Shown here in pieces: positions 1-64,000 of a DNA stretch of 64,000 nt. The stretch is from Aliidiomarina taiwanensis. GTDB taxonomy: Bacteria; Pseudomonadota; Gammaproteobacteria; Enterobacterales; Alteromonadaceae. The notes under the pieces are model-generated. The model was not told the origin of the DNA. It was given only the letters and a program-made list of their open reading frames with translations, and ran no database searches. The translations under genes and the position numbers were made by a program. The stretch lies in the NCBI RefSeq assembly GCF_003987015.1, contig NZ_PIPQ01000005.1, positions 1 through 64,000 of the forward strand. Reading direction: 5' to 3'. Every line of letters starts with the position of its first letter. The stretch's first letter is position 1.

Positions 1-35
1 TCTGAGAGAAGCAACGAAATCTGGTATCGTTGTCC

Positions 36-144
36 CTCGGTCAGCTGCCGATAACTCATGTTGGAACTCACTTTTTTTGGTCGAAAAGTAAGACTACCAC
101 ATGTCGGTAGCTGACCTCCCTTCGACCGATCCCATTACATGAGT
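36..144. repeat. Nested inverted repeats in non-coding DNA
   Basis: Left arm GGTCAGCTGCCGA (39-51) matches the reverse complement of TCGGTAGCTGACC (104-116) at 12 of 13 positions. Inside it, CATGT (57-61) pairs with ACATG (99-103) and ACTTTT (70-75) with AAAAGT (84-89). A competing partner exists: ACTCATGT (54-61) is also complementary to ACATGAGT (137-144). No convincing gene lies in 1-190. The element could be a structured RNA, a regulatory fold or the edge of a mobile or repeat element; the window edge hides its left context. Confidence 0.5.
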
Positions 145-190
145 GTTGCGGTTATTATCTGAATTCAGGCATTCAATATCCCTTTTGGAG

Positions 191-490
191 TTAACTAAGA
201 ATAGTTATCCTCTTTATTGACTCTATTAATATTATTTCTGTGCGACCTTTCCGGTCGAGATACATCCAATTATCTTTTACTTTTAGAAAGTCACCTGTAA
301 GGTAATATTCGTTCCACTGTGAACAATTTATATAAACTTTAATTTGTTTATTTTGAAGCTCTTCAAACATTCGTGTCACCTTAGCCAGTGGGCTACTTTT
401 AAACCCTTCACTTTCATCCTGATTACTTACTACCCAGTTGTCAATAAGGTTCCGTGCTCTGCCGCATTCAAAGAACAATAAAAAAAGCAC
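191..490 (-). CDS. Small hypothetical protein, possibly real but start uncertain
   Basis: I do not recognise this protein of up to 99 residues. The last 50 residues form a run of alternating hydrophobic and polar stretches (KVYINCSQWNEYYLTGDF, then LDRKGRTEIILIESIKRI) that would suit a small beta-barrel fold such as an SH3 or Sm-like domain; that is only a guess. The region is clearly more AT-rich than its neighbours. The longest reading begins inside the terminator hairpin of the serine dehydratase gene, so its first residues (MLFLLFF) come from the terminator T-run and are unlikely to be translated. The Met at 370 is an alternative start. It may be a remnant or a recently acquired gene. Confidence 0.3.
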   Translation of the reverse strand: MLFLLFFECGRARNLIDNWVVSNQDESEGFKSSPLAKVTRMFEELQNKQIKVYINCSQWNEYYLTGDFLKVKDNWMYLDRKGRTEIILIESIKRITILS

Positions 491-516
491 GCCGGCGGTC
501 TGCTGGCGTGCTTTTC
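484..516 (-). terminator. Intrinsic terminator downstream of sdaA
   Basis: AAAAGCACGCC and GGCGTGCTTTT form a stem around a short loop, with A/T runs on both outer sides, so it can act in both directions. It lies about 50 bases past the serine dehydratase stop codon. Confidence 0.8.
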
Positions 517-563
517 ATTTTCATCGCATTTTCAATCAATTAGCCTGGGCTAATGGTTATTAC

Positions 564-1985
564 TTAACACTCTGCAATATTTACAGCGATGGCTAAGCCC
601 CCTTCGGAGGTTTCTTTAAAGCGCTCGTTCATGCTTTGAGCCGTTTCCCACATGGTTTGAATCACTTCGTCTAAAGTAACACGGGCATTCGCTGGGTCGC
701 TTTCTATCGCAATATTGGCTGCGGTAATCGCTTTAATAGCCCCCATCGAGTTGCGCTCAATACAAGGAATTTGCACCAAGCCACCAACCGGGTCACAGGT
801 CAGGCCTAAGTGGTGTTCCATGGCTATTTCTGCGGCCATTAATACTTGGCCTGTCGAGCCGCCCATAATTTCAGTTAAGCCTGCAGCAGCCATGGCAGAG
901 GACACGCCGGTTTCTGCTTGGCACCCTCCCATAGCCGCCGAGATGGTGGCATTCTTTTTAAACAAGGTGCCAATTTCGCCCGCAACCAGCAAAAAACGAA
1001 TAATGTTTTCGTCGCCGGTAAATTCCGTAAAGGTTTGCGAATACATGAGCACCGCAGGAATAATGCCACTTGCACCATTGGTAGGCGCTGTAATAATGCG
1101 ACCGAAGCTGGCATTTTCTTCGTTCACCGCAAGGGCAAAGCAGGAAATCCACTTATTTATGTTGTCAAAGCTAGCTTCTGTTTCTACCACAGCATTAAAC
1201 CAGTCGTGCCGGTTGTCGAAGGTTCTTCCACCCAGTAACTTTCTACTTAAAGCTGCCGCTCGGCGTACCACGCGCAGTCCGCCGGGTAACTCGCCCTCTT
1301 GTGAAACTCCTTTATAAATACAGTCCTTAATATTGTCCCAAATGCGCAAGGCATGGGCTTGCGTTTCTGCTTTACTCCGCCAAGCTTCTTCATTGATATA
1401 AATCAGCTCTGAAAAGGACACATTTAGCTCTTCACAATAGCGTTCAACGTCTTCTGCTAAATGGCACGGGTATTTTGTGCGGGTGGCCACTTCATCCACC
1501 GAGGTGGCTTCTTGGGTGGTCACAAAGCCACCCCCTATGGAGTAGTAGTCTTGCTCTAACTCAGTACCATCTTTAAACACAGCCTTGAAAATCATACCAT
1601 TCGGATGAAAGTCGAGGTTTTTCTTCATATTCAGCACGAGGTGATGCCCATACACAAAAGGCACTTCCACCTCCCCGCCTAAGCGAAGGATTTCGCTGTT
1701 TTTAATCGCCTCAACCTTATTGGTAATTTGCGTTGTATCAATCACCTCGAAGTCTTCACCGGAAAGCCCAAGCATGCCCGCTATATCCGTGCCGTGGCCT
1801 ATACCTGTTTTTGCAAGTGAACCAAAAAACTCAACATACACCTCAGCCACATCAGACAAACTACGCTCTGCACGGATACGGTCTAAAAAAAGCTCGGCCG
1901 CTTTCCACGGGCCCATTGTATGTGAACTCGAAGGCCCTATGCCTACTTTTATAATTTCAAAAACGCTTATCGATCGTTTGGTCAT
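564..1985 (-). CDS. sdaA: L-serine ammonia-lyase (L-serine dehydratase), single-chain iron-sulfur type
   Basis: It deaminates L-serine to pyruvate and ammonia in the cytoplasm. The N-terminal domain carries the substrate-loop signature GIGPSSSHTMGP. The C-terminal catalytic domain has TAPTNGASGIIPA, GGCQAETGVSSA and LTCDPVGGLVQIPC, whose three cysteines fit the known [4Fe-4S] ligands of the family. At 473 residues it is slightly longer than E. coli SdaA. I start at the Met giving MTKRSISVFEIIK, which lines up with the family; an upstream in-frame Met at 2009 adds eight residues and has no better ribosome site. A small ankyrin-like gene lies just upstream on the same strand and probably shares the transcript. 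Confidence 0.95.
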   Translation of the reverse strand: MTKRSISVFEIIKVGIGPSSSHTMGPWKAAELFLDRIRAERSLSDVAEVYVEFFGSLAKTGIGHGTDIAGMLGLSGEDFEVIDTTQITNKVEAIKNSEILRLGGEVEVPFVYGHHLVLNMKKNLDFHPNGMIFKAVFKDGTELEQDYYSIGGGFVTTQEATSVDEVATRTKYPCHLAEDVERYCEELNVSFSELIYINEEAWRSKAETQAHALRIWDNIKDCIYKGVSQEGELPGGLRVVRRAAALSRKLLGGRTFDNRHDWFNAVVETEASFDNINKWISCFALAVNEENASFGRIITAPTNGASGIIPAVLMYSQTFTEFTGDENIIRFLLVAGEIGTLFKKNATISAAMGGCQAETGVSSAMAAAGLTEIMGGSTGQVLMAAEIAMEHHLGLTCDPVGGLVQIPCIERNSMGAIKAITAANIAIESDPANARVTLDEVIQTMWETAQSMNERFKETSEGGLAIAVNIAEC

Positions 1986-2030
1986 GTTAACTTCAACCAC
2001 CTTCATCAAAAGTGTATGTATTCTTGTATG

Positions 2031-2249
2031 CTACTTGTGTGTTTCATTCTTTTTCACAGGCAGGGCTTCAAGGACTTTTATTATTTCGGCATTATTATTT
2101 AGTTTTGCCAAGTCTAAAAGATAGCTTTTCTCTAAGTCTAATAAAGGCTCGGAGCCAAGCAACCGAACAACAGAGTCAAGGTCACCAAGTGCTATGGACG
2201 TTTTCAATGCTGAAAACCTCCCTATGCCATGCTCTTTTGGACGTGTCAT
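2031..2249 (-). CDS. Small ankyrin-like protein
   Basis: This 72-residue protein has a helix-turn-helix pattern reminiscent of one ankyrin repeat pair: residues 16-31 (TSIALGDLDSVVRLLG) and then LLDLAKLNNNAEIIKVLEAL. Its ribosome-binding sequence GGAGGAGGT directly precedes the ATG, which supports a translated gene. It ends about 45 bases before the serine dehydratase start on the same strand, so the two are probably co-transcribed. Its role is unknown; a protein-binding partner or chaperone for the enzyme would be speculation. Confidence 0.65.
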   Translation of the reverse strand: MTRPKEHGIGRFSALKTSIALGDLDSVVRLLGSEPLLDLEKSYLLDLAKLNNNAEIIKVLEALPVKKNETHK

Positions 2250-2336
2250 ACCTCCTCCTATACACTAGCCCTACCCAGTTCGTACGCCACATTATGCTCT
2301 ATGATGCACAATTCAAATTCTGAGCGACTTTAAATC

Positions 2337-2750
2337 ATGATTATTATTAACAATACTATCAGCCTTCACGACAACGAGATAGAAATTAGCGCTATCCGGG
2401 CACAAGGTGCTGGTGGGCAAAACGTCAATAAGGTGTCTTCTGCAATACACCTGCGCTTTGATATTCCAGCCTCAAGTTTAAACGATGAGCTCAAGCAGCG
2501 GCTGCTTGCCAGCAACGACAAACGCATAACGAAAGAGGGCGTGCTGGTTATAAAAGCACAAAGCCTCCGCACCCAAGAACAAAACAGGCTCGATGCAATT
2601 GAGCGCTTACAGCAGTTTATTATTGAGGCAACTCGCGTGAACAGACCGCGCACACCTACTAAACCTAGCAGAAGTGCGCGACGAAAGCGGACGGACCAGA
2701 AAACACAACGAGGAAAAACAAAGGCTTTACGGCGCAAGGTTGATATTTAA
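2337..2750 (+). CDS. arfB: Alternative ribosome-rescue peptidyl-tRNA hydrolase ArfB
   Basis: It releases nascent chains from ribosomes stalled on truncated mRNA. The release-factor-like domain has the catalytic motif GAGGQNVNKVSSA near residue 25, where GGQ is the hydrolytic tripeptide. The C-terminal tail from about residue 105 is strongly basic (SRSARRKRTDQKTQRGKTK), as expected for the helix that enters the empty mRNA channel. The length of 137 residues is normal for ArfB/YaeJ and too short for a true release factor because the codon-recognition domain is absent. It is transcribed away from the ankyrin-like gene and converges on the DUF2254 gene, whose stop is 2 bases away. Confidence 0.93.
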   Translation: MIIINNTISLHDNEIEISAIRAQGAGGQNVNKVSSAIHLRFDIPASSLNDELKQRLLASNDKRITKEGVLVIKAQSLRTQEQNRLDAIERLQQFIIEATRVNRPRTPTKPSRSARRKRTDQKTQRGKTKALRRKVDI

Positions 2751-2751
2751 T

Positions 2752-4029
2752 TTATTGACACCAAAATTCTGCAGCTTTTTCAACATGGGCAATATCTTCT
2801 TCAATATCAAGTGACTTCCTTGCTCTTTTTAAGGCTAAGCCAGCATGGTACTCTGCTGACTTGCTAATATCTTCATCTCCAAGTGAGGCCAAAGAACACA
2901 ACGCCTTCTGTAGCCGAACAGCCACCTCAACAACACCAGCTCCGTCACGAGCTATCACGGTAAATGCATCATCAAACATGTCTGGTACAGAAAGGCTGGG
3001 TACCGCAACTCGGTCGTATAATACTTTTTTGTGGCAGTTGTCCGGTGCAGGCTCATTCCACTGTGAAATTAAACGTATCAAGGTGCCTATTATTTTAATG
3101 GCTGTGCCCGGGTCGTTAATGCCTGGTGAAAGCGCTCGTCCGGCAATTTCTGATAGCACAACGAGACCAAATCTTGGATCATCGTCAAAGAGTCTGTCAT
3201 CGCCAATTTGGAACGCTTTGGTTAATCGAGATAGGTCTTTGTCAGCAATATCCTGAGAGGCTTGTCTCACATAAGCTAATACTTGGTTCGGTGCTGTAAA
3301 GGTGCCAGGCAAAGCCACCACTTCAACTATCACGTCGAACTCTTCTGCCCACGCTTGCAAAGCAACCATATCGATATGCTGTACATAGCCTATTCGAGAA
3401 CAATGCACCTCTTTACCAGGTTGTGCTTCTTCTGTTATAGGAATACCGCCCAACAAAGGGGCATTACGGCGGCGGAGTAGTGACGCAAGAGCGGCATTAT
3501 CAACCTTTTCAATAGTAGAGCCAACACGCCCTAACCGGGCAATACTGTCGACCCAGCGCACAAAGGTCACAATGACCATAGCAAAAACAACGACCGTCAG
3601 CACAAACAGTACAAACAAACTAGCTTTGCCATAGAAGGCGTTTTTAACGGCCGTAATTGCAACCACACTGAAAATAAATGAACCTACAAACGTAGATAGC
3701 GCGTTTTTAGAAACATCATCGGCGAGTACGAGTGAAAAAGCACGGGGAGTCGCTGTGTTACTGGTAGAAGAGTATGCCGATATCATTGAACCCACAGAAA
3801 AAGTTGCTATCACTAGCATGCTAGCAGACATAATAGACAGTAATGCTTGCACAGACTCTATAGATAATTCTGGGAAATATGAGCCTAACGGGGTTCCATC
3901 TGCTAACTTGGCTGAAAGCACAGCACTTACTGACAATAGACAAACAACTAAAGGCCTGACCCATAGTCGCTCTTTCAAGCGATTAAACAAAAAGCGGAGC
4001 CGTTCAAATGAAATCAATGTTGCCATCAT
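2752..4029 (-). CDS. DUF2254 integral membrane protein
   Basis: The N-terminal half carries about four transmembrane segments (near residues 25-40, 60-85, 110-130 and 135-160) separated by the conserved stretch SVGSMISAYSSTSNTATPRAF, typical of the DUF2254 family. The C-terminal half is soluble and contains GRALSPGINDPGTAIKII, another family hallmark. The function is unknown. An AAGGACG ribosome site precedes two adjacent ATGs (4029 and 4026); I choose the first. It stands alone on the minus strand, converging with arfB. Confidence 0.85.
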   Translation of the reverse strand: MMATLISFERLRFLFNRLKERLWVRPLVVCLLSVSAVLSAKLADGTPLGSYFPELSIESVQALLSIMSASMLVIATFSVGSMISAYSSTSNTATPRAFSLVLADDVSKNALSTFVGSFIFSVVAITAVKNAFYGKASLFVLFVLTVVVFAMVIVTFVRWVDSIARLGRVGSTIEKVDNAALASLLRRRNAPLLGGIPITEEAQPGKEVHCSRIGYVQHIDMVALQAWAEEFDVIVEVVALPGTFTAPNQVLAYVRQASQDIADKDLSRLTKAFQIGDDRLFDDDPRFGLVVLSEIAGRALSPGINDPGTAIKIIGTLIRLISQWNEPAPDNCHKKVLYDRVAVPSLSVPDMFDDAFTVIARDGAGVVEVAVRLQKALCSLASLGDEDISKSAEYHAGLALKRARKSLDIEEDIAHVEKAAEFWCQ

Positions 4030-4079
4030 CAACGTCCTTGATTGAAGTTCGTATCAACTAGGTTTAACAACAAATCTGT

Positions 4080-4538
4080 TTATGGGCGAGCTTTTTGCTG
4101 CACTCCTTGTAAGAAGTTGCGCAATATTTGATCCTTGCACTCGCGATAATTTTTATGCCCAGGCTTACGGAAAAATGCACTCAGCTCATGGCTACTTATT
4201 CTGAAGTCAACCAAACCAAAGATATCTAGCATCTCATTTGCTTTTAGGTTTAAAGCAATACGCAACTTTTGAAGCACCATGTTGTGCGTTAAGCGTTCTT
4301 CTGGCTGTGGCTGGGTGCCTTCTCGCTTACCACGCTTAAAGTTGATAAGGCCATTTAAAAATATCGCAAGCTCTTTATCTGTTAACGTTACAAATCCTTT
4401 GTCTTCGTCTTTCCGCAACCAGTCTACAACTTGCTCTTGGCTTACTGCTACGTCTGCTGCAGCAAAGATTTCAACCATGGTGCCATCTTTAAAGTCAAAG
4501 GCGTACCGCAGTCGGCGTAAAATATCATTATTAGTCAA
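4080..4538 (-). CDS. yehS: DUF1456 (YehS-like) protein
   Basis: The 152-residue protein is built of two copies of a roughly 65-residue unit, each starting with a variant of N(D/M)xLRRLRxAxxxK: MTNNDILRRLRYAFDFKD at the start and HNMVLQKLRIALNLKANEM from about residue 82. This duplicated arrangement is that of E. coli YehS (DUF1456). The biochemical role is not known. Translation appears to begin at TTG, preceded by GAGAGA. It lies 40-50 bases after the DUF2254 gene in the genome but is transcribed toward it, so the two could share a message. Confidence 0.88.
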   Translation of the reverse strand: MTNNDILRRLRYAFDFKDGTMVEIFAAADVAVSQEQVVDWLRKDEDKGFVTLTDKELAIFLNGLINFKRGKREGTQPQPEERLTHNMVLQKLRIALNLKANEMLDIFGLVDFRISSHELSAFFRKPGHKNYRECKDQILRNFLQGVQQKARP

Positions 4539-4612
4539 TGCACTGTCTCTCTTTATGAAGTGAACCCAGCCATTAACAAAACTACCGGGTGGGCTATTCT
4601 AACACAGCACAG

Positions 4613-4885
4613 TTAAATGAGTTGCGACCATACCAAGAGCAATAGGGCAAATACCACGCCACTGATCAGAATATGCATTGCGAGGCTTTTCGAGCCTGCA
4701 GTCAGCACTTGGTGCACATAACCAAAGAAAAACAGTAAACCGCCCGCTACAGCAAAGTCTAAAACGCCCCAGTTCACTTCCTGGGTAAAAAACATCGCCG
4801 TAAAGGGAGTAAGCAACACAATACATGTAATAGCAAGTACCGTATAAGTGCTGCGTTTTGATATGGTGAGCTTTTCAATATTCAT
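4613..4885 (-). CDS. Small three-helix membrane protein
   Basis: From the Met at 4885 this is a 90-residue protein with three hydrophobic helices (about 14-32, 40-58 and 68-88). No family is recognised. A longer reading to 4969 exists but would overlap the upstream DUF2231 gene in another frame and adds a proline/arginine-rich stretch that looks like shadow sequence. It is the last gene of the minus-strand cluster that starts with the ECF sigma factor at 6448, so it may belong to that regulon. Confidence 0.6.
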   Translation of the reverse strand: MNIEKLTISKRSTYTVLAITCIVLLTPFTAMFFTQEVNWGVLDFAVAGGLLFFFGYVHQVLTAGSKSLAMHILISGVVFALLLLVWSQLI

Positions 4886-4890
4886 TTGGC

Positions 4891-5313
4891 TTACCTTGTT
4901 TTGTTGTCCTGTCCCACGCCGTGGTGGTATACCAAGCGGCCACCGAACCAGCCTCCAACCAATAAGCACAAAAATCCGACGCCACTTATTAACAATAGCA
5001 CAGGCTCGGGGGCTCGAACCTGAAATTGTTCAATACCTAACAGCAAACGTAATGTAAAGAGCACCAGGGCGAGTGCCATTAGCCCCATGTGCCAATAGGC
5101 ATCGCGCAGTGCCGCACCTTCCGGTACCCGCATGAACTCTATGAAACCTGCAAGCATGGCCACTACGCCCGTTCCACACCCTACAAGTAATAAGGGGTTG
5201 GACCAACGCCAAGAAAGCTCACCAAAGAACAGGTTGGCAATATCGGTTAAGACCGCCAGTGACCAGCACGATACAGGAAAGTGCACAAGCACTGGATGGA
5301 GTGGATGGCGCAT
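4891..5313 (-). CDS. DUF2231 membrane protein
   Basis: The 140-residue protein starts MRHPLHPVLVHFPVSCW, the HP(L/V)H..L.HFP pattern typical of DUF2231 proteins, in which histidines sit at the start of the first helix. Four transmembrane segments follow, with WHMGLMALAL in the third. Members often sit beside cytochromes or redox genes, and the histidines could bind a metal or haem; that is inference. It lies in the minus-strand cluster between two other small membrane proteins, with only 4-5 bases to each neighbour, so a shared transcript is very likely. Confidence 0.8.
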   Translation of the reverse strand: MRHPLHPVLVHFPVSCWSLAVLTDIANLFFGELSWRWSNPLLLVGCGTGVVAMLAGFIEFMRVPEGAALRDAYWHMGLMALALVLFTLRLLLGIEQFQVRAPEPVLLLISGVGFLCLLVGGWFGGRLVYHHGVGQDNKTR

Positions 5314-5317
5314 GTTC

Positions 5318-5656
5318 TTAGAGCACCAAACTCAACAAAGTGAAGAAGCCAGCGACAGCGACCGCTGCATGAAGAAACACTAAGAATTTCGGAGGCAGCT
5401 TCTTTTTTAAATGAAAAGAAGCCAATAAGAAGCCTCCTAGGGCAGCTAACAACAAGAGCACAAAGCCTACCAATACTTGGCGGGGGGCAGAGCCCTGCAC
5501 CAGCATGATAACAAGCAATACCAAGCCTGTTGCTCCAAGCAGCGCGTGCACTACCGACAGTACCCAAGGAGCTAGTTTGTCACGTAACACACTGGCCGCT
5601 AATATTAAGCCGCCTAGGGCAGCGACACCGAACACAATCAATATATAGTGAATCAT
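5318..5656 (-). CDS. Small four-helix membrane protein
   Basis: The 112-residue protein consists almost entirely of four hydrophobic helices (about 3-22, 30-54, 60-82 and 90-111) with short basic loops (HLKKKLPPKF). No family is recognised. The ATG follows GGGAGAAGACCA, a good ribosome site. The DUF2231 gene follows after 4 bases and the ECF sigma gene lies about 50 bases upstream, so the sigma factor, this protein, the DUF2231 protein and the last small membrane protein look like one transcription unit. Confidence 0.65.
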   Translation of the reverse strand: MIHYILIVFGVAALGGLILAASVLRDKLAPWVLSVVHALLGATGLVLLVIMLVQGSAPRQVLVGFVLLLLAALGGFLLASFHLKKKLPPKFLVFLHAAVAVAGFFTLLSLVL

Positions 5657-5707
5657 TGGTCTTCTCCCAGTTTCATTGAGCTAACACTTGCTAATTCGTA
5701 CACTCAC

Positions 5708-6448
5708 TTATTTCTGATGTTTATCTTGCCGCACCCTTTTTAGAACCGCTCCAACGATACGATGGCAACGCTCGCCTGCAAACCCAAACGCATCACTCCA
5801 ATGACTATCAAACTCGCGGGCTAAAGCTGCACGAAGTAAGTTCTTTGCTCGAAAATAACGTGTCCGCACTGTCGCTTCTGGTATGCCTAAACAGTCGGAT
5901 GTTTCAGTTACAGACAAGTCTTCTAGCGCACGCAACACGAACACGCTGCGAAAGTCATCCGGCAACTTATCAATATTTTCTTCAATGAGCCGACGCATTT
6001 GTGCCGCATGAGCTGCTTGCTCAGGGGTCTCAGTAGGCGTTGTATACATAGCAAAGGTCTCCTGCATGTCGGCAGGTTCGGCAGTATGAATGGCTTCTAG
6101 ATGAGATTCGGTTGCAATTCTTGTACGGCGCTGTTGTTTCCGCAGGCGCATATAGGCCTCGTTCACAACAATTCGCGTAAGCCAAGTTGCCAGCTGTGCC
6201 TCTGCACGAAAGCTCGATAGAGCCCCGTAGGCTTTTATATAAGCATCCTGCACGGCTTCTTCTGCTTCTTGTTCACTTTGTAGAATACTCCGAGCTGTAC
6301 GGTACAGCCTTTGGTTGTAGCAGCGCATTAAAAATTCAAAAGCCATAAGGTCTTCAGCAAGAATACAATGTGCCAGCTGCATGTCTGACAATCGCCCGTA
6401 TTCAGACACGCCGGCTATGCGCTTGGTGGTAATCGACTGGTTCGCCAT
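5708..6448 (-). CDS. ECF-type RNA polymerase sigma factor
   Basis: Region 2 (about residues 30-100) has the typical FEFLMRCYNQRLYRTARSIL, EEAVQDAYIKAY and ATWLTRIVVNEA signatures. Region 4 (about 165-215) has LPDDFRSVFVLRALEDLS and IPEATVRTRYFRAKN, the DNA-binding helix-turn-helix. I start at MANQSITTKR because AAGGGAG lies 8-9 bases upstream; the longer reading to 6517 has no support. The linker between regions 2 and 4 is long, and a C-terminal extension of about 35 residues follows region 4. No classical anti-sigma factor is adjacent; three small membrane proteins follow instead and may include the regulator or the targets. Confidence 0.9.
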   Translation of the reverse strand: MANQSITTKRIAGVSEYGRLSDMQLAHCILAEDLMAFEFLMRCYNQRLYRTARSILQSEQEAEEAVQDAYIKAYGALSSFRAEAQLATWLTRIVVNEAYMRLRKQQRRTRIATESHLEAIHTAEPADMQETFAMYTTPTETPEQAAHAAQMRRLIEENIDKLPDDFRSVFVLRALEDLSVTETSDCLGIPEATVRTRYFRAKNLLRAALAREFDSHWSDAFGFAGERCHRIVGAVLKRVRQDKHQK

Positions 6449-6476
6449 ACACTTGCTCCCTTGCTGCTTTAACCTC

Positions 6477-6505
6477 ATAGATGCCACCAGGAAGAAACTT
6501 GTTCC
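6477..6505 (-). promoter_or_regulatory. Candidate ECF-type promoter of the sigma gene
   Basis: On the minus strand GGAAC (6505-6501) is followed after 19 bases by TCTAT (6481-6477), about 30 bases before the start codon. This resembles the GGAAC / TCTA arrangement of sigma-E-like promoters and would fit autoregulation. It is a pattern match only. Confidence 0.35.
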
Positions 6506-6596
6506 CGACGGGTGCAATATAGCTACTGTTAAATCTAGTATGGCAAGGAACCTAGGCTCTGCAATGAGGAGGGGGGCTCGCTTAACAAAGTCTCAC

Positions 6597-6633
6597 GCTT
6601 GTAGCCCACCACCAGGCGGCAGTGGGCTCAAGC
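6597..6633 (-). terminator. Hairpin downstream of gor
   Basis: GCTTG-TA-GCCCAC (6597-6609) pairs with GTGGGCTCAAGC (6622-6633) apart from a small bulge. It lies 20 bases past the gor stop codon. There is no clear T-run, so it may stabilise the 3' end or terminate weakly. Confidence 0.5.
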
Positions 6634-6652
6634 TCATGAGTTCGAACGCCTA

Positions 6653-8014
6653 TTAGCGCATGGTGACAAACTCTTCTGCGCTGGTTGGGTGCAAGGCAAC
6701 GGTTTCGTCAAATTGCGCCTTGGTGGCTCCCATTTTTATGGCTACGGCAAAACCTTGCAGTATTTCATCCATGCCTTCGCCAATACCGTGCATGCCTACA
6801 ACTTTCTCGTCGCTGCCGGCACAAACCAGTTTGAACGTGCTGAGTGCCCGGTGCGGTGTGACGGCGTTATACATGGCCGCGAAGCTTGAGTTATACACTT
6901 TCACTTCTGCTTCACCATACTTTTCAATCGCTTCTTGCTCTGTAAGACCTACAGTACCAATGGGCGGGTGACTAAAAACGATGGTTGGAATTAAGCTGTA
7001 ATCCATATGCGCGTCGGGTAGGTCTTTATTAAATAAGCGCTCGGCTAATTGGCGACCTGCTTTTATGGCCACAGGTGTTAACTCTGCTTCACCCGTAATA
7101 TCACCCACAGCATAAATACCCTTCACGTTAGTGTTTTGGTATTTGTCCGTGCGAATATAGCCCCACTCGTCAGCCTCTACGCCAGCTGCTTCCAAGTTAA
7201 TCGCGTCAGTGGCAGGCTCCCGACCAATTGCCCACACCAAGCAGTCAACGTCTGTAATCACTTCATTGCTCACCGTATGCACGTGCAATGTACCGTCGGC
7301 TTGCTTTTCAACTTTTGCCACCTCCGACTGGGTATGTAAAGTGACGGTCGCGTCTTGCTTCATACGCTCGAGCAACTGATCAATAATCGCTGGCTCAAAA
7401 GAGCGGAGGGGACGATCGCGGCGCACCAATAGGTGCGAGTCGGTACCCAGTGCACCTAACACTTGTGCTAATTCCACCGCAATATAGCCAGCACCAACTA
7501 CCACAGCTTTTTTAGGCTGTTCTGTGAGGGCAAAAAAACCATCCGAGTCAATACCATATTCCGCTCCTGGGACATTCGGTATCGTCGGACGCCCACCCAC
7601 TGCAATGGTAATGTGGTCCGCTGTAATCTGCTCACCATTAACTTCTACTGTGTTAGGCCCCACAAACTTGGCGAAGCCCTCAATAAACTCCACTTGGTTA
7701 CTTTCAAAGCCTCTGTGGTAACCACCATGAATACGTTCAATGTAAGCTTCACGACTTTGCACTAAACGGCCCCAGTCAAAAGGTTTTTGCTCTACATTAA
7801 AACCATAGGCTTCGGAATATTTAATAGCTTCTGCTATGTGAGCACCAAACCACATGACTTTTTTTGGTACGCAGCCTACGTTTACACAGGTACCGCCCAC
7901 GACCTTTGCTTCAATCACTGCGGCTTTTGCCCCACGCATGGCTGCACGGTTTGCTGAAGCAATACCGCCGCTTCCTGCACCAATACTCAAATAATCAAAA
8001 TGTCTTTGTGTCAT
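6653..8014 (-). CDS. gor: Glutathione-disulfide reductase
   Basis: It reduces oxidised glutathione with NADPH using FAD, keeping the cytoplasmic thiol pool reduced. The FAD-binding motif [14 protein letters not shown] is at the N terminus. The redox-active disulfide is in [13 protein letters not shown], the NADPH-binding motif is [14 protein letters not shown] and the following arginines ([10 protein letters not shown]) suit NADPH specificity. The C-terminal active-site signature is [13 protein letters not shown]. The start MTQRHFDY aligns with E. coli Gor and is preceded by GAGAGA; four more residues are possible upstream. The gene is monocistronic, diverging from the barrel protein at 8186. 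Confidence 0.96.
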
Positions 8015-8185
8015 ATTCTCTCTCATATAATCAGATACTATGCAGCTATGATCGCATTCAAAGGCTAGCGCTGCAAACCTAGTTTTATTACCCTCTTTAC
8101 TTAGTTCTCACCATAATTTCGTTGCTATTTTTTTAACATGTACTTAACCTCAGTTATAGCTCTGCAGGATTTAACGAAAGGAACC

Positions 8186-9157
8186 TTGAGGGTGCTTTAT
8201 TTCCGTCCATACTCGGCTTTACTTTTTTTTGCCTGTTGCGCTTGGCAGCCAACGGTGACTGCCAGCGAACCTGATCCAGAACAAAAGAAAGAGTGGATCG
8301 ACAGCCTCCAAGGTGGCGTTGAAAGCACCGTCGACAACACGGCTCGCTGGTTCGACCGGTTTTTCGGCGACGGCACCACTAGCAACGAGGATTACGACGC
8401 CCAAGGCCGGCTCACCATAACCCCTAAATGGAGCGGCTATGAAGGCTGGAAGGTCGACTCGAGCTTCCGTGCTCAATTTCGCCTACCACAAGCCAAACAA
8501 CGTTTTTCTGCCATTATAGGTCGCGGTAATTTTGACGACATTGTGAATGACCGCCAAACAAGTTACCGAGGCTCAGTGATAGACCCTGGTGCCCATGACG
8601 AAGAATGGATTATTGGCTTAGGCTTTAATCCAAACTATGGCGAAACCGACCGGCTTTATTTTAGCGCCGGTATTCGTGGCGGCCTAAAGGCCGACCTCTA
8701 TACGCAAGCTAGACACTTGTGGCAGCGGCGGGTTTCCAATTTTTCTCAACTCCGGCTACGAACCAGTTTATTTTGGCGAGACAGTGACGGCTTCGGTATC
8801 AATGAGCGAGTCGACTGGGAAGCCAGCATGCGACAAACTTGGTTAGCCCGCACCAGCCTCGACTTAACCTATGCTGAGCGTACCGAAGGCGTGCGCTGGC
8901 ACCATAGAACCGCTATTTACCACTTATATGCCAAAGAAAAGGCCATCGCCAGTGAGGTGTATATATTTGGTGAAACCGAACATGATGTTGCAATTCACGA
9001 TGTCGGCATTCGTTTTATTCACCGTCAAGAATGGCTTCGTGACTGGTTATTCTTAGAGCTTTGGGGTGGCTTCCACTGGCCCCGTGAGGAGCTTCACGAG
9101 GCCCGGGAACCTAGCTGGATGTTTGGCGTAGAGTTTGCCATGTGGTACGGAGACTAA
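8186..9157 (+). CDS. Putative outer-membrane beta-barrel protein
   Basis: No named family is recognised. A TTG at 8186 (or a GTG at 8192) with GAAAGGAA just upstream gives a signal peptide: basic start, hydrophobic ALLFFACCAW, then a plausible cleavage after TVTA. The mature protein has an acidic amphipathic start containing WFDRFFGD, then alternating beta strands (LTITPKW, VDSSFRAQFRLP, RLYFSAGIRGGL, SQLRLRTSLFWR, RTSLDLTYAERT) and ends in an aromatic-rich strand VEFAMWYGD. This pattern fits a small outer-membrane barrel. It converges on the mlaC gene 4 bases away and diverges from gor. An ATG at 8138 is possible but lacks a ribosome site. Confidence 0.7.
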   Translation: MRVLYFRPYSALLFFACCAWQPTVTASEPDPEQKKEWIDSLQGGVESTVDNTARWFDRFFGDGTTSNEDYDAQGRLTITPKWSGYEGWKVDSSFRAQFRLPQAKQRFSAIIGRGNFDDIVNDRQTSYRGSVIDPGAHDEEWIIGLGFNPNYGETDRLYFSAGIRGGLKADLYTQARHLWQRRVSNFSQLRLRTSLFWRDSDGFGINERVDWEASMRQTWLARTSLDLTYAERTEGVRWHHRTAIYHLYAKEKAIASEVYIFGETEHDVAIHDVGIRFIHRQEWLRDWLFLELWGGFHWPREELHEAREPSWMFGVEFAMWYGD

Positions 9158-9161
9158 CCTG

Positions 9162-9833
9162 CTAGTTTTTAAAGTCGTCTAAGCTCACTTCTTCGTTCAG
9201 GTCTATGTCAACCTTTGCTCTGTCTTGCAGCAACTTAATGGTGCCATCTATACCGCGCTGACGTAACGACGCCTGCATTTCTGACTGCTGCGCATTCAGC
9301 ATACTGATGCCTTCAGCTACTAAGTCAAAGGCTAACCAAGGTGAAGTAGGTGTGCGACGCTGTAAGTGGAAGTCCAGTCGCACAGGTGGGCGTCCGCCTG
9401 CTTCTATGAGTTGTGCACGCACCACTACTCGGCGTTCATTTTGGTAAGGCTCTTCACGGCCAAACTCAAGTGTATGCTTCGCCTCGTCGTATTGAGTGAA
9501 AACCCGCGCATACGTCGTTACCAGGTAGTCACGAAACGCTTGCACAAATTGCTCTTTTTGTGTGTCATTCAAACGTTGCCAATTACGCCCCAATACCATA
9601 CGCGCTGCAAACTGGTAGTCCGAATGCGGTAGCAGCTCTTCTTCCATAATGGTACGCAAGTAGTTTGGGTTAGCTTCAATTTGGGCGCGCTCATTGCCAA
9701 TGCGTGCCACCATGGTGTCTGCTATTTCTTCCAGCATCACGTAAGGGTTCTGAACCTCTTGTGCCTGCACATGTAAGGTAAAAAGGCTGATAAGTGCAAC
9801 AAAAAACACCGTCAATCGTCGTGTGAATTTCAT
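9162..9833 (-). CDS. mlaC: MlaC/Ttg2D-family periplasmic phospholipid-binding protein
   Basis: It probably carries phospholipids across the periplasm. A signal peptide (basic start, hydrophobic VFFVALISLFTLHVQA, cleavage before QEVQNP) leads into the MlaC fold, with MLEEIADTMVARI, RMVLGRNWQRLNDTQKEQF and DYLVTTYARVF in the N-terminal part and WLAFDLVAEGISML near the C terminus, all typical. The usual partners mlaF, mlaE, mlaD and mlaB are absent, so this is a solitary copy; whether a full mla operon exists elsewhere cannot be seen. The 3' end abuts the barrel gene at 8186-9157 in convergent orientation. Confidence 0.9.
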   Translation of the reverse strand: MKFTRRLTVFFVALISLFTLHVQAQEVQNPYVMLEEIADTMVARIGNERAQIEANPNYLRTIMEEELLPHSDYQFAARMVLGRNWQRLNDTQKEQFVQAFRDYLVTTYARVFTQYDEAKHTLEFGREEPYQNERRVVVRAQLIEAGGRPPVRLDFHLQRRTPTSPWLAFDLVAEGISMLNAQQSEMQASLRQRGIDGTIKLLQDRAKVDIDLNEEVSLDDFKN

Positions 9834-9849
9834 TATTCATAGTCTCCGT

Positions 9850-9882
9850 AAAAAAACGCCCTATAGAGTTGCTCTATAGGGC
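9850..9882 (-). terminator. Intrinsic terminator of nupC
   Basis: GCCCTATAGAG (9858-9868) and CTCTATAGGGC (9872-9882) form a perfect 11-base stem with a 3-base loop, followed on the minus strand by a run of seven T. It lies 57 bases beyond the nupC stop and just ahead of mlaC, separating the two genes. Confidence 0.9.
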
Positions 9883-9939
9883 ATTTTGGTTGAGTTCCGC
9901 ACGGGCGTCTAGTGCATAAATTCGATTGTATCGTTCGAT

Positions 9940-11151
9940 TTAACCAGATAATGTGAAGAATATACCCGCAATAGACGCACTCATAAAGTTAGCCAATGTC
10001 GCTGCCAGTAAGGCCTTCACGCCCAACTGTGCAATGTCCTTGCGTCGGTTTGGCGCCATGCCACCTAGGCCGCCAAGCAGTATGGCTATTGACGAAATAT
10101 TTGCAAAACCACACAACATGAAGGTCACAATAACTTGTGAACGTGGGTCCATGCCGTCTTTGTAGTTAACGAAGTCCAGGTAGGCTACAAACTCATTAAT
10201 GGCCAACTTTTGGCCAATAAAGCTACCCGCTAGGCCTGCATCTTCCCATGGCACTCCAAGCAGCCAAGCAAACGGTTTAAACACTACACCGAAAATGGCT
10301 TGTAAGGTTAAGGTGTCGTAGCCAACAAAGCCGCCCGCCCAGCCTAGAATTCCATTCACAAGGGCTATTAACGCAACAAAAGCCAATAACATAGCTCCCA
10401 CGTTTAGGGCTAACTCCAAACCACTCGAAGCACCCGAGGCTGCTGCGTCAATAACGTTCGCGCGCCGCTCTGGTTGTGGCATTTGACCTAAATCGGTTAC
10501 AGGCTTTTCTACTTCTGGCATGAGTATTTTGGCCATCAGCAAGGCACCGGGTGCCGCCATAAAACAAGCGGCTAGAAGGTACTTTAGCTCTACCCCAATA
10601 CCCGCATAGCCTGCCAGCACGGAGCCCGATACAGAACTCAGGCCGCCCACCATCACTGCAAACAACTCGGAACGCGTCATGGTCGGTATAAAGGGGCGAA
10701 CAATTAATGGTGCTTCTGTTTGTCCTACAAAGATATTCGCCGCAGCTGACATAGACTCAGGCTTGCTTGTGCCGAGCAGTTTCTGGAGGCCACCACCAAT
10801 AATTTTAATAACCCAAGACATCACGCCAATGTGATACAGCACAGCAATAAGTGACGAGAAGAATATAATGACGCCAAGCACATGAATGGCAAAAATAAAG
10901 CCTTGCGAATAAGCGCCAATTTCTCCGAATAAGAACTCAAAACCGGCATTTGCGTACCCTATGACAGACGCCACACCATTCGACATATTTGCTAATACGT
11001 CTTGTCCAAACGGTAAGTACAAAACAAAGGCAGCCAACCCGACCTGTAAGGCAAAAGCACCACCTACGGTACGCCAGTTTATTTTCGAGCGATTGCTGGA
11101 AAACCCGTACGCAACGCCTAGTAAAAACAACATACCTAAGAGGCCAATCAT
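9940..11151 (-). CDS. nupC: Concentrative nucleoside transporter (NupC family)
   Basis: It imports nucleosides across the inner membrane with protons or sodium. About ten hydrophobic segments span the 403 residues. The gate and substrate motifs of the family are present: [54 protein letters not shown] and [14 protein letters not shown]. The uridine kinase gene lies 30 bases upstream on the same strand, so uptake and first phosphorylation of pyrimidine nucleosides are probably co-expressed. A strong terminator follows. Confidence 0.95.
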
Positions 11152-11181
11152 AAAAAGTATCCTACTGTTTAGTTAAAGTTC

Positions 11182-11814
11182 TTATTCGGCAAGCAATTGG
11201 CGAATTTTAGTTTTAATAATATCGATGGCAATTTCATTTTGTCCACCGCGCGTAACCACAAGGTCGGCATAGTTTTTGGAAGGCGAGATAAAGTTAAAGA
11301 ACGCTGGGCGCACGTAGTTTTCGTATTGCTCTGTAATAGAGGTCAAGCTACGGCCACGCTCTTCAATGTCACGGTTAATTCGACGCAATAGGCAAATATC
11401 CAAGGGGGTGTCCATGAATACCGAAATATCAAACTGCTCTCGAAGTGCCGGGTCGTTCAACAGCAAAATACCTTCTACTAAAATAACCCGGGCTGGAGTT
11501 ACTTCAATTGTTTCTTCAACCCGTGTGTGTTCACGGTAGCTGTATTGCGGCATGTGAACGGTTTCACCTGCACGCAGCTTTTTTAAGTGTTCTACTAATA
11601 ATTCATGTTCAAACGCACTTGGGTGGTCGTAGTTTGTCAACACGCGCTGATCAATGGCTAAATGACTCTGATCGCGATAGTACGCGTCCTCCGACAAGAC
11701 CGAAATACGCTCACCACCCAACTCGGCTACCAACTCTTGGTATACTGTTGAAGCAAAAAGACTTTTTCCAGACGCCGACGGTCCGGCAATAGCAATTACG
11801 GTTGTGTTTCCCAC
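11182..11814 (-). CDS. udk: Uridine/cytidine kinase
   Basis: It phosphorylates uridine and cytidine in pyrimidine salvage. The Walker A motif GPSASGKS lies at the N terminus, followed by DAYYRDQSHL, NYDHPSAFEHELL and the lid region RRINRDIEERGRS. The GTG at 11814 is chosen because GAAGGG precedes it and the resulting 210 residues match the family; the longer reading to 11949 adds unrelated hydrophobic sequence. It is followed by nupC, forming an uptake-and-trapping pair, and diverges from pheA. Confidence 0.93.
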   Translation of the reverse strand: MGNTTVIAIAGPSASGKSLFASTVYQELVAELGGERISVLSEDAYYRDQSHLAIDQRVLTNYDHPSAFEHELLVEHLKKLRAGETVHMPQYSYREHTRVEETIEVTPARVILVEGILLLNDPALREQFDISVFMDTPLDICLLRRINRDIEERGRSLTSITEQYENYVRPAFFNFISPSKNYADLVVTRGGQNEIAIDIIKTKIRQLLAE

Positions 11815-12005
11815 GAAGAACCCTTCTAGCACAGAATGAATACAGTAGAATAGCGCTGCATTATCGCTAATTTTACGAAATATATAAACAGTTAAAAGCG
11901 CATTGGCGAGGAAAGCAGCATAAACACGGCATAAAACGGAGCTTGCCATTCAAATTAGGCCGGTGCATTCTTAACGCTAAAGACCTAGCGCCAAAAGGAA
12001 TCAAC

Positions 12006-13193
12006 GTGGATTTAGCTGTATTACGTGAACAAATTGAGTCTCTCGATAAAGAGCTGCTGCAATGCTTAGCAAAGCGCCGCGCATTAGCCCTCGATGTTGC
12101 CAAAGACAAAGCCAGTCGTGGTGGCACGGTCCGTGACACAGGACGTGAAGCGGAACTGCTTATTCGCCTCATGGAAATGGGGCAAGACATGGGCCTAGAC
12201 CCTGCATATTTAACCCGCCTGTACCAAATTATTATTGAAGACTCTGTGTTAACGCAGCACGCTTGGCTTCAGCAAGGCAACGAACAGGGAACTCTCGCCA
12301 TTGCACACCTAGGTATGCCTGGCTCCTACTCCCACTTAACGGCTCAAAGTTATGCACACCGCCGTAATTGCACCTTCGAAGGTTATACTTGCGACACCTT
12401 CCAAGCGGTTATATCTGCCGTTGAAGACGGTCGTACAACCTTGGGTGTTTTGCCCATAGAGAACACGTCCTCGGGCTCCATTAACGATGTTTATGACTTA
12501 CTGCGGCATACTCACCTGCATATCATTGGCGAATCGTATTTAGTGGTAGACCACCACTTACTCGTTAAGCCTGGCACTGCCTTAGACGACATCCACGTCA
12601 TTTATGCTCACCCCCAAGCCCTTACCCAATGCTCTAGCTTTCTGAGCCGACTCAACAACGTCACCCTAGTTCCAGAAGCATCTTCTGCTCATGCTATGCG
12701 CCAGGTTGCGGAAGACAACAACCCGCATTCAGCAGCGATAGGTCCTCAAAGTGGCGGTGCCCTATACGAGCTTGTGGCACTTGCTCATAACATGGCGAAC
12801 CAGGCAGAAAACCATACGCGCTTTATTGTGGTCAGCCGAGACCCTTTAAGGGTCCCTAACCAGCTACCTGCAAAAACCAGTCTGATTATGGCAACACACA
12901 ATCAGGCAGGTTCACTTGTAGACGCTTTAATGGTGCTACGTTCCCATGGCATAAGCATGACGAAGCTTGAGTCGCGACCCATGCCTGGCAATCCGTGGGA
13001 AGAGCTTTTCTATGTGGACGTATTAGTTAATAACCACGCGCCAGAATGGCTCAGTGCAGAAAAAGAGCTGGCCGCTATGACGCGCTTCATTAAAGTATTG
13101 GGTTGTTACCCTGACGAGCGAATTAAAGCTACAAACGCGCCTCAACCCCTTGCTGACTCGGTGCAAAACAGCGAGCAAACCAATGCGTTTTAG
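12006..13193 (+). CDS. pheA: Bifunctional chorismate mutase / prephenate dehydratase (P-protein)
   Basis: It converts chorismate to prephenate and then phenylpyruvate in phenylalanine synthesis. The chorismate mutase domain (about 1-95) starts LAVLREQIESLDKELLQCL. The dehydratase domain (about 100-290) has GMPGSYSHLTAQ, LPIENTSSGSI and the HPQAL segment. The ACT domain (about 300-375) has the feedback motif TKLESRPMPGNPWEE, so phenylalanine inhibition is likely retained. The start is GTG at 12006 with AAAAGGAA upstream, giving 395 residues. I looked for a Phe-rich leader peptide upstream and saw none. Confidence 0.96.
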   Translation: MDLAVLREQIESLDKELLQCLAKRRALALDVAKDKASRGGTVRDTGREAELLIRLMEMGQDMGLDPAYLTRLYQIIIEDSVLTQHAWLQQGNEQGTLAIAHLGMPGSYSHLTAQSYAHRRNCTFEGYTCDTFQAVISAVEDGRTTLGVLPIENTSSGSINDVYDLLRHTHLHIIGESYLVVDHHLLVKPGTALDDIHVIYAHPQALTQCSSFLSRLNNVTLVPEASSAHAMRQVAEDNNPHSAAIGPQSGGALYELVALAHNMANQAENHTRFIVVSRDPLRVPNQLPAKTSLIMATHNQAGSLVDALMVLRSHGISMTKLESRPMPGNPWEELFYVDVLVNNHAPEWLSAEKELAAMTRFIKVLGCYPDERIKATNAPQPLADSVQNSEQTNAF

Positions 13194-13245
13194 ACTATAG
13201 TTTGCAATAATTTACCTCATTTTTGAAAACAAAAAGGCCTTGTTC

Positions 13246-15066
13246 ATGCTTAGCTTTTACCGTGCACTGTTGGCGCTCTGCTTATTCACTATACTGAGCG
13301 CATGTAATAGCACCCCCTCAACCGACACGACCCCGCTACCTATAGCCGAACGCTGTGGAGCACCCGCAACTGATATTGCAGCGCTTGGGCAACAAGCCCC
13401 AGGCCACTACATTGTCGAAGGTGTGGTCAGCGCTAGCTTCCAAGAGCCAAGCCAGTTAGGTGGTTTTTTTATTCAGTCTCCTGCCCACATGGCCACTTCA
13501 GCAACGCCCGCAGCCATGTTCATTCATTACAGCAGTACAGCGTCGCAAGTTCGCGAAGGCGACCGGGTCCGCATTGAAGGCGAGAAAACAGATTACAGCG
13601 GGGGTGTTGCCCTGCATAATGTCACTTCGTTCACACGCTGTAGTCGCAACGAAACGGTTAGTACCCAGACATTAGCATTACCCTTTGAATATGTGGCGCA
13701 ACTTGACGCACTCCTTCACCAACGCGTCCGCCTTGCTCAACCCATGACGGTTGTTGGCCACTATCAACTTGCCCGTTTTGGCACATTAGACCTCGCCACC
13801 GAGCGGCTTTGGGTACCCACTCAAATTAGCCTGCCTGGCCCAGGCGCACGCGACTTAGCCAGTGACAACCTTCGCCGAAGAATAGTACTCGACGACGGTT
13901 CAGACCAAGAAAACCCTGATCAGGTACCCTACCCAACTCCCGGGCTGCACATTGACAATCCAGTACGCTCTGGCGACACCGTGTACGACATTGAAGGAGT
14001 GCTGGTAAAAATAGGCGACGCCTACCATATCCACCCCGTCAGCCAGCCGCGCTTTGAAGCCACAAACCCTCGCCCTGCACAAGTGGAATTACCTCAAACA
14101 GGCGATATACGTATTGCAGCATTTAATGTGCTTAATTACTTCAACGGCGACGCAACCAGCGGCGGTTTCCCAACGCCTCGCGGCGCCAAAACCGAAGCGG
14201 AATTCGTGCGTCAGCGGGACCGCATTATTCAAGCCTTGGTTGCTATAAACGCAGACGTATATGGACTGATGGAAATGGCCAACAATGGCTACACCAGTGA
14301 AAGTGCCGTGGCCGATTTAACGCGTGGCATGCAAGCAGCCGCACCACAGGGCGTGCTTTACGACTACGTGCGTGTGGACAGCGAAAAGGTTGGCGGCGAC
14401 GTGATCACCCAAGCTATTATTTATCGGGCTGACAAACTCGACGAAATAGGTCAAGCGGCATTTATTGACACTCCCCCGTTTGATATGGGCAGTCGGCCAC
14501 CTTTAGCGCAAAGCTTTAAAAGCCGGAGCACGGGCGCCGAATTTACGCTTGTCGCTAATCACTTTAAGTCGAAAGGCAGTTGCCCGCGCGACATGCAAAA
14601 CCCCAACCGGAATCGCAACGACGGTCAGGGCTGCTGGAATCAGTTACGTACTGAGTCAGCTACTGCTTTAGCCAATTGGCTACGTACCTTCCCTACAGGC
14701 CGAGCACATCGAAACTATATTGTGCTCGGCGACTTCAATGCCTACGCCATGGAAGATCCATTAATGGAGTTGCGTCGTAACGGGTATAGAAACGTAGCAA
14801 ATCGACTGCAACCTGAAGGGTATAGCTATGTTTTCCGTGGTGAAATGGGCAGCCTAGACCATATTCTGGTGCATAGCAGTGTGTATGACGCAGTGACAGG
14901 CCTCGACTTTTGGCACATTAATGCCGACGAGCCCGTTGCCTTTGAATATGGCTTGTCCCATAAAACCCCAGAACAACAGCAAGATTGGTACGCGCCGACA
15001 CCGTATCGCAGTTCAGACCATGACCCTGTGATCATCGAAATAAACAGCGCGTTATTGCCTGAATAA
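13246..15066 (+). CDS. ExeM/NucH-type extracellular nuclease, predicted lipoprotein
   Basis: The N terminus has a hydrophobic segment ending in LSAC at about residue 20, a lipobox, so the protein is probably lipid-anchored after export. An OB-fold-like region (about 40-230) precedes the endonuclease/exonuclease/phosphatase domain (about 285-600), with FNVLNYFNG, GLMEMANNGY, VANHFKSKGSC, LGDFNAYAMEDP, GSLDHILVH and a final SSDHDPVI, which supply metal and catalytic residues. Members degrade extracellular DNA and are linked to phosphate scavenging and biofilm turnover. I start at the ATG (13246), 8 bases after AAAAAGG; a TTG two codons earlier is possible. Confidence 0.88.
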   Translation: MLSFYRALLALCLFTILSACNSTPSTDTTPLPIAERCGAPATDIAALGQQAPGHYIVEGVVSASFQEPSQLGGFFIQSPAHMATSATPAAMFIHYSSTASQVREGDRVRIEGEKTDYSGGVALHNVTSFTRCSRNETVSTQTLALPFEYVAQLDALLHQRVRLAQPMTVVGHYQLARFGTLDLATERLWVPTQISLPGPGARDLASDNLRRRIVLDDGSDQENPDQVPYPTPGLHIDNPVRSGDTVYDIEGVLVKIGDAYHIHPVSQPRFEATNPRPAQVELPQTGDIRIAAFNVLNYFNGDATSGGFPTPRGAKTEAEFVRQRDRIIQALVAINADVYGLMEMANNGYTSESAVADLTRGMQAAAPQGVLYDYVRVDSEKVGGDVITQAIIYRADKLDEIGQAAFIDTPPFDMGSRPPLAQSFKSRSTGAEFTLVANHFKSKGSCPRDMQNPNRNRNDGQGCWNQLRTESATALANWLRTFPTGRAHRNYIVLGDFNAYAMEDPLMELRRNGYRNVANRLQPEGYSYVFRGEMGSLDHILVHSSVYDAVTGLDFWHINADEPVAFEYGLSHKTPEQQQDWYAPTPYRSSDHDPVIIEINSALLPE

Positions 15067-15073
15067 GGCCAGT

Positions 15074-15100
15074 GCGCTAATCGGTATTTCCGATTAGCGC
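15074..15100 (+). terminator. Hairpin after the nuclease gene
   Basis: GCGCTAATCGG and CCGATTAGCGC form a perfect 11-base stem with loop TATTT, beginning 8 bases after the stop codon. No long T-run follows, so termination may be partial. Confidence 0.6.
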
Positions 15101-15106
15101 TATTCA

Positions 15107-15134
15107 CATGAACCCCTTGTTCATGCAAATGAAC
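15107..15134 (+). promoter_or_regulatory. Candidate operator upstream of dps
   Basis: GTTCAT (15119-15124) and ATGAAC (15129-15134) form an inverted repeat with a 4-base spacer, and a third half-site CATGAAC lies at 15107-15113. It sits about 50 bases before the dps start, where a repressor or activator site would be expected. The regulator is unknown. Confidence 0.35.
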
Positions 15135-15180
15135 CTGTTAGGATGGTTACATATTCACTTGAAACACAAAGAGGACCATT

Positions 15181-15654
15181 ATGAAACAGCTAAACGTCAT
15201 TGGATTAGACAAAGCAAGTGCAGAACGTCTTTCAGCAAAGCTAAATAGCCTGCTAGCGAACTACCAAACCTTATATATGAACGTGCGCGGGTTTCACTGG
15301 AATATTCGCGGTGAAAGCTTCTTTGAGTTACACGACAAGTTTGAAGAAACCTACAACGACCTACTAACCAAAATTGACGAAATTGCCGAGCGCGTACAAA
15401 CCTTAGGTCAAACGCCTCTGCATACCTACAGTGCTTATTTAGAGCTGAGCGAAATTAAAGAAGTCGCCAACCTAACCGACGGCCGCCAGTGTGTCACCGA
15501 GCTACTGAATGGCTACCAAGTACTTATTCGCATACAGCGTGAACTGCTCGAAGCCGCTGCCGATGCTGGCGACGAAGGTACAGAGGCGCTCATGAGCGAC
15601 TATATTTCTGAGCAAGAAAAAACCGCGTGGATGCTTACAGCCTACTTAGGTTAA
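15181..15654 (+). CDS. dps: Dps-family ferritin-like DNA-protection protein
   Basis: Dps dodecamers oxidise and store iron with peroxide and protect DNA. The ferroxidase residues are visible: His39 in RGFHWNIRG, His51 and Glu55 in [10 protein letters not shown], and Asp66 and Glu70 in KIDEIAERV. The protein is 157 residues, normal for the family, and its N-terminal tail is short with few lysines, so strong DNA binding through the tail is not certain. AGAGG lies upstream of the ATG. The gene is bounded by hairpins on both sides and looks monocistronic. Confidence 0.95.
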
Positions 15655-15667
15655 TTGTCTCTTCCGT

Positions 15668-15698
15668 AAAAAAGCCAGGGCTTTGCTCTGGCTTTTTT
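15668..15698 (+). terminator. Intrinsic terminator of dps
   Basis: AAAAAAGCCAG and CTGGCTTTTTT form a stem around a 9-base loop and leave a T-run on the plus strand, 14 bases after the dps stop codon. Confidence 0.9.
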
Positions 15699-15782
15699 GT
15701 TTCTCGCCCTATTAGTCTGTATAATCCTGCCGAATTTAACCGCACTGAATTTACGTTTCAGGCAGCAGAAAAAGGTACACAC

Positions 15783-16715
15783 ATGGCATATATATGCGCA
15801 GCTCTGTACAAGTTTATTGAGCTAAATAACTACGAAGAACTTCAACAACCCCTTTACGACGTGATGGTGAAGCACGAAGTCAAAGGCACTTTGCTACTTG
15901 CGCGTGAAGGGATCAATGGCACCATTTGCGGTACCCGTGAAGGCATAGACGCTGTGCTCCAGCATTTAAGAAGCGACCCCCGCTTTGCCGACATTGAGCA
16001 CAAAGAGTCGGACAGCGACACCCAAGCCTTTTACCGCACGAAAGTGAAGCTAAAAAAAGAGATAGTGACACTCGGCGTAGACTGGGTAGACCCGAAAAAC
16101 AGTGTGGGTACTTATGTTCCAGCAACTGAATGGAACCAGCTTATTCAAGACCCAGACGTACTGCTTATTGACACGCGTAACGACTACGAAGTAGCCGTAG
16201 GCACCTTTGAAGGCGCTGTGGACCCGAAAACCGTTTCCTTTCGTGAGTTCCCTGAATATGTTGAACAGCATTTAGATACTAAAAAGCATAAAAAGGTTGC
16301 CATGTTCTGTACCGGCGGTATTCGCTGCGAGAAGTCTACAGCTTATTTAAAAGGGCTAGGCTTCGACGACGTATACCATTTAGAAGGCGGAATACTAAAG
16401 TACTTAGAAGAAGTGCCTGAAGAAGAAAGCCTATGGCGTGGCGAGTGCTTTGTATTTGATCAGCGCGTGACCGTTAAACACGGACTCGAGCAAGGCACCT
16501 ACGACCAGTGTTACGCCTGCCGCATGCCTATCACTGAGGAAGAAAAAGCCTCGGAGCATTACCAAAAAGGCGTAAGCTGCCCGCACTGCTACAACAAAAC
16601 CACAGCCAGCCAAAAAGAGCGCTTTGCCGAGCGTGAGCGTCAAATACAGTTAGCCAAAGCCCGTGGTGAAGAGCATATTCACGACGGTCGCTTAGAAAGC
16701 ACGCCTAAAGTTTGA
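15783..16715 (+). CDS. trhO: tRNA uridine(34) hydroxylase TrhO (rhodanese-fold)
   Basis: It hydroxylates uridine 34 of certain tRNAs using oxygen, the first step to 5-(carb)oxymethoxyuridine derivatives. The N-terminal domain (about 1-100) includes [15 protein letters not shown]. The rhodanese domain (about 120-220) has [10 protein letters not shown] and the catalytic-cysteine loop [11 protein letters not shown]. The C-terminal zinc-like region carries CYACRMPI and CPHCYNK. The start [11 protein letters not shown] matches the family; the longer reading to 15627 runs through the dps terminator and is rejected. The length is 310 residues. Its stop codon lies in the loop of its own terminator. 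Confidence 0.95.
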
Positions 16716-16732
16716 ACACTTTAGGCGTTTCT
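16701..16732 (+). terminator. Terminator of trhO
   Basis: ACGCCTAAAGT (16701-16711) and ACTTTAGGCGT (16718-16728) form a perfect 11-base stem with a 6-base loop, then TTTCT. The trhO stop codon overlaps the loop. Confidence 0.75.
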
Positions 16733-16741
16733 GCCTATACT
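16712..16741 (+). promoter_or_regulatory. Candidate promoter of the orphan flagellin gene
   Basis: TTGAAC (16712-16717) and TATACT (16736-16741) are separated by 18 bases, a sigma-70-like arrangement. The -35 element falls in the loop of the trhO terminator. TAAAGTTT (16706-16713) matches the -35 of flagellar sigma-28 promoters, but the sequence at the expected -10 position is a poor match. Confidence 0.4.
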
Positions 16742-16778
16742 GTGTATCAGAGCGATTAACACTGTAGGGGGTGTTCGC

Positions 16779-17582
16779 ATGAAAATTGATAGTTCAGCAA
16801 AACCATTAAGCCTGTTGCAACAAATACAACAGGAACAAACCGATAGCCTGCGTCATTTAGCCTCAGGCAAACGGGTAGAAAGTGCCCATGACGACGCTGC
16901 GGCTATGCAAATTATTGAACGGCTCACAGCAGAAAGCCAAGCATACCAGCGCTCGTTGGGTAACGCCTACGACGGTATTTCTATGTTGGGCGTAGCCGAA
17001 GGTGGCTTAGCCAATATACAAGACGACGTGAACCGCATTCGCGAGCTCACGGTGCAAGCGGGGAATGGCGCCCTTACCGATGCAGACCGCGAAGCTTTGC
17101 AGCAAGAAGCCGCTCAATTAACTGAAAATATATACCAAACCGTTGACCGTACTGAGTTTGCAGGGGTGCCACTTTTAAGTCAGAACGACTCGCGCACCTT
17201 TCAATTAGGCAATACGGGGGACACTTCGTTAAGCATTGAGCTACGTGATATGCGCCAGCAAGGCTTAGACAGCCTCAGCACGCTTGATCTCACCGACCCA
17301 AACGCAACCAGCAGCCTCATGGACTCGCTCGACTCTATGAATGATATGCTGAACACGCAGCGGGCCGAATATGGAGCTCAGCAGAATGCCTTTGAAGCAT
17401 CTGCACGTAATCTGACACAAACTGACATTGCAACCCAAGCGTCGCGCTCTCGCATGCAAGACCTCGACTATGCCATGGGCACTGCACGTAATATTCAAAA
17501 CCAAATATTACAGAACTCTGCTGTTGCTATGTCAGCTCAAGCAAACGCCCAAACAGAACTGGCTCTGTCTATCCTAAGCTAA
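16779..17582 (+). CDS. Short orphan flagellin-family protein
   Basis: The N-terminal D0/D1 region has the flagellin pattern: LRHLASGKRVESAHDDAAAMQI, continuing with IIERL, then GISMLGVAEGGLANIQDDVNRIRELTVQAGNG (split here as two adjoining family motifs). The C terminus has AYGAQQNAFEASARNLTQ-like sequence, MGTARNIQNQILQNSAVAM and QANAQ, typical of D1/D0. The variable central domain is almost missing, giving only 267 residues. No other flagellar gene is in the window. It could be a minor or structural flagellin, or an adhesin-like filament protein. The stop overlaps the 3' end of the kinase gene on the other strand by 9 bases. Confidence 0.85.
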   Translation: MKIDSSAKPLSLLQQIQQEQTDSLRHLASGKRVESAHDDAAAMQIIERLTAESQAYQRSLGNAYDGISMLGVAEGGLANIQDDVNRIRELTVQAGNGALTDADREALQQEAAQLTENIYQTVDRTEFAGVPLLSQNDSRTFQLGNTGDTSLSIELRDMRQQGLDSLSTLDLTDPNATSSLMDSLDSMNDMLNTQRAEYGAQQNAFEASARNLTQTDIATQASRSRMQDLDYAMGTARNIQNQILQNSAVAMSAQANAQTELALSILS

Positions 17583-18425
17583 TAGCTCGTCCACCGGGTT
17601 TTCTTCATCGGCTGTTGCCTCTTGGGTAACAGCCTCTTGAAGTTTGAACCATACGCGGTTTATCAGTGCTACCACGCGTATCCAGTCGGGTAACTCTTCC
17701 CGTAATACCCTGTGCTCTGCACGCTCATTATAGCTGTCTAACAAGCAAGCTATTTCTTCGTCGTATAAGTCGTTCATCACCACAGTCATGGCAAGGTCCA
17801 TACCTGGATGACTATATCCTGCATATTCCCAGTCAATAATTTTTAAGTCCGGCGTTAAGAATACATGGTCCATAGACAAGTCGTTATGACAAAACACCTG
17901 TGGTTGCTGCTCACACTGAGCAAACAAGTCATGGTATGAAGCAATGTCCTCACGCAAGCGTTCTGCTTCTTGCTCGTTGTAATAGGCAAGCGCATGACAA
18001 TACTGCTCAAGTTGCTGGCGAACACCTATGCGATTGGTTTCCGGGGTTAACTGATGAATGCGCGCTAAGGCTTCAGCAAGCTTTTCTACGCGGGCTGTTT
18101 GGCTTTCTAAAGCAATGGCAAGTGGTTGTTCTATATGCTCATAAATAATGACACTATGGTCTTCCGACACAAACACAACGCGAGGCCCTAAGCCCTTCTC
18201 GGCAATATACCGCTCTAGGGTAATAACCGCTTTATTACTGCGTGCAAACTCTTCACCATGTTGTAACTGCTTCACCAAGTACTTTTGTGCAGCAGCTCGC
18301 ATCGCACACGATTTTTTTTCTGTTACTAACCAGGTTCGGTTCGATAAATGAGCACCTATATCTTCAACGGCCCATTTTGCGTCTTCACCTAAGTGTTCTA
18401 AACACCACCATGGGAATCCTTGCAT
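17574..18425 (-). CDS. APH/choline-kinase-fold phosphotransferase, probable thiamin kinase
   Basis: The C-terminal lobe carries the kinase signature CHNDLSMDHVFL, where HND..M is the catalytic loop, and IIDWEYAGYSHPGMDLA, the metal-binding DxE/DWE region. This is the aminoglycoside phosphotransferase/choline kinase fold of 283 residues. Substrate specificity cannot be read from the sequence, but the gene is third in an operon led by a TPP riboswitch with a TonB receptor and PnuT, so thiamin phosphorylation, trapping imported thiamin, is the natural inference. It lies 15 bases after pnuT. Confidence 0.85.
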   Translation of the reverse strand: MQGFPWWCLEHLGEDAKWAVEDIGAHLSNRTWLVTEKKSCAMRAAAQKYLVKQLQHGEEFARSNKAVITLERYIAEKGLGPRVVFVSEDHSVIIYEHIEQPLAIALESQTARVEKLAEALARIHQLTPETNRIGVRQQLEQYCHALAYYNEQEAERLREDIASYHDLFAQCEQQPQVFCHNDLSMDHVFLTPDLKIIDWEYAGYSHPGMDLAMTVVMNDLYDEEIACLLDSYNERAEHRVLREELPDWIRVVALINRVWFKLQEAVTQEATADEENPVDELLA

Positions 18426-18440
18426 GCTCTTTATCGACCT

Positions 18441-19007
18441 CTAATTAATGGATTGCTTGCGCCACGAAAAATAACCATAGGCTGCCATACCTAAGAACAG
18501 CGTATATAGAATAGCAGTTAGGAAATATCCTTTCGTAGCGAAAAGATAAACGTATATGGCGTCAATCACAACCCAATACAGCCAATTTTCTGCTATTTTT
18601 CGAGCAACCATCCAGGTGGTCACTAAGCTTGCGACTGTGGTAAGCGTGTCAATAAAGACGGCTTCGGCAGCGGTAAACCTGTGCAATAAAAAGGCTATAG
18701 CCACCGTAACAACCAGTATGAAGGATATAGTTAGGCCATGCCAAGCTAGCCTTCGCTGAGTGACAGGCAGGCCTGATGTTGCAGTGCTCCCATAGCGCCA
18801 TGCCCACAGCCCATAGCCGGCCATACCCATATAAAACAATTGAAGGAGCGACTCCATAAAAAGCCGCCCTTCAAAAAACAACACCATGTAAATACCCGCA
18901 GCAAGGGCTGATGCCAGCCAACACCACGGGTTCTGGCGAATGGCTAGCACCACATAAGCGAGTGCTAGCAACACGGCCACTGTTTCTAATGTAAACAATG
19001 CCTGCAC
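18441..19007 (-). CDS. pnuT: PnuC-family transporter, probable thiamin transporter PnuT
   Basis: The 188-residue membrane protein has seven hydrophobic segments and family motifs IRQNPWCWLASALAAGIYM, LLQLFYMGMAGYGLWAW (segment 3) and WLYWVVIDAIYVYLFATKGY near the C terminus. PnuC proteins facilitate diffusion of vitamin precursors; those under TPP control are assigned to thiamin (PnuT). The GTG start at 19007 has AAGGGG six bases upstream. It sits between the TonB receptor gene, 14 bases upstream, and the kinase, consistent with a three-step uptake and trapping pathway. Confidence 0.9.
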   Translation of the reverse strand: MQALFTLETVAVLLALAYVVLAIRQNPWCWLASALAAGIYMVLFFEGRLFMESLLQLFYMGMAGYGLWAWRYGSTATSGLPVTQRRLAWHGLTISFILVVTVAIAFLLHRFTAAEAVFIDTLTTVASLVTTWMVARKIAENWLYWVVIDAIYVYLFATKGYFLTAILYTLFLGMAAYGYFSWRKQSIN

Positions 19008-19020
19008 AATTTACCCCTTC

Positions 19021-21138
19021 TTAAAAGCGTACGCGTGCAGAAAAACCAATACGGCGTGGCTCTCCGTACTGAACATAGTTTTTAGCGGTGTACTCGTCGC
19101 GCGGATCGTTACCGAAGAAGAAACCGCGTGTGGCGTAGTCTTCATCAAACAGATTTCGCACATACAAGCTCAGCTCCCAGTCATTCCACATGTAGTTCAA
19201 GCGGGCATGAACTAATTCGTGCGCTGCTGCACGCTCGTCATGACTATTCGAGAAATAGAAGGCGTCTTTTGCATCCACTTCCACGCGCAGGTTAAAAGCA
19301 GGCGCAAAATGCCACTCAATGCCGGTATGTACTTGGTAGTTTGGAGCATGTGCTTGCTCTCGTCCTGTCAAGTTTGTGCCATCTTCTAGCTCTAAATTAC
19401 GGTATTCAGACCCCAACCAGCCTACACTTGCAAACACGCGAAGTTGGTCGCTTGGTATATAGTCAACACTTGCTTCAAGGCCCCAATTACGCCCCGAAGA
19501 AGCGTTGTCTAAGTAGGTCACGAACACCGCGTCTTGTTCCACGTAGGCATTCACTTGCATATCGTCACGCCAGCTATAAAACGCCGTCGCTTCAAAGCGT
19601 AAGCTGTGGGCCGGCAAGTAGGTGCGATAGCCTAGCTCATACGTGGTTAAGGTTTCTGGTGCAAAGACAGCTTTTGACTCTAAAAAGTCACGGAACTGGT
19701 CCAGCTTTTCGTCTTCCATGCGGCCCAATGCTTCACCGTTAACGCCACCCGCTTTAAAGCCGTGAGCCACACTGGTAAAGACAACACCCGTAGTAGGCAA
19801 TGTGTACTCTACACTCGCACGCCCGCCCCAGGCCCCTTTGTTAGGCTTGGCCGTAATAGTCCGGCTGTCTACATAGTCGTTTTTATATTGTTCATAGCGT
19901 AGCCCAGCCGTTACTTTTAACCGCTCGCTCACCCGTTGCCCAAGCTCACCATAGAAAGCCTGGTTCTTCGTGTCATAACGGCTTGTAAACGGAGCACTTA
20001 AGTAAGTGTAGTTACGCGTAAGGTCTTGTTCACGTTGCTGCCAATAAGCACCCACTATCCAGTCGGTTGAATTCCCCAAAAGCATCCAGGGTGTTTTGGA
20101 CAGAAGTCGGAACTCTGCTTCCCACTGGCTGCGGTCACGCAGGTACTGGTCAAAGGAATTATATTCCCAGCCAGGGCGTATCCCTTCATAAGCCCAGTCT
20201 TCGTCAAAGTCATAAATAGAGTCCGCCGTTAAGCCCGACAGACTCATTTCAGCCGTATAATGTGTGGCCCCATGGAAGGTTAATTGAGCGCGGGCTGCGT
20301 GGCTGTCTAGGGTGTCCCGTCCAGGCGTGTCCGACAAGGTTGTTCTGTCTCGGTCAAGTGACCAAGCGTCATAGCCGTTATCAATATCAAACCTATGGTA
20401 AGTCAGGTCTGCATGCCAATTGTCATTAATATGCCATTCGCCATTCATGCGTATGGTCAATTCATTTTGGCTTTGCGTGTCGTCGCGGCCAAGAAACGTG
20501 TTTTTAATAAAACCGTCACTTGCGTATTGGTATAAGCTCACGCGGGCTGCCATGTCATGGCTAAATCGATGGGAAGCTGCAACACCGGCCCCATAGGAAT
20601 TGTAATTCGCCACAGAAAGCTCAGCCATTCCGTTTCTGTCATCACCCACTGGGGTGCTACCTAAGTAAATAACACCCGCCATGCCGTCAGCACCAAAACG
20701 TGTGGTTTGCGGCCCACGAAACACTTCTACTTGGCTTATGTCGAACAACGTGCCCGCCGCGCCTAAGGAACTGTAGTTAATACCATCAATAACCAACCCC
20801 ACCGAAGGGTTAATTGGGTCCACAAATTGGCTGCGCTCGCCCACACCACGAATTTGGAAGAAACGTCCACGAGAAGCACCAGAGGCTAAGTTAACGTTAG
20901 GCGCCATGGCTAAGGCGTGCTCTAGGTGTTCTGCATTACGTTGCTGAATATCTTCTTGTTGCAGCACACTGACACTGGCAGGTACGTCTTCTATCCCTTG
21001 TGCGCGAAAATGCCCATGCACGACAATGCGTTCAATTGGCTGGGTCTGTTCTTCTTCTGCTTCAGCAAACGCTGCGACTGGTAGACTTAAAGAAAGGGTT
21101 GTTGCAACCAAAATTGCAAGAGGTGTCAATTTATTCAT
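19021..21138 (-). CDS. TonB-dependent outer-membrane receptor, probable thiamin/TPP receptor
   Basis: After a signal peptide (hydrophobic LAILVATTLSLSLPVAAFA), a TonB box-like PIERIVVHG is followed by the plug domain (about 45-160) with PASVSVLQQEDIQQRN, GRFFQIRGVGERSQF and VEVFRGPQTTRFGADGMAG. The rest is a 22-strand-type barrel with NLFDEDYATRGFFFGND and the final aromatic strand RRIGFSARVRF. The start MNKLTPLAIL is chosen because AGAAGAGA lies upstream and a signal peptide follows at once; the reading to 21213 enters the riboswitch. Control by the TPP riboswitch and linkage to pnuT point to thiamin or its phosphates as substrate. Confidence 0.92.
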   Translation of the reverse strand: MNKLTPLAILVATTLSLSLPVAAFAEAEEEQTQPIERIVVHGHFRAQGIEDVPASVSVLQQEDIQQRNAEHLEHALAMAPNVNLASGASRGRFFQIRGVGERSQFVDPINPSVGLVIDGINYSSLGAAGTLFDISQVEVFRGPQTTRFGADGMAGVIYLGSTPVGDDRNGMAELSVANYNSYGAGVAASHRFSHDMAARVSLYQYASDGFIKNTFLGRDDTQSQNELTIRMNGEWHINDNWHADLTYHRFDIDNGYDAWSLDRDRTTLSDTPGRDTLDSHAARAQLTFHGATHYTAEMSLSGLTADSIYDFDEDWAYEGIRPGWEYNSFDQYLRDRSQWEAEFRLLSKTPWMLLGNSTDWIVGAYWQQREQDLTRNYTYLSAPFTSRYDTKNQAFYGELGQRVSERLKVTAGLRYEQYKNDYVDSRTITAKPNKGAWGGRASVEYTLPTTGVVFTSVAHGFKAGGVNGEALGRMEDEKLDQFRDFLESKAVFAPETLTTYELGYRTYLPAHSLRFEATAFYSWRDDMQVNAYVEQDAVFVTYLDNASSGRNWGLEASVDYIPSDQLRVFASVGWLGSEYRNLELEDGTNLTGREQAHAPNYQVHTGIEWHFAPAFNLRVEVDAKDAFYFSNSHDERAAAHELVHARLNYMWNDWELSLYVRNLFDEDYATRGFFFGNDPRDEYTAKNYVQYGEPRRIGFSARVRF

Positions 21139-21140
21139 TT

Positions 21141-21177
21141 GGATCTCTTCTTTTAAAGGTTTAAAAAGATGAGACCC
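21141..21177 (-). promoter_or_regulatory. Hairpin covering the receptor ribosome-binding site
   Basis: On the minus strand, GGGTCTC plus TCTTTTTAAA (21177-21160) can pair with TTTAAAAGA plus GAGATCC (21157-21141). The second arm includes AGAAGAGA, the likely Shine-Dalgarno sequence of the receptor gene. It fits a translation-control expression platform for the adjacent TPP riboswitch. There is no T-run terminator, so control of translation initiation is more likely. Confidence 0.55.
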
Positions 21178-21206
21178 GGTTATTATCCGTCGTATTGGTT
21201 CTATGG

Positions 21207-21295
21207 TTACCAATCCCTACGCCAGTATTAACCGGATCAGGTACAAAGAGTTCGCACAGCTTGTGCATCTCAGCCTTTCGGCACCCCTTTGGTAA
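21207..21295 (-). promoter_or_regulatory. TPP riboswitch (THI element)
   Basis: On the minus strand the conserved core appears in order: GGGGTGCC (21287-21280), GGCTGAGA (21275-21268), ACCTGATC and GGTTAATACTGGCGTAGGGA (ending 21214). The closing helix P1 is TTACCAA (21295-21289) with TTGGTAA (21213-21207). All the invariant segments of the thiamin pyrophosphate aptamer are present. It lies about 70 bases upstream of the TonB receptor start and should repress the receptor-pnuT-kinase operon when TPP is plentiful. Confidence 0.97.
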
Positions 21296-21366
21296 TGACA
21301 TCATGTGAATGTCGCGGCGGAGTATATCGAAAACCCGCCACAACCGCTAGTTACGTATTTCCTAGG

Positions 21367-22068
21367 CTACAAATATGCCAGTGCATCGCCATTTAATTGC
21401 TCGGCGGGCAGCCCGTGCTGGTAAAAGTCATCTCGTGCTACCCGGACCATTTCAAAGCGCCCTGCAATGTACACGTCAAAGCCAGCCAAGTTTGGGTGGT
21501 CTGTTAACACCGCTTTATGCACATAGCCTTGGTGCCCACGCCAGTTCGCTGGGGTTTGCTCGAGCACTGGGTGGTAATGGAATCGAAAGTCTGTCGCAGC
21601 CAGTTCCGTTAAGCTCTCATGCTTGTACAGGTCTGGTAGTGACTTGCCGCCCCAATATAAATGTAATTCACGCTGCGAGTTCGACTCTAAATGCGCCAAC
21701 ACAATCGACCAAGCGTAAGAAAAGCCCGTACCACCGGCCACCAAAATAAGTGGTCGCTCACTTTCTTTCAGCCCAGCGTCGCCAGCGGGCACGCTAATGT
21801 CTATCTGCGAGTTATTTTGCAGTAACTGCATCACTTCCCAAGCATATGGGTTTTCAGGTGTTGCCCCAATATGCAATTCAATCATGTGCCCCTGAGACGG
21901 CGATGAAGCGATGGAGAAAGCACGCAAGTCGTCCTCCCCCATGACCACCATAATATACTGGCCAGCCGTGAAGGTTACCGGCTGCTCAGGCGTAAGTTGC
22001 ACCTTATATACATAAGGGGTTAAGGGCTCTATTAAGCTCACTTGGCACGTCAGCGTTGCCTTATTCAT
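21367..22068 (-). CDS. fre: NAD(P)H-flavin reductase
   Basis: It reduces free flavins with NAD(P)H. The flavin-binding strand has [11 protein letters not shown] (the RxxS motif), and the NAD(P)H-binding Rossmann motif is [15 protein letters not shown] followed by [12 protein letters not shown]. The C-terminal part has [18 protein letters not shown]. Length is 233 residues, like E. coli Fre. The ATG overlaps the 3' end of ubiD by 8 bases, so the two genes are translationally coupled, an arrangement known in related bacteria. Confidence 0.95.
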
Positions 22069-23533
22069 TCAATATTCCTAATTCATTCCAAATTTCGTCA
22101 ACACGCGTTTTTACGTGCTCACTCATTACAATGGGTACGCCCCATTCACGGTCAGTTTCCCCGGGCCACTTGTTCGTTGCATCCATTCCCATTTTCGAAC
22201 CTAAACCCGAAACAGGAGAAGCAAAGTCTAGGTAGTCAATCGGCGTATTTTCAACGAAGGTAGTGTCACGGGCTGGGTCCATACGGGTTGTCATGGCCCA
22301 TATGACGTCTTCCCAACTGCGGGCGTTTACATCGTCGTCACAGACAATAATAAACTTGGTGTACATAAACTGCCGCAGGAAAGACCAAACCCCCATCATC
22401 ACTCGCTTAGCATGCCCTGGATAGCTCTTCTTCATGGTGACAACCGCCATGCGGTACGAACAGCCCTCAGGCGGCAAGTAAAAGTCGACTATTTCTGGAA
22501 ACTGCTTTTGCAAAATAGGCACAAATACTTCGTTCAGCGCCACCCCAAGAATAGCAGGCTCGTCTGGCGGACGCCCTGTATAGGTGCTGTGATAAATAGG
22601 ATCTTTCCTGTGGGTTATTTTTGTCACGGTAAACACTGGGAAAGTGTCTACTTCGTTGTAGTACCCCGTGTGGTCCCCATAGGGCCCTTCTTCCGCTGTT
22701 TCCTCCGGGTCTAAATAGCCTTCAAGTACAAACTCCGCATGGGCAGGAACTTGCAAGTCATTTGAAAGGCATTTCACGACTTCGGTTTTACTGTCGCGCA
22801 ATAAACCAGCAAAGGCATATTCCGACAAAGTGTCTGGCACGGGGGTCACAGCCCCAAGAATGGTGGCTGGATCTGCTCCAAGGGCCACCGACACAGGAAA
22901 CTTCTCGCCGGGGTTTTGCTTACAAAACTCGCGGAAGTCCAACGCCCCGCCTCGATGGCTTAGCCAGCGCATAATGAGTTTGTTTTTACCCAGTAGCTGC
23001 TGCCGGTAAATTCCAAGATTTTGGCGCTTTTTTAAAGGTCCACGAGTAATGGTTAAACCCCAAGTCACTAAGGGAGCCACATCACCCGGCCAGCAGGTTT
23101 GAATAGGTATTTTCGTTAAATCTACATCGTCGCCTTCAATCACCACTTCTTGGCAAGGCGCCTTCTTTAGTACCTTCGGCGACATGCTCAACACTTTTTT
23201 CAATAAGGGAAGTTTGCTAAAAGCGTCTTTCATACCGCTGGGGGGCTCGGGCTCTTTTAAGTAAGCTAATAGTTCACCAACACCCCGTAAAGCCGCCACA
23301 TCGGTTTGCCCCATGCCCAGCGCAACCCTTTCTGGGGTGCCAAACAGGTTGGCTAACACAGGTGTAGCATGCCCTTTAGGATTTTCGAACAGCAATGCAG
23401 GGCCGCCCGCCTTTAAGGTGCGGTCGGCTATTTCTGTCATTTCTAAGTAAGGGTCTATTTCATGCTGAATGCGCTTTAACTCACCACGCTCTTCAAGCAA
23501 GTGAATAAAATCGCGTAAATCTCGGTACTTCAT
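22061..23533 (-). CDS. ubiD: 4-hydroxy-3-polyprenylbenzoate decarboxylase UbiD
   Basis: It decarboxylates the polyprenylated ring precursor in ubiquinone synthesis with prenylated FMN made by UbiX (not in this window). Family motifs include [52 protein letters not shown] and [17 protein letters not shown] near the C terminus. The length of 490 residues is normal. The start [15 protein letters not shown] aligns with E. coli UbiD after its first three residues. No ordinary ribosome site precedes it; the rho terminator reaches the start codon (see findings). fre follows with overlap. Confidence 0.97.
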
Positions 23534-23568
23534 AAAAAAATGCCACCGCTAATAAGTAGTGGTGGCAT
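23534..23568 (-). terminator. Intrinsic terminator of rho
   Basis: On the minus strand ATGCCACC (23568-23561) pairs with GGTGGCAT (23547-23540), followed by a run of T down to 23534. It starts 18 bases after the rho stop codon and its T-run touches the ubiD ATG. Confidence 0.85.
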
Positions 23569-23585
23569 TATAGCTTATTCAGAGA

Positions 23586-24848
23586 TTACTTCGAACGCTT
23601 CATCGATTCAAAGAACTCATTATTGGTTTTGGTCATTTGTAATTTGTCTATGACAAACTCCATGGCCTCAATTTCGCCCATTGGATGCACTATCTTGCGA
23701 AGAATCCACATTTTCTGTAGTTCATCTTGCGTTGTTAGCAACTCTTCACGGCGGGTACATGAACGATTGAAGTCGATGGCTGGAAAAACTCGTTTCTCAG
23801 CAATCTTACGGTTCAAGTGCAATTCCATGTTACCGGTTCCCTTGAACTCTTCGTAAATAACTTCGTCCATCTTCGAGCCCGTATCAATCAGAGCGGTCGC
23901 AATAATGGTTAAGCTACCACCTTCTTCAACGTTTCGAGCGGCACCAAAGAAGCGCTTAGGCTTATGCAGAGCGTTGGCGTCGACACCACCGGTGAGGACT
24001 TTACCTGAACTTGGAATTACCGTGTTGTAGGCACGAGCTAAACGGGTAATGGAGTCGAGTAAAATGACTACGTCTTTTTTGTGCTCTACCAAACGCTTGG
24101 CTTTCTCAATTACCATTTCTGCTACTTGCACGTGGCGGCTTGCTGGCTCGTCAAAGGTTGAAGCAATCACTTCACCTTTAACAAGACGCTGCATTTCCGT
24201 TACTTCTTCTGGACGTTCGTCAATCAGTAACACCATTAGGTTGCAGTCGGGGTGGTTCGCCGCAATGGACTGAGCAATGTTTTGCAGCAATAAGGTTTTA
24301 CCCGCTTTAGGCGGTGCCACAATTAACCCACGCTGACCTTTACCAATAGGCGAAGCTAAATCGAGAATACGCGCTGTAATGTCTTCCGTGGAGCCATTTC
24401 CACGTTCCATCACCATGCGTTCATTTGCGTGGAGCGGGGTAAGGTTTTCAAAAAGAATTTTGGTGCGGGAGTTTTCTGGCTTGTCGAAGTTTACTTCACT
24501 AATCTTTAGGAGGGCAAAATAACGTTCACCGTCTTTAGGTGGGCGTATTTTACCTGCCACCATGTCGCCCGTACGTAAACTGAAGCGTCTAATTTGGCTT
24601 GGTGAGACATAAATGTCGTCGGGGCCAGCAAGATAAGAAGAGTCGCTCGAGCGCAGGAAACCAAAGCCATCTTGTAATATTTCTAATACGCCATTACCAA
24701 AAATATCTTCGCCACTTTTTGCGTGGGCTTTTAAAATCGCAAATATAATATCTTGTTTGCGGTGGCGGGCCATATTTTCGATGCCCATGCTTGCGGCTAG
24801 TTCAACAAGATCATTGACAGATTTGTTTTTAAGTTCAGTTAAATTCAT
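23586..24848 (-). CDS. rho: Transcription termination factor Rho
   Basis: The hexameric RNA-dependent ATPase ends transcription of untranslated RNA. The N-terminal Rho_N domain ([18 protein letters not shown]) is followed by the RNA-binding OB domain with [22 protein letters not shown]. The ATPase core has Walker [15 protein letters not shown], Walker [17 protein letters not shown] and the Q/R-loop region [19 protein letters not shown]. The 420 residues match E. coli Rho. A leader of about 200 bases separates it from trxA, and a terminator follows. Confidence 0.99.
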
Positions 24849-25065
24849 AAGCGGTAGGTTGGTCTTAATAAGAGGTTCTTAGTTGGTTTGAATTTATATC
24901 CCTAGGATGTTGTTCAAAACGTTTCGCCCCAGGGGCTGTTCATATGGAAATCGTTAGTTCAGATGGCTTCTGGGAAAGTAGTTAGAAGCCAGAGAAGTGC
25001 TGACTAGGGGTAAAGTATCACCAAAATTACGTCGCGTCCAGTTTTTCAACAGCTTATAATATAAA
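24849..25065 (-). promoter_or_regulatory. rho leader region with hairpins
   Basis: No credible gene lies in this stretch of about 215 bases between the trxA terminator and rho. It contains two short hairpins, GGCTTCT/AGAAGCC (24965-24990) and GCCCC/GGGGC (24928-24939). Long autoregulated leaders precede rho in enterobacteria; this one may act in the same way, but that is inference. Confidence 0.45.
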
Positions 25066-25089
25066 AAGCACCGCTGCTCGGCGGTGCTT
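25061..25089 (-). terminator. Intrinsic terminator of trxA
   Basis: AAGCACCGC (25066-25074) and GCGGTGCTT (25081-25089) form a 9-base stem with a 6-base loop and a T-rich tail on the minus strand, starting 28 bases after the trxA stop. Confidence 0.9.
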
Positions 25090-25116
25090 ATGCTGTTTTG
25101 CTGAAGCTCGAATGGC

Positions 25117-25443
25117 TTATACGTGCTCGTTAATAAACTCAGCAAGCTGAGTTTTAGACAAAGCACCTACTTTCGTGCCAACCACTTCGCCGTTTTTAAA
25201 CATGAGCAACGTAGGGATTCCACGAATATTATATTTCGGTGGCGTTAGGCTGTTGTGGTCAACATTTAACTTGCCAATTTTCAACTTGCCAGAAAACTCC
25301 TGCGCCACTTCGTCTAGAATTGGAGCAATCATTTTGCAAGGACCACACCACTCAGCCCAAAAGTCGACCAACACTGGTTGATCAGCCTTGAGTACGTCAT
25401 TTTCAAAGCTGTCGTCACTCAGCTGAACAATTGTCTCACTCAT
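25117..25443 (-). CDS. trxA: Thioredoxin 1
   Basis: It is the general cytoplasmic disulfide reductant. The active site is [13 protein letters not shown], and the cis-proline loop [14 protein letters not shown] is intact. I start at [13 protein letters not shown] (25443), which matches the family and gives 108 residues; the longer reading adds a basic, unrelated segment. It is transcribed away from rhlB and toward rho, and ends in its own terminator, so rho probably has a separate promoter. Confidence 0.98.
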
Positions 25444-25584
25444 GTTACATCTCCGCTTAATTGCTTTCGTATGTCTTGTGTATAAATTCACTACACAGGT
25501 ATCATATCACTTACGATAATTAACTAGCTATATTAGAAGCATTTCTGTTTCCTAATGCAAGCGCAAACCTGATATGATTTGCTT

Positions 25585-26850
25585 ATGACAGATAAACACC
25601 TCACTGAAACCAAGTTTGCCGAGCTCGGTTTGCATCCAAGCGTACTGGATGCTTTAAATAACCTCGGCTACACACAGTGCACGCCTATACAGGCGATGAG
25701 CCTTCCTGTTGCTTTGCAAGCGAATGATGTTGCAGGCCAGGCACAAACTGGTACAGGTAAGACAATTGCCTTTCTTGTTGCGCTTTTTAATCATCTCATG
25801 ACACATGATAAGCGCGTCGAGGGTTCAACTCAACCTCGCGCTTTAGTCATGGCGCCCACCCGCGAACTTGCCGTACAAATCCACAACGACGCTGTTGCCA
25901 TTGCAAAAAGCTGCAACCTGAAAACTGCTGTTATTTACGGTGGTGAAGGGTACGACGCACAACGCGCCGAACTCCAAGAAGGTGTCGATGTTGTTATTGG
26001 TACCTGTGGCCGTTTAATCGACTATTACAAGCAAGGTATTTACCAGCTCGACAATATTGACGTGGTGGTCCTCGACGAAGCCGACCGTATGTACGACCTG
26101 GGCTTTATCGACGATGTGCGCTACATGCTGCGTAAAATGCCACCCGCCGACAAACGCTTAAACCTACTTTTCTCGGCAACTCTTTCGTTCCGTGTGCGTG
26201 AACTTGCTTACGAGCAAATGAACGACCCCACGGCAATTGAAATTGAACCAGAGCAAATGACCGGCGTACGTATTGAGGAAGAGCTATTCTACCCAAGCAA
26301 GCCTGACAAAATGAAGTTGCTGCTGACCTTAATTGAAGAAGACTGGCCCGACAAAGCTATTGTGTTCTGTAATACGAAGCACGCATGCAGCCAAGTTTAT
26401 CATTGGCTTGCCGCCGATCAGCACAGAGTCGGCTTGTTAACCGGCGACGTACCACAGCGGAAGCGCCTAAAAATACTTGAAGACTTCACTCAGGGTAAAA
26501 TTGATATTCTAGTAGCAACCGATGTCGCCGCTCGTGGTTTACATATCCCCTCGGTTAGCCACGTGTATAACTACGACCTGCCCGACGACTGTGAAGACTA
26601 TGTACACCGTATTGGCCGAACCGGCCGTGCCGGCGCAAGTGGTAAATCTATTAGCTTAGCTTGTGAAGAGTATGTATATAACTTGCCAGCTATTGAAGAC
26701 TATATAGGTCATGCCATACCTGTCACTAAGTACAATGCGGAAGCATTGCTGACAGACTTAAAAAAACCACGTATTCCTCAAAAGCGTAGAATGCAAAGTG
26801 GACAAAACTATCAGCGTCGCTCCGGGCCACGGCCTAACAAGCGCCATTAA
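25585..26850 (+). CDS. rhlB: DEAD-box ATP-dependent RNA helicase RhlB
   Basis: RhlB unwinds RNA and, in E. coli, works in the degradosome. Motifs in order: Q motif [13 protein letters not shown], Walker [38 protein letters not shown], and the C-terminal helicase motifs [14 protein letters not shown] and [10 protein letters not shown]. The basic tail ([15 protein letters not shown]) is typical. The position between trxA and gppA is the same as in E. coli and supports RhlB rather than another DEAD protein. ATG at 25585 is preceded by an in-frame TTG two codons earlier; no strong ribosome site is seen. Confidence 0.95.
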
Positions 26851-26866
26851 GAAAGAAGTGGGGCCT

Positions 26867-28351
26867 ATGCGATCAAACCAGTATTATGCAGCGATCGATT
26901 TAGGCTCCAATAGCTTTCACATGCTTATTGTGCGTGTGGTTGCAGGCTCCGTACGCACCATCGCCAAAATTAAGCGGCGCATTCGTTTAGCCGAAGGCAT
27001 TCGTGCCGACGGCACACTTACCCCAGAAGCTGAAAGGCGCGCGCTCGAATGCCTCGCTATTTTCGCTGACCGTGTCAGTGACATCAGCCCCAAGAACATC
27101 CGCGCAGTTGGAACCGCCACTTTACGAAAAATAAACCCAGACGACCCCATTCTTGAACGCATGCAGCAGGTGCTCGGGCACCCCATTGAAATTATTTCTG
27201 GGCTGGCTGAGGCTGAAACCATCTACCAAGGTGTTGCCCATACATCATCAAGTCATAAGCAGTTAATGGTGTGTGATATAGGGGGGGCCAGCACCGAAGT
27301 GGCCTTAGGTGAAGGCTTCCAGCCCAAGCAATTAATTAGTATGGACATGGGTTGTGTCGCTTGGATGACCCGCTTTTTCCCCGAAGGTCGTATAAGCCCG
27401 TCCAAGGTTGCGCAGGCTATTGCTGCAGCAGAGCAGCTAGTTACTCCGCATGCCGCAAACTTTGCATATGCCAGTCGCCCCCATGTGGTAGGCGCTTCTG
27501 GCACCTTCAAAGCACTTCAGGAAATAGCAATACACCGCGGACTCAGCCAACGTTTCAAACTGCCGTGGTTGGAAACGCTTGTTGCTGAACTGTCTCAATA
27601 TGAAAACTTAACCGACATTCAATTGAAAGGGTTAAAGCCCGAGCGAGCCTTAGTGCTACTGCCTGGTTTATGTATTTTAGTGGCCTTGTTTCGGCAGTTG
27701 CGTTTAAGCTATGTGGAAGCTACTGAGGCCGCATTGCGCGAAGGTGTGCTGTATAGCATGTTGTCGGATTTACAGCACCACGACGTACAATTACGCACGC
27801 TCACTAGCTTAGCGCAGCATTATCAAGTGGACACAGAGCAAAGCCAGCGGGTATTGAATATCTTTGCTCAGCTTACCGCTTGCCCGAGCGTTCAGCAGCA
27901 CTTACCACCTAGTGCCAGCACCTTGGCTCGCGCTGTGGCTTACCTGCATGAAATTGGCCATAGCCTTAGCTACAAACATGCGGGCCAACACAACCATTAC
28001 GTGCTAAAAAACACGCCCTTGCCCGGGTTTACTCTTCGTCAGCGCCACCACCTGCTCGAGCTGTTAACCGCCATTGTAGGCATTATTGACGACGACATCA
28101 TGCCAACAGAATTACCCGTGTCGCCTAAACATGCGTTGCTCAGCCGTGTCTTGCGCATCAGTATTCTCTGCTGTCAGCGCCGCCGCGACGACACCGTACC
28201 CCAATGCCGCTTGACCAGCAACTTAGCAGCACCGCCTTTATTAAAGCTTCATTTACCTGCCAACTTTGCCAGCCAAAATCCATTTTTAACTAGCTTATTA
28301 AATGAAGAAAGCCGCTTTCAGCAGAGCTTTGGCGGCCTTCTCATAAGCTAG
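26867..28351 (+). CDS. gppA: Ppx/GppA-family phosphatase, probable pppGpp pyrophosphatase GppA
   Basis: Ppx/GppA enzymes hydrolyse polyphosphate or pppGpp. The ASKHA-type N-terminal domain has AAIDLGSNSFHMLIVR, AVGTATLRKI, ISGLAEAETIYQG and CDIGGASTEVALG; the C-terminal half resembles the HD-like helical domain (LHEIGHSLSYKHAGQHNHYV). It lies 16 bases after rhlB, as gppA does in E. coli, which favours GppA over Ppx; activity on polyphosphate cannot be ruled out. The start MRSNQYYAAID is used; the longer reading overlaps rhlB. The window also carries spoT, so both ends of (p)ppGpp turnover are represented. Confidence 0.9.
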   Translation: MRSNQYYAAIDLGSNSFHMLIVRVVAGSVRTIAKIKRRIRLAEGIRADGTLTPEAERRALECLAIFADRVSDISPKNIRAVGTATLRKINPDDPILERMQQVLGHPIEIISGLAEAETIYQGVAHTSSSHKQLMVCDIGGASTEVALGEGFQPKQLISMDMGCVAWMTRFFPEGRISPSKVAQAIAAAEQLVTPHAANFAYASRPHVVGASGTFKALQEIAIHRGLSQRFKLPWLETLVAELSQYENLTDIQLKGLKPERALVLLPGLCILVALFRQLRLSYVEATEAALREGVLYSMLSDLQHHDVQLRTLTSLAQHYQVDTEQSQRVLNIFAQLTACPSVQQHLPPSASTLARAVAYLHEIGHSLSYKHAGQHNHYVLKNTPLPGFTLRQRHHLLELLTAIVGIIDDDIMPTELPVSPKHALLSRVLRISILCCQRRRDDTVPQCRLTSNLAAPPLLKLHLPANFASQNPFLTSLLNEESRFQQSFGGLLIS

Positions 28352-28357
28352 TTTTTA

Positions 28358-29375
<1,018 letters not shown>

Positions 29376-29399
29376 CTATATAAAAGAATACGGGCGAGT

Positions 29400-31205
29400 T
29401 TACGCAGTGTCAGCGCAGACAATTTGATCTCGTCCGCGGTTTTTCGCTTGATAGAGGGCGTCGTCGGCAGCTTTTAATAGCTGCTCTGGTACTTCAAATT
29501 CTTCATTTGTTGCAACGGCTACTCCCATACTGACAGTAATAGCAATGTCACCCGCGTCCGTTGGGAAGGGTGAACCATTAATTGCAGCACGAATATTGTC
29601 AGCTACAACTTCAGCCTGCTTTTTTTCCGTATTGGTCAGGAGCAACGCAAACTCTTCGCCACCAAAACGAAAAACACTGTCGCCAGAACGTTTCGCCACC
29701 TGCTTTAAGCGTTTAGATAAGCCTCTTAATATTTGGTCACCTATCATGTGACCATGACTGTCATTAATTGGCTTAAAGAAGTCAATATCAAGCATAATTA
29801 AAGCTAAAGGCTGTTCACTGCGCCATGCTCGACGAAATTCTGAAGTAAGTAGTCGGTCGAAGTGACGACGATTATATAACTTCGTTAAGTCGTCTTCACT
29901 GCTTTTACGTTCCAGCTCTTGGTTGACTTGCTGCAACTCTCGCAGTGCTATACCTAATTCAAACGTGCGCTCTTCAACACGCTCTTCGAGTTCTTCATTT
30001 AATTGTCGCTGAGCTTCTTGGGCTTCTTTTGCTTTACGCAGTGCTTCTTGTTGGGCACTAAGCTTTTGCAAGCGTTCATTTGAAAAGCGCAAAGTCAGCA
30101 CCCAAGAGAGAACCAACACCTCAATACCAGAGCCCGCCATAATGGCGTATCTCTGCATAAACTTCGTGTCGAGTATACCAAGATAACCCAAAGAATTCAG
30201 AAATACCGCGAGTAAAAAAGCGGCCCAAGCACAGGCAAATATACGCGCATAGATTGAACCACGGCGCCACATATCGATCGCCAATACAGCAATAAAAACC
30301 GTGCTCACGGAAGAAAGAATAAGCAGCAAGCGAATAGCCGTATGGTAGGGCAAAAAGACACTAATAAGCGCCAAGGCACCGGAACTAATACCCACCAGCC
30401 ATAAACCTTTTGAATAGGCCTTGCTGTATTCCTTTATTTCCAGCATTTGGTGAATAAATATAGCGGCAAAGGTAAAGCTTAAACTGCCAAATAACACCAA
30501 TGCGTGTTCTTGCAACCAAATGTTATTAGGCCAGACATAGTGAAAGCCCACCCCTGTGAGGGACGCTGTCATTAAACCGACCACTATGACAAATACCGAG
30601 TAGCTAAAAACACTGGTATCACGAATAACGATGTAGCCAAATATGTTGTAAAGCACCATGCATATCAAAACACCAAAGTATATACCGAAGCCCATTTGGC
30701 TTTTTGCGTGGGTCGCATGCAAGGCCTTTTCTGAGGTGATATACACAGGAACATTTAAAGCACTTGTGGTTTGCACCCGTAAATAGAGGGTTAAGTGACT
30801 CTGACTTGGTATATCTACAACAAACTCTTCATGCACGATAGGCCGAGCTGAAAAAGGTAAGTGGTCACCTAGTTCATAGAAACTGACCAACTCGCCCTGT
30901 TGAACAAAATAAACATGAATGCTGTCGAGCAATGGGTAGGCGATATGCAGTAATCGACGTTCCTCACTGTTCGGAATGGACGCACGTACCCAGTAGGGCC
31001 GCTGATCATAGCCTGCCGATAGTTTTTCTTCCTGTACCTCAGCCCAGTGTTGTTGCGGCAAAGCAACGACTTGCTCCAGTGAGTAAGTACCTGTTTCATC
31101 CAGTAAGTACTCTAGGCTGCCCAGCTGCTCTGCAACCGCTGTCGGCACACTGGTACTCAGTAACAAAAAGAGGCCGGCTAGTAACGCAGTGAACTTCGCG
31201 TTCAT
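29400..31205 (-). CDS. 7TMR-DISM membrane diguanylate cyclase
   Basis: After a signal peptide (LLAGLFLLLSTSVPTAVA), a periplasmic 7TMR-DISM extracellular domain (about 25-175) has YWVRASIPNSEERRLL. Seven transmembrane helices (about 180-375) are followed by a coiled coil rich in Glu and Gln (about 375-435) and a GGDEF domain. The catalytic motif is RFGGEEFALLL near residue 515. The product-inhibition I-site RxxD appears as RSGD exactly five residues before GGEEF. It should make c-di-GMP in response to a periplasmic ligand. The ATG overlaps the tatD stop (TGATG), so the two are translationally coupled. Confidence 0.93.
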   Translation of the reverse strand: MNAKFTALLAGLFLLLSTSVPTAVAEQLGSLEYLLDETGTYSLEQVVALPQQHWAEVQEEKLSAGYDQRPYWVRASIPNSEERRLLHIAYPLLDSIHVYFVQQGELVSFYELGDHLPFSARPIVHEEFVVDIPSQSHLTLYLRVQTTSALNVPVYITSEKALHATHAKSQMGFGIYFGVLICMVLYNIFGYIVIRDTSVFSYSVFVIVVGLMTASLTGVGFHYVWPNNIWLQEHALVLFGSLSFTFAAIFIHQMLEIKEYSKAYSKGLWLVGISSGALALISVFLPYHTAIRLLLILSSVSTVFIAVLAIDMWRRGSIYARIFACAWAAFLLAVFLNSLGYLGILDTKFMQRYAIMAGSGIEVLVLSWVLTLRFSNERLQKLSAQQEALRKAKEAQEAQRQLNEELEERVEERTFELGIALRELQQVNQELERKSSEDDLTKLYNRRHFDRLLTSEFRRAWRSEQPLALIMLDIDFFKPINDSHGHMIGDQILRGLSKRLKQVAKRSGDSVFRFGGEEFALLLTNTEKKQAEVVADNIRAAINGSPFPTDAGDIAITVSMGVAVATNEEFEVPEQLLKAADDALYQAKNRGRDQIVCADTA

Positions 31206-32005
31206 CACAACACCGCCTCATACCTTGGCCAATCCCCAAATAAACGGATAGCATTGGCTGTCGTTTCAGCTGCAAGATCGTCCACGCTGACGCCACGTAA
31301 CGCAGCCACTGTTTCGGCAATATGGGGGAGCCATTTGGGCACATTCACTCGGCTTTTCGGGCGCGGTTTTAGGCTCCGAGGCAATAAATATGGTGCATCC
31401 GTTTCGAGTAGCAACCTGTCTTTGTGAATATAAGGTACGGCCTGTTGCAGGTCCGCCCCTCTTCGTTCGTCGCACACCCAGCCTGATACGCCTATGTAGG
31501 CGTCCAAAGCTTGGTAGGCATCTAATGCATTCGCTCCCTGTGTGAAACAATGAACCAAAAGTGGAGGCAGGGCTCCTTTATGTTCATTTAAAATGGCCAG
31601 CTGGTCTGTTAATGCATCCCGTTCATGCAAATACAAGGGCAGCTGCAGTTCCACAGCTAAAGCCACTTGTGCTGCAAATACTTTGCGCTGCCGAGCAGGT
31701 GCTGAATAGTTACGATTGTAGTCGAGTCCACATTCCCCAATGGCCCGAATACCCGGCTGTTGGGCTAGTTGGCGTAACTCTTGAATAAAGTGGGGGGCAG
31801 CCTCATCGGCCTGGTGTGGGTGAACTCCCGCTGTACCTATGCAGCCTGGAGTGACTGCGCAAAAAGAGGCGGTACGCTGTGCCTCGTCCACATCGCTCGC
31901 AATCACAACAAAGCGATCAACCTGGGGCACAGCGCTGTTTAACACTTGCTCTGGACGTTCAAACTGACTACTGAATAAGTTAATACCGCAGTCAACCCAA
32001 TTCAT
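31205..32005 (-). CDS. tatD: TatD-family metal-dependent DNase
   Basis: TatD is a cytoplasmic 3'-5' exonuclease linked to DNA repair and to removal of misfolded Tat substrates. Motifs are CGINLFSSQF, TAGVHPHQADE, IGECGLDYNRNY, LHERDA, LLVHCFTQG, GVSGWVCDERRG and LLLETDAPYLLPR, with the metal-binding Glu, His and Asp residues in place. The INL..SQF start is that of E. coli TatD itself rather than of YcfH or YjjV. It lies downstream of tatABC with one small gene between, and its start overlaps that gene's stop by 1 base (TAATG). Confidence 0.96.
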   Translation of the reverse strand: MNWVDCGINLFSSQFERPEQVLNSAVPQVDRFVVIASDVDEAQRTASFCAVTPGCIGTAGVHPHQADEAAPHFIQELRQLAQQPGIRAIGECGLDYNRNYSAPARQRKVFAAQVALAVELQLPLYLHERDALTDQLAILNEHKGALPPLLVHCFTQGANALDAYQALDAYIGVSGWVCDERRGADLQQAVPYIHKDRLLLETDAPYLLPRSLKPRPKSRVNVPKWLPHIAETVAALRGVSVDDLAAETTANAIRLFGDWPRYEAVL

Positions 32006-32457
32006 TATTGCGCTAACCGTATGCGTAGTCGGGTGTTAAGTCCTGGAGTACGTAGATAGTGCGAACCAAACATTCCTTGCTGCAAATAGTAGTTATTATT
32101 CATACTAAACGGAAAGCGTGAGTCTGCCTCTATGACTTCCCATACCTCACCATTGACCAAGCGAATTTTCCACAAATTACGTTTGTATTCCCACATTTCA
32201 GTAATACGTAGAAAGTCTTCACTTGCTTCGTTCTCAGCCACTGGCTTATCAGCGACAGGTGTTGCAGCAACAGTTTCTGGCTCTGGTAATGCTGCAGCAA
32301 CATTGTCAAAACAGCGCAGTCGGTGAAGGCTGTCAGCTTCTTGCTTACATAATTGCAATTGCTCTACAAGGCGAGAATACGACGCTTCTGCAGGCGCAAT
32401 CCATGCCACAATAGTCACAATGAAGGCAAGGCTAATGAATAGCTGATGTTTGCCCAT
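32005..32457 (-). CDS. Small secreted protein of unknown function between tatC and tatD
   Basis: A signal peptide (hydrophobic LFISLAFIVTIVAWIAPAEA) precedes CKQEADSLHRLRCFDNVAA, a C(x)nD(x)nRLxCxD-like pattern found in several periplasmic proteins including the VasI/TagO group. A proline- and alanine-rich linker (about 55-80) then leads to a beta-rich end with MWEYKRNLWKIRLVNGEVWEV. The function is not known. Its position inside the tat block, coupled to tatD by a 1-base overlap, suggests co-expression rather than a proven Tat role; the signal peptide lacks a twin arginine. Confidence 0.75.
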   Translation of the reverse strand: MGKHQLFISLAFIVTIVAWIAPAEASYSRLVEQLQLCKQEADSLHRLRCFDNVAAALPEPETVAATPVADKPVAENEASEDFLRITEMWEYKRNLWKIRLVNGEVWEVIEADSRFPFSMNNNYYLQQGMFGSHYLRTPGLNTRLRIRLAQ

Positions 32458-32471
32458 ATATGAAACTCCTA

Positions 32472-33215
32472 TTATTTTGCGTTCTCGTCTTTCGTTTCAG
32501 GTTTAATATACCACCCACTAAGCAACACGCCTAGCTCAAACAGTAACCACATAGGAATGGCCAATAACGTTTGTGAAATAACGTCTGGGGGCGTTAGCAG
32601 CATACCAATAACGAAAACAGTTACAATGACATAGGGGCGTTTCGAGCGCAATTGTTGCGGCGTCACCACACCCGACCAGCACAGTAGCACCACCGCAATG
32701 GGTATTTCAAAGGCAAAACCAAAAGCAAAAAATATTTTTAAAACAAAGTCTAAGTAGCTCGAAATGTCCGTGGCTATGGTAATACCCTCGGGGGCCATTC
32801 GGGTAAAGAAACCAAACGCAATGGGCAATAGGACAAAATAAGCAAACGCCACACCCGCGTAAAATAGAACACTGCTGCTAACCAACAAAGGCATTACCAA
32901 ACGGCGTTCATGTTGGTATAAACCAGGTGCTATAAAACGCCATACTTGATACAGCATAAAAGGGATTGCAAGAAAGCATGCCACCACGAAAGTCAATTTG
33001 AAGGGGGCAAAAAATGGAGCGGCAACATCTGTTGCAATCATGCTGCTATTTGCAGGTAACACCGCCAACAAAGGTGCTGAAAGTAATTGGTATAAGTCGC
33101 GAGCAAAATACACAAGGGCCAAAAACAGTACTAGCACAGCCAACACACTGTGTAACAAGGTGCGCCGTAAAGCCACCAGATGATCTAGTAGATTCGTTGG
33201 CTCAGAAAGGTTCAT
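32472..33215 (-). CDS. tatC: Sec-independent protein translocase TatC
   Basis: TatC is the twin-arginine signal receptor of the Tat export system. The 247-residue protein has six hydrophobic segments and the family motifs [13 protein letters not shown] at the N terminus, [31 protein letters not shown] and [23 protein letters not shown]. Glu and Asp residues used in signal binding are in the expected loops. The ATG overlaps the tatB stop by 4 bases. Confidence 0.98.
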
Positions 33216-33532
33216 TTTTCATCCTTTTTTTCTTGCTTCTTTGCATAGGGCTCTCGCACTTGCTCTGCAGCAGCCTCTAGCTCTTCTAAAGACCGCTTTA
33301 GTTCAGGCGTTAAGTTCTCCATATCACCCGACTCAATTTTTTTCAGGTTTTCATGCAGCTCTTTCACCCGTAGCTCGTGGTTTAACTCGGCCTGCATTTT
33401 GGTTCCAAACGAACGAATACTTGCAAAGGTGCGTTGCACCGACCGAATAGCACCCGGCAAGCGTTCTGGGCCCAGCACAAGTAGCCCCAGCACGCTAATA
33501 AGAATGAGTTCCCAAAAGCCAATATCAAACAT
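33212..33532 (-). CDS. tatB: Sec-independent protein translocase TatB
   Basis: TatB pairs with TatC in twin-arginine signal recognition. The protein begins [21 protein letters not shown] (one amphipathic helix at the membrane) with [12 protein letters not shown] at the hinge, both typical, followed by a long charged amphipathic helix. At 106 residues it is rather shorter than E. coli TatB because the C-terminal tail is reduced. It is 2 bases from tatA and overlaps tatC. Confidence 0.96.
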
Positions 33533-33534
33533 AA

Positions 33535-33750
33535 TTACTGTTTCGTCTGTTCTTTTTGCTCAGCTTTCGTTTCACTGAAGTCTGCATCTTTTTGTTCTAC
33601 GGAAGGCTTCTCTTCGTCGCCCATTTCTTTTTTAAAGCCGCGAATTGCCGAGCCTAAGTCAGAGCCTAACGAGCGTATTTTCTTACCGCCAAATAGAAGC
33701 ACAACAATGGCCAAAACAATTAATAACTGCCAAATTCCTATACCACCCAT
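33535..33750 (-). CDS. tatA: Sec-independent protein translocase TatA
   Basis: TatA oligomers form the transport element of the Tat system. The N-terminal helix [18 protein letters not shown] is followed by the [17 protein letters not shown] hinge and amphipathic helix, then a charged tail rich in Glu and Lys. The 71 residues are in the usual range. It opens the tatABC set, following ubiB by 7 bases on the minus strand. Confidence 0.97.
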
Positions 33751-33757
33751 AACACCC

Positions 33758-35410
33758 TCACTTTACTTTTCGATTAATTCGCTTTTGCCATGCTTGCCAC
33801 CAAGCAAACAAAGCCACAAATAACGAACTGGCTATCAGCCATCCTTCATGCTCAAACCCAATAAAGACAGCGCTGGCAACCGTTAAGCTTGTTGCTAGCG
33901 AACTCCACCAACGTCCAGCCGCTTGCTGCTGTTGCAGTTGACGCTGTTCTTCTCGGTATACTTGCTCACTGCGCTGCTGTTGCTTCAAGCCTGCTAGTGT
34001 ATCGTACAGCAGCATAGGCATTTCTGGCAGTTTTTCCGCCATTCGTGGCGCTTGCTCTTTTAAGCTACGCCACATGGCAGGCCAGCCCATGCGCTCTTTC
34101 ATCCACCGCTCTAAAAACGGCTTCGCTGTTTGCCATAAGTCGAGCTGCGGGTACAAGTTGCGACCTAAACCTTCTACATAAAGCAAGGTTTTTTGCAGCA
34201 GCACCAACTGAGGCTGCACCTCCATTTCAAATCGACGCGCTGTATTAAATAAATTCAACAGCACATGCGCAAAGGAAATTTCAGCTAAAGGTTTTTCAAA
34301 AATAGGCTCGCACACTGTGCGAATGGCCGACTCGAATTCTTCTACGTTCACATGAGCAGGCACCCACCCCGAGTCAATATGTAATTCAGCAACACGGCGG
34401 TAGTCGCGGTTAAAGAATGCAATAAAGTTCTCTGCCAAGTAACGCTTATCCTCGCGGTTCAGTGTACCTACAATGCCAAAGTCTACGGCAAGGTAGCGGG
34501 GGGACTCGGTACGGTTTGGATCAACAAAAATATTGCCTGGGTGCATGTCTGCATGGAAAAAGCTGTCCCGGAATACTTGCGTAAAGAACACCTCCACACC
34601 CCGCTCCGCTAACACTTTTAAGTTAATTCCTGCCTTTTCTAGTGCCGCCACATCACTTATAGGAATACCGTAAATGCGCTCCATCACCATCACATTCGGC
34701 CGGCTAAAGTCGCTAAACACCTCTGGAATGTATAACAGTTCTGAGTCATCAAAGTTACGACGCAGCTGAATTGCGTTAGCGGCTTCACGCGCTAAGTTTA
34801 GTTCGTCAAGTAAAGTTTTACGGTACTCTTTTATCACTTCAACGGGCTTGAGCCTGCGCCCGTCAGGTAGTAGTTTCGCGGCTACGACAGCCAGCGAGTC
34901 CATTAAATTTAAGTCTGCATTAATTGTAGAAAGAATATCGGGCCGAATAACTTTAATAACCACTTGCTTTAGCGCACCTGTTTTCCGGTCTTTTAACTCC
35001 GCAGCATGCACTTGTGCTATCGACGCGGAGGCCAGTGGCGTTTGTTCAAACGACTCAAATACAGTGTTTAGTTGAAAACCTAAACTTTGTTCAATAACCG
35101 CCTGTGCCTGCTCTCCCGGGAATGGCGCCACCTTGTCTTGCAGTTTCGACAGTTCGGCAACCATGTCGGGCGGTAACAAGTCGTGGCGTGTAGACAGCAT
35201 TTGGCCAAACTTAATAAACACCGGCCCCAAGGTTTCTAGCGCCATGCGTAAGCGCTCACCCATTGGCTTGTCTTTATGCTGATTACGCAGCCAAAATAGC
35301 GAGACGCGCAGCACTTTGGCCCACCAAGGACACTTGTCCTTAGGAATCATCTCGTCGATACCTAAGCGTAATAACACGCTCACTATTTTATAAAATCGCA
35401 ATACTCGCAC
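33758..35410 (-). CDS. ubiB: Ubiquinone biosynthesis kinase-like protein UbiB
   Basis: UbiB is an atypical ABC1/ADCK-family ATPase needed for ubiquinone synthesis. The signature [17 protein letters not shown] contains the KxGQ motif of the family; ATP-site residues occur in [22 protein letters not shown] and LAVDFGIVG. Two hydrophobic segments close the C terminus. It begins with GTG at 35410, 3 bases after ubiJ, and is followed by tatA. The 550 residues match E. coli UbiB. Confidence 0.97.
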
Positions 35411-35413
35411 GCA

Positions 35414-36031
35414 CTACCCGCCTTTTGTTGTTGCTTTTGCTGGCTCTAGCTTTGCCAGTTGTTGCTCCAGGGTTTGCAGTTTCTGTTCTGCTCGCTTGCA
35501 CTGCTCATGCAGCACCTTCATGTCCACCGGGGTTGCTAATAGTCCCGTTTCATCCGTTAATAGCTCATAGGCACGGTCGCGTACCTTCACTTGCTTGGCT
35601 TTTTCTATGGCTTTTTGCAGGCGTTGACTTATTAGATAGGCCGGAACATCTCCAAGGTAAGCTGCCAGTAACTCTTCCCAGTCAATGTTCAACTCCGTCA
35701 CAACTGCAGCAGCCCGCTGCAGTAGCAAGGGGTCACCCTCCACCTTCAGTTTACCTTGCTGAATGGCGTGTGTTGCTAAGGCTGCATCGGCTAGTTGGGG
35801 CACATCAAACAACGACATAACCACTTTGGCATCGTGGGCGTCATAGTCAGGCCCCAAAAATAACACACGCTCTTCCGTAAAACGCATGGTCAAAGGCTCT
35901 GGTAGCTCTTTCACTTGAATGCACACACAAGTGTCGCGCACACTGCGTAAACGCTGAGCGCTTTGCGGGTCTGCTTGCAGTGCCTTATTAAACGCAGCTT
36001 CCATGGTGCTGCGCGCCAAGTGTTTCAACAT
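35414..36031 (-). CDS. ubiJ: Ubiquinone biosynthesis accessory protein UbiJ
   Basis: UbiJ has an SCP2-like lipid-binding domain and helps assemble the soluble Ubi complex with UbiK. The N-terminal domain (about 1-110) has the hydrophobic pattern VCIQVKELPEPLTMRFTEER and LKVEGDPLLLQR; the C-terminal 50 residues form a charged helix (KVLHEQCKRAEQKLQTLEQQ) suited to a coiled coil. Its position between ubiE and ubiB is diagnostic. The start overlaps the ubiE stop by 1 base. Confidence 0.93.
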   Translation of the reverse strand: MLKHLARSTMEAAFNKALQADPQSAQRLRSVRDTCVCIQVKELPEPLTMRFTEERVLFLGPDYDAHDAKVVMSLFDVPQLADAALATHAIQQGKLKVEGDPLLLQRAAAVVTELNIDWEELLAAYLGDVPAYLISQRLQKAIEKAKQVKVRDRAYELLTDETGLLATPVDMKVLHEQCKRAEQKLQTLEQQLAKLEPAKATTKGG

Positions 36032-36783
36032 TAAAACTTGTACCCTCGGTGCAAGGCCACAATACCACCGGACATGTTTTGGTAGTCTACCTGTGCAAAC
36101 CCTGCTGTTTCCATCATGCCTTTGAGGGTTTCTTGGTCAGGGTGCATGCGAATTGACTCTGCCAAGTACTGGTAACTTTCTTTATCTTGCGCAATTAGCT
36201 CGCCGGCACGCGGTAAAAAGTGGAATGAATAGAAGTCATATATTTTGCTAAGCCAGTCTGACTCAGGCTTAGAAAACTCTAGCACCAATAAGCGGCCACC
36301 TGGCTTCAATACCCGCAGCATTGAACGTAAAGCGGCATCTTTGTCCGTTACGTTACGTAAGCCAAAAGCAATGGTGATGCAGTCGAAGTAGTCGTCTGGG
36401 AAAGGCAGTTTTTCAGCATTCGCTTGTACATAAGAGACATTACCCACAACGCCCATGTCATGCAGCTTGGTACGCCCTACATTCAGCATAGCAGCGTTAA
36501 TGTCCGCCAACACAACTTCACCTGCTGCGCCGACAATCCGCGAAAACCGCGCCGTTAAGTCGCCTGTACCGCCCGCCAAGTCGAGCACTTTATGGCCCGG
36601 GCGCACACCGCTACTATCTATTGTTTGGCGCTTCCAAAGACGATGTATGCCCATCGACAAAACATCATTCATGATGTCGTACTTCGCAGCTACCGAGTCA
36701 AACACGCCTGCCACTAAGCGCTCTTTGTCAGCGGAATCTACCGTTTTAAACCCAAAGTGGGTGGTGTTTTCATCTTTTTCCAT
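36031..36783 (-). CDS. ubiE: Bifunctional demethylmenaquinone/ubiquinone C-methyltransferase UbiE
   Basis: It methylates the ring carbon of the quinone precursor with S-adenosylmethionine. The SAM-binding motif is [16 protein letters not shown], with [14 protein letters not shown] and [12 protein letters not shown] following. The N-terminal family signature [25 protein letters not shown] is present (split: THFGFKTV and [13 protein letters not shown]). The 250 residues match the family. It is the first gene of the long minus-strand block down to hemB. Confidence 0.97.
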
Positions 36784-36859
36784 AAAACCAACTCAATTCC
36801 TCAAATAGATAGGCCCTAGTTTACTCCATGGCGAGCATTTGCCCAACACTCGCGCATGA

Positions 36860-38941
36860 TTAAACTTGTGCGTAACGTTCTCCGTCTGGCAACCAACGCT
36901 CCATTAATGCTTGTGATAGATCGGGGTACCTAGCGTATAATCGCTGCGCTAACGTTTGAATACGAGGAATCAGGTGCGCGTCTCGCTCTAAGTCCGCCAC
37001 TTTCATTTGCACTAACCCTGTTTGACGCGCCCCCAGAAGTTCACCAGGGCCACGTAACTCTAAGTCTCGCTCAGCAATAACAAACCCGTCATTACTTTCT
37101 CGTAGTACCGCTAAGCGGTCACTCGCCTGACGTGACAATGGGCTTTTGTACAGAAGGACACAGTGGGACGCTACCGAGCCACGCCCCACGCGACCCCGCA
37201 ATTGGTGGAGCTGCGCTAGTCCCAGTCGCTCTGGATTTTCAATAATCATCAAGCTCGCATTCGGCACATCCACACCCACCTCTATAACGGTGGTGGCAAC
37301 CAACACGTCCATTTCCCCTGCTTTAAATTGCTGCATAATGGCTTCTTTTTCAGCCGGTTTTTGGCGCCCATGCACCAAACCTACCCGCAAACTGCCCAAA
37401 GCTTCTTGCAAAAACGCAGCCGTGTCTTCAGCCGCTTGGCATTGTAAAACGTCCGACTCTTCAATAAGGGTGCATACCCAATATACTTGCCGCCCGTCTT
37501 GCTCCACTGTGTGCTTAACCCGCGCAATCACATCATCTCGGCGTGTATCGGGAATAGCTACTGTGGTCACCGGTGTTCGCCCTGGAGGCAATTCGTCAAT
37601 AATCGAGGTCGCTAAATCCGCATAGGCAGTCATCGCCAACGTGCGTGGAATAGGGGTGGCTGTCATGACCAGTTGATGAGGGTGAAGTCCTTGCTGCTCC
37701 CCCTTCTCCCGCAAGGCCAAGCGCTGATGCACGCCGAACCTATGCTGCTCGTCAATAATCACCAGGGCCAGCTGGTGAAAGTGCACCTGTTCTTGGAACA
37801 GCGCATGAGTGCCAACAACAAATTGTATTTCGCCACTCGCCAAAGCAGCCAAAGTCGCTTCTCGGGCTTTGCCTTTCAGTCGGCCTGTTAGCCAGCCAAC
37901 GCTAATACCTAAGGGCTCTAGCCACATACTAAAGCTTCGGGCGTGCTGCTCAGCTAACAGCTCTGTGGGTGCCATCAAGGCCACTTGATAACCCGCTTCA
38001 ATAGCCCCAAGTGCGGCCAAAGCTGCCACGAGTGTTTTCCCCGATCCCACGTCGCCTTGCACTAGCCGCAACATGGGTATGGGTTGCATTAAGTCGGCTT
38101 CCACCTCTTTCACTACACGCTGCTGGGCGCCCGTAGGAGTAAAAGGTAAGGTCTCTAACAAAGCTTGCTGAAGCTGTTTACTTGGCTGAATTTTAGGCGC
38201 ATTGACCTGCTGAGCAAGGCTTCTCGCTTGCAGCATACTTATTTGGTGGGCTAACAATTCTTCCATGGCTAGCCGTTGCTGAGCCGGGTGCGTTCCTTCC
38301 AGCAAGGTCGCCATATCAATATCGACAGAAGGAAAGTGTAAGGTACGTATGGCTTCATGCAATGGCATTGCGCCTTCTTGGAGCTCTGTAGGTAATAACT
38401 CAGGCAAGCTGTCCGGGTTTAAGTAACTCATTACCTGCTCTGCCAGCTTACTCAACGTCAGCTGGTGCACCCCTTCTGTCGAGGGGTATATGGGCGTTAG
38501 CGTGTTAGGAAGGTTCGGTTGCTGCCCAGGTGCAAGAATATGAAACTCAGGATGAATCATTTCTGGTCCCGTTGGGCCGGGCCTTACTTCCCCATATATT
38601 TGTATGCGCTGACCAACCGCAAATTGCTGTTGCATTGCCGCAGAAAAGCGAAAAAAACGCAGGGTTAACACGCCGGTTTGGTCGCTCACTTTAATCAATA
38701 ACGAACGCTTTCGCCCCATGTGGACACGGGAATTCACGGCTTCCGCCACAAGGGTGGCATAGTCACCCGGGCGTAAGCTGGCTACCGCAGACAACTTGGT
38801 TCTGTCTTGGTATTTGGCAGGCAAATGGAATAACATGTCTTGAATGGTGCGCAGCCCCAGACGCTCTAATTTTTCAGCCATTTTAGGGCCAACACCTTTT
38901 AAGGTGGTTAAGGGAATATGATGCAAAGGGGCAGCTTTCAT
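36860..38941 (-). CDS. recG: ATP-dependent DNA helicase RecG
   Basis: RecG remodels stalled replication forks and Holliday junctions. The N-terminal wedge domain holds an OB fold (about 60-160) that grips the junction, followed by the motor: Walker A VQGDVGSGKTLVAALAAL, MAPTELLAEQHA, DEQHRFG, TATPIPRTLAM, VHGRQKPAEKEA, VATTVIEVGVDVPNAS and LRGRVGRGSVASHC. The C-terminal wedge-associated block GFVIAERDLELRGPGELLG is intact. The 693 residues are normal for the family. It starts about 90 bases from the divergent EAL/HDOD gene. Confidence 0.97.
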   Translation of the reverse strand: MKAAPLHHIPLTTLKGVGPKMAEKLERLGLRTIQDMLFHLPAKYQDRTKLSAVASLRPGDYATLVAEAVNSRVHMGRKRSLLIKVSDQTGVLTLRFFRFSAAMQQQFAVGQRIQIYGEVRPGPTGPEMIHPEFHILAPGQQPNLPNTLTPIYPSTEGVHQLTLSKLAEQVMSYLNPDSLPELLPTELQEGAMPLHEAIRTLHFPSVDIDMATLLEGTHPAQQRLAMEELLAHQISMLQARSLAQQVNAPKIQPSKQLQQALLETLPFTPTGAQQRVVKEVEADLMQPIPMLRLVQGDVGSGKTLVAALAALGAIEAGYQVALMAPTELLAEQHARSFSMWLEPLGISVGWLTGRLKGKAREATLAALASGEIQFVVGTHALFQEQVHFHQLALVIIDEQHRFGVHQRLALREKGEQQGLHPHQLVMTATPIPRTLAMTAYADLATSIIDELPPGRTPVTTVAIPDTRRDDVIARVKHTVEQDGRQVYWVCTLIEESDVLQCQAAEDTAAFLQEALGSLRVGLVHGRQKPAEKEAIMQQFKAGEMDVLVATTVIEVGVDVPNASLMIIENPERLGLAQLHQLRGRVGRGSVASHCVLLYKSPLSRQASDRLAVLRESNDGFVIAERDLELRGPGELLGARQTGLVQMKVADLERDAHLIPRIQTLAQRLYARYPDLSQALMERWLPDGERYAQV

Positions 38942-38974
38942 GTCGTAAGTTCCACGTTGTTTTATGTAGTATAT

Positions 38975-38997
38975 CTAGCCTTATATACCCTGGCTAG
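38975..38997. repeat. Short inverted repeat between recG and the EAL/HDOD gene
   Basis: CTAGCC (38975-38980) and GGCTAG (38992-38997) flank an 11-base AT-rich centre in the divergent promoter region. It could be an operator. Confidence 0.3.
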
Positions 38998-39058
38998 TTG
39001 CCCCATGGCACGACATCACGTATTGTAAAGATTGGCTCAAAATAAAAGCAAAAATTGT

Positions 39059-40282
39059 ATGTCTTACTCCTATATCGCTCGCCAAGCTATCGTAGATCGT
39101 GAACAGACCGTTTACGGCTATGAGCTGCTATTTAGGAATAGCGACAAAAACGTATTTCCTAACATAGACCCAGACGAAGCCACTGCTAAGGTATTGCTTC
39201 AGCAGCATTTAATGGGTGACATACACACAGTGTGCTTAGGTAAACGTGCTTTTATTAACTTCCACACCAATACCCTGTTAAACAACTTCCCTCGGTTTTT
39301 GAACAAAGCAGCTGTCTATATTGAAGTGTTAGAAACGGTCGAAGTAACGCCCGAGCTCATAGCCGCATGTAAATTGTGCCATGACCTGGGGTACAAGCTT
39401 GCCCTCGATGACCATGACTTTGAGAATAAGTGGCAGCAACTTATGCCATACGTTTCATTAGTTAAAGTAGATATACAGCAAGAGCCCATTCATACGCTTG
39501 GCAAGCGTATTGAACAATTTAAGCGCAATAATATCGACTTGCTAGCTGAGCGAATTGAAACTCAGGAAGAATTTGATGCTTGCTTAAAGCTTGGCTTCAG
39601 GTTTTTTCAAGGGTATTTCTTTGAACGGCCCACTATTATTAAAAATAAAGTGTTGAGCCCACAAAAAATAACTTTGCTGCAACTGTTAGCAAAGGTACAC
39701 CAGCCCGACGTGAGCTTCCATGATGTTGCCGAAGCTATTAAAAAGGACTTATCTCTTACCTACTCTCTGCTGAAGTTCGTTAATAGTGCAGCTTTCAATA
39801 AAGGGCGTAAAATTACGGATATCAAGCATGCTGTCGTGTTTGTTGGTGAGTCTGAAATTAAAAAGTATGTGGCGCTTGTCTCATTGGCACGAATGGCTGA
39901 CGAACACTCCGACATGCTGGTTGCCAAGTCACTCACCCGCGCTTTATTTTTGTCTGAGGTTGAACGCTTAATAGCGGGGCGCAATACCGACAACTCTTTC
40001 TTTATGGTCGGGTTTCTTTCCTTGCTTGACGTTCTTCTTCAAGTGCCCATGGTCGAAGTATTACGCCAGATCCCTATCAGCGAAGAAATTATTCAAGCCG
40101 TGTTGCATAAGAAAGGAAAAGCAGGTCACTTCTTACGCCTCGTGGAAACATACGAAGAAGGCAACTGGGATCTACTTGGCCGCATGACTAAAGCACTGCA
40201 TATTGAGCACATCGACATTGGCCAGTGCTACATTACCGCCAGCGACTATTGCCACCACCTGCTGCTTTCTACTCAGTCATAG
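39059..40282 (+). CDS. EAL-HDOD regulatory protein with degenerate EAL
   Basis: The EAL-like domain (about 1-200) begins YSYIARQAIVDREQTVYGYELLFRN. The catalytic EALLR motif reads ELLFR; the metal-binding DDFGTG is replaced by DDHDFEN and AEGVET by AERIET, so hydrolysis of c-di-GMP is unlikely, though binding may remain. The HDOD domain (about 200-400), with AIKKDLSLTYSLLKFVNSA and DIKHAVVFVGESEIKKYVAL, is found in signalling proteins. The family includes CdgJ/YuxH regulators of motility and biofilm. I use ATG 39059 rather than TTG 39032, because family proteins start MYSYVARQ. No strong ribosome site is visible. Confidence 0.88.
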   Translation: MSYSYIARQAIVDREQTVYGYELLFRNSDKNVFPNIDPDEATAKVLLQQHLMGDIHTVCLGKRAFINFHTNTLLNNFPRFLNKAAVYIEVLETVEVTPELIAACKLCHDLGYKLALDDHDFENKWQQLMPYVSLVKVDIQQEPIHTLGKRIEQFKRNNIDLLAERIETQEEFDACLKLGFRFFQGYFFERPTIIKNKVLSPQKITLLQLLAKVHQPDVSFHDVAEAIKKDLSLTYSLLKFVNSAAFNKGRKITDIKHAVVFVGESEIKKYVALVSLARMADEHSDMLVAKSLTRALFLSEVERLIAGRNTDNSFFMVGFLSLLDVLLQVPMVEVLRQIPISEEIIQAVLHKKGKAGHFLRLVETYEEGNWDLLGRMTKALHIEHIDIGQCYITASDYCHHLLLSTQS

Positions 40283-40295
40283 CAAGCTATATCAG

Positions 40296-41828
40296 CTACC
40301 GCCACTTACGCACCACATTATATAGGTCAGTCCGTCTATCTTTTAAATTGGTCACAGACCCTTCGTTATGCAAATATCGGAGTTCGTCTAAGTTTAAGTC
40401 CGAAAACATCAGCATCTCGGTGTTCGGCGTTGTTTCCGACATAATGGCGTCGTGGGGAAAGGCAAAGTCCGACGGTGAAAACACACTCGACTGCGCATAT
40501 TGCACATCCAAACTTTCCACTTCCGGCAAGTTTCCTACGCTACCGCAAATCACCACATAGCATTCATTTTCAATAGCGCGCGCTTGCGCACAGTGACGCA
40601 CCCGCAAATAGGCGTTGTGCGTGTCTGTCCAGAAAGGGACAAACAAAATTTCTAGGCCTTCTTCCGCCATTAAGCGGCCTAATTCAGGAAACTCCACATC
40701 GTAACAAATAAGAATACCAACACGGCCTGCGTCTGTATCAAATACTTGTACCTTGTCGCCCCCTTCAATCACCCAGTCGCGTTTTTCGTGTGGCGTAATA
40801 TGCAGCTTCCGCTGCTCTTCCACAGAACCGTCCCGGCGACATAAATACGACACGTTATATAAGATCCCATGCTCCATGATGGGCATAGATCCCGTTATGA
40901 TGTTCACATTGTAGCTCACCGCCATTTGCGACATTTCACGCTTAAAACGTTCCGTGAATCCTGCTAAAAAGCGAATTGCATCCATTTGTTGGCCTTTGTT
41001 AGTTAGGCCCATCAAAGGTGCATTAAAAAACTCAGGGAACAGAGCAAAGTCACTTTTGTAGCTCGACAGGGCGTCCACGAAGTACTCTACTTGCTGCAGC
41101 AACTCGTCAGCTGACTCCACTGCCCGCATTTGCCACTGCACCACACCCACGCGCACATTACGCGAGCGCGCGCTAATAATGGTGTCGGCCGGCTCATATA
41201 AAAAGTTGGTCCACTCTAATAGAGTTGCATAACCGTGCGACTTTTTGTCTTCGGGTAAGTATTTGTGTAGCAGCCGCCGCACAGTAAAGTCATTGGCCAA
41301 TTGGAAGGTAAGAATGGGGTCGTATATTTCCCGCCGGCGCACACGCTCTAAATACTGGCTCGCCGTAATATCCTCTGCATATTTGTGGTAATTTACAATC
41401 CGGCCTCCTGCCAAAATTGCTTTTAAGTTTAGCTGCATACACAGCTCTTTTCGTGCATCGTACAATCGTCGACCCAACCGATAGCCACGGTAGTCTGGGT
41501 GAATTAAAACATCTAACCCGTATAAAGCATCGCCTTCGGCGTCATTTAAAATAGTGTCGCGCTTGCCAAGTAAGTCGTCGTATTGGTGGGGGTTACTGAA
41601 ACGGTCATAAACCACCTGTACCGTTAGTGCCACCCCAACAATGACACCATTGTCTTCCAAGCAAATTTGGCCCTCTGGAAAGTCGCGACACAACTTACGA
41701 ATGGTGTGCTCTTCCCAAGCGCCGCCTATGTCTTCATATACGCGATCCATTAAACGTTTGAGTTGTGGGTAGTCTTCTTCTCGAAGGTTTCTTAACTGCA
41801 AATGCAGGTCGTCTAAGCTTATGCTCAT
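40296..41828 (-). CDS. GNAT acetyltransferase fused to a nitrilase-like carbon-nitrogen hydrolase
   Basis: The N-terminal half (about 1-180) has the acetyl-CoA binding pattern VLIHPDYRGYRLGRRLYDARK of GNAT enzymes. The C-terminal half (about 220-480) is a nitrilase-superfamily amidase with the Glu-Lys-Cys triad: FALFPEFFNAP, QRKLHITPHEKRDW and GILICYDVEFPELGR. The substrate is unknown; fusions of this type occur in several marine gammaproteobacteria and may acylate and hydrolyse an amine or amide compound. AAGGAG lies six bases ahead of the ATG. It converges with the EAL/HDOD gene. Confidence 0.9.
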   Translation of the reverse strand: MSISLDDLHLQLRNLREEDYPQLKRLMDRVYEDIGGAWEEHTIRKLCRDFPEGQICLEDNGVIVGVALTVQVVYDRFSNPHQYDDLLGKRDTILNDAEGDALYGLDVLIHPDYRGYRLGRRLYDARKELCMQLNLKAILAGGRIVNYHKYAEDITASQYLERVRRREIYDPILTFQLANDFTVRRLLHKYLPEDKKSHGYATLLEWTNFLYEPADTIISARSRNVRVGVVQWQMRAVESADELLQQVEYFVDALSSYKSDFALFPEFFNAPLMGLTNKGQQMDAIRFLAGFTERFKREMSQMAVSYNVNIITGSMPIMEHGILYNVSYLCRRDGSVEEQRKLHITPHEKRDWVIEGGDKVQVFDTDAGRVGILICYDVEFPELGRLMAEEGLEILFVPFWTDTHNAYLRVRHCAQARAIENECYVVICGSVGNLPEVESLDVQYAQSSVFSPSDFAFPHDAIMSETTPNTEMLMFSDLNLDELRYLHNEGSVTNLKDRRTDLYNVVRKWR

Positions 41829-41903
41829 GGCCCACTCCTTAAATTAGTGCCTCTCGCTTCAGTCTACTATTCTTTGCATGAAAAAAGGAAACACAAACAG
41901 CTC

Positions 41904-41931
41904 TTGCAATCAGGATGTAAAGACATATACA
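41904..41931 (+). promoter_or_regulatory. Promoter of the NhaC-family transporter gene
   Basis: TTGCAA (41904-41909) and TATACA (41926-41931) are 16 bases apart, a sigma-70-like promoter. The MetJ-like operator overlaps the -10 element and start region. Confidence 0.55.
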
Positions 41932-41944
41932 CTTCTGGACGTCT
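41921..41944 (+). promoter_or_regulatory. Tandem MetJ boxes (methionine repressor operator)
   Basis: Three consecutive 8-base units, AGACATAT, ACACTTCT and GGACGTCT, match the MetJ consensus AGACGTCT at 6, 6 and 7 of 8 positions in strict 8-base register. MetJ binds such tandem boxes cooperatively with S-adenosylmethionine. The site covers the -10 of the transporter promoter, as a repressor site should. Confidence 0.75.
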
Positions 41945-41965
41945 AAAAATAAAGAGAGAATACAA

Positions 41966-43309
41966 ATGCCCCACACTACCCAGCCGAACGCACGTGCTTT
42001 ACTACCGCTTTTCCTGTTTCTTTCGCTCTTTCTTGGTGTGGGTGTTTATTTCCATATTTCCGGTGTCAGCATGGCTTTTTATCAACTACCTAGCCCTGTA
42101 GCCATTTTGCCTGCCATTATTCTTGCTATTTTGCTCAGCCGTGAAGCCCTTGAGCAGCGCATTCAAACCTTTGTGGAAGGAGTGGGCGAGCCGAATATTA
42201 TTACCATGTGCATGATTTACCTATTAGCTGGGGCTTTTTCTACAGTTGCAGCAGCCACCGGTGGTGTCGACGCTATGGTCGCCTTGGGGTTGCACGTTAT
42301 TCCTCCAAGTTTTTTGCTGCCCGGAATATTCTTGATTGCCGGAGTTATTTCCACAGCCATGGGAACCTCTATGGGTACATTAGCCGCGTTAGCACCTGTG
42401 GCTTTGGGTTTAAGCCAAGCAGCTGGTATTCCGCCCGCACTCATGGCCGGTGTTCTGGTTAGCGGGGCTATGTTTGGTGACAACTTAAGCTTTATTTCCG
42501 ACACCACCATTGCCTCCACACGTACCCAAGGCTGCTCTATGCGTGACAAGTTCCGTACTAATCTGCGCATTGCAGTACCTGCAGCAGTACTCACAGTCGT
42601 GGCGTTAAGCTTTTACCCAAGCAGCGGTGCAGCTATCGCCATTCCTGAAGCCAATTTATGGTTGGCCCTGCCCTATTTCGCCATTATTGTTCTGGCGGTT
42701 ACCGGGTTGAACGTCTTTGTTGTGTTAACGCTGGGAATAATTTTAGCTGCCCTTTTCGGCATGGCTGCCACAGACTATGCCGTGGTCACCTTTAGTCAGG
42801 ACATTTATAAAGGCTTTGCCAGCATGCAGGAAATTTTTTTACTGTCGTTATTAATTGGTGGGTTGTCGGCTTTAATTCGCCAGCAAGGTGGCTTGCTGTT
42901 TTTGGCACAAACCGTAGAAGGTTTAACCAGCCGCCTTAGTCGCCGCAAAGAGCGCTCTGCCGCCCTTGGTATTGCAGGGCTTACGGCTGTAACCAACTTA
43001 GCTGTAGCGAATAATACGGTGACCATTCTTATTTCTGGGGAAGTCAGCAAACGTCTTGCTGCTGACGGAGGTGTGGCCCCGCGTCAAAGTGCAAGCTACT
43101 TAGATATTTTCGCTTGTGTAGTGCAAGGCATACTGCCCTATGGTGCTCAAGCGCTGATGGTAGGTGCTAGCTTTGGCATTTCACCTTTAGCCGTTAGCAT
43201 GAACACTTTCTACTGCTTTATACTGGCCAGTGTTGCGCTGGCCAGCATGTTTTTGCTTGGCCCTATTAAAGCACAGGCCAAGCAAGCTCAAAAAGCGGCG
43301 CCTCTTTAG
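41966..43309 (+). CDS. metT: NhaC-family transporter, probable methionine transporter MetT
   Basis: The 447-residue inner-membrane protein has about eleven hydrophobic segments and the NhaC-type motifs [37 protein letters not shown] and [16 protein letters not shown]. By sequence alone it would be called a Na+/H+ antiporter. The operator upstream matches MetJ boxes, and NhaC-like proteins under MetJ control have been assigned as methionine transporters, so methionine uptake is the better inference; antiport remains possible. AGAGAG precedes the ATG. Its stop overlaps the 3' end of ridA on the other strand. Confidence 0.82.
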
Positions 43310-43698
43310 TTAGTAGAAGGCAACTCCATGACGCCGTCTATTTCAATTTGAGCGCCCTTTGGCAGGGCGCTTACTTCAATAGCGGCCCGAGCAGGGTATG
43401 GCGTACTGAAGTAACGGGCCATGGTGTCATTGACCACGGCAAGCTGACTTAAGTCTGTTAAATAAATTTGCACTTTCACCATGTCTTGCAGTTCACCGCC
43501 CGCAGCCTCACAAACAGCTGCAAGGTTTTTAAATACTTGCTCGGCTTGTTCAGCAAAGTCTTCGCTTACCATCTCCATGGTTTCTGGTACCAAGGGAATT
43601 TGCCCACTTAAATACACAGTGGTGCCAATTTTTACGGCTTGCGAATAAGGGCCAATAGCAGCCGGTGCGCTATCGGTATTAATAATCACTTTCGACAT
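43306..43698 (-). CDS. ridA: Reactive intermediate deaminase RidA
   Basis: RidA hydrolyses reactive enamine and imine products of PLP enzymes such as threonine dehydratase. It has [27 protein letters not shown], and the C-terminal [21 protein letters not shown], whose Arg binds the substrate carboxylate. The 130 residues are typical for YjgF/RidA. It follows spoT by 4 bases on the minus strand and so is probably in the spoT transcript. Confidence 0.96.
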
Positions 43699-43702
43699 TT
43701 TA

Positions 43703-45817
43703 TTATTTCCTTAGTCGTGACACGCGTTGAACATGCTGCATTTTACGAATACGGCGCATAACGTCGGCCAAATGCTTGCGGTTCTTCACCGTCACTTCAA
43801 TATCAATATGGTAAATCGACGAGTCAACTTCTTCTGTGGTCAAGCCATGAATATTACAGTCGGTTTCTGCAATCAGCTGTGTCAGCCGCGCCAGAGCCCC
43901 TTGGAAGTTAACAATTTCTACCCGTACTTCAGTTATAAATTTCGTATCCGGTTTGTTGTCCCACTGCACTGGGAAGTAGCGTCCTGGCTCGTCTTCGTGG
44001 CCTCGAACGTTTTTACATTCACGTCGGTGAACCACCAAGCCTTTACCCGGCGACACATGGGCAATAATGTCGTCACCCGGAATGGGGCGACAGCACTTAG
44101 CAAAGCTTAACAACAAACCATCGGCCCCTTTTATGGCCAAGCTCCGGCCGCTTTCTTCGCCGTCGTTTGCCGCTCGAAGTTTTTGATGGTCGCCCACTAA
44201 GCGTCGAGAAACAGCAACGCCCATCAAATTACCTAACCCAATTTCATGGAGTAAGTCATCACGGGTTTCTAGCTTCATTTCTTGCGCAACTCGAATAAAC
44301 TCTTCTTCAGGAATATCATCGAATCGGAATGAGCCTAATGCCGCACGCAATAGTCGTTCGCCTAATAATAGCGCTTCGTCCGCTTGTTGGTTTTTCAAAA
44401 ACTGGCGTATTTTTAAACGCGCTTTACCCGTCACCACAAAATTCAGCCAAGCAATATTTGGTCGCGAACCAGGTGCCGTTCGTATCTCAACGGTTTGTCC
44501 TGTTTCCAGTGGTTTACTCAGCGAGTAGGCTTTATTGTTGACCCGCGCACCAATACACGTATTTCCTATATCCGTATGCACCGCATAAGCAAAGTCCACG
44601 GCAGTGGCTCCTTGAGGTAGTTCAATAATGCGGCCTTCGGGTGTGAATAGGTATATTTCATCTGGGAAAAGCTCAGACTTTACGTTTTCAATAAATTCGA
44701 ACGAGCTGCCCGCACTTTGCTGTAATTCAAGGAGACTTTGCATCCACTTTTGTGCACGCACTTGCGCTGTGGTGTTCGGATCATCCGAGTCTTTATAGTA
44801 CCAGTGGGCTGCAACCCCTCGGTCCGCCATCAAATCCATTTCTTCTGTGCGAATTTGAATTTCAACGGGCACACCTTGCGGGCCTTTTAGGGACGTGTGC
44901 AGCGACTGGTAACCATTGGTTTTAGGAATGGCAATATAGTCTTTAAAGCGTGTTTCAATGGGCTTATATAAGTTATGCACAGCCCCAAGCGAACGGTAAC
45001 AGTTATCCACAGACTCGACGACGATCCGGAATGCGAAAATGTCCATCACTTCATGAAACTTCAGCTCTTTGTTCAGCATTTTCTGGTAAATACTATACAA
45101 ATGCTTTTCACGTCCAAACACACGTGCATGGACGCCTAACCCTTCTAGCCGACCAATAATTTCTTCTTTGGTGCGTTCTAGTACCGCTTTCCGCTTGCTC
45201 CGAGCTTTGGCTATTTCGCTTTCTAAAAAGCGCGCTCGCATGGGGTACAAACCTTTAAACCCTAAAGTTTCAAGTTCGTTCTTAATATTGTGGATACCGA
45301 GGCGGTGGGCTAAAGGCGCATAAATTTCGAGGGTTTCACGGGCAATGCGGCGGCGTTTGTCAGGGCGTACATATTCGATGGTACGCATATTATGGGTTCG
45401 GTCCGCCAGCTTAATAAGGATCACCCGAATGTCTTGCACCATCGCCATAATCATTTTGCGATAGTTCTCAATTTGTGCTTCTTCTTTGCTATCAAACTGC
45501 AGCTTGTCGAGCTTAGACACACCCTCCACCAACTCAGCCACGGTCGAGCCAAACTCTTCCGCTAAGTCTTCTTTGGTCACTGGAGTATCTTCAATCACGT
45601 CATGCAGCAAAGCGCCCATAAGAGTTTCATGGTCAAGTCGCATTTCTGCAAGCAATGACGTTACCGCCACAGGGTGAGTAATATAGGGTTCACCGCTGGC
45701 ACGCTTCTGTTCACTATGGGCGTCGAAGGCCACTTGAAACGCACGCTCAATGCGGCGAGTCTGCTCCGGTGGCAGATACGATTCAACTTGCTTCCTTAAA
45801 CCTTCGTATAAATACAC
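43703..45817 (-). CDS. spoT: Bifunctional (p)ppGpp synthetase/hydrolase SpoT
   Basis: It makes and hydrolyses (p)ppGpp in the stringent response. The HD hydrolase domain (about 30-185) has [24 protein letters not shown] and [12 protein letters not shown]. The synthetase domain has [19 protein letters not shown] (the RxKD type of bifunctional enzymes, not the ExDD of RelA). TGS ([19 protein letters not shown]), a conserved-cysteine region ([11 protein letters not shown]) and a C-terminal ACT domain follow. It is 704 residues, as in E. coli. A terminator separates it from rpoZ, so it may have its own promoter. Confidence 0.97.
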
Positions 45818-45891
45818 TTCACGCCCTCAAACGTCTTTTTCCTAACATTTAGAATAAGTGTTTCAACTCAAATTTCCAATACTAAAATAAA

Positions 45892-45916
45892 AAACGGGCT
45901 AGAAAGCCCGTTTTTT
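45892..45916. terminator. Intrinsic terminator between rpoZ and spoT
   Basis: AAAACGGGCT and AGCCCGTTTT flank a 4-base loop AGAA, with T-rich tails on both strands, so it can act in either direction. It lies 29 bases after the rpoZ stop and about 75 bases before spoT, splitting what is often a single operon. Confidence 0.85.
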
Positions 45917-45944
45917 AAGAATTACTTAGGTTTTGCACGCTATA

Positions 45945-46232
45945 TTAGCTTTGGCTTTGACCTTCGCTATGTTGAATAGCTGTCATCGCAGCCACTTCTG
46001 CTTCATCCTGAGCGAACTGTGCTGCTTGCTCTTCTTCGTCTAAGCGAGCTGCGTCAATTAAGCCGGCTTCAATTTCACGAAGCGCAATAACGGTTTCTTT
46101 TTCATTACTGGTTTCAACCAGTGGAGCCTTTCCGTAGTTTGCTAATTGACGTGCACGACGTGCTGCAACAAGAACCAAGTCAAACCGGTTACCAATTTTA
46201 TCTACTGCTTCTTCTACTGTTACACGTGCCAT
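45945..46232 (-). CDS. rpoZ: RNA polymerase omega subunit
   Basis: Omega helps assemble RNA polymerase and forms part of a ppGpp binding site. The protein starts [31 protein letters not shown] (split: [20 protein letters not shown], then [10 protein letters not shown]), the conserved core, with [14 protein letters not shown] following. A Glu- and Gln-rich C-terminal tail brings it to 95 residues. It lies about 70 bases after gmk on the minus strand, the usual order. Confidence 0.97.
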
Positions 46233-46299
46233 CTAAAACTCCACCCTCGATTAAATTCGTAACGTTTTCACAACGACCAACTATTATACGCTAAAACCA

Positions 46300-46941
46300 T
46301 TACTCCGCCAATAGTTCTTGCAGAATATCCTGGTGCCTAATTTGCTGCTTCGCCCGCCGCAGGCGCTGTGCCAACACAATATGTTCTAAATTGTCCACGG
46401 ACTCTTCAAAGTCTTTGTTGACTATCAAGTAACTAAAGTCGCCGTAATGGGACATTTCTGACTGGGCCTTCGCCATACGTTTGGCTATCACCTCGTCAGA
46501 GTCTTGCCCGCGGTCACGCAGTCGGCGCTCTAGCTCTGCCGTAGAAGGTGGCAGAATAAAAATAGTATGCACCCCCGGGTAGGCCGCCTTCACCTGGCGC
46601 GTGCCTTGCCAGTCTATGTCTAAAAACACATCGACACCGCTGGCTAAGGTTTTCTCAATCACTGTTTTCGACGTACCATAGTAGTAGTCGAACACCTTCG
46701 CCCACTCGTAAAACTCACCCGCTTCCGCTTGTTCTAAAAAAGTCGCTTCATCCACAAAATGGTAGTGCACACCGTCGACTTCGCCTGGTCGGGGCGCGCG
46801 CGTGGTGGTACTGACCGAAACTTGCATGGAGTCGGGGTTTCCCCGTTCTTTTTGACGCTTTAGCAGGGCACTGATCATGCTTGATTTGCCCGCCCCACTC
46901 GGAGCTGCAACGACAAATAGGTTTCCACTGACATTCGACAT
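46300..46941 (-). CDS. gmk: Guanylate kinase
   Basis: It phosphorylates GMP to GDP. The P-loop is [13 protein letters not shown], the GMP-binding region [19 protein letters not shown], and the lid contains [17 protein letters not shown] start at [11 protein letters not shown] (46941), which fits the family at 213 residues; the longer reading adds 14 unsupported residues. Downstream are rpoZ and spoT, so nucleotide supply and ppGpp signalling genes are clustered. Confidence 0.97.
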
Positions 46942-47096
46942 AAAGTAAAAAGTTCCAAGTGAGCTAATGAAGGAAGAAGGCATAAATTACAAGAATTCAG
47001 CCAAAAACGCCACTTTCCGTTGCTTAAACTGCTACCTCACCTGCCATTTCTGCGCTAAGCTGAAGCAAAATAAAACAACTCCAAGAAGGACATACA

Positions 47097-47693
47097 ATGA
47101 ATACAAGCTTACTTATTATTCTTGCCGTCATCGTGGTGCTAGCTTTTGTTGTTATTCGTATTTACAACCAGTTAGTCACCTTAAAGAACCGATTCGAAAA
47201 CAGCTTTGCGCAAATTGATGTGCAATTAAAGCGTCGTTACGACTTAATTCCAAACTTGGTTGAAACCGCAAAAGGCTACTTAAACCATGAACGAGAAACT
47301 TTAGAAGCCGTTATTGCAGCCCGAAACCAAGCCGCTTCTGCCCTTCAAAACGCTTCCCAGCACCCCGGCGACCAAGGCTCTATGGCTCAGTTAGCGGGTG
47401 CCGAAGGGGCTTTAGGCGCGGCCATGGGTCGTTTAAACGTGGTCATGGAAGCATATCCAGACCTAAAAGCGAACCAAAACATGATGCAACTCAGTGAAGA
47501 AATGACCAGCACGGAGAACCGCATTGCCTTTGCACGCCAAGCATTTAACGACTCGGTCATGACCTACAACACCTATCGTCAGTCGTTCCCAACCGTGGTA
47601 TTTGCTGGCATGTTTGGCCATAGCACAGACGCCTCCTTACTTGAATTTGAAGACAAAGCGGAAATGCAGCAAGCACCCAAGGTCTCATTTTAA
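47097..47693 (+). CDS. lemA: LemA family protein
   Basis: One N-terminal transmembrane helix (about 3-22) is followed by a long helical periplasmic or cytoplasmic domain with KNRFENSFAQIDVQLKRRYD, LIPNLVETAKGYLNHE, LKANQNMMQLSEEMTSTENRI (split) and FNDSVMTYNTYRQSFP, all LemA signatures. Its role is not settled; lemA commonly pairs with an M48 protease, as here, where the protease starts 10 bases after the stop. AAGAAGGA precedes the ATG. The gene diverges from gmk. Confidence 0.95.
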   Translation: MNTSLLIILAVIVVLAFVVIRIYNQLVTLKNRFENSFAQIDVQLKRRYDLIPNLVETAKGYLNHERETLEAVIAARNQAASALQNASQHPGDQGSMAQLAGAEGALGAAMGRLNVVMEAYPDLKANQNMMQLSEEMTSTENRIAFARQAFNDSVMTYNTYRQSFPTVVFAGMFGHSTDASLLEFEDKAEMQQAPKVSF

Positions 47694-47703
47694 GGGTTAA
47701 TGC

Positions 47704-49566
47704 ATGTCGCAAATGAACTTTTTTGAGCATCAAGATATAGCACGGCGCAATACGCGCCTGCTTATTATTTTATTTCTAGTTGCTGTGGCCATACTGGTGG
47801 TGCTGACAGGTGCCGTTGTGGCGTTTTTCGCCGGTGGCATGAATAGCGCCACCCAGCCTGCCCAGACTACTGGATTTGTCTTCCATTGGGACATCATTCT
47901 CGCTGCATGCGGCGTTGTCGTTTCGGCTATTAGCCTAGCCGTGCTGTATAAATGGGCCGTGCTTCGCCCAGGTGGTAAAGTGGTTGCAGAAAAACTCGGC
48001 GGTAGGCGTTTAGAGCCAAATAGCAGCGACCCTCTTGAGCGCAAGGTATTACACGTGGTGGAGGAAATGGCCATTGCCGCCAATATGCCAGTGCCCCCCG
48101 TATACTTGCTCGAACAAGAGCCTGGTATAAACGCCTTTGCGGCCGGCTACTCCCCCAAAGACGCGGTTATAGGGGTCACCCGTGGCTGTGTCGAGCAACT
48201 TACCCGCAACCAGCTGCAAGGTGTCATAGCCCATGAAATTGCGCATATCTTAAATGGCGACATGCGCATGAACATTCGCATAATGGCCATCCTCAATGGC
48301 ATTTTATTTATTTCCCACGCAGGCTACCTTGTTTTACGCACCAGTGCTTTTGGTGCGGCTAGCCGTCGAAGCAATAATAACGCCCGCAATGCATTGCCTT
48401 TTTTAGGCATCGCTTTGCTTATTATTGGCGCGATAGGTGTCCTGTTTGGCAACATTATTAAAGCAGCAGTGAGTCGGCAGCGAGAGTACCTTGCCGACGC
48501 TTCAGCAGTACAATTCACTCGCGATCCTGAAAGTATTGGTGGGGCACTACAGCAAATTGGTGCGCTGCAAGCAGGTAGCCAAATTGAAAACAAAAATGCG
48601 AGCGAAGCTTCGCATCTGTTTTTTGGGCAGGCTATTAGTAAATGGGCTTCCATTTTCGCCACCCACCCGCCACTTGAAAGCCGCATTAAGCGGGTGCTAC
48701 CAAGCTGGGATGGCACGTTTAAAGCCAACAGCCCGCAACCCACGACCGCTACATCAACCGAGTCCTCAGCTGCCTCAAGCGCTGCGCCAGCCAGCCCACA
48801 AGAAAAGCTCACGCAACTTGCAATTTTGGCCAGCTTACCTGAAGCCACGCGCACCGAAGCCCGTGAACAGGTGGGTTCCGAAGCCTTAACCTTGGCGCTT
48901 ATTTTATGCGATGAAGCAGGTGCCAGGCAGCAACAGCTGAGTCTCATTGAAAAAGCCCATGGCGCAACCTTGGCTGAACGTGCCGCACGCAATTACACCG
49001 ACATTCAGGCCCTTTCAACCGAGCAGCGGCTGCCTTTAATCGAGCTCGCTATGCCCGCAATAAAAGGGCTTGCTGCGGAGCAAAAGGTGTTACTGCTCAC
49101 CACGCTGAAAGCGTTGCGTGACGTAGACCAACAAGTCAGTTTATATGAATGGTGTTTAACCGAGTTGGTCGAACGCTATATTCAAGCAGACTTACACCCT
49201 AATAAGCGGGTTTCTGGTGTGCGTATGAAGGCACAGTCCGATGCGGAATATAGTTTGTCCATCCTGGCTCACTATGGCCATGACAATGAACAGCAAGCAC
49301 AGCAGGCTTTTGCTGCTGCAGCCAGCGTATATGGCACAACTCTCCAACCCTACCGTCAAGACACCTTAAGCTTTGGCAACCTTGCCGACGCTCTGGACCG
49401 TATAGACCAATGGGACGTGCGACAAAAAGAGCGTCTTGTGCAAGCTTGGTTGGCCTGTGTAACCAGTGACGGTGCAATTTCGCCAGTAGAACGCAAGCTG
49501 CTATTTACACTAGCAACCTGCATTGGCCAGCCGCTACCTGAACTTCCAGAAAACGGCTCAAGCTAA
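47704..49566 (+). CDS. M48-family membrane metallopeptidase (HtpX-like) with C-terminal extension
   Basis: Two N-terminal membrane helices (about 20-50 and 60-85) precede the zinc-protease domain with VIAHEIAHILNGDMRMN near residue 177, where HExxH binds zinc, and the third ligand in SRQREYLADASAV. Further helices lie at about 195-215 and 235-260. Beyond residue 350 is an Ala/Ser-rich linker and a long helical C-terminal region (to 620) of a kind seen only in the larger LemA-linked members. It may degrade or process damaged membrane proteins; lemA is the likely partner. Confidence 0.92.
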   Translation: MSQMNFFEHQDIARRNTRLLIILFLVAVAILVVLTGAVVAFFAGGMNSATQPAQTTGFVFHWDIILAACGVVVSAISLAVLYKWAVLRPGGKVVAEKLGGRRLEPNSSDPLERKVLHVVEEMAIAANMPVPPVYLLEQEPGINAFAAGYSPKDAVIGVTRGCVEQLTRNQLQGVIAHEIAHILNGDMRMNIRIMAILNGILFISHAGYLVLRTSAFGAASRRSNNNARNALPFLGIALLIIGAIGVLFGNIIKAAVSRQREYLADASAVQFTRDPESIGGALQQIGALQAGSQIENKNASEASHLFFGQAISKWASIFATHPPLESRIKRVLPSWDGTFKANSPQPTTATSTESSAASSAAPASPQEKLTQLAILASLPEATRTEAREQVGSEALTLALILCDEAGARQQQLSLIEKAHGATLAERAARNYTDIQALSTEQRLPLIELAMPAIKGLAAEQKVLLLTTLKALRDVDQQVSLYEWCLTELVERYIQADLHPNKRVSGVRMKAQSDAEYSLSILAHYGHDNEQQAQQAFAAAASVYGTTLQPYRQDTLSFGNLADALDRIDQWDVRQKERLVQAWLACVTSDGAISPVERKLLFTLATCIGQPLPELPENGSS

Positions 49567-49573
49567 CAACGGC

Positions 49574-50476
49574 TTACGCCAAACTTAATTCAGCGCAGCG
49601 CTGCACTAAACGCTGCGCTGTTTGTTCTGGGTGCTCTTGCATAAAACAGTGACCGCCAGGTACTGTTTCCATCGTGACCTGTTTGATTTGCAGCAACCGT
49701 TGCTGGCTTTCTCGTAAAAATGGGTAACTGTCTTGGCCAAACAAAATGTCTGTGGGCACTTCTAGCTTGGGAAGCAACTTCCATAAGCCGGGCATATAGC
49801 TACCGAATATCTCCGCTTCACGTGACGGCGGGCACTTCAGCCGCACGCCGTCTTCCACCTGCTCCATGCCATGGTCAACATAAGCGCGCATGGCTTGTGG
49901 GCTCCAGCCTTTAAACATGCCCCGCCCCACTAAACCAGTATAAGCGCTTTCATGATCTGGCCAATGGTCACGTCGTTTGCGGGCGCGTCCAGAATAGGGG
50001 TTTAACTTATACAAGCCAATACGCTGCAAGGGCTCCACCCAGCGTAAATAGCGCGGTGGCATAAGAATAGGGTCCAGCAGCCAAAGCCGCTCAAAGAGGT
50101 TCGGGTTGGTTGCACCAAGCACACTGGTCAGCACCCCGCCAAAGCTATGCCCCATACCAATATGCGGTACATCCGGCCATAAGTGGCGGTGGGCTAACCA
50201 CACTTCCTTGGCCAGCTCCGCACTGCGCCGCCAGCCCACAAAGCGCCCGCCTACGTCACTGTTACCATGCCCTTGGGCGTCGTGAAGAAAGAGGTCGAAA
50301 TGTGGGTACAGGTACTCCCACATGGGTTCATACATGCGCCCGCAATAACTATTTCCATGAATAAAATGAAGCACGGGTAACCCACGGGGCTGCGTGTGTA
50401 CACCCCGTAACCAAAACCCTTCTTTTGCTTGCCACTGCCATGGCTGCCACGACACTGCCTGCACCTCTGTTTCCAT
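49574..50476 (-). CDS. Alpha/beta-hydrolase fold protein
   Basis: The fold is shown by the oxyanion segment LHFIHGNSYCGRMYEP, the nucleophile elbow GHSFGG (Ser) and a C-terminal GGHCFMQEHPE supplying the His. An Asp in ILFGQDSYPFL may complete the triad. The substrate is unknown; the family includes esterases and lipases acting on small molecules. No signal peptide is evident, so it is probably cytoplasmic. It converges on the protease gene and diverges from fpr at about 90 bases. Confidence 0.88.
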   Translation of the reverse strand: METEVQAVSWQPWQWQAKEGFWLRGVHTQPRGLPVLHFIHGNSYCGRMYEPMWEYLYPHFDLFLHDAQGHGNSDVGGRFVGWRRSAELAKEVWLAHRHLWPDVPHIGMGHSFGGVLTSVLGATNPNLFERLWLLDPILMPPRYLRWVEPLQRIGLYKLNPYSGRARKRRDHWPDHESAYTGLVGRGMFKGWSPQAMRAYVDHGMEQVEDGVRLKCPPSREAEIFGSYMPGLWKLLPKLEVPTDILFGQDSYPFLRESQQRLLQIKQVTMETVPGGHCFMQEHPEQTAQRLVQRCAELSLA

Positions 50477-50562
50477 AATAACCCTACACTCCGTTGGTTG
50501 AATGCTGCTCCACTTACCCCCATCATATACACTATTCCATTCTTTTTTTAGCAGGAGATTTC

Positions 50563-51324
50563 ATGTCGCAATGGGTCCAAGGCACTGTCATTGAAAACAA
50601 ACAATGGCACTCTTCTTTATTTAGTTTGCGTATTGCTACACCCATGTTCGACTTTAAGCCTGGTCAGTTTGTTCGGCTTGGGGTCGTCAGCCTAGATCAA
50701 ACCGGCGAGGAAGCTCTTCTGCACCGGGCCTACTCTTTGGTCAACCCACCAGGAGCCGACTCTATTGAGTTTTTCATTACCGCCGTTGACGGGGGCGAAG
50801 TGAGTCCTCACATGCGCCAGCTACAACCTGGCGACGACGTGCAAGTAAGCCAGCCCGCCAGTGGTTTCTTTACCATCGAGCACATACCCAATGCCGACAG
50901 CCTTTGGATGATAGGTACAGGAACGGGGCTTGGCCCGTACCTTTCCATGCTGCAAAGCAACGAAGTGTGGGAGCGGTTCAAACATATCGTTTTAGTGCAT
51001 GCGGTTCGTGAAGAAAAAGACCTGGCCTACCAAGAACTTATGGTCGAGATAAGCCAAGCATATCCCGGCCGCTTTACCTATCAAGCTGTGGTCAGTCGCG
51101 AGCAAACCTCGTCGGCACTTACCGGCCGTGTGCCCGCGTTAATTCGCTCTGGCCAGTTAGAGCAACAAGTAGGTATTCCACTCAATGAACAGGCGCAAGT
51201 CATGCTGTGCGGTAACCCAGGCATGATCCACGACACCCGCACCTTACTTGCCGAACGCGGTATGCCGTTAAACCTGCGCCGCAAACCTGGCAATGTAACC
51301 CTGGAGCAATATTGGCAGAAATAG
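50563..51324 (+). CDS. fpr: Ferredoxin/flavodoxin-NADP+ reductase
   Basis: It transfers electrons between NADPH and ferredoxin or flavodoxin using FAD. The FAD-binding motif is LLHRAYSLVNPPG, followed by the NADP-binding loop GTGTGLGPYLSML; the C terminus CGNPGMIHDT and LEQYWQK are those of the bacterial Fpr group. The ATG at 50563 follows GCAGGAGAT, a strong ribosome site; the longer reading is rejected. Length is 253 residues. It converges with the PH-domain gene 6 bases away. Confidence 0.94.
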   Translation: MSQWVQGTVIENKQWHSSLFSLRIATPMFDFKPGQFVRLGVVSLDQTGEEALLHRAYSLVNPPGADSIEFFITAVDGGEVSPHMRQLQPGDDVQVSQPASGFFTIEHIPNADSLWMIGTGTGLGPYLSMLQSNEVWERFKHIVLVHAVREEKDLAYQELMVEISQAYPGRFTYQAVVSREQTSSALTGRVPALIRSGQLEQQVGIPLNEQAQVMLCGNPGMIHDTRTLLAERGMPLNLRRKPGNVTLEQYWQK

Positions 51325-51330
51325 CCTCTG

Positions 51331-52776
51331 CTACATCCAGCTTAATTGGCAGCGCCGCGTTTGGTCTACCAGCGCGGCTTGCAGTTGCTCCGCATCCGCC
51401 TGTCGAATATCACGCAGCTTATAAGTCACCGAAGCGCTATAAATAGTGAGGTGCCCTATGCCCAGCCGTTTTTGCACGGGCCCCTGCTGCCAACGCACAC
51501 ATTGTAGCTTGGCACTTGGCATCCAACGTTCCACATGCCCAATAAAGCCTTTTCGGGTTGCCAGCCAGTCATCACTGTAATACCAAGCTCGTTGGCGCCA
51601 CATCACAGCTTTTAAGCTTAGCAGCACAGGCACGCACACCACACCTAGCCAAGGTTCAGTTATCAGCCCAAGCAATATACTCGGCAACACAACCCAACGA
51701 GCTATGGCCCATGGGTGCAAACGCGACCAGTGGCGCACGGGAGGAATTTTCAAGTCGTGCAGTAATTGCTGTTTTTGCTCTTGGTTGGCAATAGGTACAA
51801 CGAAACGCTCTTTTCGCCCCCCTATCCCACCGGCCTGCGCCAGCTCCATACTAAAACGCTTTAACCCACGTGCTAAAAAGCTTTGCCGTACCACAACGCC
51901 CTGCAGTTTGCGCACCGAGAAGCTTCGGTTCAGGCGGCTCAAAAAGCCTGCAGAATAGCTATAGCGCTGCTCCACTCTGGTCAAGGTATACTGAAAGTAG
52001 GTATTCGCCATAAGCAACACAGTACCGAGAACCACTAAAACCAGTATGCCCACCACAATGCTCAGCAAAAATACAACCGCAAAAGTGGTACCGCTAAACA
52101 AGCTGCCATAGGTTTCAAGCCAGCCGTCAAGAATATCGCGGGTGACGCTGTTCGAAAATAGGAAACCCGCCATAACCCCCACTACTAGCAATGGGTTGCT
52201 CATCAAACCTATTTTTAGCACTTCTGCTAATCCAAGCTTTAACTGAAAGGCTTCGCTGCCTTGCGTGCTACGGGGGGCTTGTTGGGTACTGGCTGAGGTC
52301 GCCTCAGACAATCCCGACGCAGCATCCACAGCCTCTTTTATTCTTTCTGCGCGCTCTTGCGTAAGCCCCACCAGCACAACTTCTTGGCTTTTACTGCCTG
52401 CACTTTCTAAACGAACCACACGCAGGTTGAAAGGCCGCAAGTACCAAGGCAATTGAATGTCTGCCTGTTGAATGCGCGCCATCTCTAAATTCAGCTCAGT
52501 GCGCTTTAATACACCCTGCTTCATGCGAATTCGCTCGGGGCTTACTTGGTATCGAAAGCGCAGGTAGCGCACCACAGCCACCACCACAAACAAGGTACCG
52601 GCTGCAGACAACATACCAGGAATCCACGCTCGAACAGGCTCAGCAAATACCCAAATACTCACCAGTGCCGGTATCATTTGGTAGCCTTGCTTCACTAGTT
52701 GCTTTAAGCCTTTTAAAAAGAAGAATATGACAGCAACGGGGGGAAGCCGTGCCCAATCAGCCTCATGCATTGTCAT
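51331..52776 (-). CDS. Membrane protein with repeated bacterial PH domains (YdbT-like)
   Basis: The 481-residue protein has about six hydrophobic segments in three pairs, each followed by a PH-like domain with the recurring pattern (F/Y)RYQVSPERIRMKQGVL, RVEQRYSYSAGFLSRLNRS and DDWLATRKGFIGHVERWM, and companion motifs LQGVVVRQSFLARGL and LQCVRWQQGPVQKRLG. This is the architecture of the bacterial PH_2 (YdbT) family. The function is unknown; loss of related genes affects envelope stress tolerance in some bacteria. Its start overlaps the smaller YdbS-like gene by 14 bases, and GGAAG precedes the chosen ATG. Confidence 0.87.
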   Translation of the reverse strand: MTMHEADWARLPPVAVIFFFLKGLKQLVKQGYQMIPALVSIWVFAEPVRAWIPGMLSAAGTLFVVVAVVRYLRFRYQVSPERIRMKQGVLKRTELNLEMARIQQADIQLPWYLRPFNLRVVRLESAGSKSQEVVLVGLTQERAERIKEAVDAASGLSEATSASTQQAPRSTQGSEAFQLKLGLAEVLKIGLMSNPLLVVGVMAGFLFSNSVTRDILDGWLETYGSLFSGTTFAVVFLLSIVVGILVLVVLGTVLLMANTYFQYTLTRVEQRYSYSAGFLSRLNRSFSVRKLQGVVVRQSFLARGLKRFSMELAQAGGIGGRKERFVVPIANQEQKQQLLHDLKIPPVRHWSRLHPWAIARWVVLPSILLGLITEPWLGVVCVPVLLSLKAVMWRQRAWYYSDDWLATRKGFIGHVERWMPSAKLQCVRWQQGPVQKRLGIGHLTIYSASVTYKLRDIRQADAEQLQAALVDQTRRCQLSWM

Positions 52777-53296
52777 GGCGCTTCGCTTCCGTAATCGGCT
52801 CGTCACTTAATGTTTCTTCTCGTAGAATATTGAGCACAGCGTCCCGCAGTGTTTCTGCGGTTGCCACTGGTAAACCAGGAATGACAAGATCTGCCATACC
52901 GCCACCCGCCGTATACAGCACTAAACGGCTCACCCCTAAAGCCCGCTCAATAGGGCCTTGGGCAATTTCTAAGTGTTGCAAACGGTTAAAGGTAACGACC
53001 ACTTCCGAGTGCCAAACAGCCCCCACCACATAACCAATAAAGTCTTCTGCGACATAGTAGTGCGTGACTTGGTGGCGGCGTGGAGCCCACACCAACGCTA
53101 ATACAAGCCACAAAGCGAGAAGTCCACCTAAGCTGAAATACAAACCGACACTTGGAACCTGGTCGCTTAAGCCCGGCAGCCATAGGTAGGCTGCCACTAA
53201 GCCCGCCATAATAATAACAATCGGAAAGAACGCATGAAGGGCCAGCAGGTGCTTGTATGCACGTGCAACGGGCTTTTTTTCTAATCCTGAATACAT
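52763..53296 (-). CDS. Membrane protein with one bacterial PH domain (YdbS-like)
   Basis: Two hydrophobic helices (about 24-42 and 55-75) precede one PH-like domain with VTHYYVAEDFIGYVVGAVWH, VVTFNRLQHLEIAQGPIERALG and LVLYTAGGG. It pairs with the triple-domain YdbT-like protein encoded next. The start at 53296 (MYSGLEKKPVARAYKH) is chosen; a longer reading to 53368 adds an unsupported leader. It diverges from deoD. Confidence 0.85.
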   Translation of the reverse strand: MYSGLEKKPVARAYKHLLALHAFFPIVIIMAGLVAAYLWLPGLSDQVPSVGLYFSLGGLLALWLVLALVWAPRRHQVTHYYVAEDFIGYVVGAVWHSEVVVTFNRLQHLEIAQGPIERALGVSRLVLYTAGGGMADLVIPGLPVATAETLRDAVLNILREETLSDEPITEAKRHDNA

Positions 53297-53308
53297 GGAA
53301 GCTGCTCT

Positions 53309-53347
53309 ATTTTTGGTATTATTTTTAACCAGTATACCACCAAAAAT
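53309..53347. repeat. Inverted repeat in the ydbS-deoD promoter region
   Basis: ATTTTTGGT (53309-53317) and ACCAAAAAT (53339-53347) are perfect inverted copies with a 21-base AT-rich spacer, and GGTAT/ATACC (53315-53319 and 53334-53338) is nested inside. It could be an operator for either divergent gene. Confidence 0.4.
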
Positions 53348-53423
53348 ATTTATAACGGCAATAAGCAAGCATTTAAAATACCTGTATACTCAAGGTAAGT
53401 TGTTCATTTTACGTGGAGAAATT

Positions 53424-54137
53424 ATGGCAACACCACATATTGCTGCTGCGAAGGGTCAAATCGCAGAACGTATTTTATTACCAGGCGACCCATTACGGGC
53501 CAAGTTTATTGCCGAGAATTGGCTCACCGATGTTCACCAAGTAAGTCAGGTCAGAAACATGCTGGCCTTTTCGGGGAAATGGAAAGGTACGCCTGTGAGC
53601 GTTATGGGAACGGGAATGGGCATGCCCAGTATTGGTATTTACTCTTGGGAGTTATGCCAAGTGTATAATGTACAAAAGCTATTGCGCGTGGGCTCATGCG
53701 GGGCCTATACCGACCAGTTGAACATGCTCGACTTGTTATTAGCCACTAATAGCTGGACCGACTCTAGCTTTGCCCAAGCACACAATGGCAAAGCCCTTAG
53801 CATCATTGCACCTTCTCCGGGGCTCACCAATAGCATTCGTTTGCAAGCCCAAAAGCAAGGGGTGGCACTACAGGAAGGAACTGTGCATACGTCTGACGTT
53901 TTTTACCATGGACCTGCTTTTAACTTCCGCGATGTCTTCCAAAAGCACGGGGCACTCGCTGTGGAAATGGAGGCATTTGCACTTTTCTATACCGCACAAC
54001 AACTTGGTCGCGAGGCAGGCGCTTTACTCACTGTGTCCGACTCCCTTGTAACTGAAGAAGGAATAAGCACCGAAGCGCGAGAACAAGCCTTTGGCCCCAT
54101 GATAGAACTCGCACTCGATGCTATATGCCAAGACTAA
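53424..54137 (+). CDS. deoD: Purine-nucleoside phosphorylase DeoD
   Basis: It cleaves purine nucleosides with phosphate in salvage. Family motifs are GDPLRAKFIAENWL, TGMGMPSIGIYSWEL, LLRVGSCGAYTDQ, HTSDVFYH, ALAVEMEAFALF and TVSDSLVTEE. The 237 residues match the trimeric/hexameric high-molecular-weight class. ATG 53424 follows TGGAGAAAT. Together with nupC and udk it completes nucleoside uptake and use within this window. Confidence 0.97.
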   Translation: MATPHIAAAKGQIAERILLPGDPLRAKFIAENWLTDVHQVSQVRNMLAFSGKWKGTPVSVMGTGMGMPSIGIYSWELCQVYNVQKLLRVGSCGAYTDQLNMLDLLLATNSWTDSSFAQAHNGKALSIIAPSPGLTNSIRLQAQKQGVALQEGTVHTSDVFYHGPAFNFRDVFQKHGALAVEMEAFALFYTAQQLGREAGALLTVSDSLVTEEGISTEAREQAFGPMIELALDAICQD

Positions 54138-54142
54138 CGACT

Positions 54143-54820
54143 TTAGCGGGCGACAGCGCGTAGCCTTTTATCGCCCGCCACAATCACCAAGGCTCCAGTG
54201 TTATCCATCGTCACAAAGTCGGTGGTATTAAACACTTCAAATAGTTCAAGCTCTAAGTCCATGGCGCTTTCTGCACAGGCCATTTTAGTTGCCCCAAACT
54301 GTTCAAAGTGTATGCCACCTGCTGTTGCTGAATACTGACCAAAAAAGTTATTACAACCTGCATAGCCTGTCACCTTTCCGTCTTCATGAAAGGTAAAGTG
54401 CAAGTTTTCACCGGACACATCCTGCCCGTTTAACTCCGTAACCATCCACTTCACGTTTTCTAAAGACGGCTGAGCGCCACCAGCAACACATAACGGCATG
54501 TCTTCACCGTCTAATACAAACAGAGCTTCGTCAGCTTTCACCCAAAACGTTGTGTGCGGCTCTGTACTCGATTGGTACTTACTGCCCGAAGCACTTTGCA
54601 CACGCTCTAGCGGAATACTTCTGCCGTGCACGTACAGCTCCATGGTGTCCCCTCGTGTACTGCTCATGACAGGCACTTGACCACACACCCAGTCTTGCTC
54701 AAATGAGTGAGGGTACACATCCCAAATATCGTACTCGGGGAGAAACGAACAGGCCGTAAAAACAACCGGAACAACGAACAGTAGAATGCTACTTTTAATA
54801 AACAATGCAAACTTACTCAT
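54143..54820 (-). CDS. Lipoprotein combining MliC-like and META domains
   Basis: The lipobox FTAC (Cys at about 24) follows a hydrophobic leader, so it is a predicted lipoprotein. The N-terminal part (about 40-112) has the MliC lysozyme-inhibitor pattern: WVCGQVPVM, VQSASGSKYQS, TTFWVKADEALFVLDG and a final Cys in MPLCVAG. The C-terminal part (about 115-222) is a META/HslJ domain with MVTELNGQDV, GYAGCNNFFGQY, TKMAC and LELELFEVFNTTDF. The combination suggests protection of the envelope, against lysozyme-type enzymes on the one hand and stress on the other. It converges with deoD. Confidence 0.82.
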   Translation of the reverse strand: MSKFALFIKSSILLFVVPVVFTACSFLPEYDIWDVYPHSFEQDWVCGQVPVMSSTRGDTMELYVHGRSIPLERVQSASGSKYQSSTEPHTTFWVKADEALFVLDGEDMPLCVAGGAQPSLENVKWMVTELNGQDVSGENLHFTFHEDGKVTGYAGCNNFFGQYSATAGGIHFEQFGATKMACAESAMDLELELFEVFNTTDFVTMDNTGALVIVAGDKRLRAVAR

Positions 54821-54907
54821 ACATTTAGCCTTTATTTTAGTTGTATATGCCCTTCATCATAGACCATCTTTCCGCTTCTCACACCTGACTAAGTGTAAAC
54901 AAAGGGT

Positions 54908-56329
54908 TTAGTAGTGACCCATGGCGTGCAAGGTTTGGTATTCATCCAGTGCCAGTTGGTCTGTTAAGCCGCTCACCACATCTTGAAGAAGGCGGCAGCG
55001 GTAATACAGCTCAAGCACTTCGTCTTCCCTACTTAATTCAGCGCAATGCTCCTTATAAGTTCTTAAAAGCTCCCCCGGTATACGGCGCAGCAATAAGGTT
55101 GCCAATACATTTGAGCATTTGCCTGTAGCCACTAACTTTTGAAAATCACCTTTATTGAGGTGCAGCAGCGGTGCATATTTATCTAAAATACCCGTCAACA
55201 CTTGGTAGCCCTGGAGTTCCAGTGTTTCCACCTCATGCGTTCTAAATACATAATGTACGGCCACATTTTTAAGGCTTTGCACCACTGCATGGGCCGGGGA
55301 GTTGTCTTCAAGTAGGCCATGGGGAAAGCGACCGTCATAAATTGCTGGTAAGTTGTCCACAAAAGCGCGAGCAGCATGCTGAACTAAGGGGTGAATAAAG
55401 CCAACGCGGAATTTAATAAAGAAAGACTGCCTGTCGCTGTCAGTTGCTTGGGCCATCAAGTCTGCAAAACTTTTTCCGCCAAAGTGCGCGACTTCCGCGT
55501 CGCCATAGGGGCCTCGAAGCTTTTCAAAAGTACTCTGCAACGCCTGGGCTAGCTCGGTCACGTTCAGTAGGCCTTTGTCTACCCCATCTTCTAAATCCGC
55601 CAGGCAATAGGAAATGTCGTCCGCAGCTTCCATAATGTAAACCAAGGGGTATCTATGCCCTGGCTCTATGGTTAGTGCGGCTTGCATTTTGTGAACAAAG
55701 TCACGCTCCGAGTGGTAGTAACCAGGCTTCTTTTTCAGCGCCAACAGGGGGTCGTCATTCCCTGGTTTTTCTTCCGTGCCTGCACGAGTGTACTTCAAAA
55801 TACTGGCGGTTTGTGCATAGGTTAGGTTCAGTTTTTGTAAGCTCGCCACAATGCGAATCGCTTGTGCATTGCCTTCAAACGTTTGCAGCTCATGGGTTAG
55901 TTTGCTGGCCTCTTCCGTTTTAAATACCTCTAATTGCGGTAGTTCTTTTGCAAACCACGCAGAAATAGCCGCTTCTCCAAAGTGACCAAAGGGTGGGTTC
56001 CCCATGTCGTGCATCAGGCAGGCCATTTCAACCAGCGACTCCACCTCTCGTGCATAGGCTTTCAAACCAAAGTCTTGCTCTGCACCTGCCAGCAACCGAA
56101 AGACCTCTCGGGTAATAAAGCGGCCATTTTGCTGCACTTCAAGAGAGTGGGTTAACCGGCTTCGCACTGCTGCATTTCGCTCCAGTGGGAACACTTGGGT
56201 TTTCTGCTGTAAGCGTCGAATGGGCGCTGCATTAATAATGCGACCACGATCACTTTCAAGAGCCCATTCCAAGTCACCCGGCGACGAATATTCCCTGTCC
56301 CCTTTTATTTTTTCCTGAAAGTTTCTCAT
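54908..56329 (-). CDS. dgt: Deoxyguanosinetriphosphate triphosphohydrolase
   Basis: Dgt hydrolyses dGTP to deoxyguanosine and triphosphate. The HD domain supplies the metal ligands: RLTHSLEVQQ, MACLMHDMGNPPFGHFGEAAI (split) and YIMEAADDISYCLADLEDG. The N-terminal signature is ESDRGRIINAAPIRRLQQK. I start at MRNFQEKIKGD (56329), because AAGGAG lies about 10 bases upstream and the sequence aligns with the start of E. coli Dgt; the open frame extends 28 residues more to a GTG at 56413. The length from there is 473 residues. It diverges from selO. Confidence 0.94.
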   Translation of the reverse strand: MRNFQEKIKGDREYSSPGDLEWALESDRGRIINAAPIRRLQQKTQVFPLERNAAVRSRLTHSLEVQQNGRFITREVFRLLAGAEQDFGLKAYAREVESLVEMACLMHDMGNPPFGHFGEAAISAWFAKELPQLEVFKTEEASKLTHELQTFEGNAQAIRIVASLQKLNLTYAQTASILKYTRAGTEEKPGNDDPLLALKKKPGYYHSERDFVHKMQAALTIEPGHRYPLVYIMEAADDISYCLADLEDGVDKGLLNVTELAQALQSTFEKLRGPYGDAEVAHFGGKSFADLMAQATDSDRQSFFIKFRVGFIHPLVQHAARAFVDNLPAIYDGRFPHGLLEDNSPAHAVVQSLKNVAVHYVFRTHEVETLELQGYQVLTGILDKYAPLLHLNKGDFQKLVATGKCSNVLATLLLRRIPGELLRTYKEHCAELSREDEVLELYYRCRLLQDVVSGLTDQLALDEYQTLHAMGHY

Positions 56330-56440
56330 GTATTCACGGCTCCTTTTTGCCATTGGTAACCAAGTAGGTTCAGTATACGGTTGTCCGTGAAAAATGTTAA
56401 AGTAATGGCTCACTTACATTTTTAATGGTGTGGTTTCGCT

Positions 56441-57898
56441 ATGTCCGCTCGTTACTTAAGCCTCAGTCCCTTCTTTTACAGCACGGTCAAGCCTACCCCC
56501 GTGCCGGAACCCCAGTGGATAGCATTTAACCAGCCTTTAGCCGACAGCCTGCAACTTCCTGCTGAAATTGCCAGTTCAGAGCATGCTGCCGCAGTCTCTA
56601 TTTTGGCGGGCAACACGGTACCAAGTTGGGCCACACCCTTTAGCCAAGCGTACTCAGGCCACCAGTTTGGTCACTTTAACCCAACCCTTGGCGACGGCCG
56701 TGCCATTGTTCTGCTCGAAGCCGAAACAGCAACGGGCGAACTGTACGACATTCAATTAAAAGGTGCAGGCCGTACTCCTTATTCACGCTCAGGCGATGGC
56801 CGCTCCCCCATAGGCCCAGTGCTGCGTGAATACCTTGTCAGTGAAACCATGCATACCTTTGGTGTTCCCACAACACGCGCCTTAGCCGCCGTTGCTACGG
56901 GAGGCTGGGTGCGGCGCGAAGAGTCCGCCCCTGGTGCTATTTTAACCCGCGTTGCAAGCAGCCATATTCGTGTTGGTACCTTTCAGTATGCCGCCTCTCA
57001 AGGTGGTAAAGAACGGGTACAAGAGCTTGCCGACTATGTTATACAACGTCACTACCCTCACTTGCAGCATGCCAAACAGCCTTATTTCGAACTTATTAAA
57101 ACGGTCATGCAGCGTCAGGCTCGTTTGGTCAGCCACTGGATGAGCTTGGGCTTTATTCACGGGGTCATGAATACAGACAACTGCAGTGTAGCCGGCGAAA
57201 CCATCGACTATGGCCCTTGCGCCTTTATGGAGCAGTACAATGCTCAGCAAGTATTTAGCTTCATCGATAAGCGCGGTCGCTATCGGTACGACAATCAGCC
57301 CCATATAGCCCAATGGAATATGGCACGTTTTGCAGAGTCATTGGCTGAGTTGGTACGCTTGCCTGACGAAACCAACGACGCACTGATCCGTCGTTTATCT
57401 GAACTGGTAGAAACCTTTCCAGCCATGTATGAAGCTCAATGGCTACAGCGCTTTGGAGCTAAAATAGGTCTTGCCCAGCCAACCACAGCTGATACGCAAT
57501 TAATAAAAGACTTGCTTAGCTTGTTTGCTGAACACGCCATCGACTTCACCCTAGGCTTTCGCTACTTAATAGGCGAGCTCAAGGAACAACCTGAGGCCTA
57601 TGCAACTCGGCAGCTATTTGCTGATCCAGCTCCCTTCCTTGCTTGGCGTAAACAATGGCAGCAGTGCGTCGGTAAGCACGCTCAAGCCCTCATGGCCGAA
57701 GTGAACCCCGTTCTTATTCCAAGAAATCACCACGTTGAAGCCGCTATTCAAGAAGCTCAAAACAAGGGCCAGCTCGAACGCTTTCATAAGTTACTGACCG
57801 CACTACAAACCCCGTTTAACGAACAGCACCTTGGTTCTGAGCTGGCTCAACCTGCCAACGCCGAAGAGCAAGTAACCACAACTTTTTGTGGAACCTAA
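56441..57898 (+). CDS. selO: Protein adenylyltransferase SelO
   Basis: SelO is a pseudokinase-fold enzyme that transfers AMP to proteins and is tied to redox stress. Family motifs are YSGHQFGHFNPTLGDGRA, LKGAGRTPYSRSGDGR, FIHGVMNTDNCSV and IDYGPCAFMEQYNA, with ligands for Mg-ATP. The C terminus ends TTFCGT, the conserved end of the family whose Cys is thought to be redox active. The 485 residues are normal. It lies 111 bases from the divergent dgt start. Confidence 0.96.
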   Translation: MSARYLSLSPFFYSTVKPTPVPEPQWIAFNQPLADSLQLPAEIASSEHAAAVSILAGNTVPSWATPFSQAYSGHQFGHFNPTLGDGRAIVLLEAETATGELYDIQLKGAGRTPYSRSGDGRSPIGPVLREYLVSETMHTFGVPTTRALAAVATGGWVRREESAPGAILTRVASSHIRVGTFQYAASQGGKERVQELADYVIQRHYPHLQHAKQPYFELIKTVMQRQARLVSHWMSLGFIHGVMNTDNCSVAGETIDYGPCAFMEQYNAQQVFSFIDKRGRYRYDNQPHIAQWNMARFAESLAELVRLPDETNDALIRRLSELVETFPAMYEAQWLQRFGAKIGLAQPTTADTQLIKDLLSLFAEHAIDFTLGFRYLIGELKEQPEAYATRQLFADPAPFLAWRKQWQQCVGKHAQALMAEVNPVLIPRNHHVEAAIQEAQNKGQLERFHKLLTALQTPFNEQHLGSELAQPANAEEQVTTTFCGT

Positions 57899-57946
57899 CA
57901 GTCTTCAGAGCACCTTTAACTGTCTGTATACGAAAGTGGTTTAAAT

Positions 57947-57974
57947 TTGCCCTGACCAATCTTTGAGCTATACT
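57947..57974 (+). promoter_or_regulatory. Candidate promoter of the exporter-cargo pair
   Basis: TTGCCC (57947-57952) and TATACT (57969-57974) are 16 bases apart and lie about 110 bases upstream of the TPR-barrel gene, predicting an untranslated leader of roughly 100 bases. Confidence 0.5.
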
Positions 57975-58084
57975 GTTCGCATAGTTAACAAATTAAAAAC
58001 ATTTGGCTTCTGTATGTCGCTATTCCAGCACACGTACACGAAAGCTTTTAGTAATTGCTCCTAAAATAATAAGAGAGCCCTCTC

Positions 58085-59446
58085 ATGCGACTTAGTATTA
58101 TTCTATTGGCCTGCTTAATTGGTCTTATCAGCCCACAAGCAGTGCTTGCTCAATCTACTTCCTCTGCGGAAACGCTAACGGTAAACCAGGTAGTTCAACA
58201 GGGGCGGGAATATTTGACCCAGCAAAAACCAGCGCAAGCCTATGCGCTATTTCAAACCTATGAGCCCGCCTATGCAGGGCAACCCCAATATGACTATTGG
58301 TATGGCGTAGCGGCTATTCGTCATGGTCAGCCGTTTCCGGCGTCACTTGCTTTAGAGCGCGCCATTGCCAAGCAACCTCTGCATGCCGGTGCCCGCTTAG
58401 AGTTGGTTGCCGCCTATATACAGCTAGATCAATACGAGTCAGCCGAGATACAGCTGAACCATCTTGACTCCTTAAACCCGCCACCGCGAGCCCAGCAAGC
58501 CATGGACAACTTCCGCCAAGTAATAGCTGACCGCCGCGCTGGTAAAACGAACAACCCCAGCGTGTATTCGCTTTCACTCGACGCAGGTTACGACAGCAAC
58601 TACCTGAATTACCCTGACAGCTTTGACTTATTTGCCGACACAATTTTAGAAGGCTTAGCAATTCTTGAGGCGGACGGCACCAGCTATAACAATGTGCGCG
58701 GTCTTGCTTGGAAGCGCTGGAATGGCAAGCAAGGTATGTTTGTCGAAGCCAGCTTGCTGGGCCAAATGCGTATCAACCACAACAGTGAAGCCAGTATTTT
58801 CGACACCCGCATTGTGCATGGGAAATTTTCTTTCGGTACCGAACTAAATAAAAGGAATGAGCTAAAATTCGGCTTCGAAGCGTCCCATTTATGGCTCGAC
58901 AATCAGCCTTACCGAACCCACACAGGCTTACATGCGACTTGGAAAGGGGCTATCAATGCCTCTTCAGAACTCGTGGTCAATGGCGCTTTCCGTGAATTTC
59001 GCTTTGACCAGCGCCGCAATGACTATGTGGCGTGGTCGGGCGATGTCGAATGGCGCAAAGCCCTTTCAGAACAATGGCGGTGGCGCAATAAAGCGGGGCT
59101 CGTACAAGAAAGCGTTACGCAAGACGTTACCCGCCAAGGCGGAAATGCCAGAAAAGTTTTTATTTCAACTCACCTAGACTACAACCTTAGTGGTAACAGC
59201 CAACTGCTGAGCACCTTAGGATATGAAAATCACACTTACAGCCAAGAAGGCTTCGCTGTTTTCAACCACGGACAAGCAGAAATACGTGACGACGATAGCA
59301 TTCGCGCACGCCTCGAGTGGATTTATATGCCCAGTAAACACTGGCGCTTTTCACTTTTTGGACAATATCGTAATCAAGCGTCGTCCATCGACTTTTTCGA
59401 ATTAGATCAGACGTTAGTTCAAGGGAGTGTAACCTATGTTTTCTAA
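58085..59446 (+). CDS. TPR plus outer-membrane beta-barrel protein, Slam/DUF560 (type XI secretion)-like
   Basis: A signal peptide (hydrophobic LACLIGLISPQAVLA) leads into a TPR-like N-terminal domain (about 35-155) with QGREYLTQQKPAQAYALF, ASLALERAIAKQPLHAGAR and ELVAAYIQLDQYESAEIQL. From about residue 160 (SLSLDAGYDSNYLNYPDS) the sequence turns into alternating strands of an outer-membrane barrel (GMFVEASLLGQMRINH, FSFGTELNKRNELKFGF, HWRFSLFGQYR) ending in the terminal strand VQGSVTYVF. This TPR-barrel layout and length of 453 are those of surface lipoprotein assembly modifiers (Slam). Its stop overlaps the cargo gene start by 11 bases, so translation is coupled. Confidence 0.8.
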   Translation: MRLSIILLACLIGLISPQAVLAQSTSSAETLTVNQVVQQGREYLTQQKPAQAYALFQTYEPAYAGQPQYDYWYGVAAIRHGQPFPASLALERAIAKQPLHAGARLELVAAYIQLDQYESAEIQLNHLDSLNPPPRAQQAMDNFRQVIADRRAGKTNNPSVYSLSLDAGYDSNYLNYPDSFDLFADTILEGLAILEADGTSYNNVRGLAWKRWNGKQGMFVEASLLGQMRINHNSEASIFDTRIVHGKFSFGTELNKRNELKFGFEASHLWLDNQPYRTHTGLHATWKGAINASSELVVNGAFREFRFDQRRNDYVAWSGDVEWRKALSEQWRWRNKAGLVQESVTQDVTRQGGNARKVFISTHLDYNLSGNSQLLSTLGYENHTYSQEGFAVFNHGQAEIRDDDSIRARLEWIYMPSKHWRFSLFGQYRNQASSIDFFELDQTLVQGSVTYVF

Positions 59447-62400
59447 CATAAAACAGCATAAGCGCGCGCGCTTTAGTCTATCTACCGTCGCCCTCATGGT
59501 GGGCCTGACACTCCCTGTTACGAGCTTCGCAGCAGAAGACGACCATGTGGCCAAGCTACTCTTCACCCACGGCGATGTCAGCCTTACCCGTGATGAAGTA
59601 ACCAAAGCCGCCCAACGTGGCGAACACTTATTTAATAGTGACACCCTGCAAACAGAAGCGGCCTCAAGTGCCCAAATTCGCTTTTTGGACGACGCGCTCA
59701 TAGCCATTCGACCACATTCAACCTTTGCTATTTCCAGCTACGTGTTTGACGAGTCAAACCCTGCCGCAGGAGAGCAAAAAACCGAATTATTGCGTGGTAG
59801 TTTGCGCGCTATGACCGGCGCCATTGGTCGCGCTAAACCTGATAATGTGGAGTTTAAAACACCCGTTGCCACTATGGGTATTCGCGGAACCATTTTGTCC
59901 GTCGTTCATGTCCCATCTGGCCAGGCTGACTTGTATCAGCTACCTGTAGGAACCTTTGTGATGGTTGAGCAAGGAGCGGTTCTCATCACCAACCCTGCAG
60001 GGGCCCAAATGGTTGGTGTAGGCGAAGCCTTCTGGGTACCCGATGCCAATACGCCGCCACAACCAGCTCCGCCAGAAGTCATTACCTTCTTGCAACAGCA
60101 ACAGGCACCACAAAACGACGAAGCAGCAGATGACTCAGAAACAGACGGCACACAAAGCCAAGATGAGTCACAATCTCAAGTTGAAGTAACAGATACTCCG
60201 CCGGCAGCAGACGACGCTACACAGCAAGCGGCTGAAGACGTGGGCGAAGAAATTGCAGACGAGACCATCGAGGAAAACACTGATACGGATCCAGACCCTG
60301 ATCCAGAACCTGAACCTGAACCTGAACCTGAACCTGAGCCTGAGCCTGTTGCTGAGTATGGCATTAACTTAACCTCAGGGGGTTATTTTGATCGTATGCG
60401 CAGCATGATGGGCAACTTTAGACTGCATGCATTTGGTTCGCACACAGCCTTTGTTGAAGGCGGTAACAACTTTATGTCGTTTATTGCCGACGTCGACTCA
60501 AGTCCTGCTGAAATGGGTACTGCCCTTGTTTCTGAATGGATGGAAGGCTCCGCAACAGAAATTCATTGGGGCGTTTGGGCGCCAGGTGATTACACCATAG
60601 CAAACAGCTTAGAAGAGTTGATCGATAACTCCCACTACTTCCCATATATAGTGGCAGACCAACGCGTAGAAACATTCAGTGCGTTGGAAAACATTTTAGT
60701 AACCCGGCATGAACAGCAGGACACCCTCACCTTTAAGCTAGGTGGTGGCACGGGCGTGCATTTGTCCAACGCCGAGCGTGTTGATTTGAGCGACAGCAGC
60801 CGCGTATACGTGGATACTGCGGAAGGCAGCATCGCTTTTGAGCTCGACTTTACCTACTCGGCTGACCAAACGGCCGTATTGCGCAGCTTATTTGGTTCCG
60901 GCTCCGTTGAAGACTTCTACAACAGCTTTATTGCCTTGGAGGAAACCACAGCCGGCCAGAAGTTAATAGAACTTGCCCGCATGTACGGTACTTTTACTGG
61001 CAACAGTGAACAGGGCCTTGACGCACTACTTGCCGGGTTATACTTAGCAGTACAGGGCGACGGTGAGCAGGCAACTGGGTTTGGCTTGCACTACTTCTTA
61101 TACTGCTGGATGGGCGAAAGCTGTGAGGTAACACATGAGCCTGAACTTGCCATGAGCACAGGGCTCACAGAGCGAGGCTTAATCTATAATGGCTTAAGCC
61201 TTCAAAGCTCCGCCGACTCTGCTATACAGAGCTTTTCGTACTTCAGCCCGTTCTTAGCAGCAGATGTACCCGCAGATGTTCGCTCGAATACGTTGCAGTT
61301 TACACTCAACTCTTTAGCAGGCGTACAATCGGAAGCATTATACTCAGCATATTTAAACCCTCACTTGCCTTGGGGTAAAATGAGTTGGGGTACCATAGAC
61401 GCCGACAGTTACTCTATTGAGAGTCTAGGGAATGGTGAAGGCACAGACGCCGTTGGCGCTCACTATCTGTTTCCTTACGTAATGACAAGAAACTCGTTAT
61501 CACTTGACAGTGTTAGCGACCTTTTAGCCACTGAGTATTCTCTCGAGAATACATTGAACTTCCGCTTCTTAGGCGCGACCCCCGTTGCCTTTCAACAGGG
61601 GCAAAGCATACAGTGGCAGCCCCAGTCGAGCATATCCATTGACCTTGCTACAGGTGAGTTAACTGCCTCCTTTGCCTTTGAATACTCGGAAGATCAAGCC
61701 GCAATCGTGCGCTCCCTCGTCGGTAGCGGTAGCATTGAAGACTTCTATACTAGCTTTATTGAACTCACTGAAACGGGTGATGAAGCTGTGATTCAGTTTG
61801 CGCGCTTAGTGGGCACGCTCACTGGTTTCAACGGCACGGTAATCCCTGAGTTTGGTGCGCAATATGACGCCCAGACTATCGAAGGCCTGATTGCTGGTGT
61901 CTTCCTAGGCTTGCACGGCGACGATGAACTTGAGGATATTGGCTTTGGAACCCTGGCTTTCTTGTATTGCCATCTGAACGAAACCTGTGATTTCTCGAGC
62001 CTACAGCGAATTCCTGGTGTGAACTTAACCAACGCCGGTATGCTCGACCGCCACTTTGCGGCTCTTTTCGAGCAAGGCAATATGAGCATTGATTTACGCG
62101 ATGGATATGTTGCGCCTACCGAGCTTCATACGCAAAACTACTCATTTACTGCAGACCCCGATGCCATTCCCATGAATGCTGAAACTGCTTACCTCTACGA
62201 TGAGCTCACCTCCTCGGAAATGGAGGTCGCTTGGGGTGTGTGGGCAGCGGGTGACTATACACTCACAAACTCATTTGGTGAAACCATGGCAAACACCATG
62301 CCTATGCCATATATGTTCTCTAGCCACACAGTAAGTGAAGCCAGTACAGCGGCCGATATTTTTAGCATTCAAAATGACAACACCACACCGCTTATATTTG

Positions 62401-63593
62401 GCTTCTATGGTGGTACAGAGATGTTCATGTCCAATGACAAAGACTTAACGCTTTTATCGGACAGTCTGCTATTTATCGATCCAAGCCAAGACTTACCTAT
62501 TACCGTGTACTTAAGCTTCTTGTATGACTCGGACAATACCGCTGAATATTTCGAAGTGTTTACGCGCACAAGCTTTGCACAGCTCTATTCTGCTGAAGGC
62601 GTGCTGCTGCATTCAGCAGCAGACAACACATTATTTAGCTCAGGTAAAATTCATGGCTCTTTCGTCACGAATGACAACGCGTCTGCCTTAAACGCACTTA
62701 TGGCCGGCATTTTCCTCAACCTATGGGACGAAGCCGATCAAGAACATATACACGGGTACGGTCAGTACTTGTTCACAACTTGCACAGACTCTGTGTACTG
62801 CTATGACCAAACGGACGAATTATTGTTAAGCCAGTATTGGGTAGGAAGTACCAATGCCATAGGCTTTAGTACCAATGACGATATTTCGTCCACCGACGGT
62901 ATCATTACGAGCTCAGCAAATAATATTTATGTTTACTTGTATGAATATGCCTTACCTCTCGTAACCTACCAGCTAAACGATGACGGCTTCTGGTTTTATT
63001 CTTACAGTAACTATTACGAGCCAACCTTCAACACCGAAAACTTTGGAAGTGTGCGTATTCCAACGAACGAAGGTGATAGTGACACAGGCGTCATTTGGGG
63101 CTACTGGGAGCCGGAGTCTTACGACGCTGGTGTGGAGGGACAAACAGGCTCCTACGTATACAATAATAACAGCAACTACCATTACCTCGTTATCGAAGAG
63201 CCCACCGACATTGCCACGCTTAACACCTTAAGCGCTTTGGGTAATCAGGAGTACGGTTTAATCGACGCCAACTTTAGTCTTAATAGCGGCGACAACAGCA
63301 CTGTGTTAGCCATGACCAGCGGTGTTATAAACGTGGACTTCAACGAGCAAACCTTCGGCCTTAACTTAGGCTTTGAAGATGGCTCAACCTTACAAGCCCT
63401 GCAAAACGATGTGCTCGACTTATTTAACGCACAAGCAATTGATTTAGCAGGAACAGGAGCCTTAAGCTCCGGCCAACTAACGGGCCAATTCTTTGGGCCT
63501 GAAGCGGAGGGTATTGGTGCAATTATCGAAGCAATTCTTGCTGAAAACGACGAGTTGCTGCGGGGTATAGGTATTTTCACCCGCGAACCATAA
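59436..63593 (+). CDS. Giant secreted FecR-domain protein with four repeats, probable Slam-type cargo
   Basis: The 1385-residue protein has a signal peptide (LSTVALMVGLTLPVTSFA, no lipobox) and a FecR domain (about 44-200: LLFTHGDVSL, IRFLDDALIAIRPHST, LRGSLRAMTGAI, VATMGIRGT). An acidic linker (about 225-307, with DPDPEPEP runs) leads to four diverged repeats of about 270-290 residues (309-570, 572-855, 858-1135, 1138-1385). Each repeat has a WGxW-like motif (near 376, 648, 931, 1219) and an end such as LLAGLYLAVQGD or, last, GQFFGPEAEGIGAI, which resembles TbpB-type barrels handled by Slam proteins. Repeats 1-3 end in CX5C. The ligand is unknown. The upstream ribosome site is AAGGGAG. Confidence 0.8.
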   Translation: MFSNIKQHKRARFSLSTVALMVGLTLPVTSFAAEDDHVAKLLFTHGDVSLTRDEVTKAAQRGEHLFNSDTLQTEAASSAQIRFLDDALIAIRPHSTFAISSYVFDESNPAAGEQKTELLRGSLRAMTGAIGRAKPDNVEFKTPVATMGIRGTILSVVHVPSGQADLYQLPVGTFVMVEQGAVLITNPAGAQMVGVGEAFWVPDANTPPQPAPPEVITFLQQQQAPQNDEAADDSETDGTQSQDESQSQVEVTDTPPAADDATQQAAEDVGEEIADETIEENTDTDPDPDPEPEPEPEPEPEPEPVAEYGINLTSGGYFDRMRSMMGNFRLHAFGSHTAFVEGGNNFMSFIADVDSSPAEMGTALVSEWMEGSATEIHWGVWAPGDYTIANSLEELIDNSHYFPYIVADQRVETFSALENILVTRHEQQDTLTFKLGGGTGVHLSNAERVDLSDSSRVYVDTAEGSIAFELDFTYSADQTAVLRSLFGSGSVEDFYNSFIALEETTAGQKLIELARMYGTFTGNSEQGLDALLAGLYLAVQGDGEQATGFGLHYFLYCWMGESCEVTHEPELAMSTGLTERGLIYNGLSLQSSADSAIQSFSYFSPFLAADVPADVRSNTLQFTLNSLAGVQSEALYSAYLNPHLPWGKMSWGTIDADSYSIESLGNGEGTDAVGAHYLFPYVMTRNSLSLDSVSDLLATEYSLENTLNFRFLGATPVAFQQGQSIQWQPQSSISIDLATGELTASFAFEYSEDQAAIVRSLVGSGSIEDFYTSFIELTETGDEAVIQFARLVGTLTGFNGTVIPEFGAQYDAQTIEGLIAGVFLGLHGDDELEDIGFGTLAFLYCHLNETCDFSSLQRIPGVNLTNAGMLDRHFAALFEQGNMSIDLRDGYVAPTELHTQNYSFTADPDAIPMNAETAYLYDELTSSEMEVAWGVWAAGDYTLTNSFGETMANTMPMPYMFSSHTVSEASTAADIFSIQNDNTTPLIFGFYGGTEMFMSNDKDLTLLSDSLLFIDPSQDLPITVYLSFLYDSDNTAEYFEVFTRTSFAQLYSAEGVLLHSAADNTLFSSGKIHGSFVTNDNASALNALMAGIFLNLWDEADQEHIHGYGQYLFTTCTDSVYCYDQTDELLLSQYWVGSTNAIGFSTNDDISSTDGIITSSANNIYVYLYEYALPLVTYQLNDDGFWFYSYSNYYEPTFNTENFGSVRIPTNEGDSDTGVIWGYWEPESYDAGVEGQTGSYVYNNNSNYHYLVIEEPTDIATLNTLSALGNQEYGLIDANFSLNSGDNSTVLAMTSGVINVDFNEQTFGLNLGFEDGSTLQALQNDVLDLFNAQAIDLAGTGALSSGQLTGQFFGPEAEGIGAIIEAILAENDELLRGIGIFTREP

Positions 63594-63614
63594 ATACTTG
63601 ATGAGAAGGTTACC

Positions 63615-63648
63615 AAAGGCCAGGGCGTATGCTCTGGTCTTTTTTTTT
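63615..63648 (+). terminator. Intrinsic terminator of the exporter-cargo pair
   Basis: AAAGGCCAGGGC (63615-63626) pairs with GCTCTGGTCTTT (63631-63642, with G-T wobbles), followed by a run of T, about 20 bases after the stop codon. Confidence 0.88.
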
Positions 63649-63703
63649 GCGATCCATTTCCCTTACTGCCAAACTGCAAGAAACAACAAACAATGAGGTT
63701 TAT

Positions 63704-64000
63704 ATGCGTACTCTCGCCCCTTTATTTGCCCTGAGTAAGGCCGCTCTTTTGGCTGCCTTTATAAGCCAGCCGACAGCTGCTGCAAACGAACACACGGTGC
63801 GTATTTCTCCACAGCTCGAACAGCAAGTGATTGCCTGGCGCCGCGACTTCCACCAACACCCAGAACTCAGTAACCGCGAGTTTCGTACCGCTCGCGTTGT
63901 AGCAGAGCAGCTTGAAGCCTTTGGTTTAGAAGTACAAACGGGCATTGCCCATACGGGCGTCGTGGCCATGCTGCGCGGTGGTCAGCCTGGGCCTACCATC
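63704..64000 (+). CDS. M20-family amidohydrolase/peptidase, partial
   Basis: Only the first 99 residues are in the window. A signal peptide-like start (ALLAAFISQPTAAANE) is followed by VIAWRRDFHQHPELSNREF, the opening signature of M20D amidohydrolases (hippurate hydrolase / aminoacylase group), and LEAFGLEVQTGIAHTGVVAML. Metal-binding residues lie beyond the window edge. The signal peptide suggests a periplasmic or secreted enzyme. TGAGGTT precedes the ATG. It is separated from the giant protein gene by a terminator. Confidence 0.85.
   Translation, partial: MRTLAPLFALSKAALLAAFISQPTAAANEHTVRISPQLEQQVIAWRRDFHQHPELSNREFRTARVVAEQLEAFGLEVQTGIAHTGVVAMLRGGQPGPTI

Follow-up and report, generated by a model that had tools for sequence, protein, structure and literature searches.

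The window (the whole stretch of DNA that was analysed, 64,000 nucleotides from an Aliidiomarina-like marine bacterium) carries two intact, overlapping open reading frames, one encoding a 453-aa Slam-like outer-membrane protein, which for brevity we call the exporter, and the other a 1385-aa FecR-domain repeat protein, its partner or cargo. The overlap of 11 bases, already described in an earlier note made from this DNA, recurs at exactly the same length in all eight Idiomarinaceae-type loci compared (a count that takes in the window), and because it is kept so exactly we do not regard it as a product of chance. An AGGGAG motif sits 8 bases 5' of the ATG of the FecR gene, and a hairpin followed by a T run lies 3' of the same gene. 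The earlier note had assigned one promoter and one terminator to the pair; the hairpin agrees with this, but promoter-like matches did not exceed chance (5 versus 6.3 in shuffles) and terminator-like matches were overall no commoner than in shuffles (7 versus 6.1), for which reason a shared single promoter and a shared single terminator are only plausible.

Table 1. Features of the exporter and FecR genes; positions refer to the window, residues to the respective protein.
Feature	Position	Strand	Basis
Slam-like outer-membrane protein gene (exporter)	58085..59446	+	AF2 model; TPR_19 5.2e-6; Slam homology via family
Exporter TPR region, residues 33-155	58181..58549	+	Pfam, AF2 model
Exporter predicted 14-strand beta-barrel, residues 159-452	58559..59440	+	AF2 model
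AGGGAG preceding FecR gene start	59422-59427	+	Sequence
11-base overlap of exporter and FecR genes	59436..59446	+	ORF coordinates; conserved overlap
FecR-domain protein with four repeats, 1385 aa (partner or cargo)	59436..63593	+	ORF; Pfam; repeat profile
Sec-type signal peptide without lipobox (approximate, by eye)	59436..59534	+	Sequence
FecR-fold domain	59535..60050	+	PF04773; Foldseek to PupR
Acidic Pro/Glu-rich linker, net charge -32	60051..60350	+	Sequence; mostly low-confidence in model
Repeat 1: predicted beta handle and TbpB/NHBA-like barrel, Cys pair 557/563 at end	60351..61151	+	AF2 model, Foldseek, profile
Repeat 2, Cys pair 845/851	61152..62039	+	Profile, sequence
Repeat 3, Cys pair 1116/1122	62040..62891	+	Profile, sequence
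Repeat 4, resembles NCBIfam Slam-dependent surface lipoprotein model, below cut-off	62892..63590	+	NF041636
Terminator-like hairpin, then T run	63615..63642	+	Sequence, 3' of FecR gene

Predicted architecture and kinship of the two proteins

The exporter is laid out as a signal peptide, TPR helices, a barrel and a C-terminal Phe, and its AF2 model (mean pLDDT 86.5, pTM 0.64) likewise predicts a TPR domain followed by 14 strands, which bears out the TPR-barrel architecture first read from the letters. The further assignment to Slam/DUF560 (now PF04575, SlipAM) stands at the level of the family and not for the window protein itself, which gave no PF04575 match at E<=1 in the Pfam search and matches no Slam profile in Pfam or NCBIfam. 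A PF04575 search of the window's own genome was empty, and searches of PDB sequences with the exporter returned nothing specific. Among 21 members of the exporter family, on the other hand, 11 match PF04575 at E<=1 (best 2e-10), and the curated PF04575 cut-off is passed by the exporter in all six chosen exporter genomes. Searched in the opposite direction, six chosen genomes hold 15 full-length PF04575 Slams, and the exporter-family profile finds 14 of them with E-values from 1.7e-36 to 4.2e-23. In a 64-row tree the exporter family is separate from six PF04575 Slams with 99/98 support. Judged from these sequence comparisons, homology between the exporter family and Slam is well supported. Against the Slam reading, members of the family also match other outer-membrane families, among them DUF2860 (10/21) and BBP2_2 (7/21).

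The earlier description of the FecR protein, with an export signal lacking a lipobox, an N-terminal FecR domain and four repeats, holds in each of these points. The signal was read by eye and the first Cys of the protein is residue 557; PF04773 (FecR) matches residues 69-156 with an E-value of 4e-7; and the repeat profile finds four cores, at residues 341-560, 612-848, 893-1117 and 1197-1381, the first three repeats being closed by Cys pairs. The model of the FecR domain matches the cell-surface signalling domain of PupR (6ovk, Foldseek 7.9e-5), and the single PHROGs match, to a family of unknown function, lies over the same region. That the repeats are of the TbpB type was upheld in part. Foldseek lists the TbpB C-lobe (1.4e-3) and NHBA (6.2e-3) among the best matches of the repeat model, but with low TM and high rmsd, and repeat 4 matches NF041636 (slam_lipo) at 6.7e-6 with 26.5 bits, below the curated cut-off of 80. 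Across relatives, slam_lipo matches 4 of 42 repeats and TbpB_B_D 3 of 22 C-terminal domains (best 9e-5), and PDB sequence searches with the FecR protein and its repeats gave nothing specific. One alignment prepared for the structure models contains a row with two misplaced residues. We hold with weak-to-moderate confidence that the modelled repeats resemble the TbpB/NHBA barrel fold.

We also considered retention of the LapA type. A small part of the model superposes on the N-terminal cell-surface anchoring domain of an 'antifreeze protein' (5ix9; TMt 0.73, rmsd 1.3, 62 columns, Foldseek E 0.012), a profile of relatives matches 5ix9 weakly (0.081), and NCBIfam retention_LapA matches 6 of 15 relatives, while neither Pfam nor NCBIfam found RTX repeats or an RTX domain in the window FecR protein. 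Given the weakness of these matches we set this candidate aside and keep them as no more than a hint of periplasmic retention.

FecR partners and CHASE2 cyclases across relatives

The pairing of exporter and FecR protein is widespread and not an isolated oddity: of the 56 strong exporter matches, at least 49 are followed by a FecR match that begins 0-1.5 kb downstream. The partners range from 249 to 2368 aa in length, and the giants of the Idiomarinaceae carry four to eight repeats and a strongly negative charge. In two sets of partners, 40 of 46 and 15 of 15 have a Slam-substrate-like C-terminal domain, as judged by iterated profiles whose drift was checked on 2564 ORFs, with 62 of 66 and 64 of 67 matches falling in FecR ORFs. 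No barrel match came from the FecR partners in the seven strings where exporter, FecR and CHASE2 genes adjoin, and the printed ones among these partners end in disordered tails; a barrel can hence not serve as the export signal in every case. Anchoring of the partners through LysM was dropped as main evidence: of 46 partners, three look LysM-like by eye, and Pfam finds the domain in just one (E 0.0043).

Genes for a CHASE2-cyclase, a GAF-HD protein, an MBL-fold protein, the exporter and the FecR giant stand head to tail in two Pseudidiomarina genomes and one related MAG. The window's genome also has the first three of these side by side, but on a different contig from the exporter/FecR pair, which speaks against the module proposed below. 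When 14 small-genome relatives were compared, CHASE2 was present in all seven genomes with the pair and in none of the seven without it; among 321 genomes of the class, 49 have a strong exporter match and 46 of these carry CHASE2, versus 127 of the 272 others. A CHASE2 gene falls within the fetched stretch at 15 of 40 class-level loci, Pfam confirmed four exporter-locus neighbours as CHASE2 plus cyclase, and at 7 of 18 loci of a phylum sample the genes for the exporter, the FecR protein and the CHASE2 protein directly adjoin one another. Coupling of the exporter/FecR pair to CHASE2 cyclases is well supported by linkage, co-presence and co-absence.

A candidate trans-envelope sensor and its alternatives

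FecR is a periplasmic signalling fold, and PupR/FecR cell-surface signalling runs from the outer to the inner membrane, which is the same logic as that proposed here. The window protein shares the fold, but by eye its signal peptide directly precedes the FecR domain, without the cytoplasmic anti-sigma part and the membrane helix; for this reason an anti-sigma FecR regulator was set aside. No sigma-factor gene was recognised by eye next to the pair in the window. As a separate observation, in A. celeris a divergent ORF upstream of the exporter (L083:8564-9561) looks ECF-sigma-like by eye, and it has an anti-sigma-like neighbour of its own.

Type XI secretion shares with the pair a signal peptide, a TPR domain and a 14-strand barrel, an adjoining partner gene with putatively TbpB-like domains, and homology at the family level. 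It differs in that the window exporter falls below profile detection within a family that is separate in the tree, that the partner is a non-lipidated FecR protein and that the family is linked here to CHASE2 cyclases; FecR and CHASE2 are absent from the main texts of two published T11SS surveys. Two described systems involve CHASE2. In S. meliloti, the outer-membrane beta-barrel NsrA is reported to work with the CHASE2 adenylate/guanylate cyclases CyaD1, CyaD2 and CyaK, and one target of this pathway is the FecR protein SMc02177, which is reported not to be needed for perception (PMC13001267, PMC7529298). By published description it resembles the present case in combining an outer-membrane barrel, CHASE2 cyclases and a FecR protein; a partner with barrel repeats is not described in the available portions of these papers. 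The Burkholderia BiofilmReg operon also places a FecR protein, here with LysM, beside a CHASE2 sensor, which is a histidine kinase and not a cyclase; in the part of the text available, a Slam-like gene, the outer membrane and tetratricopeptides go unmentioned (PMC5192318).

Given how tight the link is between its relatives and a cyclic-nucleotide-producing enzyme of the membrane, the pair probably serves to sense something at the cell surface, and on balance we read it as one half, the one in the envelope, of a module for cyclic-nucleotide signalling. The Slam-like 14-strand outer-membrane protein, with its periplasmic TPR domain, would handle the FecR partner, whose gene overlaps its own. In the likeliest arrangement it would let the TbpB-type barrel repeats at the partner's C-terminus through to the cell surface, and the N-terminal FecR domain, on its long acidic linker, would be kept in the periplasm. 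Either the FecR domain or the TPR domain of the exporter could then signal to the inner-membrane CHASE2 nucleotidyl cyclase, in the former case perhaps by direct contact. The cyclase would work with the GAF-HD and MBL-fold proteins encoded alongside, and the output may be cAMP or cGMP. More tentatively, and as a possibility that we put somewhat short of an even chance, the pair may represent a widespread and previously undescribed trans-envelope sensor, in which a FecR protein crosses the outer membrane via a Slam-like barrel, exposes its TbpB-type domains outside, keeps FecR inside and has its state read by a CHASE2 cyclase.

Other readings have to be weighed against this sensor. BcsC (1.8e-13) and PelB head the Foldseek list of the exporter model, with PgaA lower on the list, and NCBIfam EpsL (TIGR03014, best 3.3e-6) and BcsC match 6 and 3 of the 21 family members, respectively, as might be seen if the TPR-barrel protein exported a polysaccharide in the manner of BcsC, PgaA or PelB. 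We consider this highly improbable and set it aside because the model has 14 strands versus the 16 stated for PgaA in the available text of PMC8406197, because what regularly accompanies the exporter is a FecR protein and because the exporter-family profile finds PF04575 Slams; by eye, no glycosyltransferase or linked synthase was recognised among the neighbours in the window (52-64 kb), at 11 class-level loci or at three Pseudidiomarina-type loci.

The Slam homology of the exporter family, the TbpB-like repeats seen by Foldseek, their multiplication to four to eight strongly negatively charged copies and the Cys pairs terminating repeats 1-3 would also suit plain type XI-like secretion, the reading of the earlier note, in which the whole FecR protein is exported as an external binding protein or adhesin and the CHASE2 module merely regulates. 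This seems unlikely to us, as linkage between FecR and CHASE2 persists where the partner has no barrel, the FecR fold recognised through PupR belongs to periplasmic signalling, and co-absence with CHASE2 exceeds what regulation alone would need. To the same degree we doubt a relay without export, in which the barrel acts as the receptor and the FecR protein, with all its repeats, remains in the periplasm as a link to CHASE2. The existence of barrel-less FecR partners speaks for such a relay, as do the published role of NsrA with the S. meliloti cyclases (PMC13001267, PMC7529298) and, in the text available, a FecR-CHASE2 operon for which no outer-membrane component is mentioned (PMC5192318). 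However, such a relay accounts neither for the pairing of a Slam-family protein with partners bearing a Slam-substrate-like C-terminal domain nor for the rise in repeat number to four to eight.

What CHASE2 domains recognise in the environment was unknown in 2016, according to the part of PMC5192318 available, and S. meliloti is reported to sense a protein signal through an outer-membrane barrel and CHASE2 cyclases (PMC13001267, PMC7529298). A Slam-like protein and a FecR partner that are co-present and co-absent with CHASE2 would extend Slam-type proteins from secretion to signalling, and the pair offers a concrete upstream pathway for CHASE2. If the trans-envelope sensor proposed here is real, the upstream input of CHASE2 domains would become identifiable, and the Idiomarinaceae giants, with their four to eight repeats, would be long-reach versions of this sensor.

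The exporter-FecR pair as a conserved unit

The gene pair is real: as the earlier note had described, the exporter and FecR-partner ORFs overlap by 11 bases. AGGGAG lies 8 bases 5' of the partner ATG. The promoter and terminator that the note had the two genes share are plausible: a terminator-like hairpin follows the partner, but promoter- and terminator-like matches overall did not exceed those in shuffled sequences.

Features at and beside the gene pair in the window
Feature	Position	Strand	Remark
ORF 5' of exporter	56441-57898		we take it to resemble a SelO/YdiU-type pseudokinase
Exporter ORF	58085-59446	same as partner	complete
FecR partner ORF	59436-63593	same as exporter	complete
Terminator-like hairpin with T run	63615-63642		3' of partner
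ORF 3' of pair	63629-64000		we take it to resemble an M20-type amidohydrolase

The genome (2.53 Mb) is nearest Aliidiomarina among named matches, with best-segment exporter identities of 66% for A. quisquiliarum and 64% for A. celeris, and it holds one match each for exporter, FecR-cargo and CHASE2. By eye, a gene similar to the ORF 3' of the pair follows the cargo gene in A. quisquiliarum (L082:17148-18527) and A. celeris (L083:16930-18243). Two divergent ORFs upstream of the A. celeris exporter (L083:8564-9561) look ECF sigma factor-like and zinc-finger anti-sigma-like; none of this kind was seen by eye adjoining the pair in the window.

Among 98 family genomes the exporter was found in 33 and the cargo query matched 39, some merely via the low-complexity linker; among 321 class genomes the respective profiles matched 75 and 86 at E<=1e-8. 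With the window genome left out, there were 56 strong exporter matches (E<=1e-40) in 48 genomes, and at least 49 of the 56 are followed, in the same orientation, by a FecR match whose start lies 0-1.5 kb away. A FecR gene adjoins the exporter at all 40 loci fetched from these 56, a count that is not independent, 39 having already been counted by the 0-1.5 kb test; at the fortieth (G186) it lies upstream. Exporter matches also served to choose 20 family loci: the profile detects a FecR neighbour at 19 of them, and at the twentieth (L071) the next ORF is FecR-like by eye. The exporter-FecR pair is thus a conserved unit. At two loci outside the class (L219:9180-12242 and L220:8635-12255), the 1020- and 1206-aa proteins after the exporter have an N-terminus that by eye is divergent-FecR-like and that the profile missed, and one 19-kb locus (L227) has, spread over both strands, two exporter genes together with three FecR-type ORFs.

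Relationship of the exporter to Slam

The TPR-plus-barrel layout of Slam type proposed earlier is borne out by the AF2 model of the exporter (46 sequences; pLDDT 86.5, pTM 0.64), which has TPR helices at 33-155 and 14 strands. Foldseek ranked BcsC, PelB and CymA top, followed by OmpG and PgaA, and no Slam structure was among the 50 matches listed. The assignment to PF04575 (SlipAM, formerly DUF560) stands for the family but not for the window protein itself, in which the Pfam search gave no PF04575 match at E<=1 and the sole model above cut-off was TPR (TPR_19, 5.2e-6). Among 21 family members (the window exporter and 20 loci from the same family), PF04575 and TPR_Slam each matched 11 at E<=1 (best 2e-10 and 2.9e-5, respectively); non-Slam models also matched, namely DUF2860 (10/21), BBP2_2 (7/21), EpsL (6/21) and BcsC (3/21).

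We searched 398 phylum genomes with A7, a profile built from 46 exporter-family members, and 67 matched at E<=1e-20. PF04575 itself was searched in 12 chosen genomes, six for weaker A7 matches (G348, G513, G702, G749, G781, G245) and six for exporter matches (G023, G183, G222, G421, G640, G751). In the former, A7 had recovered, at 1.7e-36 to 4.2e-23, 14 of 15 full-length PF04575 proteins, which PF04575 matched at 4.7e-106 to 3.1e-41; the single one missed is on contig G702:C27. In the latter, the exporter lay above the PF04575 cut-off in all six, lowest in G183 (22 bits, where the cut-off is 22). A tree of 64 rows split, with support 99/98, six PF04575 Slams and three rows for which no FecR neighbour was found from 55 other rows, 52 of them with a profile-detected FecR neighbour (exceptions L071, L219 and L220). 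The branch leading to the Idiomarinaceae-type rows is long (1.85), in keeping with the missing direct PF04575 match of the window exporter. Judged by sequence, the exporter classifies as Slam-like at family level, and its family is a Slam-like group separate from the Slams compared.

Barrel-like domains of the FecR partner

The export signal, N-terminal FecR domain and four repeats noted earlier were all recovered: FecR (PF04773, 4e-7) comes after a signal peptide and before a 100-residue acidic linker (net -32) and the repeats. Seven relatives have 4-8 repeats (P. salinarum 4, P. mangrovi 5, an Idiomarina MAG 5, A. quisquiliarum 6, A. celeris 6, G059 8, and at least 4 in the UBA6142 MAG, whose gene meets the contig end).

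The suggested TbpB likeness of the repeats survives in qualified form. Repeat 4 of the window matched NCBIfam slam_lipo at 6.7e-6, but under the curated cut-off; slam_lipo matched 4 of 42 repeats (best 7.8e-7), and TbpB_B_D matched 2 of 42 (best 0.059) and 3 of 22 C-terminal domains of relatives (best 9e-5). Profile-profile alignment of the repeats with these C-terminal domains gave E 1.1e-4 (probability 56%). For residues 1-575, the AF2 model (70 rows; pLDDT 81.3, pTM 0.56) comprises the FecR domain, then a linker at low confidence, then a beta handle with a barrel-like strand series. Foldseek matched it to the PupR signalling domain (7.9e-5), the TbpB C-lobe (1.4e-3) and the NHBA C-terminal domain (6.2e-3, TMt 0.57); 5ix9, 'Cell surface anchoring domain', was a weak match (0.012). 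Low TM and high rmsd mark the TbpB superpositions, with lipocalins and avidins ranking close behind, so the repeats are predicted with moderate confidence to be TbpB/NHBA-like barrels.

A C-terminal barrel-like domain occurs in 40 of 46 partners of one set, which took in 43 class-level proteins, two from the same family and one from a betaproteobacterium and excluded any truncated at a contig end; it also occurs in 15/15 same-family, 8/8 Idiomarinaceae-type and 4/13 phylum-sample partners. The profiles were built partly from the counted proteins themselves; in a drift control, 62 of 66 and 64 of 67 of their matches among 2564 ORFs fell within FecR ORFs. Multi-copy partners are found elsewhere too, as in G338, whose two partner genes carry 4 and 3 copies. 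At L154:9397-16671, tandem FecR proteins with 4 + 3 barrel-domain copies share one exporter and adjoin a convergent CHASE2 cyclase gene. ORFs 3' of the FecR gene at L153:5971-7711 match the barrel profile without FecR, possibly encoding barrel proteins of their own or being pieces of a longer, broken gene, and at L152:5019-8624 a FecR ORF upstream of the exporter has a C-terminal OmpA-like membrane barrel. Three FecR partners (L166:3913-8256 and L187:8954-10996) have by eye a LysM-like N-terminal stretch, which, if true, would keep the N-terminus periplasmic; Pfam LysM matched 1 of 46 partners (E 0.0043).

Coupling to CHASE2 and proposed signalling route

The pair is strongly coupled to CHASE2. 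A CHASE2 gene lies within the fetched stretch at 15 of 40 class-level loci, against roughly 0.4 expected at random placement, assuming two CHASE2 genes per 3.2-Mb genome; Pfam confirmed CHASE2 + Guanylate_cyc in four neighbour proteins. In the class sample, CHASE2 occurs in 46 of 49 strong-exporter genomes (the 48 plus the window genome) vs 127 of 272 others (Fisher p 6e-11, uncorrected for relatedness); the three exceptions are 64-77% complete, and at E<=1e-8 the count is 62/75. P. salinarum, P. mangrovi and the Idiomarina MAG UBA6142 share the order CHASE2-cyclase, GAF-HD, MBL, exporter, FecR giant, all five in one orientation and either slightly overlapping or a short gap apart, the last gene leaving the contig in UBA6142. 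In the window genome GAF-HD, MBL and CHASE2-cyclase genes cluster on another contig (C26), a trio also found in G059, A. quisquiliarum and the Idiomarina MAG of L084; the GAF-HD protein carries HHERMDGTGYP, presumably HD-GYP, and the MBL protein HAHMDH, which we take for the MBL motif.

Might shared ancestry suffice to explain this? Among 14 small-genome relatives (A. celeris not included), CHASE2 is present in 7/7 with the pair and 0/7 without, the latter selected by genus and size among genomes lacking exporter and cargo matches. Two same-genus contrasts (G000 and G059 vs G010; G026 vs G070) argue against simple shared ancestry; the remaining comparisons are non-independent. Exporter, FecR and CHASE2 genes are contiguous on one strand at 7 of 18 phylum-sample loci, all seven among the 13 extra-class loci. 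No barrel-domain match was obtained for any of the seven FecR proteins encoded there, and the six inspected have low-complexity, apparently disordered tails. An outer-membrane Slam-like protein, a FecR protein and CHASE2 make up the common core.

FecR in PupR is a periplasmic signalling fold. We infer export, topology and CHASE2 contact of the pair as follows: the barrels of a barrel-bearing partner would be passed outward by the Slam-like protein, as TbpB is by Slam, and the FecR domain would remain periplasmic, held by its linker, and signal to CHASE2. A precedent for such sensing is S. meliloti NsrA, an outer-membrane barrel reported to sense uL2 with CHASE2 cyclases (PMC13001267, PMC7529298); the Burkholderia BiofilmReg operon, described as a FecR protein with a CHASE2 kinase (PMC5192318), is a precedent for the gene linkage, although its CHASE2 protein is a kinase. 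Neither FecR nor CHASE2 appears as a word in the main texts of the T11SS surveys PMC8406197 and PMC12282271, and open-licence full texts yielded none with FecR together with 'surface lipoprotein assembly modifier', which may be in print elsewhere; CHASE2, FecR and 'outer membrane protein' co-occur in two of these full texts, one of them PMC9239204. What is new in the pair relative to known Slam-type systems is its FecR partner and its strong coupling to CHASE2.
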